Below, piece by piece: positions 1-64,000 of a DNA stretch of 64,000 nt. The notes under the pieces are model-generated. The model had not been told where the DNA came from and did no database searches. It saw nothing but the letters and a program-made list of their open reading frames with translations. The position numbers were made by a program, and so were the translations under genes. The first letter of the stretch is position 1. Every line of letters begins with the position of its first letter. Source of the stretch: Candidatus Xianfuyuplasma coldseepsis (GTDB lineage Bacteria > Bacillota_I > Bacilli_A > Izemoplasmatales > Izemoplasmataceae); NCBI RefSeq assembly GCF_014023125.1, contig NZ_CP048914.1:62001-126000 (forward strand), written 5' to 3'.

Positions 1-1793
1 ATCGCCTCGACTGCATTGGCGACATTGTTCATGTTGTGGTAATCATGGACTGCCATCAAATCAAAACGGAATCCATCAATATGATACTCTTCCGCCCAGT
101 AGGTAACACTATCAACAATAAATTTATCTACCATATAGCGTTCGGTAGCCGTTTCGTTTCCGACACCAGTTCCATTACTGAAACTACCATCGCTGTTAAA
201 ACGATAGAAGTAATTTGGAACAATGCGATTAAAACTATACGACGCACCTGGTCCAGTGTGGTTATAGACTACATCGTTAATCACATTGATACCATTACTA
301 TGTAACGCCATTACCATTTGTTTGTATTCGTTTACTCGGACAGCGCCATCATAGGGATCGGTGGAGTATCCACCTTCAGGACTATTGTAATTTTGAGGAT
401 TATATCCCCAGTTGAATTGGAAGTCACGTTCGTCATTCCAATCTTGATCATAGGTTGGCAACAAATGGACATGGGTGATTCCAAGTTCAATTAAGTGGTC
501 CAGCCCAGTACTAACGGAAACCCCCGTATTGGAATTTGTATAAGATGTTCCTGCTACGGTGAATCCCATGTACAATCCCGCATATTCATCCGGACCATTC
601 CAACCACCATCACTGGTTAAATCACGTACATGCAATTCATAAATAATCGCTTCATTGGGATTGGTAAATCCATCAACTCCACTGTCGGTATCCCATCCCT
701 CAGGATCGGTACTATCCAAATCAAGGACCATTGCCCGTTGTCCATTCAAACCAAATGTAACACCATACGGATCTTGAATATCAATGACTTTCGATCCACT
801 ATTCACAACATTATACGTATAATACACACCATTCAAATCACCATCAACGCTTGCTTCCCAGACCCCTTCACCAATGTACTCCATTGGGATCGTATCGTAG
901 GGATCATTCGCTCCATCACTACGCATCGAAAGGGGGTGTCCCTCTTCATAGAGATTGACTTCAGCGGCACTAGAAAGGGGAGCCCACACACGGAATGTTG
1001 TACCAGTGGCTGAATAATCAAAACCTAGCCAGCCATCATAGTGATACGCATCCGCAAAGAGCGATGACTCAAAGGCGGCATCGATACGGATTACTTGTTG
1101 TACGACGGTATCTCCATACTGCACTTCCATCATATACGTGTTGCTTACATTCACAGTCGTGTCTAGTGCCAAGGTTCCCGTTGTTCCACTGATAAATCCT
1201 GTAAAACCAACAGGTACATCATTTTCTAATATTGTTATATCTGCCGCATCTATGCTATCCGTCGCCAGAAAATTCACATCCAAACTGGTATCAAAATAGG
1301 CATCTAATATCCCCGTAGAGAGTTCTTGTGCACACAAAAACGGATCGAGATTATCACGATCACATCCGACTTCGTCGGTCGCAACATAACTGATAAACTC
1401 CACACCTTGCAAGACATATGCATGGACTTCTCCACTTAGATTGGGACTTGAGATATCAAGATATCGATCCATATCAATATCTTTAATCCATGCGCCACCA
1501 CCATCCGGTATTTGCGCGACGATAATTCCAATGTCCATACCGAGATTGAAGTTGTTTGCAACCAGATCCACGGTAACGAATTTACCGTATTCATCTTCTC
1601 CGGTAAAGTCCACTTCGATTCCTTGGATTCCATCTTGCCAAAGCCAGACAGACCATTCATCATAGCTTCCATCGTAACGATGATAATGGACAACCAGATC
1701 ATTGGCATCGGCACTTAATAAGTTTGTATAATTAACTCCTAGTAGGATCACAATAAACAATAAGATACTGCTCATCACACGTATTCGTTTCAT
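1..1793 (-). CDS. pulA: Secreted type I pullulanase, 3' part beyond window
   Basis: About 597 N-terminal residues are visible; the gene runs off the left edge. The ATG at 1793 follows a GGAGG site and opens a signal peptide (MKRIRVMSSILLFIVILL). Next comes a CBM41/PUD-like starch-binding domain (LVVHYHRYDGSYDEWSVWLW, about residues 36-56), another beta domain, and a CBM48-like segment (GTTFRVWAPLSSAAEVNLYE). The type I signature YNWGYNPQNYNSPEGGYSTD lies near residue 460, the GH13 region I motif DVVYNH near 510 and the nucleophile motif GFRFDLM near 573. Known role: cleavage of alpha-1,6 links in pullulan, glycogen and starch outside the cell. The catalytic acid and the C-terminus are not visible. 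Confidence 0.93.
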   Translation of the reverse strand, partial: MKRIRVMSSILLFIVILLGVNYTNLLSADANDLVVHYHRYDGSYDEWSVWLWQDGIQGIEVDFTGEDEYGKFVTVDLVANNFNLGMDIGIIVAQIPDGGGAWIKDIDMDRYLDISSPNLSGEVHAYVLQGVEFISYVATDEVGCDRDNLDPFLCAQELSTGILDAYFDTSLDVNFLATDSIDAADITILENDVPVGFTGFISGTTGTLALDTTVNVSNTYMMEVQYGDTVVQQVIRIDAAFESSLFADAYHYDGWLGFDYSATGTTFRVWAPLSSAAEVNLYEEGHPLSMRSDGANDPYDTIPMEYIGEGVWEASVDGDLNGVYYTYNVVNSGSKVIDIQDPYGVTFGLNGQRAMVLDLDSTDPEGWDTDSGVDGFTNPNEAIIYELHVRDLTSDGGWNGPDEYAGLYMGFTVAGTSYTNSNTGVSVSTGLDHLIELGITHVHLLPTYDQDWNDERDFQFNWGYNPQNYNSPEGGYSTDPYDGAVRVNEYKQMVMALHSNGINVINDVVYNHTGPGASYSFNRIVPNYFYRFNSDGSFSNGTGVGNETATERYMVDKFIVDSVTYWAEEYHIDGFRFDLMAVHDYHNMNNVANAVEA

Positions 1794-1942
1794 AATCTAC
1801 CTCCAGTTCATTCTTATTGTACAAGATTCTGTCGGAGAATGCTACAAAGAAGATTTCTCTCATGATCACAAAAAAACGACTCAATAGCCGTTTCTTATGT
1901 AATAAAGCGATTCATCAATTTGTTGAAACCCTTTACATCTTT

Positions 1943-3136
1943 TTACAGTGCATAGAGGAACACGAGACCCATACCGAGAAACGTTCCAACAGCATACCCT
2001 ATACTACCGACAATTAAACCTGGAGCAGTTAAATCATCGTTTTTGATTTGTTTCGTAATCGCCGGAACAAAGGCCGGACCATACACCCCTGCAGTTAGTG
2101 TAATCATTGTACAATCGACATCAATATTCAAGAATTTACTGATGATGGTATGGAGAATAAATACCCCAACCGTGACGGTTCCATATAAAATCAATGTTGA
2201 TGTAAAGATCGATTGCAACTGGGTAAAATCAATACTACTTGCCAAGGCAAAACTAAAGATGAGGATTAAATACTGGCCAATAACATTCATCCCTTCGGTT
2301 TCACGGATGGATTTGTTAAAGGAACCCACAATACCAAGAATGGTTACGGTAATCATCATAGTCGGCACCAACAAATCAATCATTTTCCCATCTTCCATAC
2401 CCAGTAATATCCACACAAGAATACCGAATAATGCACCAAGGACAGCAATTCCAAATCCTAGAATAACACGCTTCCATAACGTTTTTGTTAATGTGAACTG
2501 GCGCATATCAATTTCTTCAAAGTTAATGATGCTAGAATCTTCTGTAAGGTAGTTCTCATCGGATCGATTTCGTAAGAATCGTGATAACAATGGTTTCGCT
2601 AACAACAATAAAAATACATAGAACAACGCCCCAATAATCATATCAGACAAATTAGCACTTAAAATGATATTTTGTTCTAATCCAAAAATATTGGCAATCG
2701 CATTGAGGTTTGGTGTTCCACCGGTATAGACACCAATCGCCATACCACTTAACACATCACCATCGGCTAGCGTATAAGCATACGCATAAAAGACAATACT
2801 GGAGACCACAACCGCACTAATTAAAAGCGATGCAAAACTCTTTAATACGGTTTTTGATAACTTCTTCGCTTCTTTTAAGTTCGCGGAAAACAACAACAAC
2901 GGAATGGCAATACTGATCGCCAAGTGACTTCCAATTTCACCAACATCCTTATTGGGAACAATATTCACTCCCAAACGATTCAATAGATAGATGAGTACAC
3001 TTAGTGTGATTCCCGCTAAATATGCAGTACCAATCGAACCGAACCATTTGGTTAAGATGAACTTGTCATTGCGGATAATAAACAGGGGAACTAGAATAAT
3101 CAGCGAGAGCTGTATGATCGCTACAACAATATTCAT
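1943..3136 (-). CDS. DUF819 family membrane protein (YjcL-like)
   Basis: A 397-residue integral membrane protein with about ten hydrophobic segments. The motif GVYTGGTPNLNAIANIFGL near residue 137 is typical of the DUF819 family. Two repeated halves and the distant resemblance to CPA-type or glutamate-type permeases suggest a transporter, but the substrate is unknown. The gene begins two bases after the stop of the acetyltransferase-like gene upstream (TAA CG ATG), so the two are almost certainly co-transcribed. Family assignment is firm; function is not. Confidence 0.8.
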   Translation of the reverse strand: MNIVVAIIQLSLIILVPLFIIRNDKFILTKWFGSIGTAYLAGITLSVLIYLLNRLGVNIVPNKDVGEIGSHLAISIAIPLLLFSANLKEAKKLSKTVLKSFASLLISAVVVSSIVFYAYAYTLADGDVLSGMAIGVYTGGTPNLNAIANIFGLEQNIILSANLSDMIIGALFYVFLLLLAKPLLSRFLRNRSDENYLTEDSSIINFEEIDMRQFTLTKTLWKRVILGFGIAVLGALFGILVWILLGMEDGKMIDLLVPTMMITVTILGIVGSFNKSIRETEGMNVIGQYLILIFSFALASSIDFTQLQSIFTSTLILYGTVTVGVFILHTIISKFLNIDVDCTMITLTAGVYGPAFVPAITKQIKNDDLTAPGLIVGSIGYAVGTFLGMGLVFLYAL

Positions 3137-3138
3137 CG

Positions 3139-4233
3139 TTAATCAATATCCTTTCCATACAGACGATAGATTTTAATAATGTCACCACCGAATTTTTTAA
3201 AGGCATTGATAGGTTTCGGGTTGTCTTCCATCATTGTACCTGCTTCAAATTCATTGATACCAATCCGTTCAAATTCATCATATATGACCTTAAACATATG
3301 ACCAATCAGTCCTGTATTTTGATAATCCTCAACAATGTATTGCATCATCCCACGCGCTTTTGTAATATGTTTTTTAGCTCGCAAGAGAGTCCATAATTTC
3401 AATCGTCCTCTGGTTTTTTTGAACACTTGATTATAATCTGGTAATACCAAACAAAATCCAAGCGGTCGGTTGGTTTCATTTTCTCTTGCAATCCGGATTA
3501 AATTGGGATTAATAAACGATTTTAATTGTTTTGCGGCGTTTTCAATCATATCCATCGTTGGTGCGTCTTGATAGATAATATCATTTGTCGCATCATCTAA
3601 TATCTCTTTGATATCCTTCATATCCCGATCGAGATCTTTAAAATTTAATGGATCTACACGAACATCATGACTTCGTAAAAAATACTTGGAAACGGTGGAT
3701 AATCGTTTCTTTGATTTTTCACTATATTCCGCATCTAACAAAACGGTATCAATTGCTTTATAACATCCAATACTTTCTAACAGTGGTCCATAGTACTCAT
3801 AATTATAACTGGTGAAAATGACGGGATCACTGTCAAACCCTTTGACTAAAATTCCACGACGAGTATCGGGGTCATATGGTGCAAATGTCCCTTCAACATA
3901 ATCGATTCCTTTGGCTTTTAAATCCGTCTCCATAGCGGTAAAAATCTCTTTCGCAACGTCCTGATCATCAATCGCATCAAAAAACGAGAAATACCCTATG
4001 TCTTTGCCTTGTTTTTTTGAAGCATCAATCGTGTACATGATCCGTCCAACAACCTGGTTCTCCCGATAACAGAGTAAGGCAGTATAGTCTTTTTTACGTA
4101 AAATCTCGTCGTTTAACTCCTTCATTAAAAAGAAAAAAATCGGATATACTTGATGACTTGATTCAGGATATAATTCTTTTATGAAATAGACAAACTGTTT
4201 TAAATCTTGCTTTGTACGGACTTGTTTGATCAT
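3139..4233 (-). CDS. GNAT-like N-acetyltransferase, two-lobed
   Basis: 364 residues preceded by a strong AGGAGG site. The C-terminal part (about 240-360) has a GNAT pattern: RPLGFCLVLPDYNQVFK, a YQNTGLIGHMFKVIYDEF helix in the acetyl-CoA region and NPKPINAFKKFGG near the end. The N-terminal half may be a second GNAT-like lobe (VVGRIMYTIDASKKQG). It resembles uncharacterised YghO-type proteins. First gene of a two-gene operon with the DUF819 permease. The acceptor substrate cannot be told from sequence. Confidence 0.65.
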   Translation of the reverse strand: MIKQVRTKQDLKQFVYFIKELYPESSHQVYPIFFFLMKELNDEILRKKDYTALLCYRENQVVGRIMYTIDASKKQGKDIGYFSFFDAIDDQDVAKEIFTAMETDLKAKGIDYVEGTFAPYDPDTRRGILVKGFDSDPVIFTSYNYEYYGPLLESIGCYKAIDTVLLDAEYSEKSKKRLSTVSKYFLRSHDVRVDPLNFKDLDRDMKDIKEILDDATNDIIYQDAPTMDMIENAAKQLKSFINPNLIRIARENETNRPLGFCLVLPDYNQVFKKTRGRLKLWTLLRAKKHITKARGMMQYIVEDYQNTGLIGHMFKVIYDEFERIGINEFEAGTMMEDNPKPINAFKKFGGDIIKIYRLYGKDID

Positions 4234-4290
4234 ATCAATACCTCCTATTACATACTACTCATTGTACCACATTAACACTTCTTCGAACAT

Positions 4291-4321
4291 AAAAAAATGA
4301 CTCGTATATAATGAGTCATTT
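4291..4321 (-). terminator. Rho-independent terminator of the GDT1-family gene
   Basis: AAATGACTC/GAGTCATTT hairpin followed on the minus strand by a T run; its first arm overlaps the stop codon of the upstream gene. Confidence 0.8.
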
Positions 4322-5392
4322 CGATATTGATTGTTTATATTCCTCAATAAATTGTTTGTATTCAGTAAAGGATTTAGGGGCAATACTGCGGTGAAACAAT
4401 AGATAATCCAAGTGCTGCCGTATCGTATGCAAAATGGCAAAATCCGAATCATCCCAATGATCTTTAATCTCATCAATTGTAATATCAATTGCTTTAAGAA
4501 TCCGGGATGCTTCGACATCTTTAAATGCTTTATTTGATAAAGACTCCACATCAATATGATGTCCCTTTTTAGCCTCTTCTAGTAAGTATTTGGTATGTCC
4601 TATTAAACAGTGTTTTCCAATACAAGTTCCACAATACTCTTCTCCTAAACAAAGAATGTCCAAGGCTTGATCCATTGCTTGATAATACTCTTTTAGATGT
4701 TGGGCAACGCGTTGAAAAGTTGTTTGAGGTGTAGATCGATATTGTTGATAACTAATGTACAACATACTCAAATATCCAATCAAAGAAAGCCCGACAATCA
4801 CCAGCATCCATACGGAACTCAAGTTTGATGATTGATATCCACTTCCTAATTTGATCACACCGTATACAAAGAACAGTACGCTTGAAGCAATCCTGATATA
4901 GTAATCTGGAACACGCTCTCCGAGACGTTTCCCAACAACAATTCCCACATATGATACCGCAAGCATCGCCGAAACAGTACCAATCAAGATCATATACGGA
5001 TGATCACTTTCACTGCTCAATGCAAAGGTTGCAAGTTGTGTTTTATCTCCAAGTTCACCAACAAAAAAAGCCATCGCGATTACCACTATCGGGGTTGCCA
5101 TTTGGCGGACTGAGGGTGTGTCATCATCCCCGCGATCAAGCAGACTCAGATAGGCAAAGACAATGAAGATAAATGCAACAATGTAGGCAATTTGATATCC
5201 GAAGAACAACGAACCAGCAAATGTTCCAATCAATACAGCGAGTACATGATTCACAAGAATTCCAATAAAGACACCGATAACAACATCTCGCGTCTTGTAT
5301 TTCGTTGCAAAAGACATGGCTAAAATCTGCGATTTATCGCCTAATTCAGCAATGAATATAATAACAAACGCTGTCAATATTTCAAGAAACAT
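4316..5392 (-). CDS. TMEM165/GDT1 (UPF0016) cation transporter with Cys-containing C-terminal domain
   Basis: 358 residues. Residues 1-215 hold two repeats of the UPF0016 fold with the signature E-L-G-D-K-S/T-Q twice (AELGDKSQ near 16, GELGDKTQLATF near 113) and six or seven membrane segments. Known relatives (TMEM165, Gdt1, MneA) move Mn2+ or Ca2+, with H+ exchange proposed. The remaining 140 residues are an unusual soluble tail containing LCLGEEYCGTCIGKHCLIGH, four Cys and a His that could bind metal or a cofactor. Bacterial members are usually shorter. I saw no yybP-ykoY-type leader upstream. Substrate is inferred from family only. Confidence 0.85.
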   Translation of the reverse strand: MFLEILTAFVIIFIAELGDKSQILAMSFATKYKTRDVVIGVFIGILVNHVLAVLIGTFAGSLFFGYQIAYIVAFIFIVFAYLSLLDRGDDDTPSVRQMATPIVVIAMAFFVGELGDKTQLATFALSSESDHPYMILIGTVSAMLAVSYVGIVVGKRLGERVPDYYIRIASSVLFFVYGVIKLGSGYQSSNLSSVWMLVIVGLSLIGYLSMLYISYQQYRSTPQTTFQRVAQHLKEYYQAMDQALDILCLGEEYCGTCIGKHCLIGHTKYLLEEAKKGHHIDVESLSNKAFKDVEASRILKAIDITIDEIKDHWDDSDFAILHTIRQHLDYLLFHRSIAPKSFTEYKQFIEEYKQSISK

Positions 5393-5445
5393 GTAATCAC
5401 CTCTTGCGGTTTATTATTGTATCAAAAAGCGAACTCCTTATCAAC

Positions 5446-5472
5446 AAAAAAAAGGCATTTCTGCCTTTTTTG
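5446..5472 (-). terminator. Terminator of the EF-G-like gene
   Basis: AAAAAGGCA/TGCCTTTTT hairpin directly after the stop codon, with T run on the minus strand. Confidence 0.8.
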
Positions 5473-7551
5473 TTATTCATCTTCTTTTGTATACTCAGCG
5501 ATCACGGCATCCATCATGTGTGATGGAAGTTCTTCATATCGTACGAATTCACGTTTGAATACACCCGTACCTTGTGTCATTGCTTTTAAGTCAATCGTAT
5601 AGCTGATGATCTCAGACTCTGCAACTTCGGCAACGATTTTTTGTTTTCCACCGGGTAGTGGTTCCATTCCTTGTACTTGACCACGTCGTTTGTTGATGTC
5701 ACCCATAACATCACCAACATACTCATCACGAACCGTTACTTCAATTTTCATAATCGGTTCAAGAATGGTTGGTTTCGCATCTTTCAATGCGTTCTTAAAT
5801 GCGAGTGCAGCCGCTAACTTGAATGAAATTTCATTGGAGTCAACGCTGTGGTATTGGCCGTCGTATAATACCGCACGAACACCGATTACAGGGAATCCTG
5901 CAAGGGGTCCTTCTTGGAAGTGTTCAATCAATCCTTTTTCTACAGCTGGCCAGTATCCACGCGGTACAGAACCACCATGGATTTCTTCGGCAAATTCAAA
6001 ATCTTTCTCGTTTGGATCCATTGGTTCAAAGCGGATTTTAACGACACCAAATTGTCCTGATCCACCGGATTGTTTCTTATGTCGACCTTCAGCTTCTGCT
6101 TTGCGTTTAATTGTTTCGCGATAGACGATTTTCGGTTCCGATTGATCGACTTCAACTTTGTAAACGTTGAGTAGTTTTTCAAGGATAAATCCAATATGAG
6201 CCATACCTTGACCACCTATTAATAATTGAGCGGTTTCACGGTTGCGTTTAAACTCAAATGAGGGATCCTCAATGGCTAATTTATGTAACGCGGTTGAAAT
6301 TTTATCTTCATCGCGTTTGTTCCGTGGATGAATTGCCGTATAAATAGTGGCTTTTGGAATCTCTGGTCCTTCAATAATAACCGGTTGTTTTGAATCCGCT
6401 AGCGTACATCCAGTAAACACTTCTTCAATTTTGGTTATGATTCCGATATCACCCGCATGTAGTTTCTCAACATCAACGAGTTCTTTACCACGCATCAATG
6501 CTAGTTGATTGATCTTAATGGTTTCTTCCGAGTTGGCTACGTCAACACGTTGGCCACTTTCCAATGTTCCACTAAAGACTTTGATAAAACTGATGGTTCC
6601 AATAAATGGGTCGACAACGGTTTTGAAACAGTAGGCACTCAGTGGTGCGTCATCGCTTGTTTCCCGTTCACAAACCTCATCACTTTTCGGTTTTTTCGCT
6701 TGGATTGGTTTCAAGTCATTTGGTGCTGGCATATATTTTTCAATAATTTCTAGTAAATCCAAAATTCCAATGTTTTTCAGTGCTGATCCCACAACAACAG
6801 GCATTAGATTTCCACTTAAAACACCACTACGTAACCCACCGATGATTTCATCACGAGTTAGTTCTTCGCCACCGAAATATTTATCTAGAAGGTCTTCACT
6901 GGTTTCAGCAACACCTTCAATAATGCTTTCACGTAAATCTTCAACTTCTGCTTGCAACTCTGGAGACACTTCTTTTTCAACAACTTTTCCGTTTTCTAAA
7001 ACGCGGGTTTTCATATCGACTAAGTCAACATAACCTTGGAAGTCTTCTCCTTTAAGAATCGGCCATAAGAATGGAACAACTTTGTTTCCTAAAATATCTT
7101 TTAATTTCGCAATTAATTGATCAAACTTTACATTTTCCTTATCCATTTTATTCAAATAGATGATGGTTGGGAATCCGGCTTCACCCAAATCCGCTAGAAA
7201 TTGTTCGCTACCTACATCAATCCCTTTACTACCATCAATCATAACGATAGCACCCTTCACAACGGATAACGCCTGATCGACTTCACTAATTAACTCACGA
7301 TTCCCCGGAGTGTCTAAAAAGTTAATTTTAAATCCGTTGTACTCCACAGGAATAATACTTGTTGAAATCGAAGATTGATGATCCTTTTCTTCATTCAAAT
7401 AATCGGATACGGTATTCTTACTTTCTATAGAACCTTTTTTTTCAATCGCTCCAGTCTTGAAGAGAACGGATTCCATAAACGTTGTCTTCCCGGACCCTGG
7501 GGCCCCTACAACGGCTAAAGCGCGCAATTTTTCAGTATTGTACTGTTTCAT
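5473..7551 (-). CDS. Elongation factor G-like GTPase (FusA2/TetM-like paralogue)
   Basis: 692 residues with all EF-G domains. G1 is GAPGSGKT (17-24), G3 DTPGNRE (near 77), G4 NKMD (near 133). The C-terminal EF-G domains IV-V carry SGGSGQFGVV and the GGKQKIVAEV region. Divergent features (GSGKT with a leading A-P, no tuf/rps neighbours) point to the EF-G-like class whose cellular role is poorly defined, not the housekeeping translocase. It stands alone, with its own promoter (TATAAT on the minus strand at 7606-7611) divergent from the MFS gene. It lacks the extra C-terminal features that would identify a tetracycline-protection protein. Confidence 0.85.
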   Translation of the reverse strand: MKQYNTEKLRALAVVGAPGSGKTTFMESVLFKTGAIEKKGSIESKNTVSDYLNEEKDHQSSISTSIIPVEYNGFKINFLDTPGNRELISEVDQALSVVKGAIVMIDGSKGIDVGSEQFLADLGEAGFPTIIYLNKMDKENVKFDQLIAKLKDILGNKVVPFLWPILKGEDFQGYVDLVDMKTRVLENGKVVEKEVSPELQAEVEDLRESIIEGVAETSEDLLDKYFGGEELTRDEIIGGLRSGVLSGNLMPVVVGSALKNIGILDLLEIIEKYMPAPNDLKPIQAKKPKSDEVCERETSDDAPLSAYCFKTVVDPFIGTISFIKVFSGTLESGQRVDVANSEETIKINQLALMRGKELVDVEKLHAGDIGIITKIEEVFTGCTLADSKQPVIIEGPEIPKATIYTAIHPRNKRDEDKISTALHKLAIEDPSFEFKRNRETAQLLIGGQGMAHIGFILEKLLNVYKVEVDQSEPKIVYRETIKRKAEAEGRHKKQSGGSGQFGVVKIRFEPMDPNEKDFEFAEEIHGGSVPRGYWPAVEKGLIEHFQEGPLAGFPVIGVRAVLYDGQYHSVDSNEISFKLAAALAFKNALKDAKPTILEPIMKIEVTVRDEYVGDVMGDINKRRGQVQGMEPLPGGKQKIVAEVAESEIISYTIDLKAMTQGTGVFKREFVRYEELPSHMMDAVIAEYTKEDE

Positions 7552-7717
7552 AAATGCATTCCTCCATACGGTATATTTTTACAAACTTTTGAAAGCCTTT
7601 ACTCTATTATAGCAAAAACCCCTTTTAAACGTAAGGTATTTTCATAAAAAATCAGGATTATCACCACCACCACTTTTGGGTCTCATTGTATCACCTAAAA
7701 ATAACCGGACAATTATA

Positions 7718-7746
7718 TTGAATCTACCGCTTCGATTTCATATAAT
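7718..7746 (+). promoter_or_regulatory. Sigma-A-type promoter for the MFS gene
   Basis: TTGAAT, 17-bp spacer, TATAAT; 23 bp before the start codon, followed by an AGGAGG site. Confidence 0.75.
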
Positions 7747-7768
7747 ATAGTATCGTTAGGAGGCTTTT

Positions 7769-9010
7769 ATGAGTACAAATGAAAAGCGAAGTATGTTTGC
7801 CTTTATCTGGCATGGATTTTTCTTAGCATTGACGATGGCTATGTTGGATTTGAATACCGTATTTCCAACACTAATCAATACCTTATCAACCAATAAATTC
7901 ATCTTTGGTGCCCTGTATTCCATCATGCTTGGTACCCCGCTTATTTTCAATATTTTATTTAGCCATTATTTAAGCAGTAAACCCTTCAAGAAAAAGTATT
8001 TATTACTTGGGATGTATATACGCAGTCTCTCGTTTTTGGGTATGGGATTATTTACCTATTTATTAAGTGAGCAATATTCGAATATTGTTCTATATAGCTT
8101 CTTTGTCTTTGTGTTTTTATTCAGTGTAAGTGCTGGCTTTGCCGGACTTTCCTACAGTGATTTAGTGGCGAAAACAATCAAGGATTCTCGCCGTACAAGA
8201 TTGTTTAGTATGAAACAATTCTCTGGATCGTTGGCCAGTTTGTTTGGTGGTTTTATCATTGCTCGCATCTTTGCTCTTGGGATTGCTTTTCCACTGAACT
8301 ACACTCTTAGTTTGGTCATTGGCTTTATTGGTTTAATCATTGCTTCAGCAGGATTTTACTTCATGCATGAACCACCATCAGAAGCTATGAAACAGCGCCC
8401 ATCATTAGTCGCGTACATTCGTAATATTCCAAATATATTACGTAAAGATTCCTCATTTCGATACTACATCATTGTCGAAAACTTAAGTAGTTTCAGTGTG
8501 ATGATATTACCGTTTTATATCGTCTATGCAAAAGAGGTTATTACAGTGGATAATTCATTTATCGGAGTCTATCTTATCGTTCAAATATCAGGAACGATAT
8601 TCAGTAATATTATTTGGGGAATCATCGGTGAACGGTTCAATGCGAAAACCATTGTCCGATTCTGTATTTTACTTGGTGTTCTAAATCCAATCCTAGCGAT
8701 AACTCTTGGCCAATTTGGAGCCTATCCTTTTGCGGTTGTATTCTTTATTATGGGCTTTATGATTAGTGGACGACGCATCGGATTTGAACCGACATTACTC
8801 GATATCACTCCTCATGAACAACGGATGGAGTACTTAGGGATTCGTGGAACCCTGAACATCGCCATTATTATTCTTCCATTAGTTGGCGCACTATTGATTG
8901 AAACCATCGGCTATATCGTTGCCTTTTCCACGGTATCCGTGGTGATGATGATTGCTTTCTTCTTGCTTGCAAAAGTATCGGATAAACAAGTAGAAGCTTA
9001 TTGCCAATAA
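7769..9010 (+). CDS. MFS-type transporter
   Basis: 413 residues with about twelve hydrophobic segments and a central cytoplasmic loop (MHEPPSEAMKQRP, about 200-212), typical of major facilitator permeases. The start is fixed by the TTAGGAGGC site 7 bases upstream and by a clean promoter. No substrate motif is recognisable. It is single-cistron and converges on the XRE gene, sharing a bidirectional terminator. Confidence 0.8.
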   Translation: MSTNEKRSMFAFIWHGFFLALTMAMLDLNTVFPTLINTLSTNKFIFGALYSIMLGTPLIFNILFSHYLSSKPFKKKYLLLGMYIRSLSFLGMGLFTYLLSEQYSNIVLYSFFVFVFLFSVSAGFAGLSYSDLVAKTIKDSRRTRLFSMKQFSGSLASLFGGFIIARIFALGIAFPLNYTLSLVIGFIGLIIASAGFYFMHEPPSEAMKQRPSLVAYIRNIPNILRKDSSFRYYIIVENLSSFSVMILPFYIVYAKEVITVDNSFIGVYLIVQISGTIFSNIIWGIIGERFNAKTIVRFCILLGVLNPILAITLGQFGAYPFAVVFFIMGFMISGRRIGFEPTLLDITPHEQRMEYLGIRGTLNIAIIILPLVGALLIETIGYIVAFSTVSVVMMIAFFLLAKVSDKQVEAYCQ

Positions 9011-9034
9011 AAAAACACCACAAGGTGTTTTTTT
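9008..9034. terminator. Bidirectional terminator
   Basis: AACACC/GGTGTT hairpin flanked by A and T runs, between the convergent MFS and XRE genes. Confidence 0.8.
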
Positions 9035-9533
9035 ATTTCGCGTTCGTAATGTTGTGCAGTTCAATCGATTGCAGATATTTGATTTCTTGCTGGTAGCGGC
9101 CCACTTTAACAAGATTGTAAATCGCATACGCCCAACAAACCATCAAGACGGGGAAAACAAAAGCCATTGTAATCCCTTGTGTTTGTGCTGGTGGTTGAAA
9201 CGTGTCGAGTAGCACCAAACTAAGTGCAAATGTAAGCGATCCAATGGAACCAACGATAATTGCTTTGATATTGGTCGTTTGTCGCTTTTGCTTTAGTTCG
9301 GCCATATAGGTAGATTCTCCTCCTTTTACAGCCGTACCCAAAACCAATTGATCCAATGACACATGGAATAAACGTGCGATGGCAACGGCGTTGTACACAT
9401 CAGGTAAGGTATCGCCTGTCTCCCATTTACTCACTGTTTGTCGACTGACATTTAACACCGCAGCGAGTTCTTCTTGTGACATATTGCGCTCTTTACGAAA
9501 TCCGCTAATGCGTTCTCCTATTTTATGCATCAT
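9033..9533 (-). CDS. XRE-family regulator with membrane anchor
   Basis: 166 residues. An HTH_3 domain (IGERISGFRKERNMSQEELA, VSRQTVSKWETG) occupies residues 5-60. Two hydrophobic helices at about 90-112 and 120-140 place it in the membrane, a common layout in Firmicutes. I choose ATG 9533 because AGGAGG sits 8 bases upstream; an in-frame GTG at 9542 overlaps that site. Target genes are unknown; the divergent neighbour encodes the exported nuclease. Confidence 0.85.
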   Translation of the reverse strand: MMHKIGERISGFRKERNMSQEELAAVLNVSRQTVSKWETGDTLPDVYNAVAIARLFHVSLDQLVLGTAVKGGESTYMAELKQKRQTTNIKAIIVGSIGSLTFALSLVLLDTFQPPAQTQGITMAFVFPVLMVCWAYAIYNLVKVGRYQQEIKYLQSIELHNITNAK

Positions 9534-9718
9534 TATGCTCACCTCCTGATTTCATGGTACAACCATATTGCTCCATAAACCACCCATCCCGATTGACATC
9601 CTGTCGTTTTTGATTTACATTGTTGTCAACTTGATAATTACAATATCATTTTACCACATACAATCACTTTTTTCATGATATACTAGACATGTAGATTTTT
9701 TTATTAAAGGAGTGCATT

Positions 9719-10951
9719 ATGAAAAAACCAAAAAGTATTATTGGACTACTAATCGTATTCATTGGTGCCGCATTTTATGTATCACAAACATTCCTGGGAA
9801 TCGACTTGTTGGGATTCATTATCCCCGATACTGAAGCACCAACAATTGATGTCAGTAGTTTACCTGAAACGGTAACGTTAAATGGCACCTATGATCTGTC
9901 GGGTATCACCTGTGATGACAATCGGGATTTCGACTGTGAATTTGTTATAGAAGGAACGATTGATACTACCACACTAGGTGAACAAACCATTACCATTCGT
10001 GCAGTTGACATCGCAGGGAATATTGAAGAGATCGTTGTTACAGTTGACGTCGTGGAAGGATTGGTTACCACAATCTATGTCCCTGATGGCTACTATGATG
10101 ATGCATCCGGATTATCCGGTGAATTACTGAAAAACGCGCTTAATGACATTATCACAAATCACACAGAGTATCCATATACCGATAGTGATCCCGAAGATAT
10201 TGATGTCTGGAAAATGTTACGTGCTGCTGATGAAGACCCTGATAACGCCGACAATGTAATCATGTTCTATAGTGGGTTTAGTTGGTACAAAGAATGTCAA
10301 GATACATCCACTCAATATCTACCAGACTACTGCTATCAAACCGAAGGTACCGAAGAGATTCAAGTCGAGTGGAACCGCGAACACATTTGGTCAAAATCCC
10401 ATGGTGATTTTGATGAAGATCCTGATATGTACTTAGGGTACTCTATGGGAGCTCATAACGATGCTCACCATCTGGTCGCAGCGGAACGTCGAATGAACTC
10501 AACAAAGAACAATCGCTTCTTTGATGACTGTCATGATGGTATCGATGATACCGATGTTGAAGATGTAGGTTTTGGCAATTACACCTGTGGTGAATGGTTC
10601 TTTGAACCTCGAGATGAAGTCAAAGGTGATGTTGCTCGAATGCTATTCTATATGGCTACAAGATATGAAGGTGAAGACGGTGATTTTGTGGATTTGGAAT
10701 TAGCTGTCGATATCAAATCCTTGGCTCCAGAACTCCATTTAAAAGACAATCATTTACCCTACTACAGTAATTTAGCTACGTTACTACGCTGGCATTTGGA
10801 AGATCCCGTTGATGAATGGGAATTAGAACGTAACGAAACCGTCTATTCATTCCAAGGCAATCGCAATCCGTTTATCGATCATCCCGAATATGTCGAGTTG
10901 ATATGGGGAACTGCCGATAACCCCATTCTGTACACAAGTATTTCAGATTAA
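9719..10951 (+). CDS. Secreted endonuclease I with Ig-like domain
   Basis: 410 residues. Residues 7-25 form a signal peptide or membrane anchor. Residues 38-115 are a DUF5011/Big-type Ig-like domain (DTEAPTIDV at its start). The rest is endonuclease I (EndA/Vvn type): NREHIWSKSHG and GAHNDAHHLVAAERRMNSTK contain the His-Asn metal-finger residues, and a late RNPFIDHPEYVELIWG motif closes the domain. Family members cut DNA without sequence preference outside the cell, using Mg2+. Pairs of Cys (CDDNRDFDC, CQDTSTQYLPDYC, CHDGIDDTD...C) fit an exported, disulphide-bonded protein. Start fixed by AAAGGAG. Confidence 0.92.
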   Translation: MKKPKSIIGLLIVFIGAAFYVSQTFLGIDLLGFIIPDTEAPTIDVSSLPETVTLNGTYDLSGITCDDNRDFDCEFVIEGTIDTTTLGEQTITIRAVDIAGNIEEIVVTVDVVEGLVTTIYVPDGYYDDASGLSGELLKNALNDIITNHTEYPYTDSDPEDIDVWKMLRAADEDPDNADNVIMFYSGFSWYKECQDTSTQYLPDYCYQTEGTEEIQVEWNREHIWSKSHGDFDEDPDMYLGYSMGAHNDAHHLVAAERRMNSTKNNRFFDDCHDGIDDTDVEDVGFGNYTCGEWFFEPRDEVKGDVARMLFYMATRYEGEDGDFVDLELAVDIKSLAPELHLKDNHLPYYSNLATLLRWHLEDPVDEWELERNETVYSFQGNRNPFIDHPEYVELIWGTADNPILYTSISD

Positions 10952-10952
10952 A

Positions 10953-10983
10953 CAAAAAAAGCACATTATTGTGCTTTTTTTGT
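10953..10983. terminator. Bidirectional terminator
   Basis: AAAAAAGCACA/TGTGCTTTTTT hairpin between the convergent nuclease and YwaF-like genes. Confidence 0.85.
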
Positions 10984-11742
10984 TCTCCATTTACGAATCC
11001 ATGGAACCCATGTCGGAAACGACATCAGGAACCATACAGGAGTGTAGTATAAGATTAATCCTGGGTATAGATAAATAACTGGAATTGGTCGACTGACTTC
11101 CTCTCCTAACACAGTTGTTGTATAGCGCAAGAATGGTGCTACATTCTCAAAAACGCGATATACCGTATCAAATCCACCCCAGATACCCATATAATTGTAA
11201 TATCGATTCTCGATTCCTGATCGAACCAATAAGTTGGATAAATAGAAATTATAGAGGGCTCCGACAGAGATATACGCAATTAGATAAGGATACGACTTGA
11301 TCGATGGTTTATGTAGTTTCCATGAAACCATCAATACAGGAACAGCCACTAAAATAAGATGTGCAAAGAAAAAGCGGATGGTATTAAAATATAAAATGGG
11401 ATCGCCTTCAATATTATTGGGATAAAACAAGCTGTGAGAAGCAAACAAGGCTGCAACAAAGAACATAATATCTTTAGATACTCTATTCTTTGAGGTAATT
11501 AAGAATGGGAATAGCATGGTGTTAAAGCCACATAAATCCTCGAAAAAGATCATCCTCGTTGTTACATCAGGATCGAGCCAGATTCGCGAAAAATGTAGTA
11601 CCCAAGCAAAGATGGTAAAAGAAAATAACAGACGCCATTGAAACTGTGCAGAACGATGTCGAAACGCAAAATATAATCCGACAACACTTGCAATTGCTGA
11701 AAACGACCAGACAAAATAAACAAACGAGAAAATATCGAGCAT
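10966..11742 (-). CDS. YwaF/TIGR02206-like membrane protein
   Basis: 258 residues with seven predicted membrane helices and short loops. Its layout and the motifs LHFSRIWLDPD and DLCGFNTMLFPF match the TIGR02206/YwaF group (related to TMEM164). GAAGGA precedes the ATG. No biochemical role can be stated from the sequence; some relatives are proposed to act on lipids. Confidence 0.65.
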   Translation of the reverse strand: MLDIFSFVYFVWSFSAIASVVGLYFAFRHRSAQFQWRLLFSFTIFAWVLHFSRIWLDPDVTTRMIFFEDLCGFNTMLFPFLITSKNRVSKDIMFFVAALFASHSLFYPNNIEGDPILYFNTIRFFFAHLILVAVPVLMVSWKLHKPSIKSYPYLIAYISVGALYNFYLSNLLVRSGIENRYYNYMGIWGGFDTVYRVFENVAPFLRYTTTVLGEEVSRPIPVIYLYPGLILYYTPVWFLMSFPTWVPWIRKWRTKKAQ

Positions 11743-11837
11743 AATTACACATCCTTCTACTATTAATTATACTGATTTTTTTGATATTGTATAGATGTTG
11801 TCTTTGAAAAGATCTATAATAAAGGTGAGGTGATACG

Positions 11838-12617
11838 ATGGATGATCTCTATATCTACTTCTCCGGAACAGGCAATACTAAGTATGTGATGGAACAGTTC
11901 GCAGCTGAATTGTCTTCTTCATATGCGATACACTCTATTGAAGAAAAGAATCTTGATTTTACTACGTTAATCCATAAGGCAGATACAATTACGATTGGTT
12001 ATCCCATTTATGAAAGTATGATGCCCCATATTATGGAAGATTTTCTAGTAGAACATCAAAATGCCTTTGAACTCAAAACTATTTCTGTCATCGTTACTCA
12101 AATGTTATTTAGTGGCGATGGTGCTAACTTAGCCTGCAAATTGTTAAAGCATCAAGATATTAAAGTGGAACACACTATCCATATCAATATGCCAAACAAT
12201 CTTACCGACCTACGTATTTTTCCTGTGAAAACACATTCTGAAGCGAGTGCAAAGATTGAGAAAGCACACAATAAAATCATCGCCATAGTCGATCAAATCA
12301 AACGTGGGAAAAACATAAAAAGTGGACGAATGTGGTATTCATGGATTTTAGGTTTTTTCGTACAACGATTATATGCAAGAATGATGGATAAAGCAATGCG
12401 AAAACGCTTATACATAAACCATAAAGAATGTAGTAAGTGCAGAATATGTGTAGGTCTTTGTCCAGTTGATAATTTAGAATTTAAAGATAACAGAATTATC
12501 ACAATGAACCAATGTACTCTCTGTTATCGTTGTATCAATTCATGTCCTGAACAAGCAATAAGCCTGTTTACCAAGAAAGGACCCAAAAAGCAATATATCC
12601 GTCCAGACTATAGATAA
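11838..12617 (+). CDS. EFR1-type flavodoxin-ferredoxin fusion
   Basis: 259 residues. The N-terminus has the FMN phosphate loop YFSGTGNTKYV (about 5-15) and a flavodoxin-like fold. The C-terminal 70 residues hold two 4Fe-4S motifs, CSKCRICVGLCPVDN and CTLCYRCINSCPEQA. Proteins of this layout (EFR1 family) are soluble electron carriers in anaerobes; partners are unknown. It is monocistronic, with GGTGAGGTG ahead of the start. Confidence 0.88.
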   Translation: MDDLYIYFSGTGNTKYVMEQFAAELSSSYAIHSIEEKNLDFTTLIHKADTITIGYPIYESMMPHIMEDFLVEHQNAFELKTISVIVTQMLFSGDGANLACKLLKHQDIKVEHTIHINMPNNLTDLRIFPVKTHSEASAKIEKAHNKIIAIVDQIKRGKNIKSGRMWYSWILGFFVQRLYARMMDKAMRKRLYINHKECSKCRICVGLCPVDNLEFKDNRIITMNQCTLCYRCINSCPEQAISLFTKKGPKKQYIRPDYR

Positions 12618-12645
12618 AAAGCATGTGTCAGTTCATGCTTTTTTT
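12616..12645. terminator. Bidirectional terminator
   Basis: AAAAAGCATG/CATGCTTTTT hairpin between convergent genes. Confidence 0.8.
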
Positions 12646-13087
12646 ATAGATACTTATACATTACAATCTCATGATCTTTCTGTTCTACTTCGACAAACCC
12701 ATTCTTCTTGTAAGCCTTAAAGGCTGCAATATTGTCTTTTTCTACTGTCAACTGTACATAGTCTTGGTCATAATCATATCGCCAAACCGCAAAATTGATT
12801 CCTGCATCAATAAAATCATTACTAAAACCTTTACCAACATAATCCGGATGGATTGCAAGACCAAGTTCAATGATTGGTCCCTTAAGATAGTATTCAAACA
12901 GTCCAAACAATGTGTTCTCTACGAATACAGCGTAACCATCACATTGTTCCGGTCCTATAATCTTGTTCGTTTTTGCATAATTGTCAATATAGGGTTGCAT
13001 ATAGATTGATTTCATGAATCCGTCGTAACGCCATAAGGAAATTGCTGTCACGTCGTCCATGGTTAGTGGTTTAAATGTGAAGTTCAT
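12644..13087 (-). CDS. GNAT acetyltransferase
   Basis: 147 residues. The acetyl-CoA site is in the region LGLAIHPDYVGKGFSNDFID, followed by the beta4-alpha4 core (LTVEKDNIAAFKAYKKNGF). I start at ATG 13087, which has GGGGGAAG before it; the upstream in-frame extension has no start signal. Small single-domain members acetylate amines of small molecules or proteins; the substrate is not predictable. Confidence 0.8.
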   Translation of the reverse strand: MNFTFKPLTMDDVTAISLWRYDGFMKSIYMQPYIDNYAKTNKIIGPEQCDGYAVFVENTLFGLFEYYLKGPIIELGLAIHPDYVGKGFSNDFIDAGINFAVWRYDYDQDYVQLTVEKDNIAAFKAYKKNGFVEVEQKDHEIVMYKYL

Positions 13088-13615
13088 TATCTTCCCCCAT
13101 TTCACTTGTATTATATCAAAAAAAAAAGAGTTTTGACAGATATCAAAGACCCTTTCGCACCATAACATTGGCGTTTTTTTTATACATGTCTTGTCATTAT
13201 GGACTTTATCACTGTTTTTGATAACCTCTAGACTAACTTTACTACAACCTCTAGACTAACTTTACTATAAATAATGCTGAAAGTTCATATTTTGATAAGT
13301 CATAACGATATAACTGATTATTACAATTATACTATAAAAACAGCATAGTTATTTGTCCAATTAGGTTTGTCCATTTTCCGTCACTTTCAATAATATGCTG
13401 TCTCATTCAATCTGGCTTGAGCGGAAGTTATAGCTGTCAAATACTAGTAATCAAAATATTTTTATCAGAAGTTCTCTTTGTGAGAACATATCCACTGTGG
13501 GCTTTCGTGTGTGGGAAGATATCAACGACATTATAACTTGGTAACTGTATCCTTTACCGTAGATGACATTAACCAGCATCTGATATCATTAAAACCAAAC
13601 TTATTCCCTCTTATT
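13088..13615. other. Non-coding 528 bp at the left edge of the accessory block
   Basis: No convincing gene on either strand. It contains a 22-bp sequence repeated twice at 23-bp spacing (13223-13267). Base composition changes here from the core-gene flank to the AT-richer block on the right, so this looks like a junction with mobile-element debris. Confidence 0.5.
13223..13267 (+). repeat. Tandem 22-bp iterons, 23-bp period
   Basis: Two exact copies of AACCTCTAGACTAACTTTAC(TA) at 13223 and 13246. A diverged pair with the same 23-bp period occurs at 22262 and 22285, in the same orientation. Repeated sites of this size are typical of transposase-binding ends (IS21 or Tn7-like), but no matching transposase is in the window. 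Confidence 0.7.
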
Positions 13616-13849
13616 TTATAAAGCTTTTACTTGAGATTTTATAACTTCATATCCTAATTTATCAATGGTATTTTCAATATCTTTTATAGATACTTTTTCA
13701 TCATCATATTCCACTCTTACTTTACTTGAATTAAATAGCACCTTTATGCTTTTTTTGTCTACTCCATCTAATGATTTAACTCCATTTTCTATTTTTTGCA
13801 TACATGATGGACATGTTAATGTTTCTAATTGAATTGTTGCTTTTTGCAT
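13616..13849 (-). CDS. Heavy-metal-associated (HMA) domain protein
   Basis: 77 residues forming one HMA domain with the metal site TCPSC (12-16) and the family pattern GVKSLDGVDKKSIKV. Such proteins deliver Cu+ or Zn2+ to P1B ATPases or bind the metal in the cytosol. It lies 89 bp behind the P1B ATPase gene but has its own perfect FNR box at 13910-13923, so it can be transcribed separately. The ATPase lacks its own N-terminal HMA domain, so this small protein may serve as its soluble partner. AAAGGAG precedes the ATG. Confidence 0.85.
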   Translation of the reverse strand: MQKATIQLETLTCPSCMQKIENGVKSLDGVDKKSIKVLFNSSKVRVEYDDEKVSIKDIENTIDKLGYEVIKSQVKAL

Positions 13850-13909
13850 TTTTCATCTCTCCTTTAGTTTATGTTAATTGTATTATATACTATTATTATC
13901 TATAATAAA

Positions 13910-13923
13910 TTGATTTACATCAA
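13910..13923. promoter_or_regulatory. FNR box upstream of the HMA gene
   Basis: TTGATTTACATCAA, exact match to TTGAT-N4-ATCAA, centred 67 bp before the start codon. Confidence 0.75.
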
Positions 13924-13938
13924 GAATTTTATTTATTT

Positions 13939-15792
13939 TTATTTTCTTAATTTATAGCGAAGAAGTCTCATACCATTTAAAATCACTACTAATATACTTG
14001 CTTCATGTACTAACATACCGATTGACATGTTCATCCATTCACTAAAGAATACGCTGGCAAGAAGGACTAATACAACCCCTACTGCAATAATAATATTTTG
14101 AAGCATGTTATTAGCGGTTGCTTTTGTTAAACCTAATGCATATGGCAAGCGGCTGAAATCTGAATTCATTAAAACAACATCTGAAGTTTCGATTGCTACA
14201 TCTGTTCCATTTCCCATAGCAATTCCAATTTGTGCTAGAGCTAGTGAAGGACTATCATTTACTCCATCTCCAACAAATGCCACGATTTGACCTTTTTCTT
14301 GTAACTCTTTAATATATGTTGCTTTATCTTCTGGCAACATATGTCCATGAGCTTCTGTAAGTCCTAGTTCACGTGCTACTAAATCAACTGTTCCTTGGTT
14401 ATCACCAGAAAGAACTACTAGATTTTTAACACCAAGTTTTTTCAACTTTTTAAGATCATCTTTTACACCCGGGCGAATTTGATCACGAATACCCATCAAT
14501 GCTTTTAATTCACCATCAACTGATGTTAAAACAAGTGAATTTCCGTTTTTCTCAAATCTGGCAATATCTGCACGAGCTTTTTCACTTAAAAGAATATTTT
14601 CTTGCTCCATTAGTGCCACATTACCGACTGCAACTTTATGACCTTCTACATGAGCTACAATTCCTCCACCTTTTACAACATCTGTTTTTTCAACTGTATA
14701 TAATTTTATATCTCCAATATATTCTACAACTGCTTTTGCTAATGGATGATCTGATTCCTTTTCAACACTTGCTAGATACCCTAATACTTCATATACATTA
14801 TCTGCATAAATTTCTTTATCAGCTACTTTAGGATTTCCTATTGTTAATGTACCTGTTTTGTCAAATACCATGGTATCTAGTCTGCTAAAGTCACTAATAA
14901 CCTCGCTACCTTTTAGAAGGACTCCATGACGTGCTCCATTGCCAATCCCCGCGACGTTTGAAACCGGTACACCGATTACCAATGCTCCTGGACATCCTAA
15001 AACTAATATTGTAATTGCAAGTTCAATATCCCTTGAAAATATCCATACAATAAAAGAGAGAACTAAAACAGCTGGTGTGTAGTATTTAGAAAATCTATCA
15101 ATGAAACGTTCTGCTTCTGATTTTGAATCCTGTGCTTCTTCAACCAACTCAATGATTTTACCAAAAGTAGTATCCTCACCTACACGATCAGCAGTGATTT
15201 GAATAGTTCCATTTTCTAAAATTGTTCCGGCATATACCCCCGAATCTTTCTTTTTACTTACAGGAACCGCTTCTCCTGTAATACTTGCTTCATTAATATG
15301 CCCTTCTCCTGTTAACACTGTACCGTCAACTGGGATTTTTGCACCCGTTTTAACAAGCAAAATATCTCCTACATCAACTTCATCTATTTCTACTTCTTCA
15401 AACTCACCATTTTCCACTTGTTTTAAGGCACTTTCTGGTGCCATTTGAGTTAATTCTTTAATTGCAGAACGTGTTTTATTAAGTGTCCTTTGTTCTAGAT
15501 AAGCTCCAAATAGAAATAAAAATGTAACAATTGCTGATTCTTCGTAGTTTCTAACTATAAAGGCTCCGATAACTGCAATGGTAACTAAAACATCAATACT
15601 AACTACTTTGACTTTTAATGCTTGATACGCTTGAATCGCAATAGGTGAAACTCCCAAAATTGAAGCAATTACTAATGCCCATATGGCTATTTGTTCGTTT
15701 TCGAAGCCTAATTTACTAACAAATGCAATTATTATTAAAATTGCACTTACTATTGTAATATGGTTTTTTCTTCCTAATATAAATTTTTGCAT
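13939..15792 (-). CDS. P1B-type heavy-metal ATPase with CPG motif
   Basis: 617 residues from ATG 15792 (GGAGG 9 bases upstream; the ATG at 15798 is too close to it). There is no N-terminal HMA domain. Visible motifs: ASITGEAVP (actuator), LGCPGALVIGVP in the sixth helix, FDKTGTLTIG (phosphorylation), SDHPLAK (P1B HP motif), GDGVNDSPSLA (hinge). CPG replaces the usual CPC, CPH or SPC metal-site triplet, so the ion cannot be assigned by the standard key; Zn, Fe or Cd export are all possible. It follows the putative di-iron repair gene in one FNR-box-controlled unit. Confidence 0.9.
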   Translation of the reverse strand: MQKFILGRKNHITIVSAILIIIAFVSKLGFENEQIAIWALVIASILGVSPIAIQAYQALKVKVVSIDVLVTIAVIGAFIVRNYEESAIVTFLFLFGAYLEQRTLNKTRSAIKELTQMAPESALKQVENGEFEEVEIDEVDVGDILLVKTGAKIPVDGTVLTGEGHINEASITGEAVPVSKKKDSGVYAGTILENGTIQITADRVGEDTTFGKIIELVEEAQDSKSEAERFIDRFSKYYTPAVLVLSFIVWIFSRDIELAITILVLGCPGALVIGVPVSNVAGIGNGARHGVLLKGSEVISDFSRLDTMVFDKTGTLTIGNPKVADKEIYADNVYEVLGYLASVEKESDHPLAKAVVEYIGDIKLYTVEKTDVVKGGGIVAHVEGHKVAVGNVALMEQENILLSEKARADIARFEKNGNSLVLTSVDGELKALMGIRDQIRPGVKDDLKKLKKLGVKNLVVLSGDNQGTVDLVARELGLTEAHGHMLPEDKATYIKELQEKGQIVAFVGDGVNDSPSLALAQIGIAMGNGTDVAIETSDVVLMNSDFSRLPYALGLTKATANNMLQNIIIAVGVVLVLLASVFFSEWMNMSIGMLVHEASILVVILNGMRLLRYKLRK

Positions 15793-15850
15793 ATTCATAC
15801 TCCTCCCTATTAGATTATTTATATCTTTTCATTGCTTTGTTTATTTTCTT

Positions 15851-16153
15851 TTATGCTTCATATGCTTTATCTAATTCTGCTAACATGTTATATACTGCTT
15901 CATAACTTTCGCATACATCACCTGGAACTGTATAATTATCTGTGATTTCACGTAATTTTACAAACTCCTCTTTTAAGTCCGGCTTTTCTACTCCCGCATC
16001 TTTTGCTTTCTTTGCAAGTTCATCATATACTTTACGAACCTGGTAGAATTCTGGATGATTTCCTCCATGAACTTTTGCTACAACTGGAACATATTGTGCT
16101 AATGTTTTTAAATGAGTTTCCTTTACTTGATTAAAATTTAATTGTCTTGACAT
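15851..16153 (-). CDS. Small di-iron Fe-S repair-like protein (Ric/ScdA C-terminal type)
   Basis: 100 residues, mostly helical, with His residues in VHGGNHPEFYQVRKVY. This pattern resembles the short clostridial proteins annotated as 'iron-sulfur cluster repair di-iron protein, ric', in which His and Glu/Asp hold a non-haem di-iron centre. The first gene of an FNR-box-controlled pair with the P1B ATPase (gap 52 bp), which fits a response to oxygen, nitric oxide or metal damage. Recognition is from motif memory, so moderate confidence. GAAGGGA precedes the ATG. Confidence 0.6.
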   Translation of the reverse strand: MSRQLNFNQVKETHLKTLAQYVPVVAKVHGGNHPEFYQVRKVYDELAKKAKDAGVEKPDLKEEFVKLREITDNYTVPGDVCESYEAVYNMLAELDKAYEA

Positions 16154-16227
16154 ATTTTTTCCCTTCTTTCTTGTTTTATTTTTTCTTTATCTTGATTATA
16201 TAATACTATAGATTGAACGAAATTAAA

Positions 16228-16241
16228 TTGATCTAAATCAA
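16228..16241. promoter_or_regulatory. FNR box upstream of the di-iron repair gene
   Basis: TTGATCTAAATCAA, exact TTGAT-N4-ATCAA palindrome, centred about 81 bp before the start at 16153. Confidence 0.8.
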
Positions 16242-16302
16242 GTTTAGTCTTTTTTAAATGTTTTAATAATTTTTACTACTATTTTACTTTATATTATCAC
16301 AT

Positions 16303-17067
16303 CTATACCAACAACAATCCATCTAAATCCAAAATCTCAATCTTTCTACCTGATTTTTGTTTTATATATCCTTCATTTTCAAGGTCAGCTAACTTTCTAC
16401 TAATAGTTTCTGGAGTAGTTCCTAGATAAGAGGCTAAATCCTTTTTACTCATTGGCAATTCAATTTCCATTGGACCATCTCCGCTTTCCATGCATTCTGC
16501 AAGAAACAGTGCTAATCTAGTATCTACCTTCTCTGTGGCAAATCTAGTTGTTTGTTTTTCTGATGTTTCTAATCGGTTAGAGAATTCCGATAAAATCTTC
16601 AAAGATATAGTAGGGTACTTTAATAAAAATTCTTGCAAATCATTTCTACTAATCATACATACATCGGTATCACTCATTGCTTCTGCATATGCTTCCTGAA
16701 TTGATTCGCGAAACAAGGCAAGCTCTCCAGTGAAATCGCCTGGATTTAATATTCTCACTAATTGTTCTTTTCCTGATTCAGACAAACGGTAAATTCGAAT
16801 TTTCCCTTTACTTACAATATATAACAAGTCGGATATATCTCCCTCTCGGTAAATTACTTCACCCTTTTTAAAAGAGGTCGATTTCGTTACTTTCATAATT
16901 TCCTCCATCTGTTCTCCTTCTAAATGATTAAAGATGGGAACTACAGTGATACATGAAGCGTGTGAAGCTGACTCATGTCCTTGATGATGAGTGTGAGTAA
17001 CATCGTGATACCCTTGTTTTTCTATATATTGATTTTTAATTTCATGCATCAAATCCTTTTTTTTCAT
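16303..17067 (-). CDS. Crp/Fnr-family regulator, FNR-like recognition helix
   Basis: 254 residues. A 38-residue His-rich leader (THTHHQGHESASHASC) precedes a cyclic-nucleotide-type beta barrel (FKKGEVIYREGDISDLLYIV, about 69-88; PGDFTGELALF), a dimer helix and a C-terminal HTH_Crp. The recognition helix TPETISRKLADLENEGYI has E-x-x-S-R, the residues by which FNR reads TTGAT. Only three Cys are present (C39, one in DVCMIS and one in AECMES), so a standard four-Cys FNR cluster is unlikely; lactic-acid-bacterial FLP-type redox or metal sensing is possible. Two FNR boxes lie in front of the adjacent operons. The start overlaps the preceding stop (ATGA). Confidence 0.9.
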   Translation of the reverse strand: MKKKDLMHEIKNQYIEKQGYHDVTHTHHQGHESASHASCITVVPIFNHLEGEQMEEIMKVTKSTSFKKGEVIYREGDISDLLYIVSKGKIRIYRLSESGKEQLVRILNPGDFTGELALFRESIQEAYAEAMSDTDVCMISRNDLQEFLLKYPTISLKILSEFSNRLETSEKQTTRFATEKVDTRLALFLAECMESGDGPMEIELPMSKKDLASYLGTTPETISRKLADLENEGYIKQKSGRKIEILDLDGLLLV

Positions 17068-17309
17068 TTGAATGCCCCTTTCATATTCTCTCTTAAGGTC
17101 TCTTTAGCTTTTTCCAAGTACCCACGAGTCCAGTAAATGCAGGTAAACTTATCCGGATGAATAATTGCGTTATCATCATAGTCAGGATTTTCGAGTGTAC
17201 TTTTTAGACGTCCTATTTCTTGCTTAAGTCCTCGGATGGCGGTCATTATTTCTTCCTTTGTCTTTCCTTTGAGATACTCTTCATAGTAACTTTCCGGACT
17301 AATCATCAT
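17064..17309 (-). CDS. Small helical hypothetical protein
   Basis: 81 residues, charged and helical (EEIMTAIRGLKQEIGRLKST suggests a coiled coil) with one Cys. Not recognised. It is translationally coupled to the Crp/Fnr regulator (4-bp ATGA overlap) and has a strong AAAGGAGG site, so it is a real gene and may act with that regulator. Its upstream partner in the operon was an XRE gene now reduced to its tail. Confidence 0.7.
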   Translation of the reverse strand: MMISPESYYEEYLKGKTKEEIMTAIRGLKQEIGRLKSTLENPDYDDNAIIHPDKFTCIYWTRGYLEKAKETLRENMKGAFK

Positions 17310-17324
17310 ATTAGACTGCCTCCT

Positions 17325-17438
17325 TTAATCATTAGATATTTTTATTTCATCTCCATCAGGTAAAATAAATGCCTGCTCAAACCTGACACCCAGTACATCT
17401 GCGATGGCTTTCAACTCCTTTGTATAACTATTATACAT
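17325..17438 (-). pseudogene. Truncated XRE regulator (C-terminal 37 codons)
   Basis: The frame reads YTKELKAIADVLGVRFEQAF then ILPDGDEIKISND and a stop: the last helix and tail of an XRE/HTH_3 regulator. Everything upstream is replaced by the left end of an IS3-family element (17405-17488). Originally it probably headed the operon with the 81-residue protein and the Crp/Fnr regulator. Confidence 0.65.
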
Positions 17439-17488
17439 TATGTTCTATTATGTGGTACCTATGTGTCCCACTTTTTCATAGCAGAGCA
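17405..17488 (-). mobile_element. Solo left end of the IS3-family element
   Basis: 84 bp matching, with few changes, the left 84 bp of the complete element at 25255-25338, including TGCTCTGCTA at the outer tip and GGGACACATAGGTACCACA. Similarity stops one base before the position of the orfA start codon. No transposase or right end is present here. Confidence 0.85.
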
Positions 17489-17529
17489 TTTCTAATGCTA
17501 TTTTCTTTGTGTCAAAATGGGGTCTTTCA

Positions 17530-17919
17530 CTATAGTTTAGAATCGTTTGTAAAAATAGTGCTACTGTTATAATTATCATTAAGTGTAATGTCGTATCTAC
17601 TTGCTAGGTCTTTCATACCTGTAGCTTTATAAACTCTTTTCACCATAGAACTTACAAATGGTCCACCAGGACTATCGGCTATAGTTACTTTACATCCATG
17701 ATCTAAAAATATGTTTACTAAAGCTTCAACAAAAACAGGATGAGTAGTAGCAGCTTGTTCTGGTTTTTTAATTGTTAATAAGTTAACTTTAAGTAAAACT
17801 GATTCCCCAGGTTTTACATATTTATCTAATCCTCCTAAGTTTTCTAACGAAGATTTAATGCTATCAGTAACTAGTGTAAGGTTATAATCATTACATTTTA
17901 TTAGTATAACTTTGTTCAT
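17530..17919 (-). pseudogene. DUF362-family gene, 3' truncated
   Basis: 129 residues from ATG 17919 (GAGAGGTG upstream): LLKVNLLTIKKPEQAATTHP, ADSPGGPFVSSMVKRVYKAT and so on match the N-terminal third of DUF362 proteins, which normally exceed 300 residues and often carry ferredoxin domains. The frame ends shortly before the solo IS3 end, which probably marks the deletion. Unlikely to be functional. Confidence 0.75.
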
Positions 17920-17941
17920 TATTTCACCTCTCGTATAATAT

Positions 17942-17970
17942 GTGTATAAGATCGTAATGATTTTATACAC
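17942..17970. promoter_or_regulatory. Inverted repeat upstream of the DUF362 gene
   Basis: GTGTATAA and TTATACAC arms separated by 13 bp, overlapping the presumed promoter on the minus strand. Candidate operator; no regulator assigned. Confidence 0.35.
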
Positions 17971-18006
17971 TTTTATTTTTTAAATCTTTTAAGCTTTATT
18001 TATTAG

Positions 18007-18213
18007 AAGGTCCTAGTGCTATAATGAAGATAGATATAGCTAAGGAAAGTGCTGTCACCCCTTGCGGTCAAACCGCTTGTAAAGCGTGCAAACCTGCTTA
18101 TCATATGTAATTCTTTACCCGGTTGTTGTTTGAATGTCCACTACTCATTGAATCCACGTGGCCAGGAAATTCTTATGTGCGAGGCTGGAACCGTATGATA
18201 AGGCTAGGACCTT
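18007..18213 (+). ncRNA. Candidate IS110 bridge RNA in the leader
   Basis: About 200 bp of non-coding sequence with nested complementarity: AAGGTCCTAG (18007-18016) pairs with CTAGGACCTT (18204-18213), and CTTATCATA (18097-18105) pairs with TATGATAAG (18194-18202). A short GCGGT-CAA-ACCGC hairpin lies at about 18064-18076. IS110-group elements encode their target/donor-pairing RNA in this position. The RNA itself is inferred. Confidence 0.5.
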
Positions 18214-18250
18214 TTTATATCTAATTTATTCGATTGGCGGTGATAATAAT

Positions 18251-19507
18251 ATGACTCAAGAATTATCAACTTTATATGTCGGTATAGACGTATCTAAAGA
18301 ATCAAATTATGTCTATATTACAGACTTTCATCAATCTTTTCACCAATCATTTAATACCGTGAATAATATTCATGGTGCTGAGTTAATTGAAACGAAATTA
18401 CTAGAAATTCTTTATGATTCGGATTACTCGAATATCACTTGTGTACTCGAATCAACTGGAATCTATTCTGCTCACATTGCGACGTACTTATCTGCTTCTG
18501 AGAAACTCTTTAGGTATAATGTCTTGGTATACTGTATTAATCCTAAGATATCTCGTAATTATCGTGCTAGTTTTTCTGATATGGATAAAACAGATCCAAA
18601 AGACTCTTATATCCTAGCGGACATCGCAAGGGTCGGTAGAACCAAGGGTCTCACGCCTTTTAAAGGTTCTCAAAAACTTGCGCTTCAACGTCTTACACGA
18701 CATCGAGTCCATCTTGCTGAGTTACTTTCAAAAGAGAAAACTTATGTATTAACCAACATCTATTTGAAATTCTCAGAATTTGGTAAACCGGATGCCAAGT
18801 TTACTTCTAATAATTGGAGTAATACTGCCTTATCTGTCTTAGAAGAATTCTCTTCACCTGAAGAAATTGTGAATACTTCTTTAGAGGATTTGGTTGCCTT
18901 CATCATGAAGTCTTCAAAAAACCGTTTCTCTAACCCTGAGGACGTTGCGACACTCTTAAAGAAAGCAGCTAGAGCTTCTTATCGACTTGACAAAGTTGCT
19001 TATGAACCAATCAATTACGCCATCTCTTCTAGTTTGATTATCATTCGTACTTATGAAACTGAAATCAAGAAGATTAATCAGTCAATAGAAGAATTAATGA
19101 GAGGTTTTGCCATTAATGAGTACATATCTTTACGTTCTATTCCCGGTATTGGACCAGTATATGCGGCAGGTATTCTTTCTGAAATAGGATCTATTCATCA
19201 GTTTAAAAACGAAGAATCTCTCGCGAAATACGCTGGAATTACCTGGCGTAAGAATCAATCAGGAAAATTTGAAGCGGATGATACTTCTATGACTAAAACA
19301 GGTAACCACTATCTTCGTTACTATTTAATTGAGGCTACCAATCTAGTTAAAAACTACGTGAGTTCCTACAATACCTATTATCAAAAGAAATATAACGAGG
19401 TGAATAATCATCAACACAAACGCGCACTCGCACTCACTACCCGTAAACTTATAAGGTTGATCTATGGATTAATGAGTAATGGTCAACTGTTCAATAAGAA
19501 TTACTAA
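18251..19507 (+). CDS. IS110-family DEDD transposase
   Basis: 418 residues from ATG 18251 (GGCGGTGATAAT upstream). The N-terminal DEDD_Tnp_IS110 domain shows LYVGIDVSKESN, CVLESTGIYS and DKTDPKDSYILADIAR; the C-terminal Transposase_20 domain shows LRSIPGIGPVYAAGILSEIG and TKTGNHYLRYYLIEATNL. The gene is intact. Family members recombine by a RuvC-like plus Ser mechanism guided by a bridge RNA. Confidence 0.93.
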   Translation: MTQELSTLYVGIDVSKESNYVYITDFHQSFHQSFNTVNNIHGAELIETKLLEILYDSDYSNITCVLESTGIYSAHIATYLSASEKLFRYNVLVYCINPKISRNYRASFSDMDKTDPKDSYILADIARVGRTKGLTPFKGSQKLALQRLTRHRVHLAELLSKEKTYVLTNIYLKFSEFGKPDAKFTSNNWSNTALSVLEEFSSPEEIVNTSLEDLVAFIMKSSKNRFSNPEDVATLLKKAARASYRLDKVAYEPINYAISSSLIIIRTYETEIKKINQSIEELMRGFAINEYISLRSIPGIGPVYAAGILSEIGSIHQFKNEESLAKYAGITWRKNQSGKFEADDTSMTKTGNHYLRYYLIEATNLVKNYVSSYNTYYQKKYNEVNNHQHKRALALTTRKLIRLIYGLMSNGQLFNKNY

Positions 19508-19558
19508 CCGTTACCAATATTTTGTGAACCACCTAACCCCGTTAGGTCTTTTGATTAT

Positions 19559-19587
19559 GCCTAGATTAAAAAATCTAGCTTTTTTTA
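19559..19587 (+). terminator. Terminator behind the IS110 transposase
   Basis: CTAGATT/AATCTAG hairpin followed by CTTTTTTT. Confidence 0.7.
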
Positions 19588-19667
19588 TTTATTTTCTCTC
19601 TTGACATCATTACCGGTTGCTTTATAAATTATATCATAGATATTATTGAAAAAAAGATAAATGTTTG

Positions 19668-19681
19668 GTAACATATGTTAC
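19668..19681. promoter_or_regulatory. Palindromic operator candidate upstream of hydE
   Basis: GTAACATATGTTAC, a perfect 14-bp palindrome, overlapping the expected -35 region of a promoter with TATAAT at 19703-19708. The core TAACA-N2-TGTTA resembles PrfA-type Crp/Fnr sites. Confidence 0.5.
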
Positions 19682-19729
19682 ATCAATATGTTTAAATAGT
19701 TGTATAATATAAATAGAGAGGTGTATGCT

Positions 19730-20854
19730 ATGAGTGTTTTAAGTAATTTAGAAAAGTTTGAGACTGATGCGAGTACTAACCAGAGGATAATTACTTTAAT
19801 TGATAAACTAAAGGAAGTACGCCGACTTGAGAGGGAAGAATATTTGTATATATTAAATAATACCTCCCAAAAAGAGTTGGAGTACTTACGTAAGTCAGCT
19901 GATAGTATCAGACTGGAAAATTATGGTACAAGCGTTTACATGAGAGGACTGATTGAGTTCTCTAACTTTTGTACTAGATCTTGTAATTATTGTGGGATTA
20001 GGAGACAAAATCAAAACATTGATCGATATCGTTTAGATAAGGATACTATTCTATCTTGTTGTGAAGAAGGCTATAACTTAGGTTATCGTACTTTTGTCTT
20101 ACAATCAGGTGAAGATAAGTATTTTAGTGATGATATAATATGTGATATCGTTAATTCTATTAAGAAAAAATTTCCTGATACTGCAGTTACTTTATCAATT
20201 GGGGAAAAGAGTAAGGAAAGTTATCAAAGATATTTTGATTCAGGTGCTGATAGATATTTACTAAGACATGAGACTGCTTCAAGAAAACTTTACGAACACC
20301 TACATCCTAATGATATGAGTTTTGATACTAGAATGCAATGTCTACAAGATTTAAAAGAGATTGGTTATCAAGTTGGTTGTGGGTTTATGGTCAATTCACC
20401 TACACAAACTAATGAGGACTTAGTTGAAGATCTACTTTTTATAGAAAAGTTACAACCCCATATGGTAGGGATCGGACCTTATTTATCACACAGTGAAACA
20501 CCTTTTTCTGGTTTAGAAAGTGGAAACTTATTACAGACAATAACTATGGTGAGTTTAGTGAGATTAATACTACCTGATGTTTTACTACCATCAACAACAG
20601 CACTAGGAACATTGAACAGTAAAGGAAGAGAAGAAGCACTAAAAAGCGGAGCTAATGTAGTTATGCCTAATCTATCACCAACAGAACATCGTGAGAAGTA
20701 TGAAATATATGAAAACAAGATATGCACTGGTGATGAGGCAGCTCATTGCAGAGGGTGTATTGAAACAAGAATTATTTTTGCTGGATATGAAGTTGATATG
20801 AGTGTTGGACATCATAAAACTAGGGGGATAAATAATGGAATGGTTAGATCATAA
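19730..20854 (+). CDS. hydE: [FeFe]-hydrogenase maturase HydE (radical SAM)
   Basis: 374 residues from ATG 19730 (GAGAGGTG upstream). The radical-SAM cluster motif CTRSCNYCGIRRQN lies near residue 80; the DRYRLDKDTIL, FVLQSGEDKYF, RHETASRKLYEHLHP and VGIGPYLSH segments are characteristic of HydE. Together with HydG and HydF it builds the dinuclear iron subcluster of the H-cluster. The gene looks intact, but hydG next to it is broken and neither hydF nor a hydrogenase is in the window. It overlaps hydG by 20 bp, the usual tight coupling. Confidence 0.9.
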   Translation: MSVLSNLEKFETDASTNQRIITLIDKLKEVRRLEREEYLYILNNTSQKELEYLRKSADSIRLENYGTSVYMRGLIEFSNFCTRSCNYCGIRRQNQNIDRYRLDKDTILSCCEEGYNLGYRTFVLQSGEDKYFSDDIICDIVNSIKKKFPDTAVTLSIGEKSKESYQRYFDSGADRYLLRHETASRKLYEHLHPNDMSFDTRMQCLQDLKEIGYQVGCGFMVNSPTQTNEDLVEDLLFIEKLQPHMVGIGPYLSHSETPFSGLESGNLLQTITMVSLVRLILPDVLLPSTTALGTLNSKGREEALKSGANVVMPNLSPTEHREKYEIYENKICTGDEAAHCRGCIETRIIFAGYEVDMSVGHHKTRGINNGMVRS

Positions 20855-21152
20855 ATTAATATATGATACTTTAGAAAAAGGGCAAAATCCTACAACCGAT
20901 GAAGTAGAATCCATACTAGATAAAGCTTATAAAAGAGAGCAATTATCTTTACTTGAAGTCGCTAAATTACTAAATGCCGCAGATGAAAATCAGATAAAAA
21001 ATATTTTTAATATTGCTGGAAAAATAAAGGACGAGATATATGGTAAAAGAGTTGTGACTTTTGCACCTTTATATGTATCAAATAAGTGTGTAAATAACTG
21101 TAAATACTGTGGATATCGTCGTGATAACAAGTTCGACCGTAAGAAAAAATGA
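20835..21152 (+). pseudogene. hydG: HydG N-terminal fragment
   Basis: The first ~103 residues are typical HydG, up to the radical-SAM motif CVNNCKYCGYRRDNKFDRKK, then the frame stops at TGA (21150-21152). HydG is normally about 470 residues, so the radical-SAM barrel and the C-terminal domain that makes CO and CN from tyrosine are missing. The following DNA encodes a serine-recombinase tail in another frame, so this is a rearrangement and not a simple point mutation. Confidence 0.85.
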
Positions 21153-21477
21153 ACTTATCAAATCTAAAAATGATTTGCAATCAGAATATATAACATACAA
21201 GAATAAGATCTTAACATCCCACAATATTTCTAACATTATTCGAACAGTTAAATTACTTTTAAAATCTTATGATAGACCAATAGAGTCCATAAACGATTTT
21301 CCTTTTAAAGAACTATTTACAAAAGTCATCGCTCATAGTAGATACGAGATTGAGTTTGTTATTGATATATTTAATTCTGGATCAAGTGAACCGATGTATG
21401 CTTTTAGAAGAATGTCGACACCGTTCATGATTAGAAAAACAGAGCATGTTGCAAAAAGTCGAGTTGTGATTTATTAG
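21139..21477 (+). pseudogene. Serine-recombinase C-terminal fragment
   Basis: About 112 residues in the frame running VRKNELIKSKNDLQSEYITY to SINDFPFKELFTKVIAHSRY and EIEFVI. The FxFKxLFxKVIxHSRxEIEF pattern is typical of the extreme C-terminus of large serine recombinases. The catalytic N-terminal and zinc-ribbon domains are absent. It abuts the hydG fragment within a shared ACCGTAAGAAAAAATGAACT stretch. Confidence 0.55.
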
Positions 21478-21548
21478 TAGATCCCAAAAGGATATCCTTT
21501 GGTAATAAAACTATTAGGAAGTATAATAGAGACTAGAGGTGACAAATT

Positions 21549-21743
21549 ATGGAAACTAAAAGTGTATTAACATGCCCACATTGTGGACACAAAGAAGAAT
21601 TGACTATGCCAACAGAAACATGCCAGTTTTTTTATACTTGTTCTAACTGTAAAAAAACAATAAGACCTAAAGATGGAGATTGTTGTGTATTTTGTTCTTA
21701 TGGAACAAATCCATGCCCTTCGATTCAAGAAGCGCGTCAGTAA
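21549..21743 (+). CDS. Small GDCCVFCSYG zinc-ribbon-like protein
   Basis: 64 residues with TCPHCGHKEE, a second CxxC and the conserved GDCCVFCSYG box near residue 45. Proteins with this box occur as short ORFs in metal-resistance and mobile regions; their function is unknown but ten Cys and one or two His imply metal binding. It has TATAAT at about 21522-21527 and AGAGGTG before the ATG, so it is likely expressed by itself. Confidence 0.7.
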   Translation: METKSVLTCPHCGHKEELTMPTETCQFFYTCSNCKKTIRPKDGDCCVFCSYGTNPCPSIQEARQ

Positions 21744-22138
21744 GAGCAATAACATTTGTATCAATTTACGCTTCTAGCGCATTGTAAACGTACAAAGATT
21801 ATGCTATATTTAAAGTGCGACTTAGTCGCAACTTATCCCTTACATAGCATGTGTGTATTTACACACACATCCCCTTCCTAAAGATTGCTGAGAAGCAATC
21901 TTTTTCATTTTACAATATTCCTTAAATATCAACTTTTTTGACTAACAAAGCCAACCATCTATAAACCGCTATATTTATATGAAAACCGTATATTATGATA
22001 TATACTTACAACTCCCCTCAACTCCACGATTTTTCATGATTTTGCAAAAGTTCAACACCCCTCTGCTCTTGAAACACGTTTTTTAATAAAATACTCTTAA
22101 AAATGCAAAAAAACAGGCAAAATATGCCTGTTTTCTGC

Positions 22139-22215
22139 TTATTTATGAAACAAGTTAATATGCTTTAAACGTCTTTATTTAGCGCTTAAACGGCATAAAT
22201 AAACTTGATATAATC
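22139..22215 (-). repeat. Diverged copy of the tRNA-Ser terminator region
   Basis: Contains TAAACGTCTTTATTTAGC on the plus strand, also present at about 26809-26827 in the hairpin behind tRNA-Ser, and keeps the arms TTATTTATG/CATAAATAA. No tRNA sequence accompanies it. Confidence 0.6.
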
Positions 22216-22261
22216 AAGATGTGTTGTCATTACTAAGTTTATGCCGATTTTAAGGGTTAAC

Positions 22262-22298
22262 GACCTAAGTTTACTATGGTGTCAGACCTAAGTTTACT
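22262..22298 (+). repeat. Paired GACCTAAGTTTACT repeats, 23-bp period
   Basis: Copies at 22262-22275 and 22285-22298. Same period and orientation, and similar sequence, as the pair at 13223-13267. Confidence 0.6.
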
Positions 22299-22392
22299 TT
22301 CTTATACGCAATTAAGAAAAAATATAAAATCTAGCTTCTATAGTATTAATTCTTCAAAACAAACACTTTAATCAGTCTCACATTAAATCATA

Positions 22393-23283
22393 TTAATCTT
22401 TGGAAAAGCAATCAGTATGTTCTTGTTCGAAATCAATTTCAATAGTAACATGCTCAAAATCTTGCTTCTTCGTAATCATATGAGCTTCACGTTTTATTCT
22501 GTTAATATCTTTCAAATCAGAAGATGACTTAATGATAAGGTGTGTTGTTAAAACGTGATGTTCACTATCTAAAGACCAAACATGAGTGTGTTGAACATCT
22601 TGTACATTTTTAATGTCTTTGAACATCTCATCAAGTTTATTAATGTTGATATCTTCTGGTACAGCTTGTAAAAAAAGTAAAATCGTTTTTCTAAAGTTAA
22701 TAAAGACATTATATAAAATGTATACCGTGAATACAATAGCGAGAATAGGGTCCAATATATGGATATCTTTGACAAACATTATCAGTCCAACAATAAGTAC
22801 ACCAATCCATCCAAGAACATCTTCGAGCAAGTGCCAACTTATTACTTTTTCATTTAACGTTTTTCCTTTTTTAGTTTTCAATACTGCAAAACCATTTACC
22901 ATAATCCCAATGATAGCAAACCCTATCATTCCCTTTGCATTCGCATGTACAGGATCAAGTAATCTAGGAACAGCATTCCATAAGACAATAAAAGAGCCAA
23001 CAATCAAAACAATTGTATTAATCAATGCAGCTAAAAGAGAATATCTTTTATAACCATAAGTGAATTGCTCATTATGATCTTTTTGAGATAATTTACCAAA
23101 TACCCATGCTAACCCCAAAGATATGCTGTCGCCTAAATCATGAAGGGCATCTGATAAGATTGCCATACTATTAAATAATATACCACCAATCAATTCAAGT
23201 ACTGTGAAAAAGAAATTTAACAAAAAGGCAACTTTGATATTAGAAACACTATGATTGTGACTATGCGATGATTTCTCTTTCAT
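22393..23283 (-). CDS. Cation diffusion facilitator (CzcD/ZitB-like)
   Basis: 296 residues. Six membrane helices; His-rich start (HSHNHSVSN), site residues SDALHDLGD in helix II and WHLLEDVLGW in helix V (H-x3-D), then a cytoplasmic domain with HTHVWSLDSEHHVLTTHL. CDF proteins export Zn2+, Co2+ or Cd2+ in exchange for H+. The HxxxD pair in helix V points to Zn/Cd. Neighbouring ATPase and thioredoxin-like genes suggest a metal-resistance island. Start preceded by GAGAGGG. Confidence 0.92.
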   Translation of the reverse strand: MKEKSSHSHNHSVSNIKVAFLLNFFFTVLELIGGILFNSMAILSDALHDLGDSISLGLAWVFGKLSQKDHNEQFTYGYKRYSLLAALINTIVLIVGSFIVLWNAVPRLLDPVHANAKGMIGFAIIGIMVNGFAVLKTKKGKTLNEKVISWHLLEDVLGWIGVLIVGLIMFVKDIHILDPILAIVFTVYILYNVFINFRKTILLFLQAVPEDININKLDEMFKDIKNVQDVQHTHVWSLDSEHHVLTTHLIIKSSSDLKDINRIKREAHMITKKQDFEHVTIEIDFEQEHTDCFSKD

Positions 23284-23595
23284 AAACTAACCCTCTCTAT
23301 TCTTTTGGCATCTCATTATTGCATTATGAGACGTCTTAATTTTATAAATTAATTAATATGTTATTTGTCTAAAATAATTTCATATCTTTGTTGCATACAC
23401 AAATGCATCATCATATGTATCCTAATTTTATCACAGTCAGCATTATCCCTCAATCAAAAGATTGAAAGTATCCAAATGATTTAGCGGTTTTATAAAAAAA
23501 ATTTGGAATGGATGTCAGACCTAACAACCATTCCAAAGAAATTAATATAATATAAAACTTTACAAGTTTTTTGAGATGAGCGGTCACACTAGAAT
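23284..23595. other. 312-bp gap between CDF and thioredoxin-like genes
   Basis: Holds the promoter region of the CDF gene and a terminator for the genes to its right: TTTGGAATGG (23502-23511) and CCATTCCAAA (23528-23537), followed on the minus strand by eight T. No gene seen. Confidence 0.6.
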
Positions 23596-24054
23596 CTATT
23601 CATATGCAATATTTCCAAGAGAAACTGCTTCATAAAAGTTCGTTATTTCAGTTGTTCCAACGAAATAATCTACCAAACTATTGTTTTTATATATTAGTAG
23701 CGTTGGTGTAGAATTTAAACTATTACCATTCAAATTAATATCACTCCGGTTACCTGTAGTTCTTTGAGCATCCATCATGAATAAATCAATTTTCAAGTTA
23801 TTATTTGTTCCAAATTGAAAGGTTTCTTCTTTAATAGATATGCATGCTCCACAAGTCTCACTATAAAAGTATACTCCATATAATTCATTTTCTTGTCTGC
23901 TAGCCTCTGAATATTCTATAATCCTTGTAAAATCTGAATAAGAGTCTTTTAATTCTGAATCATTGTTTACAATCACTAAGGTGAGTGTTATCAACACGAA
24001 AACTCCTGCAAATCCAATTAATATGTTTCTTATAAAATGATCTTTTTTAGTCAT
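23596..24054 (-). CDS. Membrane-anchored thioredoxin-like protein
   Basis: 152 residues: an N-terminal membrane helix (about 9-28) and an extracytoplasmic thioredoxin fold with YSETCGACISIKEET (CGAC redox motif), cis-Pro segment NSTPTLLIY. It probably reduces or isomerises disulphides outside the membrane. It follows the truncated P-type ATPase gene by 5 bp (GGAG inside the ATPase stop region), so both formed one operon now separated from its original promoter by the IS3 insertion. Confidence 0.75.
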   Translation of the reverse strand: MTKKDHFIRNILIGFAGVFVLITLTLVIVNNDSELKDSYSDFTRIIEYSEASRQENELYGVYFYSETCGACISIKEETFQFGTNNNLKIDLFMMDAQRTTGNRSDINLNGNSLNSTPTLLIYKNNSLVDYFVGTTEITNFYEAVSLGNIAYE

Positions 24055-24059
24055 ATTGT

Positions 24060-25254
24060 TTAAACTCCTTCACTCATAGCGCAACTCTTATGTTCTTGGG
24101 CTAATTTCAGGATTGACTTAATATGATTATCAGCAATTTTAAATTTTGTTACGCCATTTTCAGGAATCTTAACTACAATTTTTAAATCTAATAGTTTTTT
24201 TAATTTTTTCATTAAAAATCCTGAAGATTTTTTTAATGTTTTATTTAGTTCGCTTAAAGTGCATTCTTTTTGATAAAGTGTGTCTAACATACTTAGCATA
24301 GTTGCATCACTGAGTACATTGAATAATTGTTCTCTATATTTATTATCAACGTGAGCATTCTTACCAAATATAATACGTAGAGAATTCAAGACTGCAATTA
24401 ATGAGATACCTACATCAGCAAAGATAGCTGCTAACATTGAACTCATACCTAATGAAGCTAAACCAAGTACAATGAATTTTACCCCCAAGGTTAGAACAAT
24501 ATTTTGGATTACAATTCTGCGAGTTTTTGAAGCAATTGAAAATGATTTACTAAGTTTTGTTAAATCATTATCCATAATTATGATGTCTGCGACATCTATG
24601 GCTAACTCTGATCCTTCACCCATAGCTACACCGATATCAGCCTGTTTTAATAGAGGCGCATCGTTGATTCCATCGCCGACAAACATTTTATACCCATTAG
24701 AAGATATATTTTCAAATTTTGAAATCTTTTCTTGTGGTAGTAATGAACTGTAATATGACATTCCTCCAAGTTCATTGGACACACTTTTTGCTGTTGATTC
24801 ATTGTCACCTGTTAACATCGTAAAATTCAGATTTGAATGATTGTTAAAAAATAAGTAAGAACTATCTTTAATTTCGTCTTTGATGGTTAAATTTCCTATA
24901 TACTTATTGTTCTTTGCCACATATATAATTGTTCCTATTTCATTTGAACTGTCATAATCAATTTGGTTATCATCTAAAAGTTTATGGTTCCCAACTAATA
25001 CAATTTCACCATCAAGTGTTCCTTTTATCCCTTTTCCTGGTACCTCAATAATATCTGCCATTTTGTAGAGGTTATCTTCACTCTTTGCCAACACTGATTT
25101 TGCAATTGGATGAGTTGAATATTTTTCTAAAGAGGCTGCTAATTTCAACGTTTCTTCACTAGTGTATGAATCAACCGCAAAATTTCCTTTGGTGATTGTA
25201 CCAGTTTTATCTAGAGCAACTTGATCAACATGCAAGATCATATCTAAAAATGAA
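24060..25254 (-). pseudogene. P-type ATPase with C-terminal ArsR-like domain, 5' truncated
   Basis: About 398 residues from FLDMILHVDQVALDKTGTIT. ATPase motifs: DKTGTITKG, HPIAKSVLA (P1B HP), MLTGDNESTA, GDGINDAPLL. After the last helix pair a further ~90 residues (HVDNKYREQLFNVLSDATML onward) show an ArsR-type winged helix: CTLSELNKTLKKSSGFLMKK as the HTH and FKIADNHIKSILKLAQEH as the last helix. The N-terminal half (metal-binding, actuator, first helices) is missing: the IS3 tip at 25255 interrupts the frame and the DNA beyond the element does not encode the rest. The frame is uninterrupted across the ATPase-ArsR junction. Confidence 0.85.
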
Positions 25255-25338
25255 TGCTCTGCTACGAAAAAGTGGGACACATAGGTACCACACAAACAAA
25301 CATAATGTATAATAAATATACAAAGGAGTTGAAAGCCA

Positions 25339-25656
25339 ATGAATCAGTACAGTGTAGACTTTAAACTAAAGATTGTGAAGATGATATTAAAAGAACATAT
25401 TAGTAAAAAATCAATAATGAGAGAATATAATGTCGCAACAAAAACACAAAGGCAGTGGGTACATAAGTATCAGACAGAGGGAATAAGTGGATTAGTTAGT
25501 AAAAGAAAAATTAGGGACAAAATACCAACCAATCAGGAAGAAGAATCAGTAGAATCTTTGAAACATGAAATCCTAATGCTTAAGGTAGAAATTGAAAGAC
25601 TTAAAAGAGGGTATTCCAATGAAGATGCGAAATACGTAAAAAAAAAGAAATCCTGA
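25339..25656 (+). CDS. IS3 transposase OrfA
   Basis: 105 residues. HTH (SKKSIMREYNVATKTQRQWV, about 23-42) and a C-terminal leucine-zipper-like helix (VESLKHEILMLKVEIERLKR). It binds the element's inverted repeats. AAAGGAG precedes the ATG. The end of the gene runs through A9-G (25638-25647), a site suited to -1 frameshifting into orfB. Confidence 0.88.
   Translation: MNQYSVDFKLKIVKMILKEHISKKSIMREYNVATKTQRQWVHKYQTEGISGLVSKRKIRDKIPTNQEEESVESLKHEILMLKVEIERLKRGYSNEDAKYVKKKKS
25638..25647 (+). promoter_or_regulatory. -1 ribosomal frameshift site
   Basis: A run of nine A followed by G. orfA ends at TGA 25654; slipping one base back continues through KKKEILNYEYTLVHKFRLK into orfB, giving the usual IS3 OrfAB fusion. 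Confidence 0.6.
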
Positions 25657-25670
25657 ATTATGAATATACA

Positions 25671-26540
25671 TTGGTTCATAAATTCAGACTTAAATATTAT
25701 ATAAATGATTTATGTGAATACATGGAAATCAGCAGATCTGGATATTATAGATGGCTAAGAAGAAGAGAGAATAAAACACAGAGACAAGAAACAAAAGAAA
25801 CGCTTAAAATGCTTATAAAAAATTATCATACCATCCATCCTGAAAAAGGATATAGAGCATTAAGAAAAGATATCATAAATGAAACAGGATGGCTTGTATC
25901 TTATTACTTAATGTATCAATGTTTCAGAGAAATGGGAATCTACTCTAGAGCCCGTAGAAGAGCGTTTAGAAGACCTAAAGGAGTTAGTGATAGGTTTCCT
26001 AACTTAATCAACGGAGATTGGAGTACTACAAGACCATTTGAGAAAGTGTGTAGTGATACAACAATGCTTAAACACGATGGAAAGAAATATGATTTAAACC
26101 TACATGTAGATGTATTTAATAACGAAATAGTTGGATATGATTGTGCGAACTATAATCACGGAAACGGAGTTATGAATCATCTAAGAAGCTTAAATGATTT
26201 CTTGCGAATTAAAGAAGAAAGAGGATATGGAGAAGACCATACCATCTTACATAGTGATCAAGGAAGAGTTTACTCATCAGTGAAGTTTGAAAAAGCACAT
26301 AAAAATTATCCAATATCGCGCTCTATGTCACGAGCAGGAACTCCAACAGATAATCCAGTAATCGAATCACTAATTGGCTGGATAAAAGGTGATCTAAAAC
26401 ACTATATCAAAATGCATGACTTCAAAGACATTAACACCGCAATTGAATTATACATAAATTATTTCAATCACCACAGAGTAGCTTATCGATTAGATTACTT
26501 AACACCAGTTGAATATAGAACAATGAACGGATTTACTTAA
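25671..26540 (+). CDS. IS3 transposase OrfB (DDE)
   Basis: 289 residues if initiated independently; more likely made as an OrfAB fusion. HTH_21 region (HPEKGYRALRKDIINETGW) then an rve integrase core: CSDTTML (first D), HSDQGRVYSS (second D) and NPVIESLIGWIKGDL (E). All catalytic residues are present, so the element may still be active. IS150-like subgroup. Confidence 0.92.
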   Translation: MVHKFRLKYYINDLCEYMEISRSGYYRWLRRRENKTQRQETKETLKMLIKNYHTIHPEKGYRALRKDIINETGWLVSYYLMYQCFREMGIYSRARRRAFRRPKGVSDRFPNLINGDWSTTRPFEKVCSDTTMLKHDGKKYDLNLHVDVFNNEIVGYDCANYNHGNGVMNHLRSLNDFLRIKEERGYGEDHTILHSDQGRVYSSVKFEKAHKNYPISRSMSRAGTPTDNPVIESLIGWIKGDLKHYIKMHDFKDINTAIELYINYFNHHRVAYRLDYLTPVEYRTMNGFT

Positions 26541-26730
26541 ACCCAAAATAATGATAAAATAATAGCAACAAAGGAAAGTTGCATGTCGCTATTTTTATAT
26601 CTAGGGTGGTACCTATGTGTCCTAGAAAATCATAGCAGTGCACGACCTCAAAAAACGGCTATTTTTGGCAAAAGTTCAAATCCGGTCACGAGAACTTGCA
26701 AATCAACCCGTATCAGAGTATAAAAAAAGA

Positions 26731-26760
26731 GTAAAATCAATGAAAAATCACTGATTTTAC
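26731..26760. terminator. Terminator-like hairpin between IS3 and tRNA-Ser
   Basis: GTAAAATCA/TGATTTTAC arms with A/T runs outside, on both strands. Confidence 0.6.
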
Positions 26761-26775
26761 CCTAAAAAATACAAA

Positions 26776-26840
26776 AAGTTGCTTTCTTCAAAATCGCTAT
26801 AAACGTCTTTATTTAGCCGTTAAACGATAAAAAGCAACTT
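26776..26840 (-). terminator. Long terminator hairpin behind tRNA-Ser
   Basis: AAGTTGCTTT (26776-26785) and AAAGCAACTT (26831-26840) enclose a loop whose TAAACG...CGTTTA segment recurs at 22 kb and, less exactly, in the tmRNA terminators at 36.5 and 38.9 kb. T run on the minus strand side. Confidence 0.75.
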
Positions 26841-26853
26841 GGTATAATTAACC

Positions 26854-26942
26854 TGGCGGAGGAAAGGGGATTTGAACCCCTGCACCGTCTCCGATCTACA
26901 CGCTTTCCAAGCGTGCCTCTTCAGCCACTTGAGTATTCCTCC
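26854..26942 (-). tRNA. tRNA-Ser (GGA)
   Basis: 89 nt with CCA encoded. Acceptor GGAGGAA/TTCCTCC, long variable arm, anticodon loop in ACGCTTGGAAAGCGT, T-arm GGGGTTCAAATCCCC. It marks the right edge of the accessory block. Confidence 0.95.
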
Positions 26943-26944
26943 AT

Positions 26945-27021
26945 TGGCGCACCCGACATGATTCGAACATGCGACCTTGACCTTCGGAGGGTCACACTCT
27001 ATCCAACTGAGCTACGGGTGC
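26945..27021 (-). tRNA. tRNA-Arg (CCG)
   Basis: 77 nt with CCA encoded. Acceptor GCACCCG/CGGGTGC, anticodon stem TGACC/GGTCA with loop CTCCGAA (anticodon CCG), T-arm CATGTTCGAATCATG. Two bases separate it from tRNA-Ser. Confidence 0.95.
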
Positions 27022-27091
27022 GTGCATAAAATATTCTACCACATCTGGTTTACATTTTCATTGAAAAAAACATCTTTTTTTCGAAGATTCT

Positions 27092-27619
27092 TTATTTCTC
27101 TGTAAATTCCTTGCGAAGGATAGAAAAAATCTCAAAATCACAGATACGATTTCGATACTCATACCCTTGACGAAGCGTTCCTTCGTGAACGAATCCACAT
27201 TTTTTTGCAAGACCGAGACTTTCGGTGTTTTCGCTTGCAATCCGCAATGTACAACGTCGTACTTGTTCAAACTCATGAAACACGTATGTGACGAATAGTT
27301 GAAGAGCTTCTGTCATATATCCTTTGTGACGATACTTTGAGTGCAATATTCGGTATCCAATGTGATAATCATAGTCTTCAATCTTGGTATATCCGATGGA
27401 TCCAATGAAGTTGTTATCTTCATTTAAGATACGAAAGTGTCCAAAATTCTCAGATTGAAATCCATGTTTATCGAAATGATGAAGTTGTTGCATCAAATCA
27501 GATGTTTCAACATGATCGTGCACTGTCCGTTCTTCAAGATTATTATATAGAGTAACGTACTCTTGTACTTCTTGTTTTGTTCGATATGGAACGATTGTTA
27601 TTCGGGAACCTGTCATCAT
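27092..27619 (-). CDS. GNAT acetyltransferase, RimJ/RimL-like
   Basis: 175 residues. YRILHSKYRHKGYMTEALQL is the acetyl-CoA loop; RIASENTESLGLAKKCGF the closing helix. The RimJ-like layout (N-terminal strand, 'HEGTLRQGYEYRNRICDFEI' end) is typical of enzymes acetylating N-termini of proteins or small amines. The ribosome site before the ATG is weak. No operon partner. Confidence 0.82.
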   Translation of the reverse strand: MMTGSRITIVPYRTKQEVQEYVTLYNNLEERTVHDHVETSDLMQQLHHFDKHGFQSENFGHFRILNEDNNFIGSIGYTKIEDYDYHIGYRILHSKYRHKGYMTEALQLFVTYVFHEFEQVRRCTLRIASENTESLGLAKKCGFVHEGTLRQGYEYRNRICDFEIFSILRKEFTEK

Positions 27620-27666
27620 ACAATTACATCTCTACTTTCCAATAAAAAAGAACGCTACGCTCTTTT

Positions 27667-27897
27667 TTATAACGTTCTATGTGTTCCGTCACAATATGGC
27701 TTATTACCAGATTGTTTACAAGTACACAACTTTCTTGTTACGGTTTCTGGCACAGTAACAAGCATTGGTTCACAGAAGTATGCTTCATGTGAGCCATCAC
27801 AAAATGGTTGATTTTTACTGTGTCCACACTGACACCAGTAATATAGCTTATCTTTCTTTAGTTCAACCGCGATTGGTTTAAATTGTTTTTTGTCCAT
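27667..27897 (-). CDS. Tandem CDGSH iron-sulfur protein
   Basis: 76 residues with two zf-CDGSH repeats: CQCGHSKNQPFCDGSH and CTCKQSGNKPYCDGTH, each with three Cys and one His for a 2Fe-2S cluster. Such small proteins carry electrons or clusters. ATG 27897 is preceded by GGGAGA at good spacing; the in-frame GTG three codons upstream lies inside that region. Confidence 0.9.
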   Translation of the reverse strand: MDKKQFKPIAVELKKDKLYYWCQCGHSKNQPFCDGSHEAYFCEPMLVTVPETVTRKLCTCKQSGNKPYCDGTHRTL

Positions 27898-27947
27898 TGA
27901 TATCACTCTCCCTATCCATATTATATCATACTTATATTTGGCTTACG

Positions 27948-28883
27948 TTAATTTTTGTAACGTTGTAATCCAGTTTCAATGATCGTCCAAAACTTTTCAA
28001 CATCAATTGCAGTGGCAACGAGGGTGTTTCCTGATTTCTTACCGTAGTTTAAAACATCACAGTTTGTGCGTCCCCCACTTGGACCGTGGGAAATGTCAAT
28101 TTCACAGTGCATATTCGTTAGGGTTACAACACTTGGATCTATTAGGTACGCAATCGTAAGTGGATCATGTAGTGGTCCTCCATCAAGTCCAAAAACACGT
28201 TTTTGATTCACATTATAAACTACCATTAACTTTTCAAACAGTTCCGATGCTTTATTGTGCAATCTTGCCATTCGCTCGATAATTTCTGGTAATACCAAGA
28301 CTTGTCTTGTGACATCCAATCCAAACATTTTGAGCGGTAATCCCGAAGTAAAAATGATATGGGCAGCCTCAGGATCTGCGAGGATATTAAATTCTGCTGC
28401 CGGTGTTACATTCCCATAGGTATAAGAACCACCCATAAACACAATCTCCTTGATATGTTGTTTAATTCGAGGTTCTTTTCTCATTGCAAGGGCAAGATTC
28501 GTCATGGGGCCAGTGGTTACCATCGTGATTTTACGAGTACTATTCAACAATGTTTCAATCATAAAATCAACCGCATGACGTGGGTCTGCTTGTCTTATTA
28601 GTGGTGGGAAATCGAAGCCATCCAACCCCGTCTCCCCATGAATTTCAGGAGCAACTCGAACCGGGCGTACCAACGGTTCTTCAACACCCAAACAAACCGG
28701 AACATCGATGTCTAAATATTGAACAAGGTTTAACGCGTTTCGGCTCGTTTTGGGTAACGTTTGATTACCACAGGTGACGGTAATACCCAATAACTCGATT
28801 GACGGATTCGACCCTGCCAGTAAGATGGCTATCGCGTCATCATGTCCAGGATCACAATCTAATATTATTGGAGTTTTATTCAT
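27948..28883 (-). CDS. Inosine-uridine-type nucleoside hydrolase
   Basis: 311 residues. The Ca2+-binding N-terminal motif is DCDPGHDDAIAIL; also MVTTGPMTNLALAM and FMGGSYTYGNVTPAAEFNIL. The C-terminal His/Asp region GLDGGPLHDPLTIAYLI fits the IunH fold. It splits nucleosides into ribose and base. It starts directly after the ribokinase stop (TAA ATG), so ribose released here is phosphorylated by its operon partner. Confidence 0.93.
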   Translation of the reverse strand: MNKTPIILDCDPGHDDAIAILLAGSNPSIELLGITVTCGNQTLPKTSRNALNLVQYLDIDVPVCLGVEEPLVRPVRVAPEIHGETGLDGFDFPPLIRQADPRHAVDFMIETLLNSTRKITMVTTGPMTNLALAMRKEPRIKQHIKEIVFMGGSYTYGNVTPAAEFNILADPEAAHIIFTSGLPLKMFGLDVTRQVLVLPEIIERMARLHNKASELFEKLMVVYNVNQKRVFGLDGGPLHDPLTIAYLIDPSVVTLTNMHCEIDISHGPSGGRTNCDVLNYGKKSGNTLVATAIDVEKFWTIIETGLQRYKN

Positions 28884-29804
28884 TTATGTCACGTCCTTTT
28901 GTAAGAATTCATGTACCGCTTGCTTCGTTGGTATCGACGGTTGAGCACCGTATGATTGGATTGATAATGCAGCACAAGCACTTGCGTATTGTAGTGCTTG
29001 TTGTATCGTTTGTTGTTTCACTATTTGCGCGATATATCCGCCAATAAAAGTATCACCAGCAGCTGTTGTATCCACAACAGCTACGTTATAGGCTGGTTGT
29101 TCATATCGGTTTTGTTGATCGTGATAAATACAACCCTCTGCACCTCTTGTCACGAGAATCGCTGGTACAATGGTAAGCAACTCCTCTATTGCACGATCAA
29201 TTTCCTGTTTTGATGTGGTTGGTTTTTCAGATAACATCTTCAGTTCAATTTCATTCACAATCAATACATCAATTACCTGCATTAACGATGGTGGTAGTTT
29301 CTTTGCTGGTGCGGCATTTACAATCACTTGCATGCCTAGTTTTTTAGCGATGATACACACTCTCTCAATGACATCCATCGGGATTTCAAGCTGACACAAC
29401 AAAATATCCTCTTCTGTTGCATTTTTCTGGATTATATGAGTAATCTGTTCAATATTTTGGGAGCTATTTGCTCCACCATTTATAATGATGCGATTATCAC
29501 TTTTCTCTAGAATAATTCCTGCAACACCTGTATGCTCATCTGGTCGGACATTAATCCCCTCACAGAACACACCAGCTTCTTGTAACGATGTTAGCGCTCT
29601 AGAGGATAATGCATCATTGCCAATACTGCCAAGCATCCATGTCGACAGCCCTTGCTTTGCACAAGCAACCGCTTGATTTGCTCCTTTTCCACCTGGTGCC
29701 ATGAAAAAGCCATGTCCTTCAATGGTTTCTCCCTGTCTTGGAATGGAATCTACTGAAAACACAAGATCTATGTTAATGCTCCCTAGAACAAATACGTTTT
29801 TCAT
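28884..29804 (-). CDS. rbsK: Ribokinase
   Basis: 306 residues. PfkB fold: GSINIDLVFSVDSIPRQGET and APGGKGANQAVACAKQG at the substrate site, and VDTTAAGDTFIGGYIAQ at the anion hole with catalytic Asp. It makes ribose 5-phosphate with ATP. It is first in a two-gene nucleoside salvage operon with the hydrolase. Confidence 0.93.
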   Translation of the reverse strand: MKNVFVLGSINIDLVFSVDSIPRQGETIEGHGFFMAPGGKGANQAVACAKQGLSTWMLGSIGNDALSSRALTSLQEAGVFCEGINVRPDEHTGVAGIILEKSDNRIIINGGANSSQNIEQITHIIQKNATEEDILLCQLEIPMDVIERVCIIAKKLGMQVIVNAAPAKKLPPSLMQVIDVLIVNEIELKMLSEKPTTSKQEIDRAIEELLTIVPAILVTRGAEGCIYHDQQNRYEQPAYNVAVVDTTAAGDTFIGGYIAQIVKQQTIQQALQYASACAALSIQSYGAQPSIPTKQAVHEFLQKDVT

Positions 29805-29869
29805 AATCCACCTCGTTGCTTCATAATCTATTTATAGTATACCATATGGAACTACCCGTGATAATAAAA

Positions 29870-29894
29870 AATCAGTGAAATGAATTCACTGATT
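29870..29894 (-). terminator. Terminator of the 144-residue membrane protein gene
   Basis: AATCAGTGAA/TTCACTGATT hairpin followed on the minus strand by TTTTTTATT. Confidence 0.8.
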
Positions 29895-29933
29895 GTATTG
29901 ATTCTTATTGGATTATTTGGATTGGATTGTGAC

Positions 29934-30368
29934 TTATGAAGCAAGATAGATTAGAACGCCAATTAGCAAGGTTAGAATGAACGATAAAATCGTATATGCT
30001 AGTGTTTTGGAGTAACCTTTTGGTTCAATCTTTCCTTCCTCATCTAATTTAAGAAGAATCGGATATAATGTAATATAAAACATAAATGTAGAAAATATGA
30101 GCGCGAGTGCAGCGTGAAGCTGGACGACTTCATTCCCAAATATGACAATCGTAATGCCAAGTGCAACAAAGATAAATTTGGCATTCGCAATCCAGTTTGT
30201 TAAGTACCGGATTAACTGATGATAGTTATGATCCTGGTCAAGTTCTTCAAAATCAGTAAAAATACCGACACCGTTCCCTTGTTTCATCCCTGGTTTTCGA
30301 TATAAAACAATTATATTTAAGATTTCTAAGAACAAGAAAACCGATATCACTATTTGTAGAATATTCAT
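29934..30368 (-). CDS. Hypothetical four-helix membrane protein
   Basis: 144 residues with four hydrophobic helices (about 2-22, 62-80, 84-104, 122-142) and a hydrophilic loop after the first. AGAGGTGATG precedes the ATG. Not recognised. It has its own terminator and is not clearly part of an operon with the neighbouring diguanylate cyclase. Confidence 0.7.
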   Translation of the reverse strand: MNILQIVISVFLFLEILNIIVLYRKPGMKQGNGVGIFTDFEELDQDHNYHQLIRYLTNWIANAKFIFVALGITIVIFGNEVVQLHAALALIFSTFMFYITLYPILLKLDEEGKIEPKGYSKTLAYTILSFILTLLIGVLIYLAS

Positions 30369-30419
30369 CGAACATCACCTCTTTTTCATTGTATCATGCC
30401 TGATAATGGATAACGATCA

Positions 30420-31310
30420 CTATTTCGAAACAACCTGGTTCCGACCATTCACTTTTGCCTGATACATCCTTGAATCTGCCTGTTTGATAAACGCTTCTTT
30501 AGACAGTCCTTGTTGATAAAAACTTGCACCAATAGAGACGGTAACCTGAATCAATGATTCATCGTTGATTTCTGTAGTTGTATTACGAATTAGCGTTCGT
30601 AGTTTTTCAGCAACATTGTGCATTTCTATTTCGTTGACGTCACGTAAAATCACAATAAACTCTTCCCCACCATAGCGTCCTACATAATCTTCACGACGGA
30701 GGTTAAGCGCAATTGTTCGAGCAACGGTTTTTAATACATTATCTCCTACATCATGACCATATGTATCATTTACCTGTTTAAAATGATCAATATCGATGAA
30801 CAGCACCCCAAGAGGAGTTCCAAACGTGGAATATTCTTGAATACAAGTTATCAATTGATACTCGATAAATTGGCGGTTAAATACTTGTGTAAGTTCATCG
30901 GTCATTGCATTTTTCTTCAATGCTCGATTTTCCTGATAGATTTTTGCTTCTTCGATGTAATCTGTGAAAATTTCAATACCCATACGTTTACTCGTATCTT
31001 CGTCAACAAACGGTATTGTTCGTACTTTGACAGGTACACGATACCCTTTTTTATGATGGAGGTATACTTTTGCTGTATTGATTCGATCGTGCATTACAGT
31101 ATCCTGCAACGGACATCCATTATGACATAATTGAACACCCGATTCCGTCACGTGACGCAAAATATTATCATAACAATGTTTGCCGACAATCTCATCTTGA
31201 GAAAAACCGGTGATTTTCTCAAACACCGAATTACAATATACAATGGTACGTTCTTCATCGACAATATATGCTGCTTCAAATAATTGGTCTAATAACTCTA
31301 AAGCATTCAA
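30420..31310 (-). CDS. PAS-GGDEF diguanylate cyclase
   Basis: About 296 residues. PAS domain (YIVDEERTIVYCNSVFEKIT; the tail has CYDNILRHVTESGVQLCHNG with two Cys) then a GGDEF domain with active-site GRYGGEEFIVIL and FIDIDHFKQVNDTYGHDVGD. No clear inhibitory RxxD ahead of GGEEF. It would make c-di-GMP in response to a cytoplasmic signal. I prefer the TTG at 31310 because AGGAGG stands 7 bases before it; ATG 31328 is the alternative. Confidence 0.87.
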   Translation of the reverse strand: MNALELLDQLFEAAYIVDEERTIVYCNSVFEKITGFSQDEIVGKHCYDNILRHVTESGVQLCHNGCPLQDTVMHDRINTAKVYLHHKKGYRVPVKVRTIPFVDEDTSKRMGIEIFTDYIEEAKIYQENRALKKNAMTDELTQVFNRQFIEYQLITCIQEYSTFGTPLGVLFIDIDHFKQVNDTYGHDVGDNVLKTVARTIALNLRREDYVGRYGGEEFIVILRDVNEIEMHNVAEKLRTLIRNTTTEINDESLIQVTVSIGASFYQQGLSKEAFIKQADSRMYQAKVNGRNQVVSK

Positions 31311-31395
31311 TAGTGTTCCTCCTACCATAAACTCCAAGTATGTTTCGTTAGTTTTATTTTATCCTAGAAAAACAGATATTGCTAGACTATATCAA

Positions 31396-31421
31396 AAATT
31401 GAACCGTCAAGATGACGGTTT
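31396..31421 (-). terminator. Terminator of the 142-residue gene
   Basis: AACCGTCA/TGACGGTT hairpin followed by a T run on the minus strand. Confidence 0.75.
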
Positions 31422-31426
31422 AATCA

Positions 31427-31855
31427 TTAATCGATAACAATTTCAACAATATCAGAATCCAATTTACTACGCTTCACTTCAATTAAATGGAGTCGCGACA
31501 TTCCATCAAGACATGCTAAAGTATTGGTTCGATGGCGTATGGTTACACCAACGTCATCACCATCATAATGGTATCGATATTTGTTTTTGCATGAATCACT
31601 GTCGTATACACGGAATACTAAGAATTGACTGTCAAAGAAGGTTTCATCGTAGTCCGCATCAATGTTTGTTAATACAAGCAAATCAAGATACTCTTCATAG
31701 GTATCAATACTGTTTTCATATGTGTACTGCAACGCAACATTACCAACCAATACAGGATATGACGTATAGTTCAAGCTGAAGACGTTTAGATTCTGTAGTA
31801 CAACAATTACCAAGACCACAACCACAAGAATTGGTCCATATATTTTTTTATTCAT
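31427..31855 (-). CDS. Exported or membrane-anchored hypothetical protein
   Basis: 142 residues. One N-terminal membrane helix (about 5-25) and a predicted extracytoplasmic beta-rich part with two Cys (SCKNKY, ACLDG) that could form a disulphide. Not recognised. It lies between two diguanylate cyclase genes in the same orientation, 37 bp after the stronger of the two upstream. Confidence 0.6.
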   Translation of the reverse strand: MNKKIYGPILVVVVLVIVVLQNLNVFSLNYTSYPVLVGNVALQYTYENSIDTYEEYLDLLVLTNIDADYDETFFDSQFLVFRVYDSDSCKNKYRYHYDGDDVGVTIRHRTNTLACLDGMSRLHLIEVKRSKLDSDIVEIVID

Positions 31856-31892
31856 AATTCCTTATCCACTCCCCGTCTTTCTACTGTCCGGC

Positions 31893-32891
31893 TCATTCGT
31901 GTTTTTTCTTTTTACATAGATATAAATCTTTATCAGCAAGGGTCAGAATATCTTCAGTCGTCACAATGTCTTTTGACATACACTGGATACCATAACAGAA
32001 ATCAATGAAGTACTTGCGCAAACTAGAATCTTGTTTGACTTCCTCTTGCAAGGATTTCAGTAGCAAAACGATATCATCCTTGATGTGATTTCCTAAAATC
32101 AAAGCAAACTCATCGCCACCATATCGATAAAATGCATCGACTTTGCGAATGCGATTCATAATAATTTCGGAAAACTTCATTAATACTTTATCACCAGCAA
32201 CATGTCCATAGGTATCATTAATGTATTTAAATCCATCTAAATCGATCATAGTCAGAGAAAAATCATTTCCGTAACGGTGATATGCATCAATCCGACGTTC
32301 TAAGTCGGAATGTAAACGTCGCCGATTGTAAGCATTTGTTAAAGAATCGTATTCGGATGTTCGTAATAGTTGTTGATTTTCGACTAATTGCACCAAATCC
32401 ATCTCGATAATATCCTTAAACAACAACATTAATTGTCGATATTCATCAGCGAATTCATTTGTTTTCGAATCCAACGCACAAATCGTTCCGAAAAAAGTAC
32501 CATCATGCCACTTAATTGGTAATCCATAATAGGAAATCATATTTAGTGCAACATCCGGATTATCTTTCCACGCCTCAAGGTGTAAGCTATTCTCAATGTG
32601 GAGCGCTTCATCCGTACCAATGACCGTTTCACAATACAACCCATGTGATAATGTGTCTTTCCCATCACTGGGATATGGATTATCTTCGTTTTCACTTCGC
32701 AGAAAGACTTCCATATGCGTGTCGGTAATCTGCATGATTAATCCTGCAGGAACATTTAAGAGACTGGCTACTAAGTTGATCAGTTTCTGCCATTTTTCAA
32801 CCAATACTTTCTCAACGACTGGTTTATTCTCATCCCGAATTTGAACCTCAACCTTCTCTTGCGTTTCTCGTAGTAATACATTTGTTTTCAT
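31893..32891 (-). CDS. GAF-GGDEF diguanylate cyclase
   Basis: 332 residues from ATG 32891 (GGTGGTGAT upstream). N-terminal GAF-like domain (LLNVPAGLIMQITDTHMEVF; GLYCETVIGTDEALHIEN with Cys) and C-terminal GGDEF with FSLTMIDLDGFKYINDTYGH and YRYGGDEFALIL. It makes c-di-GMP. No EAL or HD-GYP protein and no PilZ receptor is in the window. Confidence 0.88.
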   Translation of the reverse strand: MKTNVLLRETQEKVEVQIRDENKPVVEKVLVEKWQKLINLVASLLNVPAGLIMQITDTHMEVFLRSENEDNPYPSDGKDTLSHGLYCETVIGTDEALHIENSLHLEAWKDNPDVALNMISYYGLPIKWHDGTFFGTICALDSKTNEFADEYRQLMLLFKDIIEMDLVQLVENQQLLRTSEYDSLTNAYNRRRLHSDLERRIDAYHRYGNDFSLTMIDLDGFKYINDTYGHVAGDKVLMKFSEIIMNRIRKVDAFYRYGGDEFALILGNHIKDDIVLLLKSLQEEVKQDSSLRKYFIDFCYGIQCMSKDIVTTEDILTLADKDLYLCKKKKHE

Positions 32892-33040
32892 TTCATCACC
32901 ACCGAAAAGAATAGTTTCTACTATAACTATATCATACAGAATGAAACTGCTCAACTCAAGCTGTATAAACTTATAATATTTACATTTTAGTTATTCACCT
33001 AGATGCTCTATTGATCTATCGAGTCATGCAAACTAAAAAA

Positions 33041-33106
33041 CGAGAATTCATAAAAGCCATATTGAGCCATTATTTTCTCGTTTTATGTACTAATGATGGA
33101 GTTGAG
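33041..33106 (-). repeat. ssrA-end repeat R1 (most decayed)
   Basis: Hairpin CGAGAA/TTCTCG (33041-33080) followed by GTACTAATGATGGAGTTGAG, 18 of 20 identical to the corresponding tmRNA 3' end complement. The outer limit of the array. Confidence 0.65.
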
Positions 33107-33205
33107 AGTCCCTAATCAATCCCCTCATCCCTGCCAAAAATTACAAATTAAAAGGTACCTTATTACATCAGTTTGCAAAAGCTACAACAAGCCACTAGAA
33201 GGCAA

Positions 33206-33880
33206 TTACTGTATTCTATTGAACTTTCTTCTTCTAATGGTAATAACTATGATTATCACTATTACAAGAGTTAAAAATAATCCATATATACCAAACATCA
33301 ATAAGGGCATATAGTTCATTGGGTTAGACCATCCAGCGCATCCATTCCCAATAGCCTCTTCTCCAAACTCTTCAGTAGTTTCATCAAAAGTATGAGCTAC
33401 AGAACCAAAATCTTCACCTTCACCATAGTATCCAAAATCATCTTTGTTGTATATTGATGAAACTTTGATTACCTTACCATCATCATCAAAAACTATGATT
33501 TTATACTCTTGAATGGTGTTTTCACTCATAGCAATAAACTCATGATTCCAACCAGATTCCCAAACATCTATATCGCCTGAGTAATGAGCTTTATAACTTA
33601 CCCAATCACCTTCTTCTAAAAATGCAAACGTTTCATAACTTGGATGTTCCATAATAAACTGATTATTCACAGTCTCTTGGTAATATCCGGGATAGTCTAC
33701 TTTATTGAATAGCAAGTCATAGAAATACTCAGGAGAATTATCAAACTCATCTCCATCAACTGTGATTAATGTTGTATCTCGATATATAACAGGGCTACAT
33801 GCACATACATTTGTTAAATCAACTCTAGTCAATACCATAAATATCCCTACCAAAACTAACAGTGTTCTGTTATTCCACAT
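33206..33880 (-). CDS. Cassette A cargo: secreted protein with C-terminal membrane anchor
   Basis: 224 residues from ATG 33880 (AGAGG 8 bases upstream). N-terminal signal sequence ending near VCACS (Cys-containing, possibly a lipobox), acidic extracellular region (EDFGSVAHTFDETTEEFGEE) and a C-terminal helix MLLMFGIYGLFLTLV-type with RRRK stop-transfer. Not recognised. It is the only gene between repeats R1 and R2. Its promoter has TATAAT close upstream. Confidence 0.7.
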   Translation of the reverse strand: MWNNRTLLVLVGIFMVLTRVDLTNVCACSPVIYRDTTLITVDGDEFDNSPEYFYDLLFNKVDYPGYYQETVNNQFIMEHPSYETFAFLEEGDWVSYKAHYSGDIDVWESGWNHEFIAMSENTIQEYKIIVFDDDGKVIKVSSIYNKDDFGYYGEGEDFGSVAHTFDETTEEFGEEAIGNGCAGWSNPMNYMPLLMFGIYGLFLTLVIVIIIVITIRRRKFNRIQ

Positions 33881-33971
33881 CTGCATCACCTCTGACTCAT
33901 ATTATATCATATCAAAGACTATAATTATTTTGAAATCAAGCCAACTAAAAAAGTTTTATTCCAAACAAAAA

Positions 33972-34060
33972 CCGAAGAATCAATACACAGCTATATTAGC
34001 TGATAAACTCCTCGGTATAGTGTACTATTGGTGGAGTTGAGTTTGGATCAACCACTGTCA
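33972..34060 (-). repeat. ssrA-end repeat R2
   Basis: Hairpin 33972-34015 (CCGA...CTCCTCGG), 30-bp site 34012-34041 (25 of 30 identical to that of ssrA) and element-side 19 bp TTTGGATCAACCACTGTCA at 34042-34060, identical in R3. Confidence 0.85.
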
Positions 34061-34259
34061 CCTTTCATTTAAACACTGTAAATACTTGATAACTCGACAT
34101 TGTTCGAAATTTTCATAAAGTCTTAACAAGTTCACGAGCAGTATCACAAATAAATCCAACTAATGACATACGATGCATAGCAAAGAGGTAAATCTATATA
34201 TTGTTTATTCTTTTAATTGATCTATACTTATTGTATAATCAATAAAGGGGTTGGTTTAA

Positions 34260-36200
34260 ATGAGAAGAGTAATAACCTTGGTACTTCTTTCATTCATTAT
34301 ATTGGTAATTTCTGCATGTGGGTTAGGAACAGAAATTAATAAACCCGACTTATGTGGTTCAATTGATTTGGAAGAAAATCAAGAATGTTTTGATGAAATT
34401 GTATATAACCCTCACTATGAAGGTTTAGATTTTGTCATATACAAATTAGATGTACTTCCTACAGTAGGAACTGATGATATAGTTGATATGGGCGAATATG
34501 ATGGCAAATCGTATTATTTCAGTTCAGGTACACATTACCAGTTTTATAAAGCAGTAAAAGAAGGAGTTACAATTGATTTATTACAAGCTATTATGGATGG
34601 ATGGTTCACACTAGAAGATATTGTCAATGATTTTAATATTGAAGAATTGCAGTCTCAAGAAATTGTAAATATTGAATGTGATAATCCTAGAGAAACATAC
34701 TACGAAGGTGTTTGTCAAATTGTAGTGGATGAAGAATTATTATTTAAAGTTCAAGAAATAAAAAATGCTATGCTAGGAGAAACTTCTGAATTATCAATAA
34801 TTTCTTCACCAGTGCTACTTGGTAATTCATCTTTGTATGGTAGAATATATTCAGCTCCTAGAGTTGAATTATTATCAGCCATTAAACCATTTGATAATGA
34901 TGCTGAATGGATTCATATACAAGCAAAACATTACGAACTTTTAGAAGAAATTGTTCTTAATGGGTATCAGTCAGGAAACTATGAAAACCCAATGGATTTT
35001 ATTACAAATGCAGAAGATTTAGTGCAATGGTTTAATTTTGAAGGAAGCCAGGAACTTAATTTAATTATTGATACTCAAGAAGAAACACTGTTCTCACGAA
35101 TTATTGAGTACTCAGATATTGAATTAACAGATGCTGTACATGTTGAGACTGTTTATACTGAGTTAAATAGTGAAAATGAGATTTATTTAGAACGATATCT
35201 ACAAAATTTAAAAGTTGACAGCGTAGATGCTGAAGTATTTTATGAAAATTATGGGTTATTTACTTTTGGTTATGAATCAAATGATATTGCATTTAATAAA
35301 TATCAAGGAAGTTTATTAGATGCCAATACATCTGTTTTATTTACAGAAAATTATAATCTTTATAGTTATAGAATTAGATTCTTTAACGATCAGGAACAGG
35401 TGTATTTAGAAGGAACTATAAATGATTTAAATGGTCCAAAGAAAAATGTTGTATCTAGATTTAATGAGTTAACATTGCAAAGTAGTCTAACAAATAGTGA
35501 TATAGCTGAAATGTTAACATTATCATACTATGCTAGTAAATATTACCTTGGAGATAATGCAGAGATTATCACAGGAACTACTTTAAGATTAGATACTACT
35601 AAACTTGATTCTCTCTTTTCAGTAATTCCTGATATTAAATACCATATTAGTAGACTCAATAGCACACCGAGTAGTCAAAAGAATGCGTTAGAACACTTAA
35701 ACAATGTAGAGATTAACGGAGAGTTCTTTGATCTTATTAATGATAATAATGAGTTAGATCTTACCAACTTCAAATATCAATACTTAATAGCATCTAGAAA
35801 TGCTCAGGAAGATTACGATAGATATAAAGAAAGATTACAAAATTATGAAGAAACCGGAAATTTTACATATTTAAGAGATTTGCTAACTTCAATTTATGAC
35901 TTAAGATATGCTATTAACCAAGATCCTACTCTAGTGAATGTAGTTACAGATGATACTTTAGAATATTCTATTCTCCAGCCAGAACTAACAATAGAGTATA
36001 TTTATTATACTGATAATGCTGGACCAAATGATATTGAGAATGTAGCAAGTATCATAATGAATGAACTGAATGTTAGATATGATTATATTATCAATAACGA
36101 AAATACGATTTTTAATTTAAATTTTATGGGACAACCAATATATTTTATGGATTCGGGAGAGTTCTTGCTATTAATTGAATCAAGATTATATGTAGATTAA
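34260..36200 (+). CDS. Cassette B cargo: large lipoprotein
   Basis: 646 residues. Lipobox VISACG at about 17-22 after a basic start and hydrophobic core. The mature part is acidic, mixed helical and strand, without a domain I recognise. RBS AAAGGGG and TATAAT about 30 bases upstream of the start. The sole gene between R2 and R3 and the only cargo gene on the plus strand. It has its own terminator (36258-36298). AT-rich codons compared with the core genes. Confidence 0.75.
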   Translation: MRRVITLVLLSFIILVISACGLGTEINKPDLCGSIDLEENQECFDEIVYNPHYEGLDFVIYKLDVLPTVGTDDIVDMGEYDGKSYYFSSGTHYQFYKAVKEGVTIDLLQAIMDGWFTLEDIVNDFNIEELQSQEIVNIECDNPRETYYEGVCQIVVDEELLFKVQEIKNAMLGETSELSIISSPVLLGNSSLYGRIYSAPRVELLSAIKPFDNDAEWIHIQAKHYELLEEIVLNGYQSGNYENPMDFITNAEDLVQWFNFEGSQELNLIIDTQEETLFSRIIEYSDIELTDAVHVETVYTELNSENEIYLERYLQNLKVDSVDAEVFYENYGLFTFGYESNDIAFNKYQGSLLDANTSVLFTENYNLYSYRIRFFNDQEQVYLEGTINDLNGPKKNVVSRFNELTLQSSLTNSDIAEMLTLSYYASKYYLGDNAEIITGTTLRLDTTKLDSLFSVIPDIKYHISRLNSTPSSQKNALEHLNNVEINGEFFDLINDNNELDLTNFKYQYLIASRNAQEDYDRYKERLQNYEETGNFTYLRDLLTSIYDLRYAINQDPTLVNVVTDDTLEYSILQPELTIEYIYYTDNAGPNDIENVASIIMNELNVRYDYIINNENTIFNLNFMGQPIYFMDSGEFLLLIESRLYVD

Positions 36201-36257
36201 AGATAAGACTAACCTTGAACTAGTTTGTTAAAAACAGACACCATTAAGGATATTCAG

Positions 36258-36298
36258 AAGAGCTTACTTCCGATAGACAATCGGTGGTAGCTCTTTTA
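36258..36298 (+). terminator. Terminator of the cassette B lipoprotein
   Basis: AAGAGCTTAC.TCCGAT/ATCGG.GTAGCTCTT imperfect hairpin followed by TTTAATTTTT. Confidence 0.75.
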
Positions 36299-36456
36299 AT
36301 TTTTCTTGCAATCGGTTGTAATTGTAACAGTATATGTACTCAGATACTATAGAAATCGTCATGAGCATCAATTAATTATTAAAAAAAATTATCTACACAC
36401 TATTCTTTAGTACTTTTTTGCACTTTATTTGTAATATATTCAAAACAAATAAAAAG

Positions 36457-36546
36457 CCGAGGAATCTATAAACGGCTTATTTAAGCCATTAAATTCCTCG
36501 GACGCGGGTACTATTGGTGGAGTTGAGTTTGGATCAACCACTGTCA
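36457..36546 (-). repeat. ssrA-end repeat R3
   Basis: Hairpin CCGAGGAAT...ATTCCTCGG (36457-36501), 30-bp site 36498-36527 identical to ssrA at 41450-41479, and element-side TTTGGATCAACCACTGTCA (36528-36546). A further ~60 bp left of the hairpin is similar to R4. Confidence 0.9.
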
Positions 36547-36553
36547 GCAATAG

Positions 36554-37252
36554 CTATTGTTCAACATCTTTATTGTATAAGCAACCCTGTTTAACATCTT
36601 CAAATGACACTTGAAACTCATATTCTTCATTCAATAGATGAAATTGATTTCGTTCAAGAATTTTCTTAGTGTATACATCATCACAAAAAATTATTGATTG
36701 GTAAATTGCTACATTGTAATGTAATTGAATATAGTCAATCATTAATGTAATCAACACATCAATTTGATTATCATCGATTAGTCTTTTCTCATAAACTTCG
36801 AGAGTTATGATTGATTTATTGTCAGAAACACTAAAACCAAATGTACCAACTTCATTTTCTTCAACAACAATCATAAATAAATGTGAAAACTTCGTTATTG
36901 AATGTGAAACGAAGACTTCTATACTTTCAATATCTAGACCTTGCTCATTATAACTGTAATTTGTAAATCGATTAAACCATTGATTCAACAGATTAACATC
37001 TGTCCATCTAATGCTTCTAACTAATACATCATTTTTGCTAATAAGTACTTCCTGTTCTTCCAACTGATTGCTTCTAAGATAATCAATTAAATTATTCTCA
37101 CTTGTTATGGTAAATAAATGTCCTTTCTCATTTGTATAGACATCTGTAACCATCCCATTTAAAAGTTCCACAATTGATTCTCCATAGAATTCAGGATGTG
37201 GATAATGCTTTTTCACTAATACTCTTGGTACAATAACTTCGATACTTTTCAT
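36554..37252 (-). CDS. Cassette C cargo: GNAT-like protein
   Basis: 232 residues. Residues about 75-225 have a GNAT-like order of strands and helices (LVRSIRWTDVNLLNQWFNRF; MIVVEENEVGTFGFSVSDN; TKKILERNQFHLLNEEYEF), but the acetyl-CoA loop is degenerate. The first 70 residues are a separate small domain. AGGAGG precedes the ATG. First of three minus-strand genes between R3 and R4, although gaps suggest separate transcripts. Low confidence in function. Confidence 0.55.
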   Translation of the reverse strand: MKSIEVIVPRVLVKKHYPHPEFYGESIVELLNGMVTDVYTNEKGHLFTITSENNLIDYLRSNQLEEQEVLISKNDVLVRSIRWTDVNLLNQWFNRFTNYSYNEQGLDIESIEVFVSHSITKFSHLFMIVVEENEVGTFGFSVSDNKSIITLEVYEKRLIDDNQIDVLITLMIDYIQLHYNVAIYQSIIFCDDVYTKKILERNQFHLLNEEYEFQVSFEDVKQGCLYNKDVEQ

Positions 37253-37331
37253 GGTATCCTCCTGGCGTTTGCCAATTTAATTTACAGGTTTTACCTGCAT
37301 TACCCAAGTACCAAGTATGATATTAATTTCT

Positions 37332-37706
37332 CTAGTTAGCTTCAATTGCTAATTTTTCTACTTCACTTAAAACTTCTGGTAACTCATCTTTGATTTGGAA
37401 CAACTCTTTTTCCAATTTTTTTGGAACTTTAACTTTTCCCTTTTCGATTGTGTCAACAATATCTAAAAATGCTTTTCTCGCTGCAGGTTTATGCTCTAGA
37501 GCTTTAACAATTACAACTCTAAGTGCTGTAGGACCGTTTTCTAGCACAATCTGTTTTACAGCAGGATACATTTTATTATCAAACCATTCACTAAAATCAC
37601 TTCGGTTTTTATACAATACTATACCACTTGTTGCTCCAGCAATGAATGCGGTGCCAATTGCTGCAGAGAATGCCATAATCACTTTCGAGTCTACTTTTAA
37701 AATCAT
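37332..37706 (-). CDS. Cassette C cargo: small membrane-anchored protein
   Basis: 124 residues. One N-terminal helix (about 9-29, AFSAAIGTAFIAGATSGIVL) and a charged helical remainder (KVPKKLEKELFQIKDELPEV). GAAAGGAG precedes the ATG. Not recognised. Confidence 0.65.
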   Translation of the reverse strand: MILKVDSKVIMAFSAAIGTAFIAGATSGIVLYKNRSDFSEWFDNKMYPAVKQIVLENGPTALRVVIVKALEHKPAARKAFLDIVDTIEKGKVKVPKKLEKELFQIKDELPEVLSEVEKLAIEAN

Positions 37707-37773
37707 TTCAATTATCTCCTTTCAATACCCTATTTTTTTCACCTTCAATATTAGAAGTTACCATATAACATTT

Positions 37774-38658
37774 TTAGTTACTATTATATCCAAATGGCGA
37801 GTTTATTGTGTTCATTACTCGTTTCCAGTATTGCTCTCTATGAATCACAGTATCTTTATGAGAGTTAAATGGTAAAACTTCAAGAATTGTATAGTTGAAG
37901 TTCTTTTCAATATACTTCATTCCTTTTTCCGGGTCATTTACTATTCGTTTTAGTTGCTTATTTGGATAATAAATTCCAGATTCCTCTTCCGAAGCATCAA
38001 ACCCATTTTCTAAATATGCTTTCCAACGTCCATAAATGCCTTGTGATCCATATGCAGATCCGATATACTTTTTCCCATTAGAAGAGTCAAATATCATATA
38101 AACTCCATTTACTGAGGACAATGGGTACATCCATTCATCGTAATCAATATTTCGTTTTAATGTATTAAAGTCAAAACTTGCATTATCATAGCCTGGAAAT
38201 GGTGTAGTACCATATTCTGTCTGCAGAATTTGAACTACTATACACTTTCCAATATACCTAGATAAATTAAATACATATCGTGCAAATGCATTCCCTTTTT
38301 CAACTTCAATAATTAATCTACCTAAAAATCCATTATATTCCTCTAAGGGCTCATAATCACAATGAGCATAGTCCGGAACATGTGTGATTTTACTTACAGT
38401 TATAAGTAGGTATCTATTATTATAGCCATTTAGTCTGGCAAATCCAAAGACAATATTGCCCTCTCTAAAATTCTTCTGTTTACCATAGTTAGACCAGAAC
38501 GTAAACTCTACATTTCTATTGTTTCTATCACTTTTCAACCAAGCGTCTATACATGATTCCTTCCCTTTACCAAGAGTCATATTAAGTACTATTTTTGAGT
38601 TTGGTATTATTTCTGGATCAATACGTAATACATCTTTCAAAAAAATCTCTTTTGACAT
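37774..38658 (-). CDS. Cassette C cargo: GIY-YIG nuclease-like protein
   Basis: 294 residues from ATG 38658 (AAGGGG upstream). The last ~100 residues form a GIY-YIG domain: NGVYMIFDSSNGKKYIGSAY (V-Y and Y-I-G), a Arg in YGRWKAYL and the metal-binding Glu in HREQYWKRV. The N-terminal 190 residues are an unrecognised domain often seen with this nuclease. Such nucleases cut DNA in repair, homing or defence; in a mobile cassette defence or mobility is possible but unproven. Confidence 0.8.
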   Translation of the reverse strand: MSKEIFLKDVLRIDPEIIPNSKIVLNMTLGKGKESCIDAWLKSDRNNRNVEFTFWSNYGKQKNFREGNIVFGFARLNGYNNRYLLITVSKITHVPDYAHCDYEPLEEYNGFLGRLIIEVEKGNAFARYVFNLSRYIGKCIVVQILQTEYGTTPFPGYDNASFDFNTLKRNIDYDEWMYPLSSVNGVYMIFDSSNGKKYIGSAYGSQGIYGRWKAYLENGFDASEEESGIYYPNKQLKRIVNDPEKGMKYIEKNFNYTILEVLPFNSHKDTVIHREQYWKRVMNTINSPFGYNSN

Positions 38659-38864
38659 AAAATCCCCTTCTTTCATAAAAACACTCAAAAACTATTATCA
38701 CGATAGTGACATTAAATGCTAATTCCAATTTTATCACAATCTCTGTTTGTATTCAATCTTGATAATGCAGTTCAGTTTACTGTAACAATTTAAAAAACAT
38801 CGATACACTATCGTTCGGTACTTTTTTACCTATTATTCGTAATTTCTACAAAATAAATAAAAAA

Positions 38865-38954
38865 CCGAGGAATCTATAAACGGCTTAATTTAGCCATTAA
38901 ATTCCTCGGACGCGGGTACAATTGGTGGAGTTGAGTTTGGACCAACCCCTTTCC
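38865..38954 (-). repeat. ssrA-end repeat R4
   Basis: Hairpin 38865-38909 nearly identical to R3, 30-bp site 38906-38935 (29 of 30 identical to ssrA) and element-side 19 bp with 15 matches to R2/R3. About 60 bp left of the hairpin resembles R3. Confidence 0.9.
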
Positions 38955-39009
38955 CAATAATAAAGAGCAATCCTTAGGCTTGCTCTTTTTGATTTTTTTT
39001 CCTTTTTTA

Positions 39010-41199
39010 TTAATCTTGTCCATTTGATACTATATCTTCTATTGAATAGAGCAACAGCGCACCTTGGTATGTGTTATACCTTTCAGCATGTACAATTAGA
39101 TAATCACCTTCTGTATTGATTCCTGAGCCAAAGTAACTACCATCCACTTTTGCTATGAGAATAATATCTTGAGATAAATCACTACTTGTACTACTAAGAT
39201 TAACTACACCAATAGCACCAGCTCTATAAGACGCAATTATTAAGTAGTTATTATAAATATCGTATCTTAAGTATTCCAAGAAATCAGAACTAACTGAAAG
39301 AGTTTTATTATTACTCTCATCTACGAGATCAAATATTTCAAAGACAGTACTAGTGTCATGATCACCTGAAACAATTATTAGTTTGTTTTCCTCGATTCGA
39401 ATATCGCTGTATGAATAGGTTAGAGTGATTGATTTCTTATAAGAGTTGTCATCAAACTTATAAAGATCAACCGATGTAAAGTCATCATAATATTCAGATC
39501 GATATCTGTACATAACAAGTATATAATTATCAAATATATTGTAATGCTGATATATTGTTTCTCCATTAATCATTTGTGATTCTAGTGGTATGATTTTTAC
39601 ATTTTCTTGATTCATAATATCAAACATATAAATTGAGCCTCCTGTAAATACAGTAAGATTTTCACCTTTGAGAATCACTCCATTTAAAAACTCATTTTCA
39701 AGATTCACACTGAAAGTTTTCACAAATAACTCATCATCATATCTCCTCAATGTTACAACACCATCTCTGTCAGCAACTGAAAAATATCCATTTTCTAAAT
39801 TATGAAATTCAGGAGTGTAAAAATTGTTGTTCTCATCTTGCATGTTTGGAATTTGATATTCATAGTTTGAATCGTCAAGCTTATAAATATACATATTCTC
39901 ATTGAACTGTTCTTTGTAAGTCACGACAAAGTAGTTTTCATAAAAATAACCAGCATTTATTTCAGTTTTTGCAGATATGCCATCATAGTTTATTGTCCTC
40001 TTGTACTCTTCATCACTCATCTTATATATGTTGAGTTCTGCTTTACCCGTTATTTCATTAAACTCTGATGCAAAAATGTAATCATCATGAGTATTAAACG
40101 ATTTTGCAATAAATATTCTCTCATAACTCGCATCGTTCAGATCATACACATAATATCTAGTATACTTCTCATTTCCAAAATATACTTCACTATCAGAATA
40201 CACTACTATATAGTTATTGATCGATAAAAGGCTCTTTCCAAAATGTGAGCCATCATCTTGTAATGGATTACTGATTATTCTTTCGTAATTACTATCACTG
40301 AATTTATAAACGTATACCGAACCAACATTATTTAAATAAAAAGGAGCACTCGTAATTAAATAATCATCGTATACTAAAACATCTCTCCCAAATACATCTC
40401 GAGGATATAGATTTGAGCCTGTAATCAATCTTTCAGGTATAAATTCTGCATAGATATTGATGTCATAATTAGGCATAATATCTGGCAACATTTCGCTCCA
40501 TCCAGTAAACACATGATTTTCTAAAGCAGGTAATGTTATTTCACTCGTACCAAAATCATAGTAAATATAAAACTCGTCCCCAATTTCGACACCATGATTC
40601 TCACCTGATGAAAAGTTTTCTGTATATAACACTTCATCTTCAAAGCCAAATATTGTAAGACTATAACTATTTAACTCACACAAAACCGTATACTCTAAAT
40701 CATTTCCAGGCATTGTTGGTGGAAGATTAAATTCAACCTTTTGTGTGTAATCTTCACCACATAGACCATTAGGTATCATCTCATATTCCAAGATACTTCC
40801 AAACTCATAGCTAACTTTACTTAAAAGGTCTCCTTCTAAACTAATATATGATATCTCAAATACACCTATCTCATATATAGCCTTCAGAGTTACATCCTCA
40901 TATACTGAAACTTCATCCAAAGTAACATCCCAACCAATAAACACATATCCATCCTTTTCTGGATTACTAGGATACTGAGAGTTCTGTAGTTCCTCCAAAG
41001 TGTACACTTCAATATTTTCAATAATTCTCTCATCATAATCTAAAAAAGTTATTGTCTTCATATTATCTTCACGATTCACACATGAACCATCTACATATAC
41101 CTGTTCGACAGAACACTCACCAAAATCATCTTTGCTTTCACATCCTATCAATGTGATTGAAACTACTAATAATATTGCTACAAAATATATCTTCTTCAT
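39010..41199 (-). CDS. Cassette D cargo: lipoprotein with InlB-type repeat and beta-propeller-like body
   Basis: 729 residues from ATG 41199 (GGGGTGGG upstream). Lipobox TLIGCES. Residues about 45-110 form a Listeria-Bacteroides (InlB B) repeat ending DGYVFIGWDVTLDEV...DVTLKAIYE; a second copy-like segment ends HVFTGWSEMLPDIMPNYDIN. The remaining ~460 residues consist of repeated ~45-residue units of type 'YxYxLDDSNYEY' (for example VYVYKFSDSNYERI, LYKFDDNSYKKSI), suggesting a beta-propeller. A surface adhesin or binding role is inferred. The only gene between R4 and ssrA. Confidence 0.75.
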   Translation of the reverse strand: MKKIYFVAILLVVSITLIGCESKDDFGECSVEQVYVDGSCVNREDNMKTITFLDYDERIIENIEVYTLEELQNSQYPSNPEKDGYVFIGWDVTLDEVSVYEDVTLKAIYEIGVFEISYISLEGDLLSKVSYEFGSILEYEMIPNGLCGEDYTQKVEFNLPPTMPGNDLEYTVLCELNSYSLTIFGFEDEVLYTENFSSGENHGVEIGDEFYIYYDFGTSEITLPALENHVFTGWSEMLPDIMPNYDINIYAEFIPERLITGSNLYPRDVFGRDVLVYDDYLITSAPFYLNNVGSVYVYKFSDSNYERIISNPLQDDGSHFGKSLLSINNYIVVYSDSEVYFGNEKYTRYYVYDLNDASYERIFIAKSFNTHDDYIFASEFNEITGKAELNIYKMSDEEYKRTINYDGISAKTEINAGYFYENYFVVTYKEQFNENMYIYKLDDSNYEYQIPNMQDENNNFYTPEFHNLENGYFSVADRDGVVTLRRYDDELFVKTFSVNLENEFLNGVILKGENLTVFTGGSIYMFDIMNQENVKIIPLESQMINGETIYQHYNIFDNYILVMYRYRSEYYDDFTSVDLYKFDDNSYKKSITLTYSYSDIRIEENKLIIVSGDHDTSTVFEIFDLVDESNNKTLSVSSDFLEYLRYDIYNNYLIIASYRAGAIGVVNLSSTSSDLSQDIILIAKVDGSYFGSGINTEGDYLIVHAERYNTYQGALLLYSIEDIVSNGQD

Positions 41200-41228
41200 T
41201 ATTACCCACCCCATTTTTTGTTTAACAT

Positions 41229-41257
41229 ATTATATCATATTCTTACAACTCCCTCAA
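41229..41257 (-). promoter_or_regulatory. Promoter of the cassette D lipoprotein
   Basis: Minus strand TTGAGG, 17-bp spacer, TATAAT; 30 bp before the start. The spacer GGAGTTGTAAG recurs near 22005-22015. Confidence 0.65.
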
Positions 41258-41406
41258 ATCCCACTGTTTATCGGCACAAATGAGTTTATTTTGGAAGCGG
41301 GTTTAGGTCGTCAAAAATTGCACCAAACACTATTGCAATAGGGTTGGAACGAAAAAACGGCTGATTCGACCCTCAAAAACACCTATATTTTTGGATAAAA
41401 TAAAAA

Positions 41407-41453
41407 CCGAGAATTCTGATAACGGCTATATATAGCCATCCTAAAATTCTCGG
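41407..41453 (-). terminator. tmRNA terminator (repeat R5)
   Basis: CCGAGAATT...AATTCTCGG hairpin followed on the minus strand by TTTTTATTTT. It begins 14 bases after the tmRNA CCA end and is the array copy next to the functional gene. Confidence 0.85.
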
Positions 41454-41466
41454 ACGCGGGTACTAT

Positions 41467-41817
41467 TGGTGGAGTTGAGGGGATTTGAACCCCTGTCCAA
41501 AATAGCCGAATCTACATTTTCTACATGCTTAGTTTGTCCAATTGTTTAATGGGCAACCCGGGAACAAACAACCGTATCACACACGAGTCTTATTAAATTC
41601 TATCGATCGCTTAAGACGGCAGCAATTGAGTATATCCTAGATCAGCTGATCTCGACGCCTAACACTCTAGGCAGTGCAAGGTGGAGAACGCGCTATTTAT
41701 TAAGCAGCGTAAGCTATATTTTGGTTTCCGGTTATATTTAACCTAGTGTTTTTACAGCCACAACGCTGGCATGCTTATCTAGTCCTAAACTACCCTGTCG
41801 AATCCATAAACAACCCC
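41467..41817 (-). ncRNA. ssrA: Transfer-messenger RNA
   Basis: 351 nt. The tRNA-like ends pair as GGGGTTG (5') with CAACTCC plus ACCA (3'), with the G-U at the third pair used by AlaRS; T-arm AGGGGTTCAAATCCCCT; 5' GGATTCGACAGG is the standard tmRNA start. The tag frame ends GNQNIAYAA then TAATAA (stop at 41700-41702), close to the Bacillus NQNVALAA ending. Several pseudoknot-like repeats follow. It lies in the order rnr-smpB-small ORF-ssrA. Short ORFs seen within it are not genes. Confidence 0.95.
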
Positions 41818-41822
41818 ACAGT

Positions 41823-42008
41823 TTATAAGAAGAATAGTGCGATGACAATGAATAATACGCCAAAAAAGCTGTACATGATTTTGGCATTGGTGTCCCCGAT
41901 ACGATCCGCCCAACGACGGCCACGTGGTAATTTACTCATAATGCCTGTCCACGCAAGAACAATATCCAAGATACCAATTACAAGAAAGGTTATTGCTTCG
42001 GGTGACAT
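41823..42008 (-). CDS. Small two-helix membrane protein
   Basis: 61 residues: helix 1 (TFLVIGILDIVLAW), a basic loop (KLPRGRRWADRIGD), helix 2 (MYSFFGVLFIVIALFFL). ATG preceded by GAGGAG at correct spacing, so translation is likely. Loosely like immunity-17-type small membrane proteins. It sits six bases from the tmRNA 5' end and may share its promoter region with it. Confidence 0.6.
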   Translation of the reverse strand: MSPEAITFLVIGILDIVLAWTGIMSKLPRGRRWADRIGDTNAKIMYSFFGVLFIVIALFFL

Positions 42009-42043
42009 ATCATCATCTCCTCATTACTATTATACAATATTGA

Positions 42044-42487
42044 TCAATAGTTCTTCAAGTTTTTCTCAATCGAACGTTTGGCATCTTTTTCTCGTAAGGC
42101 TTGGCGTTTATCGTACTGTTTCTTTCCTTTGGCAATGGCAATCTCTACTTTACAAAGGCCTTGTTCCAAATAAACTTTCGTCGGGATAATCGTTAAATTC
42201 TCACCTTGAATTTTATTGAAAATACGGATAATTTCCTTTTTATGAAGCAACAACTTACGTGTTCTTGTCTCATTATGGTTGAAGATGTTTCCTTCTTTGT
42301 ACTTGGCAATATGCATATTAATAATAAACATCTCTTCATCCCGAATCAAACAATACGAATCTTTGATGTTGACTTTATTCGCTCGAACGCTTTTAATCTC
42401 AGTCCCATGCAGAACAATACCTGCTTCATAGGTATCCAGAAGAAAGTAGTCGTGTTGAGCTTTTTTATTGCGCGCGATGATTTTCAT
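42044..42487 (-). CDS. smpB: tmRNA-binding protein SmpB
   Basis: 147 residues from ATG 42487 (GAGGTGA upstream). Typical SmpB: IIARNKKAQHDYFLLDTYEA, GIVLHGTEIKSVRANKVNI, and the basic tail KGKKQYDKRQALREKDAKR that enters the decoding site. It delivers tmRNA to stalled ribosomes. It overlaps the end of rnr by 23 bp, and ssrA follows a short distance downstream. Confidence 0.96.
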   Translation of the reverse strand: MKIIARNKKAQHDYFLLDTYEAGIVLHGTEIKSVRANKVNIKDSYCLIRDEEMFIINMHIAKYKEGNIFNHNETRTRKLLLHKKEIIRIFNKIQGENLTIIPTKVYLEQGLCKVEIAIAKGKKQYDKRQALREKDAKRSIEKNLKNY

Positions 42488-44600
42488 TGGAATCACCTCG
42501 TTTTATAATCTTAAAATCAATCTCTCCATCGATGATATTGGCATTCATCACTTGAATTGTGACATGATCACCAACACGATACATCGTTTTTGTTCGTTCA
42601 CCAATGAGCATCATCAATGGATCGGAATAATGATAAAAATCATCATCGAGTTGTGAGATATGAACCAATCCTTCCACAGTGTTGGGAAGTGTCACGTATA
42701 AACCAAAACTTGTCACACTACTTATTATACCATCAAAGCGTTTATTGATATAGCCAGAAATATATTCCGCTTTTTTCATATCGATGACTTCTCGTTCCAA
42801 GAAGACGGCATTCCGTTCAGTTTCACTGCTTCTTGCCGCAATACTGGTCATTTTGTGACGATAGTAGTCAATCGTATCAAGCGATTTATTTTGCTCAAAC
42901 AAGAAGGTACGTAATAAACGATGAACAATCAAATCTGGATAGCGTCTAATTGGACTCGTAAAATGGGTGTAAAACTTGAAACTAAGCCCGTAATGTCCAA
43001 GGTTTATATCGCTATATATTGCCTTTTGCATACTTCGAAGCATCAATAGATTGATTCCTTTTTCGGCTTCGGTTCCATGAACTTGATCGAGAAGCTTCTG
43101 AAGTTCTAAATGACTGACTTCACTCTTGCCTTTGATCCGATACCCCAGGGCACTTGCCATGTTGATTAAGCGTGATAATTTCTCTTCGGTCGGTTTTTCA
43201 TGGATCCGATAGATGAACGGTAAATCCAACCAATGCATGTGTTCGGCAACGGTTTGATTGGCTTTCAACATAAACTCTTCGATGATGTGTTCACTAATTC
43301 CTCGTTCCCTCGGAAATACGTCCACAGCTTTTCCATTCTCATCCAAAACAAAATAGGATTCTTCAGTCTCAAAATTGATTGATCCAAACTGTTCCCGATG
43401 TTTTTTCAAGATTTTTGCGAGGTTCCGCATTTGATAGAACATGCCAACAAAATCGACATATTCTTCCGCTAGCTTTTCATCCCCATGGAAGATTTGATTA
43501 ATTTTATTATAGGTCATTCGTTTGTGTGAATGAATCACACTCGGATAGATGTCATAGGTTTTCACTTTTCCACTGGACGTTACTTCCATTTCGCAAGTGA
43601 TGGTTAATCGATCTTGTCCTTCCACTAAACTACATAGATTATTACTAAGTGCTTCGGGTAGCATCGGTATCACACGGTCTGGTAAGTAGATACTTGTTCC
43701 CCGATGGAACGCTTCTTTATCTAATAATGAGTCTTTCGTTACGTAATGACTAACATCCGCAATGGAGACCCCAAGTTTGTAGTTTCCATTGTGTAATTGT
43801 TCCACATAAACCGCATCATCAAAGTCTTTCGCATCATCACCATCGATGGTGATATACGGAATATCTCGTAAGTCTTTACGACTCTCTACATCCGATTCAG
43901 TGACATCGGTAAATGCTTCAGCTTCGGCAATGACTTCTGGTGGAAAAATCGGATCGATGTTGTATTTTAAGATTTTACTTAACACATCAACACCTTTGTC
44001 ACTCATATTTCCAAGGACATCGGTAACGACACATTCAATTTTCCCTTTAAAGGAGTAATTGATGATTTTAGCACGGACTTTATCGTATTTCTTTGCACCG
44101 TTTAAGTTCTCACGGCGAATGATGATGTCTTGGGTAATGGTCTTATCATCACTGAGTAATTTACCCATCCCGTTTTGAAAGATAACCGTCCCGATTATAT
44201 GCGTATATTTACGTTCTAACACACGGGTAATCATCCCTTCTTGACGGGCACCATAGCCAAATGGTGACACTTGAACCAACACGCGATCTTTATTCATCGC
44301 TCCATTGATTCCCTCTTTGGGAACAAACACATCGTTCAAACTCGGATCATCAGGGATAACAAATCCAAAACCACGGATTTTTAAATCCAAATGACCAGTA
44401 ACATAGTTGGTATTTTTGATTAAGGTAAACTCACGTTTCTTGTTTTCGATGATAACAGCATCATCTAGAAGTTCGTTAACGGTTTTCACAAGTGCGGTGA
44501 GTTCTTGGCTCGTTGAAACATGAAGGACTTCACGAAGTTCTTCAATCGTTGTTTTCTTATTTTGTTCGCTTGTTAAAAATGATAGTATTTTATCTCTCAT
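42465..44600 (-). CDS. rnr: Ribonuclease R
   Basis: 711 residues from ATG 44600 (AAGGTGGTG upstream; two in-frame GTG lie in that site). N-terminal winged helix, cold-shock domains, RNB domain with the metal-binding Asp cluster (YITIDGDDAKDFDDAVYVEQ) and C-terminal S1 domain (GIISSVTSFGLYVTLPNTVE). 3'-5' exonuclease that degrades structured RNA, including mRNA freed by trans-translation; the rnr-smpB-ssrA neighbourhood fits this. Confidence 0.95.
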   Translation of the reverse strand: MRDKILSFLTSEQNKKTTIEELREVLHVSTSQELTALVKTVNELLDDAVIIENKKREFTLIKNTNYVTGHLDLKIRGFGFVIPDDPSLNDVFVPKEGINGAMNKDRVLVQVSPFGYGARQEGMITRVLERKYTHIIGTVIFQNGMGKLLSDDKTITQDIIIRRENLNGAKKYDKVRAKIINYSFKGKIECVVTDVLGNMSDKGVDVLSKILKYNIDPIFPPEVIAEAEAFTDVTESDVESRKDLRDIPYITIDGDDAKDFDDAVYVEQLHNGNYKLGVSIADVSHYVTKDSLLDKEAFHRGTSIYLPDRVIPMLPEALSNNLCSLVEGQDRLTITCEMEVTSSGKVKTYDIYPSVIHSHKRMTYNKINQIFHGDEKLAEEYVDFVGMFYQMRNLAKILKKHREQFGSINFETEESYFVLDENGKAVDVFPRERGISEHIIEEFMLKANQTVAEHMHWLDLPFIYRIHEKPTEEKLSRLINMASALGYRIKGKSEVSHLELQKLLDQVHGTEAEKGINLLMLRSMQKAIYSDINLGHYGLSFKFYTHFTSPIRRYPDLIVHRLLRTFLFEQNKSLDTIDYYRHKMTSIAARSSETERNAVFLEREVIDMKKAEYISGYINKRFDGIISSVTSFGLYVTLPNTVEGLVHISQLDDDFYHYSDPLMMLIGERTKTMYRVGDHVTIQVMNANIIDGEIDFKIIKRGDSNENHRAQ

Positions 44601-44623
44601 GTTTCTCACCACCTTTCGTAAAA

Positions 44624-44646
44624 AAAGAACACTACAAAGTGTTCTT
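44624..44646 (-). terminator. Terminator behind secG
   Basis: AAAGAACACT/AGTGTTCTTT hairpin with T run, overlapping the secG stop. Confidence 0.75.
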
Positions 44647-44867
44647 TACAAAGCAAGGGCTAAAATGCTAGTAACGATAAAGAATACGCTGACAACAAGG
44701 GTCGTGATATTCATAATCAGTTCAAAACCACGTTGTTTCTGATTGTTGAACAATTCGCTTTTTTCACCACTAAATGCATTGGCTGCATTGTCTTTTGAAC
44801 TTTGTAATACAACAATTGTAATTAATAATAACGATAAAATTAATAATACGATGTCGATTCCTCTCAT
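44646..44867 (-). CDS. secG: Preprotein translocase subunit SecG
   Basis: 73 residues: two membrane helices around the conserved loop SSKDNAANAFSGEKSELF, here with the usual GG-like A-F-S-G segment. It assists SecYE in export. AGGAGG precedes the ATG. The placement secG-rnr-smpB-ssrA is common in Firmicutes. Confidence 0.92.
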   Translation of the reverse strand: MRGIDIVLLILSLLLITIVVLQSSKDNAANAFSGEKSELFNNQKQRGFELIMNITTLVVSVFFIVTSILALAL

Positions 44868-44879
44868 GATTCATACCTC

Positions 44880-45884
44880 CTAAACACTTAATCCGATGTA
44901 TACAAGGTACGCAATCAAGATGAGTACGCTTGGTAATACATAGGTAATTTTATTTATAGAACGTTTCCGTAATAAAGCTAACATTAATATTATAGAGTTA
45001 ATAAGCCCTAAAATCAAGAGGTAAGATACATTTTCTCTTGCCTCGGTATTGGTGACGAGTTCATTGAAGATATCATCATTCACATTAAGAATATCTACAA
45101 CGCTGATAATCGTCATATTAAAGACGTTACTACCGATAATATTTCCAAGGGCTGCTTCATGATTTCGCAGTTTCATTAACGTCATAACGGCAGTTAATTC
45201 AGGTAAACTTGTTGCGACACCAAGGAAGATCGCTCCGGCAAAGCTAGCTCCTAAATTTAAGGCATCCCCAAGCTGATCAGCAACAATGGTAACAAAGTAA
45301 CTTGATAAGACGACTACAACAGCCCATAAGAAGAACATAAGACCAATTTTCTTATAGGTCAAATCGCTACCTTCTTCACTCTGTTCGGTTTCATCGTTGT
45401 TCATCGACCGAATACTGAATACATATAATATCACAATTAGCAGCGAAATCAAGTTAAATGTCAACAAAATGTTTAATGTAAACGATCCATAATCCAATCC
45501 TGTAAACCCACTAATAAGTAACGGGAACATAAAGATGATGTACATGACAATGACAAACGCATTGGTTGTCCGTTGGGTTTTCACTTTGTTAAAGAACATT
45601 TGTTTCAAGAATAACAAATCTGCCACAGCCAAAATTACGACATTGAAAATATTACTACCAAAAACATTACCAAACGCCAAACTTGGTTCGTTCAGTGCCA
45701 TCGTTGATGTAATACTCGTAATAAACTCTGGCATCGAGGTGATAGTCGCCAATAAAACCCCACCAATTAGCGCTCCGCTAATATGGGTTTTTTTATCCAG
45801 TTCATCCACATAATACGATAATTTACTAGTCGCATAAATCACCACAAATGCAAGTAAAACATATTGTCCAATGATTAGTAACAT
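44880..45884 (-). CDS. Na+/Ca2+ exchanger family protein (CaCA, YrbG-like)
   Basis: 334 residues with ten to eleven helices and two alpha repeats: GGVLLATITSMPEFITSITS with GNVFGSNIFNVVILA, and GATSLPELTA-type FLGVATSLPELTAVMTLMK with GNIIGSNVFNMTII. The acidic residues that bind Ca2+ and Na+ are in place. GAGGTGATG precedes the ATG. Close spacing to secG (12 bp) suggests co-transcription. Confidence 0.9.
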   Translation of the reverse strand: MLLIIGQYVLLAFVVIYATSKLSYYVDELDKKTHISGALIGGVLLATITSMPEFITSITSTMALNEPSLAFGNVFGSNIFNVVILAVADLLFLKQMFFNKVKTQRTTNAFVIVMYIIFMFPLLISGFTGLDYGSFTLNILLTFNLISLLIVILYVFSIRSMNNDETEQSEEGSDLTYKKIGLMFFLWAVVVVLSSYFVTIVADQLGDALNLGASFAGAIFLGVATSLPELTAVMTLMKLRNHEAALGNIIGSNVFNMTIISVVDILNVNDDIFNELVTNTEARENVSYLLILGLINSIILMLALLRKRSINKITYVLPSVLILIAYLVYIGLSV

Positions 45885-45937
45885 GTCATCACCTCAAGCT
45901 TGTACTATTATATAATATTTAACCACAAAAAGATACA

Positions 45938-45964
45938 AAAAACGAACAATTTCTTGTTCGTTTT
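45938..45964 (-). terminator. Terminator of the MFS gene
   Basis: AAAACGAACAA/TTGTTCGTTTT hairpin with T run on the minus strand. Confidence 0.8.
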
Positions 45965-45969
45965 GATGT

Positions 45970-47283
45970 TTATAACTCGCGAACGTATTTGTTTCTCAAA
46001 GCGAGGATTGCTGTTGCCCACATGGCAATTGCTGCAACGTAGAATAACACACGAAGACCTAGGAAGTCTATCGCAACACCACCTAAGGCAATTGCGATTG
46101 GTGTTAAACCATTGGAAATAATTCCGATTGTTGTCACGACTCGACCCAACATTTGTTTTTTAATGGTTTTCATAATCGCAACATTGAATGGTATGTTAAT
46201 GAAGCCATTAAAGAACCCCATGACAATTAACGAGATTGCTGAAATCACCATATACCATGTAAAGGATAAGGTACCATCTAGTAAAAAGTGAAGTGCTGCA
46301 GCTGTAAATAAGAACATTGATGCCATTCCAACCAATCCACGATAGATCAATGGACTAACTCGTTCTCGTTGAATTGATACAGCTAGGACAACACTAACTA
46401 TGACTATTCCGATGGTAAATGAGGAATTGAGAATTGCCAAAAAATAAGCCTCTTTCTCAATTTCAATTTCAAATAAGTATGGTAGTCCATTAACCACAAC
46501 TGGTACGGTGAAGAAATTTAACATTGATGCAATGATTACCAACCATAAGATTGGTTTTAACGTAAACACGTATTGCAATCCCTCTTTAATATCAACAAGG
46601 GTTTGTTTAAATGTAATATCGTGAACCTCTCCTTCTTCTAGTGTTTTCGTCTTAATAAAGGTTTCACTAACACCACTAAAGAAGAATGTTAATCCGTTAA
46701 ATATAAAGATTACGCCGATGGGAACAAAGGAATAGAGAACTCCTCCAAGCATTGCACCGATGATTCCATAAATCGCAAACATCCCTTGAGAGATACTACT
46801 GTGTTGCTGCAGTTGATTTTCTTGTAGGATATGCGGAGGTAAGGAACTCGCTGCAGGATTAAAGAGTGCTCCGTTTACTCCCATAATGATGGTTACCACA
46901 AAAAGAATTACGATTATGGTTGTATTACTCAATCCAAAGAATAGCAAAGACCCTGTTATGAGAATTAGTATTCCATTAATAAAGTCGGTTGTATATACAA
47001 CGCGCACTTTCTCCAACCGATCGACAATAGCCCCACCAAACAACGCAAATCCAAAATATATCATTCCACCCGTGGCCATATATATTCCAGCCAGTGTTGC
47101 ATTCCCATCGGTAAGGACGAGAATATACAGGGATATTGCGAAGTTGTATATATGGGTTCCTAAATTCGATACCATTTGTCCAAAAAAGAGTAAACGATAA
47201 TCACGATTCTTAAAGATGCTTTCGGCTTTTACCGGCTGATTATTATCAATGGATTCGATATCCTGATTCATGTCATCGGTCAT
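45970..47283 (-). CDS. MFS transporter, MdfA/Tet-like efflux type
   Basis: 437 residues from ATG 47283 (GGTGA upstream; the longer TTG-started form lacks a site). About twelve helices after an acidic N-terminus. YRLLFFGQMVSNLGTHIYNF and GGAIVDRLEKVRVVYTTDFI are typical of the MFS_3/enterobactin-exporter-like group. Probably a drug or metabolite exporter; substrate unknown. Monocistronic. Confidence 0.82.
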   Translation of the reverse strand: MTDDMNQDIESIDNNQPVKAESIFKNRDYRLLFFGQMVSNLGTHIYNFAISLYILVLTDGNATLAGIYMATGGMIYFGFALFGGAIVDRLEKVRVVYTTDFINGILILITGSLLFFGLSNTTIIVILFVVTIIMGVNGALFNPAASSLPPHILQENQLQQHSSISQGMFAIYGIIGAMLGGVLYSFVPIGVIFIFNGLTFFFSGVSETFIKTKTLEEGEVHDITFKQTLVDIKEGLQYVFTLKPILWLVIIASMLNFFTVPVVVNGLPYLFEIEIEKEAYFLAILNSSFTIGIVIVSVVLAVSIQRERVSPLIYRGLVGMASMFLFTAAALHFLLDGTLSFTWYMVISAISLIVMGFFNGFINIPFNVAIMKTIKKQMLGRVVTTIGIISNGLTPIAIALGGVAIDFLGLRVLFYVAAIAMWATAILALRNKYVREL

Positions 47284-47369
47284 ATTGTCACCAACTTTGT
47301 TCAAAATTATGTATCATCATATCAATAATATCACTTTACTGTGTAAAACACAATAATTATTTTTTCATA

Positions 47370-47393
47370 AAAAAAAGACTCTTTCGAGTCTCT

Positions 47394-47394
<1 letters not shown>
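47370..47394 (-). terminator. Terminator of eno
   Basis: GAGACTC/GAGTCTT hairpin with T run on the minus strand. Confidence 0.75.
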
Positions 47395-48758
<1,364 letters not shown>

Positions 48759-48801
48759 TTACAAATGAAATCCATAAATGAAAACACTTTCAAGTACAAA
48801 A

Positions 48802-48823
48802 AAAGCACTTGTTCAAGTGCTTT
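48802..48823 (-). terminator. Terminator of gpmI
   Basis: AAAGCACTTG/CAAGTGCTTT hairpin, T run on the minus strand, overlapping the stop codon. Confidence 0.8.
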
Positions 48824-50339
48824 ATTTTTTTGTCACTAGACTTTGTCCAGTCATTTCACTCGGTTGGTCGATACCAAGGTACTGTAACATTGTTGGAGCA
48901 ACATCAGCCAAGATACCGCCTTCTCGCAATTTGACGTTTTTATCCGTCACAATTAATGGTACTATACTGGTCGTATGTGCGGTGAATGGATTTCCGTTTT
49001 CATCGAGCATTTTTTCCGCATTACCATGATCGGCTGTAACAATTGCGACGCCACCTTTATCCAAGATCGCATCGACAACTTTACCGACACATTCGTCAAC
49101 GGTTTCAACTGCTTTTACAGCTGCTGGAATGACACCCGTATGACCAACCATATCACAGTTTGCAAAGTTCAAGATGATCGTATCATGCTCATCTTTGGCA
49201 ATTTCATCCAAGACTTTATCCGTAACGATGTACGCACTCATTTCTGGTTGCAAGTCATAGGTCGCTACTTTCGGACTGTTGACAAGAACTCTTGTAGACC
49301 CCTCAATTTCTTTATCCATACCACCATCAAAGAAGAATGTAACGTGGGCATATTTTTCCGTTTCGGCAATACGCAACTGTTTTTTTCCAGCTCTGCTGAT
49401 GACATCACCATACATATTATCCAGTTTTTGTAACCCAAAGGCAATCTCACCTTGTACATTTTCACTGTATGACATCGTACTAACAAATGTAAGATTATGT
49501 GGCCCTTTGCTGTAATCTAATCCACTTTTTGTCGGATTGGATAACGCTGTTCCAATTTGAATCGCACGGTCAGGACGGAAGTTCGCAAAAATGACACTGT
49601 CTCCATCCTTCATTGTTCCTTCAGGAACGACATTAAATGGCATGACAAACTCGTCAAATACACCTGCTTTATACGATGCTTTAATGCCATCTATTGCACT
49701 ACTTGCGGATGGTCCTTTTGCTTGGGTAAATACATCATAATGAATTTGCACTCGGTCCCAGTTTTTATCACGATCCATACCGTAATAACGTCCACCAACA
49801 CTCGCTATTTTTCCGTAGTTGATTTCCGCCATATACGCTTCTAATTCTTGGACATATAATACTCCACTATCAGGAGGCGTATCTCGTCCATCTAAAAACG
49901 CGTGGAAGTATGTAGTTGGTACTCCTTGGTCTTTGGCTAATTTAAAGAATGCTTTAATGTGATTGATGTGGCTGTGAACACCACCATCACTCAAGAGACC
50001 CATAATGTGGAGAACACTGTTGTTCTCTTTAACGTTTTTAATCGCATTTAAATATGCTTGGTTTGTAAAGAATTCGCCATCTTCAATGGCTTTGTTGATT
50101 CGTGTCAGTGATTGGTACACGATGCGTCCCGCACCTAAGTTTAGATGTCCCACTTCACTATTTCCCATTTGGCCATCGGGTAAACCTACCGCTAGGCCAC
50201 TTGCATTTAAGTAACTGGTTGGATATTCGTTCATCAATAATTCGATGTTTGGTGTTTTTGCCATATGAACCGCATTTCCGGTATCATCATTACGCAAACC
50301 ATATCCATCCATTACAATTAAAGCTACTGGTCGTTTCAT
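48822..50339 (-). CDS. gpmI: Cofactor-independent phosphoglycerate mutase
   Basis: 505 residues from ATG 50339 (AGAGGTGA upstream). Alkaline-phosphatase fold with Mn2+ ligands: MDGYG at the start, MGNSEVGHLNLGAG with the phospho-Ser, HAFLDGRDTPPDSG, FANCDMVGHTG and TADHGNAEKM. Interconverts 3- and 2-phosphoglycerate. Works directly before enolase. Confidence 0.97.
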   Translation of the reverse strand: MKRPVALIVMDGYGLRNDDTGNAVHMAKTPNIELLMNEYPTSYLNASGLAVGLPDGQMGNSEVGHLNLGAGRIVYQSLTRINKAIEDGEFFTNQAYLNAIKNVKENNSVLHIMGLLSDGGVHSHINHIKAFFKLAKDQGVPTTYFHAFLDGRDTPPDSGVLYVQELEAYMAEINYGKIASVGGRYYGMDRDKNWDRVQIHYDVFTQAKGPSASSAIDGIKASYKAGVFDEFVMPFNVVPEGTMKDGDSVIFANFRPDRAIQIGTALSNPTKSGLDYSKGPHNLTFVSTMSYSENVQGEIAFGLQKLDNMYGDVISRAGKKQLRIAETEKYAHVTFFFDGGMDKEIEGSTRVLVNSPKVATYDLQPEMSAYIVTDKVLDEIAKDEHDTIILNFANCDMVGHTGVIPAAVKAVETVDECVGKVVDAILDKGGVAIVTADHGNAEKMLDENGNPFTAHTTSIVPLIVTDKNVKLREGGILADVAPTMLQYLGIDQPSEMTGQSLVTKK

Positions 50340-50487
50340 TTTTATCACCTCTACCATGCACATTATACTGTATTTTCATTAATTTTCATAGTAATTTGAC
50401 TTATAAGGTAGCGTTTTCACATTTGTGCAATAGTATTTATTTTTATATAAATTTATACTATAATATGGACAAGAAAGGTTGATGCAT

Positions 50488-52566
50488 ATGGCCACACTAA
50501 AATTGGAAAAATTATTACAAGCATTACAACAAACAACCGATACAACAATATACAACTATACGGTTCCTGATGTATGGAACTGTTTTGACTATAATCCTGA
50601 CAAGCTCATTGAAGCTCCCCATAATGAGTTGATGGTGGATCCCTATGATTTTTATGCTAGTGTAATCGCTGATTATATCCTACCAAACAAAGAAGATGAC
50701 AAAGATTATACCAATGCCATATCGTTTGGTCTAAAACGTCCCAAGCGAAACTACAGCGGTGGTGATTGGATAAAAGAATCTGTTGTCTACTCGACGATGA
50801 TTCGAACCAGTGCTGCGTGGGATCATGATCGCAGTGGTAAACTCGACCTCTATAATATCTATCACATGCCGGAAACTGGAACGTTTGTCAAGATGTTAGC
50901 ACTACTTCCATTACTACAAAAAATGGGGGTTAATGTTGTCTATATGTTACCAATCTCCAAATTCAGTTTAAAAGATAAAAAAGGAGACTTAGGTAGTCCC
51001 TATGGTGTCTCCAATTTTGACAAGTTGGATCCCAATTTAAAAGATCCCTTAGTTGGGGATGCATTAACCTTAGAAGAAGAATTCCAAGCCTTTGTCGAAG
51101 CATGCCACATTCTCGATATGCGTGTAATGATTGATATTATTCCACGTACCAATAGCGTTGATAGCGAACTCATTCGTGAACATCCCGAGTGGTTCTATTG
51201 GATTAAAGCAAGCGAATATGATCAATACAAAGTCCCTCATGTACCCGAACTTGGTGAAACCGCCATCCCGGATGTAGAAAATCTTGAAATTGCCTATCAA
51301 TCACCGGATGTATTGCGACATATCAATATGTTCCAGTACAATCCCAAAGCTCAAGATGAATCACTCTGGAACAAAGTAAAGAAATCAAAAAACCTAGCAA
51401 AAGCAATTGAACAGCATTTTGATTTACGCGTTGCTCCGGCGTTTAGTGATTATATTAATGACCCCCAACCGCCATGGACTGACGTTACCTTCTTCCGCTT
51501 ATTTTTAGACATTCCAACAGAAACGCGTCCGTTTGTCGATACGACGGATCGTCCCCCATACATCTTATTTGATACAATCAAAGCCAACATGTATTTTGGC
51601 GATCAACCAAATATGGAATTATGGCAAAAACTAGCCGACATTGTTCCAAGTTATCAACGGCGTTTTGGAATTGATGGGGCGCGAATTGACATGGGCCATG
51701 CACTACCAAAACCACTACTTGATATGATTATCAACAAAGCCCGAGACATCGATCCGGATTTCTGTTTTATTGCCGAAGAACTACAACCAAAACTCGCCCA
51801 AAAAGCCAAAGACAATGGCTATAATATGATTATTGGAAATGGATTTGTTATGGAACCACGCGTTTGGGAAGGCAAACTACAAGAGTTTATGTACGATTCA
51901 ATCGAACTACCGCTTCCCACTTTTGCCTGTGGTGAAACCCATGATACCCCCCGTCTTGCGGCACGAGATGGTGGCGAATCACTTGCGAAATTACTCACCG
52001 TGTTAAACATGTTTATGCCCAATGGGGTACCATTTATTAACAGTGGCCAAGAAGTCTATGAAACCCAACCGATGAATACGGGACTGGATGCAAGACCAAA
52101 TGAACTCTATATGCTCGATCCTAGTGATCCGTATTACAAAAAACTCGCATTGTTTGATTTGTATCAATTTCATTACACCAATCCGCGTCGATGGGAACTA
52201 CCCAATATTTTAGAAGCACTGAAACCAATCCGCAAAAAGTTCAAAAAGCAACTGCTTGACAAACACTCGTTTATGCCATTATATGCCCATTATGATAATC
52301 AAAATTTCATTGGTTTCTCGTATTTCAAAACAACGAAAAGCAATAAAGAAAATATGCTCTTTGTCCTTGGGAATGCGGATACGTGGCACGAACATTATAT
52401 TCGAATAGATATCCGATTATTGCGTCACACGACCAACAATCATGAAATGACAGGCAAATTACTCTTTAGTACTCATGAAGCTCCTCGACCATTCACTCAA
52501 TTCATCGACAACAACACTCTCGATATCCATCTTGGTCCTGGTGAAGTAAAAATTGTTGAACTATAA
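50488..52566 (+). CDS. Cytoplasmic GH13 alpha-glucan enzyme
   Basis: 692 residues from ATG 50488 (AAAGG 9 bases upstream). No signal peptide. GH13 barrel: RVMIDIIPRTNSVDSELI (region I-like), GIDGARIDMGHALPKP (nucleophile Asp), CFIAEELQP (acid Glu), GETHDTPRLAARDGG (region IV His-Asp). The N-terminal 130 residues and the PPWTDVTFFRLF insertion are unlike common amylases and recall maltosyltransferase-type GH13 members, so hydrolase or transferase is open. It would act on dextrins imported after extracellular pullulanase. Divergent from gpmI. Confidence 0.82.
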   Translation: MATLKLEKLLQALQQTTDTTIYNYTVPDVWNCFDYNPDKLIEAPHNELMVDPYDFYASVIADYILPNKEDDKDYTNAISFGLKRPKRNYSGGDWIKESVVYSTMIRTSAAWDHDRSGKLDLYNIYHMPETGTFVKMLALLPLLQKMGVNVVYMLPISKFSLKDKKGDLGSPYGVSNFDKLDPNLKDPLVGDALTLEEEFQAFVEACHILDMRVMIDIIPRTNSVDSELIREHPEWFYWIKASEYDQYKVPHVPELGETAIPDVENLEIAYQSPDVLRHINMFQYNPKAQDESLWNKVKKSKNLAKAIEQHFDLRVAPAFSDYINDPQPPWTDVTFFRLFLDIPTETRPFVDTTDRPPYILFDTIKANMYFGDQPNMELWQKLADIVPSYQRRFGIDGARIDMGHALPKPLLDMIINKARDIDPDFCFIAEELQPKLAQKAKDNGYNMIIGNGFVMEPRVWEGKLQEFMYDSIELPLPTFACGETHDTPRLAARDGGESLAKLLTVLNMFMPNGVPFINSGQEVYETQPMNTGLDARPNELYMLDPSDPYYKKLALFDLYQFHYTNPRRWELPNILEALKPIRKKFKKQLLDKHSFMPLYAHYDNQNFIGFSYFKTTKSNKENMLFVLGNADTWHEHYIRIDIRLLRHTTNNHEMTGKLLFSTHEAPRPFTQFIDNNTLDIHLGPGEVKIVEL

Positions 52567-52592
52567 AAAAAGCGCTATAATTAGCGCTTTTT
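52566..52592. terminator. Bidirectional terminator
   Basis: AAAAAGCGCTA/TAGCGCTTTTT hairpin between convergent genes. Confidence 0.85.
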
Positions 52593-53114
52593 CTATGCTT
52601 TTTGTAATTTTAAATGCGGTTCCACAACCCGATCATATAGCTGTTCAATGAGGTATACTTGCAGTGGCACCTTAATTACTAATAGACCAACCCGATACGG
52701 CAAGGTTGCAAGTAGACTTCCCATTCCCTCGTACTGATAAATTCCATAGGAGTTCAAACCAAACGTCAGGACACCTGTCACTACCAAACAAATAATCAGT
52801 GGTGTTCGTTTTATGGGACGTTGGAAAAAGAATAATCCCGGGATGATTCCCCAGAGCATATTCGATACGGTAAACACATTAAAGGTGTATGCCCAGGGAC
52901 TAAACAAAATGTGGACAAAATCAACGACAAACCCGAGTAACCCGCCAACAATTGGACCAAAGGTTACACCGATGAATACCATTGGAATTTCATACATCGT
53001 TATTCGTAAATTTCCTGTTTCAATCACGAGCAAACTCTTCAAAATAATGGCCATCGCAACAAAGGATGCGGCAAGGGTAATCCCCCTTGTCGTAAAACGT
53101 GGTACTTTAAACAT
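52593..53114 (-). CDS. folT: Folate-type ECF transporter S component
   Basis: 173 residues with five or six membrane helices. ITMYEIPMVFIGVTFGPIVG followed by GFVVDFVHILFSP matches the folate-family ECF S components (FolT), which capture folates and dock onto a shared EcfTAA' module not in this window. The THF riboswitch in its leader supports the substrate assignment. The SD GGAGG lies in the riboswitch-linked hairpin. Confidence 0.88.
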   Translation of the reverse strand: MFKVPRFTTRGITLAASFVAMAIILKSLLVIETGNLRITMYEIPMVFIGVTFGPIVGGLLGFVVDFVHILFSPWAYTFNVFTVSNMLWGIIPGLFFFQRPIKRTPLIICLVVTGVLTFGLNSYGIYQYEGMGSLLATLPYRVGLLVIKVPLQVYLIEQLYDRVVEPHLKLQKA

Positions 53115-53122
53115 AATAAAAA

Positions 53123-53146
53123 ACCTCCGACAAATGTTCTAGAGGT
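53123..53146 (-). promoter_or_regulatory. Shine-Dalgarno-sequestering hairpin of folT
   Basis: On the mRNA ACCTC...GAGGT arms enclose 14 nt; the second arm contains the GGAGG ribosome site, 9 bases before the ATG. A translational off-switch is the likely output of the upstream riboswitch. Confidence 0.6.
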
Positions 53147-53168
53147 CCACACAAAAAATGAAAATTTT

Positions 53169-53260
53169 CAGCGGACGCGCCATATTACCGCCACAGTATG
53201 ATGTGTTCGTCATTACCCAACTTCCCATGGTAAAGCACTTAACGCAATATAGCTACTCTG
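53169..53260 (-). promoter_or_regulatory. Tetrahydrofolate riboswitch
   Basis: mRNA-sense elements in order: CAGAGTAG at the 5' end, GCGTTAAGTG, ATGGGA, GACGAA, GGCGGTAA, and GCGTCCGCTG closing the P1 stem. These match the clostridial folT THF-riboswitch consensus in order and spacing (92 nt). It precedes the folate ECF S component. Confidence 0.88.
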
Positions 53261-53300
53261 ATAGTATTATTGTACTGAATAAGCAGAAAAAACACAAGAG

Positions 53301-53322
53301 AAAAACACGGAAGATTCCGTGC
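53301..53322 (-). terminator. Terminator of ung
   Basis: CACGGAA/TTCCGTG hairpin followed by TTTTTCT on the minus strand. Confidence 0.75.
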
Positions 53323-53973
53323 TTAGGTAATCGTAAAATCGATAGGCTCTCGTTGATTTTTAATAAGGAATTGATTAATTTTGGAAAACATCCGACTACC
53401 AAAAAATGAATACCGTGCACTAAGTGGAGACGGATGACTTGACGATAGTATTAAATGGTTGGGATTGGTGATAAAGCGACGTTTCTGTTTGGCATTATTC
53501 CCCCACAAAACAAACACTTTTGGTGCGGGATCATCATTCAATAATTGAATGATACGATCGGTAAATTGATCCCATCCAATCAATTTATGAGATAGTGGTT
53601 TATGCGCTTCGACGGTTAATATAGTGTTTAACAACAACACTCCTTGTTGTGCCCAAGACGTTAATTCACCATGATTTGGAATGGGTACACCTAGATCCTC
53701 GTGAAGTTCTTTGTAGATATTCTTCAATGATGGTGGAACAGGATTTCCTTTTTTGACACTAAATGCTAAGCCGTGAGCTTGATTGACATTGTGATAGGGA
53801 TCTTGGCCAATAATAACAACTTTGACATTATCATATTCACATAGCTTAAACGCATTGAAAATGTCATCCAAGGGAGGATAGATTGTTTTATTTCGATATT
53901 CATCCAACACCCGTTTCGTAATCTCTTTAAAATACGGTTGTTTTTTTTCGCGATCAATAATCTCTTTCCACAT
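53323..53973 (-). CDS. ung: Uracil-DNA glycosylase
   Basis: 216 residues. Family 1 UDG: VVIIGQDPYHNVNQAHGLAF (water-activating Asp), LLLNTILTVE, and the DNA-intercalation loop SSHPSPLSARYSF. Removes uracil from DNA. TAGGTGATACT precedes the ATG. Monocistronic, with terminators on both sides. Confidence 0.97.
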   Translation of the reverse strand: MWKEIIDREKKQPYFKEITKRVLDEYRNKTIYPPLDDIFNAFKLCEYDNVKVVIIGQDPYHNVNQAHGLAFSVKKGNPVPPSLKNIYKELHEDLGVPIPNHGELTSWAQQGVLLLNTILTVEAHKPLSHKLIGWDQFTDRIIQLLNDDPAPKVFVLWGNNAKQKRRFITNPNHLILSSSHPSPLSARYSFFGSRMFSKINQFLIKNQREPIDFTIT

Positions 53974-54000
53974 AGTATCACCTAGTACAAGTATACAAAA

Positions 54001-54026
54001 AAAAGCACTGTTTTCACAGTGCTTTT
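54001..54026 (-). terminator. Terminator of ppdK
   Basis: AAAAGCACTG/CAGTGCTTTT hairpin, T run on the minus strand. Confidence 0.8.
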
Positions 54027-54031
54027 ATGAT

Positions 54032-56650
54032 TTATTTACGGTTGTTTAATTCCGCTTGTGCAGCTGCAATAATTGCGACTGGGATACGGAATGGTGAACA
54101 AGATACGTAGTTTAATCCAGCTCGATGGAAGAAGTCGATTGAACTTGGTTCTCCACCATGTTCTCCACAAACACCAACAATAATGTCTTTGTTCGCGGAT
54201 TTCGCTTCTTTCGTAGCAAGTTCAACTAAACGTCCAACACCTGTTTGGTCAACAGCTGCGAATGGGTCGTTTGGTAAGATACCTTTTTCTTTGTATTCTT
54301 TTAAGAATTTACCAGCATCGTCGCGACTAAATCCAAAGGTCATTTGGGTTAAGTCATTGGTTCCGTAAGAAATAAATTCAGCTTCCGCACCAATTTGAGC
54401 AGCGGTTAATGCTGCACGAGGTGTTTCAACCATGGTTCCAACTTTATAATCAAGTTCGATACCAGCATCTGCGATTAATTGATCCGCAGTTTCTTTAATG
54501 AATGCTTTCAAGTAGGTTAACTCTTCAATCGTTGAAACAAGTGGTACCATGATTTCAGGTTTCACTACTTTACCTTGTTTTGCCACTTCAATCGCAGCCA
54601 TAATAATGGCTTTTGCTTGCATCACACTAATTTCGGGGTAGGTCACAGCAAGGCGGCATCCACGATGTCCTAACATCGGGTTGAATTCATGTAATGATTC
54701 GAGTGCACGGTGTAATTTTTCGGCACCGATACCTAAATCTTTCGCCACTTCATCGACTTCGTCTTCTTGTGGTAAGAATTCATGTAGTGGTGGGTCTAAT
54801 AAACGGATACATACTGTTTTACCTTCCATTGCGGTAAAGATTTCTTTGAAGTCTTTTAATTGGTGAGGTAAGATTTTTTCCAATGCAGCTTCGCGTGATT
54901 CTTTATCTTCTGCGATAATCATACGACGAACGTCTAAGATCCGTTCATCATCAAAGAACATATGTTCTGTACGGCAAAGTCCAATACCTTCCGCACCAAA
55001 TTTAAGGGCTTGTAAGCTATCGCGTTCGTTATCCGCATTGGCTTTGACACCTAAGCGTTTGATTTCTTTTGCCCATTCTAAGATGGTTTGAAATTCTTCG
55101 GAGAATTCAGGTGCTTTGGTTTCAATGGTACCAGCATATACATTTCCGGTTGTCCCATCAATACTAAATGGTGTTAATTCTGGATATTTTTTACCATTAA
55201 TCGTCATGTATCCAGCTTCTTCATTGATGCTTAATTCACCACAACCAGAAACACAGCATTTACCCATACCGCGTGCAACAACAGCAGCATGCGATGTCAT
55301 TCCACCAAGTTGGGTTACGAATCCTTCACAGACGATCATCCCTTCGATGTCTTCTGGTGAGGTTTCTTTACGGAATAACAATAATTTTTCACCGGTTTCT
55401 TCTTTGATTTGTGCAGCTTTTTCACTACTAAATACAATTTTACCAGATGCAGCACCAGGGCTTGCAGCTAAACCAGTTGTAAGAACTTCTGCAGCATCTA
55501 ATGAATCTTGATTAAAGACTGGGTGTAACAATTGATCAATGGCATTGACATCAATGCGGCGTACCGCTTCTTCCTTATCAATTAATCCCTCTTTCACCAT
55601 ATCAACTGCAATTTTCACAGCTGCAGCAGCAGTACGTTTACCAGTACGTGTTTGAAGCAAGAATAATGTTCCGTCTTCGATGGTAAACTCAACGTCTTGC
55701 ATCTCTTTGTAATGATCTTCTAAGTTGTCCAAAATGTCAGTTAATTCTTTATAAATTGTTGGTTCAACTTCTGCGAAATCATCCAATTCTAATGGCGTAC
55801 GGATACCAGCGACGATATCTTCTCCTTGTGCATTGAATAAGAATTCACCAAAGATGTGTTTTTCACCTGTTTTTGGGTTACGGGTGAATAATACACCTGT
55901 ACCAGATTTGTCTCCAGTGTTCCCAAATACCATTTGTTGTACGTTAACAGCAGTACCCCAAGAATGATCGATTCCGTTGTGATCTCGATAAATTCTTGCT
56001 CGAGGTGTATCCCATGATTCAAATACAGCATTAACAGCCATTTCTAATTGAACTTTAGGATCTTGTGGGAATGGTTTCCCGGTTTCTTTTTCCACGATTT
56101 TTAAGAATTCTTCACTAACAAATTTCCAATCATCCGCGGTTAAATCCAAATCGCCTTTGTAATTGTTTTTTTCTTTGACATGATCGAGCACGTCTTCGAA
56201 TAAATCAAATTCTACTCCTTGTACAACTTCCGCAAACATTTGAATGAAGCGACGATAAATGTCATACACGAATTTAGGATTACCCGTTTTTTCAACCATA
56301 CCTTTAACGGCTTTGTTGGTTAATCCAAGGTTCAAAATGGTATCCATCATACCAGGCATTGATACCCGGGCACCAGAACGAACACTGACAAGTAATGGAT
56401 CGGTATCACTACCAAATTTCTTACCTGTTTCTTCTTCTAAACGTTTGGTATATGTGTCCAAATCAGCTAATAATTCTTTGGAGTTTTTACCACCGTTTTT
56501 GTAGTACTCTGTACACATCTCAGTTGTAATAGTGAATCCTGCAGGAACAGGAACACCAAGTGTTTTCATTTCCGATAAATTCGCACCTTTACCACCAAGT
56601 AAATTCTTTTGCTCTTTGGTACCTTCACCAAACATATAAATTCTTTTCAC
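54032..56650 (-). CDS. ppdK: Pyruvate, phosphate dikinase
   Basis: 872 residues with a GTG start at 56650 (AAAGGTGAG upstream). ATP-grasp domain (LLGGKGANLSEMKTLGVPVP; SVRSGARVSMPGMMDTILNL), phospho-His swivel GGMTSHAAVVARGMGKCCVS, and PEP/pyruvate barrel (GTNDLTQMTFGFSRDDAGKF; VCGEHGGEP with catalytic Cys). Interconverts PEP + AMP + PPi and pyruvate + ATP + Pi. With enolase and iPGM nearby this indicates PPi-linked glycolysis, common in anaerobes and Mollicutes relatives. Confidence 0.97.
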   Translation of the reverse strand: MKRIYMFGEGTKEQKNLLGGKGANLSEMKTLGVPVPAGFTITTEMCTEYYKNGGKNSKELLADLDTYTKRLEEETGKKFGSDTDPLLVSVRSGARVSMPGMMDTILNLGLTNKAVKGMVEKTGNPKFVYDIYRRFIQMFAEVVQGVEFDLFEDVLDHVKEKNNYKGDLDLTADDWKFVSEEFLKIVEKETGKPFPQDPKVQLEMAVNAVFESWDTPRARIYRDHNGIDHSWGTAVNVQQMVFGNTGDKSGTGVLFTRNPKTGEKHIFGEFLFNAQGEDIVAGIRTPLELDDFAEVEPTIYKELTDILDNLEDHYKEMQDVEFTIEDGTLFLLQTRTGKRTAAAAVKIAVDMVKEGLIDKEEAVRRIDVNAIDQLLHPVFNQDSLDAAEVLTTGLAASPGAASGKIVFSSEKAAQIKEETGEKLLLFRKETSPEDIEGMIVCEGFVTQLGGMTSHAAVVARGMGKCCVSGCGELSINEEAGYMTINGKKYPELTPFSIDGTTGNVYAGTIETKAPEFSEEFQTILEWAKEIKRLGVKANADNERDSLQALKFGAEGIGLCRTEHMFFDDERILDVRRMIIAEDKESREAALEKILPHQLKDFKEIFTAMEGKTVCIRLLDPPLHEFLPQEDEVDEVAKDLGIGAEKLHRALESLHEFNPMLGHRGCRLAVTYPEISVMQAKAIIMAAIEVAKQGKVVKPEIMVPLVSTIEELTYLKAFIKETADQLIADAGIELDYKVGTMVETPRAALTAAQIGAEAEFISYGTNDLTQMTFGFSRDDAGKFLKEYKEKGILPNDPFAAVDQTGVGRLVELATKEAKSANKDIIVGVCGEHGGEPSSIDFFHRAGLNYVSCSPFRIPVAIIAAAQAELNNRK

Positions 56651-56794
56651 TGTGACTCACCTTTCTATATCATATATTTTCTAAAAAACCGGTTGTATTA
56701 TATCACTTACATCCTCAAAATTCAACTAAAAGGGCTGAAAAAATACCTCCTGAGAACGCTTTACAGATGATAACGTTTTCAAAGCTGTAAAACA

Positions 56795-56820
56795 AAAAAG
56801 TAGACCGCTGTCTACTTTTT
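56795..56820 (-). terminator. Terminator of the rnf operon
   Basis: AAAAAGTAGAC/GTCTACTTTTT hairpin; the first arm contains the rnfB stop codon. Confidence 0.8.
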
Positions 56821-57117
56821 AATTTGAATGATACTTCCGTCTTTATTTGGATGGTCTTTTAGGTATGCTAAGATCGGATCATAATGCTCATCTTTTCCAG
56901 GTTTACAATCACTTAATGCCTCAACTTCACCATTGACAATTCCTTCGGCAAATCCACTACAACCAGGATACCCACAGGCACCACAGTTATAACCAGGAAG
57001 TAGTTTTTCCACTTCTTCTAAGCGTGTGTCTACTTCCACTTTGAAGACATCGGCTGCAAAGGCAAGTCCAAGTCCTAAGACAAGACCCATAATTGCTAAC
57101 GTAATTGTCGCTGCCAT
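56812..57117 (-). CDS. rnfB: RnfB, short form with one Fe-S domain
   Basis: 101 residues from ATG 57117. One N-terminal membrane helix and a single 4Fe-4S domain of the PF04060 type: YNCGACGYPGCSGFAEGI then SDCKPG. Ordinary RnfB proteins continue with one or more ferredoxin domains (2 to 6 clusters) that pass electrons from ferredoxin; those are absent here and the gene stops cleanly into the terminator. Either this RnfB works with one cluster, or another protein supplies the rest. Starts within the stop of the small Cys ORF (TAATG). Confidence 0.88.
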   Translation of the reverse strand: MAATITLAIMGLVLGLGLAFAADVFKVEVDTRLEEVEKLLPGYNCGACGYPGCSGFAEGIVNGEVEALSDCKPGKDEHYDPILAYLKDHPNKDGSIIQIKK

Positions 57118-57284
57118 TACGCACCTCCATGATGTCCGCAAGAGACATTGTTACATGCGGTGCAAGCCGCTTTTTGTTCATCCGTTAAAGTGGATAACGG
57201 TGCTGGTGTACGTTTGTTAAGTAGGTAGGACAAAATGAAGATTACCACGAGTCCTCCAACCACTAAAATGGGTACGAGTTCCAT
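57117..57284 (-). CDS. Small Rnf-operon membrane protein with CxxCx4CGHH motif
   Basis: 55 residues, too short for routine gene finding. MELVPILVVGGLVVIFILSY is a membrane helix; the C-terminus AACTACNNVSCGHHGGA has three Cys and two His, resembling FeoB-associated Cys-rich proteins. It starts one base after the rnfA stop and its own stop overlaps the rnfB start (TAATG), so it is translationally embedded in the operon. Function unknown; it could bind a metal or Fe-S cluster beside the short RnfB. Confidence 0.7.
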   Translation of the reverse strand: MELVPILVVGGLVVIFILSYLLNKRTPAPLSTLTDEQKAACTACNNVSCGHHGGA

Positions 57285-57285
57285 G

Positions 57286-57891
57286 TTAAATCACCCCAAC
57301 CAATCCGACAAATGCCAAGGACATGATTCCCGCAACCAACAAACTAATGGGAACGCCTTTCCAAGCTTCAGGGATGTTCAATCCATCCATTCGTTCGCGA
57401 ATACTACTGAACGCAAAGATAATCAATCCAAATCCAAGCCCAGTACCAATCGCTGTAGACAACGCAATAAAGAGTCCTTCTCCATACGGCATCGTTTCTG
57501 TCCAAATATTGGCTATGTTTCCTTCACTAACTCCAAGAATAGCACAGTTGGTGGTGATTAACGGTAAGTAAATACCTAAACTTTTATACAACGGTGTACT
57601 GTATCGTTTGATGACCATTTCAACAAATTGAACCAAACTAGCGATAACAAGAATAAAGGCAATTGTCGAAATATAGGGTATATTAAATTCATATAAAACC
57701 AAATCATATAAGGTATAGGTCACGGCACTCGCAATGACCATAACAAACAATACGGCAGCACTCATTCCAATCGCACTACTACTGCGTTTGGATACGCCTA
57801 AAAAGGGACAAACACCTAAGAATTGCATCAAGATTACATTGTTAATCAGCATGGCACTGATGATGGCTGTTGCAAATACAGCAAAACTCAT
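57286..57891 (-). CDS. rnfA: Ion-translocating oxidoreductase subunit RnfA
   Basis: 201 residues with six helices. MLINNVILMQFLGVCPFLGV and LPLITTNCAILGV each carry a conserved Cys, proposed to hold a 2Fe-2S cluster between RnfA and RnfE in the membrane. The pseudo-symmetric partner of RnfE. The start overlaps the rnfE stop by 4 bp. Confidence 0.95.
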   Translation of the reverse strand: MSFAVFATAIISAMLINNVILMQFLGVCPFLGVSKRSSSAIGMSAAVLFVMVIASAVTYTLYDLVLYEFNIPYISTIAFILVIASLVQFVEMVIKRYSTPLYKSLGIYLPLITTNCAILGVSEGNIANIWTETMPYGEGLFIALSTAIGTGLGFGLIIFAFSSIRERMDGLNIPEAWKGVPISLLVAGIMSLAFVGLVGVI

Positions 57892-58652
57892 GCTTGTTCA
57901 CCTGCCTTTTTCATTGCCGCTGCTTTCTTTTTCTCTAAGGCAATGCGTTTTTTCTCTTCAATTAATCGTTTCTTTTCTTCCTCTTTACGACGTTCATCTT
58001 TTACTTTTTTGTTTTGGAACAATGCAAGAATAATACCTAATGTAATAAATGCTCCAGGTGCTAAACTAAACATCGGTAACATATAGTCCTGGATATTAAA
58101 ATTCGGAATCATAAAGAAGAGCCAATCCAAATTAAACCATACAACTTCAGATTCGACAAAGAATGGTAAATAGACACCATACATTAACGTCCCCGTTGCA
58201 ATTAATTCACGACTGATTCCAATCACGAGTAATGCCATGGTGAATCCAAGCCCCATACCGAGACCATCAATCGCACTATCGACGACATTGTTTTTCGAGG
58301 CAAATGCTTCCGCACGCCCTAAGATGAGACAGTTTACCACGATCAACGGAATGAATACCCCAAGCGCATTATACAGATCAAATGCATAACTTTGAGTTAA
58401 CATCCTCACCAATGTTACAAATGTTGCGATAATAACAATATATGCGGGTGTTCGAACATCACTTGGTATGAAGTTACGAAACAAACTAACGACGATATTA
58501 CTACTCGTCAAGACAAATATAACAAGGATTCCCATTCCCAGACTGGTTTCGAACGTTGCGGTAACAGCCAGTGCCGGACACATCCCCAGCAAGAACACAA
58601 AGATGGGATTTTCTTGAATAAATCCCTTTAGAAAATTCTCTTTCTTAGTCAT
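57888..58652 (-). CDS. rnfE: RnfE with charged C-terminal tail
   Basis: 254 residues from ATG 58652 (GAGGTGGGG upstream). Six helices; GMCPALAVTATFETSLGMG and PLIVVNCLILGRAEAFASKN carry the conserved Cys. The last ~40 residues are a strongly charged Lys/Arg/Glu helix (DERRKEEEKKRLIEEKKR onward) that typical RnfE proteins lack or have shorter. Part of the membrane core. Overlaps rnfG by 8 bp. Confidence 0.95.
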   Translation of the reverse strand: MTKKENFLKGFIQENPIFVFLLGMCPALAVTATFETSLGMGILVIFVLTSSNIVVSLFRNFIPSDVRTPAYIVIIATFVTLVRMLTQSYAFDLYNALGVFIPLIVVNCLILGRAEAFASKNNVVDSAIDGLGMGLGFTMALLVIGISRELIATGTLMYGVYLPFFVESEVVWFNLDWLFFMIPNFNIQDYMLPMFSLAPGAFITLGIILALFQNKKVKDERRKEEEKKRLIEEKKRIALEKKKAAAMKKAGEQA

Positions 58653-59184
58653 TTGCCCCACCTCGATTCGTTTCAAAATAAGTCACCGCAGCATCGACGA
58701 TTTTCTCGACACTACCATAGGTGAACGATGCGCCAGTCCGTTCGTCATAGGTGACATTACTCACATCTTGTCCTATAAACGGCGTTACATAGTCGCCTTC
58801 GATTTTTTTGACAAAAATCGGCGTGTTACTCGAATCGGAAATGACGACTTGTTGTATCGTACCATTGGTGGTAATACCAACCAATACGGTGACATCGCCA
58901 TAACTGTTTTTATCACTACCTCGATAGATATATCCAGCAAAGTTCCCATCGCCGTCAAACAATTCTAATTCAACCTCTAATGGTCCATCTAATGGTGTTT
59001 CGACGACATCCTCTTCGGCAGGAATCGCATCCAAATCAAACATCTCGGCGTAATACCCAAACTCTTGATTCCGGATGTTCTCTTCAATGCGGTCTTCAGT
59101 GAGGAGGTTTGTTCCAAAGATTAAGGCACCACTGACTGCCCCAATCACAACGAGAACCAATGCTGTTTTCAATTTATCCAACAT
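58645..59184 (-). CDS. rnfG: RnfG, FMN-binding subunit
   Basis: 179 residues from ATG 59184 (GGTAGGTG upstream). N-terminal helix, then an extracytoplasmic FMN_bind domain. The covalent FMN site is expected in DERTGASFTYGSVEKIV (T-G-A-S-F-T in place of the usual S-G-A-T-x-S/T), with Thr as attachment residue. Electron carrier between RnfB and RnfD. The slightly altered motif deserves notice but the position is right. Confidence 0.9.
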   Translation of the reverse strand: MLDKLKTALVLVVIGAVSGALIFGTNLLTEDRIEENIRNQEFGYYAEMFDLDAIPAEEDVVETPLDGPLEVELELFDGDGNFAGYIYRGSDKNSYGDVTVLVGITTNGTIQQVVISDSSNTPIFVKKIEGDYVTPFIGQDVSNVTYDERTGASFTYGSVEKIVDAAVTYFETNRGGAND

Positions 59185-60235
59185 AGGAAACACCTACCAA
59201 TACAACCGCAATTGCCGCAACAACGACACCCGCAAAGATAACGGATCCTTTTGTCGTAAACCGCGGATTACTCCATTTAAAGTAATCGAATGCAGAGACA
59301 AACATATTCATGATTAATATACTAAACACAACGCCTTCTGGAAGGGCTCCGAACAGACGAATAATAAACGTAACAAATCCCAGTGCGAATGCAAAATAAA
59401 TTCGTCCCGGTTTCGTGATGGGTGACGTGATTGGATCGGTTGCCATGAACACTGCACCAAACATAACACCACCGCTAAATACATGCATGAGTGGATACCA
59501 GATACCCAGTCCTTGGTACACTGCTACCGCACTTGCTAACCCAAATACCGTTGCGATAAACACCACGGGAATCCGGACTTCAAAACTATGTCGCAAAGCA
59601 AGATATAGTCCACCAACAATAATCAATAAGGCACTTACTTCTCCCAAACTACCAGGAACCCCGATACCAGTAAATAATTGCCATAATGGGATATGATTCA
59701 AAATATCCGCATTAAATAAATTACCCGATTCATTTAAGGTTTGGAGGACTGTCGCACCAGCTTCTCCATCAATGATGGGAATGTTGGCTTGATAGGTACT
59801 CAATGTTGCAAAATTCACCGCCACTAAGACACGTGCTAAAGCAGCCGGATTAAAGATGTTCTGACCAAGGCCACCAAAGAATAACTTCGCCATTAAGATC
59901 CCGAGAACACCGGTAATCACAACAACCCAAATCGGGGTGTTGTCGGCAAGTGTCAACCCAAAGATTAATCCACTCACTACTGCACTATAATTACTCAAGG
60001 TAAAGGCGGTTTCACCTTTTGGGGATGTAATCCAATAATAGATTGCTTCGGTTAGTGTCATCGATAACGTACTCGCTAATAAAATCCATACCGCAGACCA
60101 TCCAAAGCTATAGATGGCAAAAATAATAACTGGGATTAAGGCAATGACAACATCGCTCATCATCCGTGATACTTTCGCTTGAGGACGTCGGAGATAAGGA
60201 CTGGTTTTTCGTATGACTTGAGGCATATGTTCCAT
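59174..60235 (-). CDS. rnfD: RnfD, membrane FMN subunit
   Basis: 353 residues from ATG 60235 (AGGGTGA upstream). About ten helices, PYLRRPQAKVSRMMSDVVIA at the start, LFFGGLGQNIFNPAALARV, and the covalent FMN motif DGEAGATVLQTL (Thr). It is thought to drive Na+ or H+ movement. Overlaps rnfG by 11 bp. Confidence 0.93.
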   Translation of the reverse strand: MEHMPQVIRKTSPYLRRPQAKVSRMMSDVVIALIPVIIFAIYSFGWSAVWILLASTLSMTLTEAIYYWITSPKGETAFTLSNYSAVVSGLIFGLTLADNTPIWVVVITGVLGILMAKLFFGGLGQNIFNPAALARVLVAVNFATLSTYQANIPIIDGEAGATVLQTLNESGNLFNADILNHIPLWQLFTGIGVPGSLGEVSALLIIVGGLYLALRHSFEVRIPVVFIATVFGLASAVAVYQGLGIWYPLMHVFSGGVMFGAVFMATDPITSPITKPGRIYFAFALGFVTFIIRLFGALPEGVVFSILIMNMFVSAFDYFKWSNPRFTTKGSVIFAGVVVAAIAVVLVGVSYVG

Positions 60236-60240
60236 TCGAA

Positions 60241-61542
60241 TCACCCTATTAGACGCTTCGCTTTACGAACATAGTCTGTCACATGAATCTTACTTGTACA
60301 AACATATGCACATAAACCACATTCGATACACTTGTATGCGCCTAGTCCTTTCATTACGTCTTTATCGTTTCGTTTTACCGCATTCATAATCTGAACCGGT
60401 TCTAAATGCGCGGGACAGCTGTAGACACAACTACCACAGCGCACGCATGGCTGTTCTTCATAATCGGTATCTTGTAAGACAATAACCGAAGTCGTTGTTT
60501 TTGAGACAATGACATCACAACTAACCGTTGATACCCCCATCATTGGTCCACCCATAATGATGTTTACTTTATCGTAATCCTCTTTGAATCCATCGGATAA
60601 TTCAATCAACTTCTTCACACTTGTTCCGACTTTAACACGGTAATTTTGCGGATATTTAATCGCATCTCCGGTTAATGTGAAATACCGTTTGGTTACCGGT
60701 AAATTGTGCTTGATTGCATCGTAGACACCAGCTGCTGTCGATACGTTGAAACCAATCACACCGTACTTCATTGGTAGTTCACCATGGGGAACATCAATAC
60801 CTAAGGCATTACGAAATACTTCAATTTCCCATCCTTGGGGATAATAATCACCAAGTTTGACAACTTGGATGTCATACTCCGGAAATTTTCCCTTGATGAC
60901 TTGTGTCAATACTTGATACAGCGGGTCCTTACTCTTTTTAATCGCAATGATTCCCGTTTTAACATGTAGTGCTTGCATGATATAAGTCATCCCCGCAATA
61001 ACACGACGTGGATGTTCCAAAATCAAACGATAATCACTACTTAAATAGGGTTCGCATTCCACCGCATTTATCACGACTGTATCAATTTTTTCTTTGGTTG
61101 CTAATTTTATATACGACGGGAACCCACTACCACCAAGTCCAACCAGTGATTTTTCTTTTAAGATTTGAACCATGTCATCTTGTGTTAATTCGGCGATTGC
61201 CTGATCGGTTCGATCCACTATCGATTCATGGTACGTTTCTTTAAAATCATTGCGGATTTCAACGCAATCGACTTTTCGTCCCGTACGATGGAGTTTCTTA
61301 CTAACCGTTCCTACTGTACCACTCACAGTCGCGTGAATCGGTTGTTCAAAGAATCCCCCGTGGCGGATTCCTATCACTTCTCCTAGTTTGACATAATCGC
61401 CTTCTTTCACATATAAATCATACGTTTTACAGCGACCATTTTGAAGGTGTATATAAACACTTTCTGGTTCTAGGAATCGCATCGTTGGTAATGCTTTTGT
61501 AAGTTCCTTGTAGTCCCTTACCTTCCGAGATTTCTTAATCAT
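60241..61542 (-). CDS. rnfC: RnfC, NADH/ferredoxin-side subunit
   Basis: 433 residues. Barrel-sandwich N-terminus (EPIHATVSGTVGTVS-type), FMN/NADH fold LVGLGGSGFPSYIKLATKEK, and two 4Fe-4S motifs CVRCGSCVYSCPAHLEP and CIECGLCAYVCTSKIH. It binds NADH and FMN at the cytoplasmic face. First gene of rnfCDGEA-orf-B; AGGAAGTGA precedes the ATG. Confidence 0.95.
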   Translation of the reverse strand: MIKKSRKVRDYKELTKALPTMRFLEPESVYIHLQNGRCKTYDLYVKEGDYVKLGEVIGIRHGGFFEQPIHATVSGTVGTVSKKLHRTGRKVDCVEIRNDFKETYHESIVDRTDQAIAELTQDDMVQILKEKSLVGLGGSGFPSYIKLATKEKIDTVVINAVECEPYLSSDYRLILEHPRRVIAGMTYIMQALHVKTGIIAIKKSKDPLYQVLTQVIKGKFPEYDIQVVKLGDYYPQGWEIEVFRNALGIDVPHGELPMKYGVIGFNVSTAAGVYDAIKHNLPVTKRYFTLTGDAIKYPQNYRVKVGTSVKKLIELSDGFKEDYDKVNIIMGGPMMGVSTVSCDVIVSKTTTSVIVLQDTDYEEQPCVRCGSCVYSCPAHLEPVQIMNAVKRNDKDVMKGLGAYKCIECGLCAYVCTSKIHVTDYVRKAKRLIG

Positions 61543-61562
61543 AAAGTCACTTCCTATGTCAA

Positions 61563-63260
61563 TTAGATACGTTCAATAATGGATAATACAATGTCTTTAA
61601 TCTGTTGATTTTTTGTTTGTGATTGAGCTAGTGAATCACCAAGTACTCCGATATAAATTTTCAGTTTGGGTTCGGTACCACTAGGACGCAAAACAAACCA
61701 ACTTCCATCGTCCAATAGAAACTTCAGTACATTGGATGTTGGTAAATCAATATCTTCCGTTGTATCTCCAATATATCGTGTACCAACTAAATAATCCTCT
61801 ACTGTTATAACATTGTATGGCCCAATTTGCAATGGTTTATTGTCACGAATTGTTGCCATAATTTGTTTGATTTTTGCTTCTCCCACCGCGCCTTCTAGCA
61901 CGATATTCACCAAATCTTCCACATAATAGCCATATGTTTCATATAAAAATAATAAATAATCGTATAAGGTTTTACCGGTTTGTTTACCAACATTGGCCAC
62001 CTCACTGATTAACAACAATGCTTGAATACTATCTTTGTCACGGACAAAATCTTTGATGACATACCCATAACTTTCTTCATAACCAAACATAAATTCTGTA
62101 TCCGTAGCTTCAATTGTTTTGGCTTGTTCACCAATGAATTTAAAGCCTGTTAACGTGCTTTTTACACCCATGCCAAATGCTTTGGCAATCGTTGCTCCAA
62201 ATTCACTTGTCACCACCGTATTGTAAACCATTCCTTGTTTAGGGAGCGTCCCTTGTTGCTCTCTGGTGTGCAAAATATAATGCACTAGAATGGCTCCGGT
62301 TTGATTTCCTGTTAGTAATTTGTACTCACCGTCATGCCATACGGCAACACCCAATCGATCCGCATCGGGATCGGTCGCAATCAAAATATCCGCGTTATGT
62401 TTTGTCCCATAACGAATGGCATATTCAAACGCTTCTTTATTTTCCGGATTTGGACTTTTTACGGTACTAAAATTCGGATCTGCCACCATTTGTTCTTCAA
62501 CCGGAATCACATGATAGCCATTTCGTTGTAATGCTTTTGTTCCGATCATTGCACTTGTGCCATGAAGCGGTGTAAAGACTATATCTACGATCTTTGGTAC
62601 ATCATTTCGTAGTTGCACGGTATCCACCATATCGAGATATGCTTTGTCAATGTCCTCGCCAATCCATGTAATCATACCATTTTGCTCTGCTTCATTAAAA
62701 TCAACGACGTCAATATCAAATACATCGTCAACAGCATCGACAAGCGCAATTACCTGATCGGCATATTTCGGTACCAGTTGGCAACCATCTTCGTCGTATA
62801 TTTTATACCCGTTATATTTCGGTGGGTTATGACTTGCAGTAACAACAATTCCACCGATGGCATTCAGATGCCGCACCGCAAAACTTAACTCCGGTGTTGG
62901 TCGCAATGCTTCAAAAATATAGGATGTAATCCCAAATGTCGCCAAAACCTTGGCACTTTCTTTGGCAAATTCAACACTTTTATTACGATTGTCATGAGCA
63001 ATCACGACTCCGCGTTTGACATCGTCATGATAGAGGTTCTTCAAGTAGGTTCCAAAGCCGACATTTGCTTTACGAATCGTATAGATGTTCATCCGGTTTG
63101 TACCAGCACCTATGATACCGCGCATTCCCCCTGTACCAAATTCAAGGGATCGGTAAAACGCATCTCTCTTCGCCGTTTCATCCATCCCTTGTAGTTCTTG
63201 TAAAAGCTCTTCTTCAAGCCCTTTTTGATTCATCCATTTCTCGTACTCAGCTTGTACCAT
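61563..63260 (-). CDS. Alpha-phosphoglucomutase / phosphomannomutase
   Basis: 565 residues from ATG 63260 (AAGGTGTGA upstream). The phospho-Ser loop is VTASHNPPKYNGYK, the metal loop ATDPDADRLGVAV, sugar loop FGYEESYGY and the phosphate-binding RPSGTEPKLKIY. The length and order match Firmicutes PgcA-type enzymes interconverting glucose 1- and 6-phosphate. It links glucan breakdown to glycolysis. Its TATAAT lies in the hairpin region at 63297-63302 on the minus strand. Confidence 0.94.
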   Translation of the reverse strand: MVQAEYEKWMNQKGLEEELLQELQGMDETAKRDAFYRSLEFGTGGMRGIIGAGTNRMNIYTIRKANVGFGTYLKNLYHDDVKRGVVIAHDNRNKSVEFAKESAKVLATFGITSYIFEALRPTPELSFAVRHLNAIGGIVVTASHNPPKYNGYKIYDEDGCQLVPKYADQVIALVDAVDDVFDIDVVDFNEAEQNGMITWIGEDIDKAYLDMVDTVQLRNDVPKIVDIVFTPLHGTSAMIGTKALQRNGYHVIPVEEQMVADPNFSTVKSPNPENKEAFEYAIRYGTKHNADILIATDPDADRLGVAVWHDGEYKLLTGNQTGAILVHYILHTREQQGTLPKQGMVYNTVVTSEFGATIAKAFGMGVKSTLTGFKFIGEQAKTIEATDTEFMFGYEESYGYVIKDFVRDKDSIQALLLISEVANVGKQTGKTLYDYLLFLYETYGYYVEDLVNIVLEGAVGEAKIKQIMATIRDNKPLQIGPYNVITVEDYLVGTRYIGDTTEDIDLPTSNVLKFLLDDGSWFVLRPSGTEPKLKIYIGVLGDSLAQSQTKNQQIKDIVLSIIERI

Positions 63261-63308
63261 TACCGTCACACCTTTCATCGAAAAAACATCGAAACCATTA
63301 TAACAAAA

Positions 63309-63340
63309 AAAGACTTATTTTACAATGTAAAATAGTCTTT
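63309..63340 (-). terminator. Terminator of the peroxiredoxin gene
   Basis: AAAGACTTATTTTACA/TGTAAAATAGTCTTT hairpin, T run on the minus strand. Confidence 0.8.
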
Positions 63341-63363
63341 ATAATGTATAACTGGATTTGATT

Positions 63364-63939
63364 TTACAAGAAGTCTTCTCCGGGGAACCATCCACAAGGA
63401 ACCATTTCACCTTTTGCTTCATTTTGGAATACTTCCAATGTCCGCAATACTTCTTCCACATTACGTCCCCCTTCACCATGGTTGACATATGCCGCTTTCA
63501 AAATACCTTCTGGGTTAATGACAAATGTCCCGCGCCATGCAACCCCTTTTTCATCATCCAAGATACCGTATGCTTCACTGACTTCATGATTGTTATCGGA
63601 TGCGTGAATATGATTGAGACGTCCTAAACTACTGTGATCTTGCCATGCTAAGTGACTGTGGCAACTATCGGTTGACGCAGCAACCAATACAGCACCTTTT
63701 TCTTCGAATGTCTTGTTTAAAGCATTAAATTTTTGAATCTCTGTTGGACATACAAAGGTAAAATCAAGGGGATAGAAATAGAGTACTACCCATTTTCCTT
63801 GTTCCAATAAGTCATCGAGGTTGACTGTCCCAAAACGATCCAACCCTTCACCTTCCGGCATGATTGCTTCCATTTCAAATTTCGGTGCTGGTTTTCCAAC
63901 TTTTGCACCTGTTACGTAAAATTCATTATCAAATTTCAT
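63364..63939 (-). CDS. 2-Cys peroxiredoxin (AhpC/Prx1 type)
   Basis: 191 residues. Peroxidatic Cys in FYPLDFTFVCPTEIQKF; resolving Cys in KGEMVPCGWFPGEDFL at the C-terminus, as in typical 2-Cys enzymes. Reduces H2O2 and organic peroxides with a thiol donor. GGAGGAAGAAA precedes the ATG. No AhpF nearby, so a thioredoxin-type reductant is likely. Confidence 0.95.
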   Translation of the reverse strand: MKFDNEFYVTGAKVGKPAPKFEMEAIMPEGEGLDRFGTVNLDDLLEQGKWVVLYFYPLDFTFVCPTEIQKFNALNKTFEEKGAVLVAASTDSCHSHLAWQDHSSLGRLNHIHASDNNHEVSEAYGILDDEKGVAWRGTFVINPEGILKAAYVNHGEGGRNVEEVLRTLEVFQNEAKGEMVPCGWFPGEDFL

Positions 63940-64000
63940 TTTCTTCCTCCATAAATAGTTTCGTTTTTACCATAAATATTGTATCACATTTGGATACTTT

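Follow-up and report, generated by a model that had tools for sequence, protein, structure and literature searches.

How did four unrelated stretches of DNA come to lie in a row behind one gene, each bounded by a copy of the 3′ end of that gene and none with an integrase? The question is raised by the window analysed here, 64,000 nucleotides of the 1.96 Mb genome of Candidatus Xianfuyuplasma coldseepsis zrk13 (G000), a cultured, wall-less, deep-sea member of the Izemoplasmatales. The gene is ssrA, encoding tmRNA, the sole family above gathering score in an Rfam scan; behind it, four exact 13-bp copies of the ssrA 3′ end and one decayed copy bound four cargo segments (Table 1). The array probably consists of small, non-autonomous integrative cassettes stacked one upon another, which a Ccr-type serine recombinase acting in trans would have inserted at ssrA. 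It resembles a gene store of the integron kind that is built on RNA genes, with its own recombinase missing here.

Table 1. Features of the ssrA array, in positions of the window
Feature	Position	Strand	Remarks
ssrA (tmRNA, tag GNQNIAYAA)	41467..41817	-	ARAGORN and Rfam RF00023; target gene and array anchor
Site 1	41397..41479	-	91.7 bits (covariance model); core CTCAACTCCACCA, right arm TACCCGCGTCC, terminator hairpin; c1 5′ end
Site 2	38855..38935	-	99.9 bits; core and hairpin; c2 5′ end
Site 3	36447..36527	-	98.4 bits; core and hairpin; c3 5′ end
Site 4	33962..34041	-	71.7 bits; core exact, right arm diverged, hairpin; c4 5′ end
Site 5	33030..33106	-	40.3 bits; decayed core CTCAACTCCATCA and hairpin; distal end of array
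c1 3′ end, pseudo T-arm TTATTATTGGGAAAGGGGTTGGTCCAAA	38936..38963	-	class common to cassettes of G001 and G021
Cassette c1	38923..41466	-	2544 bp; exact core copies at both bounds
c1 cargo, 734-aa lipoprotein	39010..41214	-	FG-GAP-like (Pfam PF14312 E 6.5e-5) and List_Bact repeat (TIGR02543)
Cassette c2	36515..38922	-	2408 bp; exact core copies as bounds
c2 cargo, 304-aa GIY-YIG protein, like anti-phage UzuA	37774..38688	-	PADLOC UzuA E 1.6e-40; PF01541 E 0.001
c2 cargo, 124-aa protein, no family matched	37332..37706	-	
c2 cargo, 232-aa protein	36554..37252	-	weak DUF6984 match (PF22480 E 0.005), below cut-off
Cassette c3	34029..36514	-	2486 bp
c3 cargo, 646-aa lipoprotein, no family matched	34260..36200	+	opposite orientation
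Cassette c4	33094..34028	-	935 bp
c4 cargo, 227-aa secreted/membrane protein, no family matched	33206..33889	-	

The repeats described in the initial annotation are real. The 30-mer at 41450-41479 recurs at 36498 (30/30), 38906 (29/30), 34012 (25/30) and 33077 (19/30), and no match better than 20/30 was found on either strand of the window outside the array. The core TGGTGGAGTTGAG has exactly four exact occurrences in the 1.96-Mb genome, every one in the ssrA array, while the reversed control pattern gave 0 matches in the 90 genomes of the order, one per species, that make up the comparison set. The fifth copy, weak by its letters, is upheld by a covariance model of core and hairpin (genome-wide E 3.4e-6), the training sites of which included the other four array copies. 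The terminator-like hairpin at each copy is conserved (91% of cells paired vs 33-51% when slid), and 12 of its 16 pairs have changed on both sides. The repeat does derive from the tmRNA 3′ end; it is not confined to 30 bp, since it also takes in a 5′ cassette end that is conserved over up to ~175 bp. Both ends of a cassette carry direct repeats and arm sequences, and the ~52-bp sites with distal arms are of the size of a serine-integrase attP.

The segments between the sites proved to be as unrelated as was first thought, no cargo being common to any two of them. Cassettes c2 and c3 are alike in their first ~131 bp only (84% identical), and the first 102 bp of c3 match the 5′ end of an SCC-like ssrA island in a related genome, described below, at 83% identity. 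The cassettes are AT-rich (GC 29-33% vs 37%). No tyrosine or serine recombinase lies within the window's array, and no internal remnants of an ICE or IME were seen in the cassettes.

The search for the site with its hairpin, which the initial annotation had proposed, revealed arrays of the same type in related genomes and extra sites in many of them. Two core matches in G003 (C1:1119544 and 1120324), with neither arms nor hairpin, were set aside as chance; viral contigs searched for the site had none. In G001, six further sites lie behind ssrA, and the ssrA end carries an exact and recent tandem duplication (1894/1894 bp) of an element encoding a tyrosine recombinase. A 2301-bp cassette is fifth in the G001 array and first behind ssrA in G019 (90.9% identity over 2-2301). 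A second set of arrays is found behind tRNA-Val, in many relatives and also in zrk13, and here cassettes of 2353/2351 bp (93.8%) and of 3546 bp (90-95%; read in G016 on two contigs) stand at positions that differ between G016 and G018. Homology of the shared tRNA-Val cassettes begins at most 1-2 bases from the core, which places the breakpoint in the tDNA core and not in the arm. Given these shifts of position between species and the ending of homology at the core, the cassettes are, as judged from the alignments, mobile units with exact boundaries that have moved between species and positions. Conserved ends are common to cassettes with different cargo, mostly 1-3 genes, among which defence and toxin-antitoxin types are frequent. 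The polymorphism between species and the exact duplication thus bear out the proposal of repeated site-specific insertion of small recombinase-less units at the ssrA 3′ end. Segments shared by all relatives, or breakpoints outside the site, were to mark the repeats as ordinary duplications; at the level of species comparison the segments are polymorphic and the breakpoints lie within the site.

That the cassettes are site-specific and mobilised in trans appears likely to us, and the steps from circle and crossover to the action in trans and the identity of the enzyme are what we infer. When free, a cassette would form a circle bearing a single attP, in which the pseudo T-arm (left end) is followed by the copied 13 bp of the tmRNA acceptor end, the right arm and the terminator hairpin. 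With a recombinase provided in trans, attP would be joined to the 3′ end of ssrA; the identical 13 bp arrive with the cassette, so ssrA would retain its CCA end, and it would acquire the cassette's terminator. The old ssrA tail, once displaced, would turn into the next site, so that insertions would stack with the newest adjoining ssrA. The likeliest enzyme would be a large serine recombinase of the Ccr/DsiB type, taken over from an SCC-like element whose ends are the same, with a tyrosine integrase as the alternative; the chances that the mobilising enzyme is a serine recombinase seem to us about even.

Which recombinases, then, are associated with such ends? The initial statement that there is no integrase is true of the array and not of the site, since elements of relatives with the same or related ends encode recombinases. 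The 22.46-kb ssrA island of G028, whose ends are like those of the array, is SCC-like: it carries Cch (DUF927 and Cch HTH), RadC, helicase/nuclease defence genes and two large serine recombinases with CcrB as best NCBIfam match (E 1e-34 and 2e-47), although both fall far below the Ccr family cut-offs. Among the 90 genomes DUF927/Cch occurs in G028 only, and its use as a marker of autonomous elements was dropped. An ssrA integrase encoded by zrk13 itself was considered and rejected. Of its four tyrosine recombinases, two are Xer-like, one has type I restriction genes nearby and another a replication-type gene; its sole large serine recombinase, which is Ccr-like, belongs to an element beside lgt for which no matching site or direct repeat was found. 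No large serine recombinase was detected in G003, G014, G018, G020 and G021. Several observations count against the reading preferred here, namely that array-bearing genomes have no recombinase in common except Xer-type enzymes, that the Ccr-like element of zrk13 is without a recognisable site, that Cch is restricted to G028, that the ssrA-proximal element of G001 is of the tyrosine type, and that arm covariation is absent within cassettes.

The mover could instead be a tDNA-targeting tyrosine integrase like the 316-aa enzyme of G001, which we regard as possible though unlikely. This enzyme lies inside the exact tandem element at ssrA, G103 has relatives of it immediately behind ssrA, tRNA-Ser and tRNA-Arg, G017 has them in an island that follows a tRNA array, and the integrase-less Fic cassette c6 of G001 shares the 5′ end of the element (89% over 131 bp). 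However, the long T-arm identity of the element, GGGGTTCAAATCCC, and its 5′ end differ from the ends of most cassettes, including those of the window, and close homologues of the enzyme are absent from most array genomes. The units might also be CIMEs, decayed remains of complete islands that were inserted serially, the cassettes as such being immobile. Tandems of this sort are usually explained by accretion (PMC5704250), which has also been proposed for Dehalococcoides (PMC3146451), and the sites do decay away from ssrA (30, 29, 30, 25 and 19 of 30). Against this, the units are compact and similar in size with intact ends, and they recur from end to end in other species and positions, so that decay in place does not explain them; moreover, 34 complete cassettes contain integration genes in almost no case, a recombinase being present in the G001 pair only. 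We consider serial decay doubtful.

It is highly improbable that the terminator region of ssrA was simply duplicated and that genes were caught between the copies through homologous recombination. Copies of 80-175 bp would be long enough to recombine, but the cargo is unrelated, the boundaries are exact across species, ends that do not derive from tmRNA recur between genera, and the tRNA-Val arrays show the identical design. A true integron, in which an integron integrase acts on folded attC sites, is scarcely conceivable and was rejected, even though the single-site cassettes are arrayed and their cargo includes toxin-antitoxin and defence types. The comparison of the sites with attC does not hold: pairing of the arms is no better within than between ssrA cassettes (p 0.75) and only marginally so for tRNA-Val cassettes (p 0.036), and the breakpoint falls in the tDNA core rather than in an arm. 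There is no IntI in zrk13, and the G001 enzyme scores 71 bits on integrase_gron, where the cut-off is 265.

Arrays of this kind have published precedents. In Dehalococcoides, tandem islands downstream of ssrA are split by a ~20-bp ssrA repeat, and 15 of 31 lack an integration module while the others carry a CcrB-like serine recombinase, DsiB (PMC3146451). The kind is therefore not new, being known from these islands, from CIMEs and from SCC, although no report of such arrays was found for the Izemoplasmatales; as a variant, recombinase-less cassettes of 1-3 genes, set in two arrays per genome, are new. The Dehalococcoides units are likewise bounded by ssrA 3′ repeats, but the vcr islands are described as ~12 kb with reductive dehalogenases (PMC3146451), whereas here we find 1-3-gene units with conserved terminator ends and a second, tRNA-Val array set in Izemoplasmatales hosts; some of those islands have a six-gene dsiBA integration module, where the G028 island has two CcrB-like enzymes and RadC. 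With SCC the arrays share a 3′-end target, tandem composites, ccr-less units and direct repeats plus arms at both ends, and the G028 island adds Cch, the Ccr-like pair, RadC and defence cargo. SCC, however, targets the rlmH 3′ end and not ssrA or tRNA-Val, the window's array has no ccrA/B, ccrC or cch, and the G028 enzymes score well under the Ccr family cut-offs. CIMEs of the ICESt1 family are also att-bounded, recombinase-less units stacked behind a target gene, which in G001 is adjoined by an integrase element; they are described as decayed ICE/IME (PMC5704250), in contrast to compact units with shared ends that recur whole across species. Integron cassettes are similar as arrayed single-site units with like cargo classes, and differ in that here a terminator comes with each unit, a functional RNA gene serves as anchor, and neither attC nor integron integrase is present. 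Pseudomonas islands inserted in tmRNA by IntY, with a 14-bp repeat CCCCGGCTCCACCA, resemble the arrays in their target, defence cargo and want of autonomous transfer genes, but are much larger and each carry intY and alpA (PMC12595487).

We tentatively suggest that cassettes are exchanged throughout the lineage by a system analogous to integrons but seated on tDNA 3′ ends. Recombinase-less cassettes of 1-3 genes would circulate among Izemoplasmatales and stack, within one cell, behind both ssrA and tRNA-Val, and Ccr-type recombinases, visiting or resident, would mobilise them in trans. If so, gene storage like that of integrons needs no resident integrase and can develop on functional RNA genes, here in free-living, wall-less relatives of the Mollicutes, and SCC-like elements would be linked to small defence and toxin-antitoxin cassettes. 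As zrk13 is in culture, movement of the cassettes in trans is directly testable. The arrays may also explain why metagenome assemblies of Izemoplasmatales break just behind ssrA: the contigs end a median of 546 bp downstream vs 10,986 bp upstream of the gene, and the downstream side is the shorter in 17 of 19 (sign test, p 7e-4).

The DNA behind ssrA in the window had been read in the initial annotation as tmRNA-end repeats, each joined to a hairpin, that separate four unrelated cargo segments, and this description was borne out. A 30-mer made up of the last tmRNA bases, the CCA and the terminator start occurs five times, and its identity drops away from ssrA (30, 29, 30, 25 and 19 of 30). After every copy of the 13-bp core come an arm, which reads TACCCGCGTCC at sites one to three, and then a terminator hairpin. 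A covariance model of core and hairpin, R1, built on 21 sites and calibrated briefly so that its E-values are rough, gave the five copies 91.7, 99.9, 98.4, 71.7 and 40.3 bits. Hairpin covariation was well above both shuffled and slid controls in a test where the structure was derived from the alignment and the alignment itself was not fitted to the structure. The cargo consists of two lipoproteins, a three-gene set and a secreted protein; the GIY-YIG protein of segment 2 is probably anti-phage cargo.

Location and content of the array, its counterparts and recombinase-bearing elements (G000, window genome; G028 and G103, relatives; C, contig; L, extracted locus)
Feature	Position	Strand	Details
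tmRNA (ssrA)	window 41467-41817	-	
Exact 13-bp core copies	window 38923, 36515, 34029		CTCAACTCCACCA (tmRNA direction)
Altered core copy	window 33094		one change from CTCAACTCCACCA
Cargo segment 1			734-aa lipoprotein
Cargo segment 2	UzuA-like GIY-YIG gene, window 37774-38688		three genes; UzuA-like protein, PADLOC E 1.6e-40
Cargo segment 3		opposite direction	646-aa lipoprotein
Cargo segment 4			227-aa secreted protein
G000 tRNA-Val(GAC) array	C1:224720-234516 (L224:6720-16516), outside window		cassettes of 2186, 3295, 42 and 4198 bp
SCC-like island at G028 ssrA	G028:C5:48370-70833 (L085:2370 to L149:4833)		22.46 kb
G000 element beside lgt	C1:1187131-1194612 (L289:4131-11612)		SSB-like, RadC, Ccr-like serine recombinase
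Three related G103 tyrosine recombinases	L186, L187, L188		behind ssrA, tRNA-Ser and tRNA-Arg; similar gene sets follow them

The window genome, that of zrk13, a cultured Candidatus Izemoplasma member (PMC8397711), is a single contig of 1,958,905 bp. A search of related genomes for the site revealed, within the same genus, the same arrays in G001 (six further core copies spanning 11.5 kb), G014 (three), G021 (three exact) and G015 (one), while the 13-mer read backwards had no match in 90 genomes. The ssrA-type site also lies on named contigs, which are Izemoplasma/Mollicutes MAGs. In fragmented MAGs the contig end was nearer to ssrA downstream than upstream in 17 of 19 cases (medians 546 and 10,986 bp), which indirectly fits repeats or variable content just behind ssrA. 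On one short contig (G002:C151; L147:1-3180) an ssrA-type cassette stands behind the 3′ part of leuS, with ssrA not visible. Related sites with the core CTCAGCTCCAC(C/A)A are found in another family of the order (G058:C107; L231:6810 and 14573), suggesting that the system may extend beyond the family of the window genome.

The weaker R1 matches that clustered proved to be sites behind a second target, tRNA-Val (GAC or TAC). These sites have the hairpin design seen at ssrA, a core that reads (C/T)TCTCCACCA, and left arms of which GGATACGGGTAAACTTCG is one example. Their cargo includes nucleotidyltransferase/HepT pairs, AbiEii, Fic and HTH proteins; the array in the window genome has two nucleotidyltransferase/HEPN-type pairs, and two of its sites, spaced 42 bp, form an 'empty' cassette. 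Over both targets, 34 complete cassettes from loci picked for having sites, 33 of them listed and one the identical copy of the first G001 cassette, measure 0.8-7.7 kb, with a median of 2.3 kb and mostly 1-3 genes.

Three comparisons, with one genome per species and many of these MAGs, show units with exact boundaries. In G001 a 1894-bp element is present twice in direct tandem, identical at 1894 of 1894 bases. A cassette for a GntR regulator, an ABC ATPase and a permease is 2301 bp long both in G001, where it occupies position five, and in G019, where it comes first behind ssrA, with 90.9% identity from base 2 through the end; its left neighbour is another cassette's end in G001 and the tmRNA body in G019. 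Behind tRNA-Val, one cassette (2353/2351 bp) opens the array of G016 and stands behind another unit in G018; another, of 3546 bp, opens the array of G018 and takes third place in G016 (there read across two contigs). When these were compared with 300-bp flanks, the onset of homology was base 289, one or two bases at most from where the 10-bp core starts. Breakpoints between relatives fall in the site at both targets. The Fic cassette of G001 has kept its cargo in G016 and not its 5′ end. A 1894-bp G002 cassette contains the phosphotransferase cassette of G021 and, in addition, a toxin-antitoxin-like pair that in G021 sits in the adjoining unit. Cargo can change ends or merge between cassettes.

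That the arrangement was undescribed in this group still holds in so far as we found no report of Izemoplasmatales cassette arrays in the literature searched, mostly without subscription papers. Known are the tandem ssrA islands of Dehalococcoides with a CcrB-like recombinase, about half of which lack one (PMC3146451), tmRNA islands carrying intY (PMC12595487), and the accretion of CIMEs, att-bounded units without a recombinase stacked behind a target gene (PMC5704250). In contrast, window-type cassettes are much smaller and recombinase-less with conserved terminator ends, two anchored arrays share one genome, and exchange runs within one bacterial order.

Cassettes with unlike cargo have 5′ ends of ~130-175 bp in common. 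In five of them (G001 c3-c5, G019 c1, G021 c3, counted outward from ssrA) a second ACCCGCGTCC copy ~165 bp after the core and a palindrome, CCCTATTGCAATAGGG, are possible extra protein-binding sites. The 3′ ends fall into few classes that recur between genera, e.g. GGACGAGGGTATCGTTCAGGGACC and TTATTATTGGGAAAGGGGTTGGTCCAAA. An attC-like folding mechanism is unsupported, since arms paired no better within than between cassettes at ssrA (p 0.75) and only marginally better at tRNA-Val (p 0.036). The comparisons establish sites, boundaries, shared ends and movement between species and positions; from these we infer that a cassette would pass through a circular intermediate, with crossover in the left part of the core, and that ssrA would stay functional as every cassette supplies an identical 3′ end. 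Cassettes would stack with the newest next to ssrA, in keeping with the position of the exact duplicate at the ssrA end in G001 and with the decay of sites in the window away from ssrA.

The proposed lack of an integrase stands for the cassettes outside the G001 twin pair, the only ones of the 34 with a recombinase in genome-wide searches, but not for the site, which two kinds of autonomous element use. One is the G001 element, encoding a 316-aa tyrosine recombinase; outside the family, its closest relatives lie directly behind ssrA, tRNA-Ser and tRNA-Arg of G103. The other is the G028 island, which we take to be SCC-like from family models. It carries Cch (DUF927 + Cch HTH), two large serine recombinases (best NCBIfam match CcrB), RadC and helicase/endonuclease defence genes; its 5′ end is of window type (83% to the third window cassette over 102 bp) and its 3′ end is GGACGCGGATAAGTTTCAGGGACC. 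Because window cassettes share ends with this island, our preferred candidate for mobilising them is a Ccr/DsiB-type enzyme supplied in trans, to which we give about an even chance. The Ccr-like enzyme beside lgt in the window genome matches CcrB more strongly than the G028 pair (E 2.5e-92), yet below the family cut-off. We sought a link of its element to the ssrA site, its ends and its target, and found none; the enzyme is 73% identical in G016, where the same module lies on C31 (L291). Tandem tyrosine recombinase genes, like recombinase-in-trio elements, were also seen at G058:C109:2014-4488 (three in a row) and C15:1967-3426.
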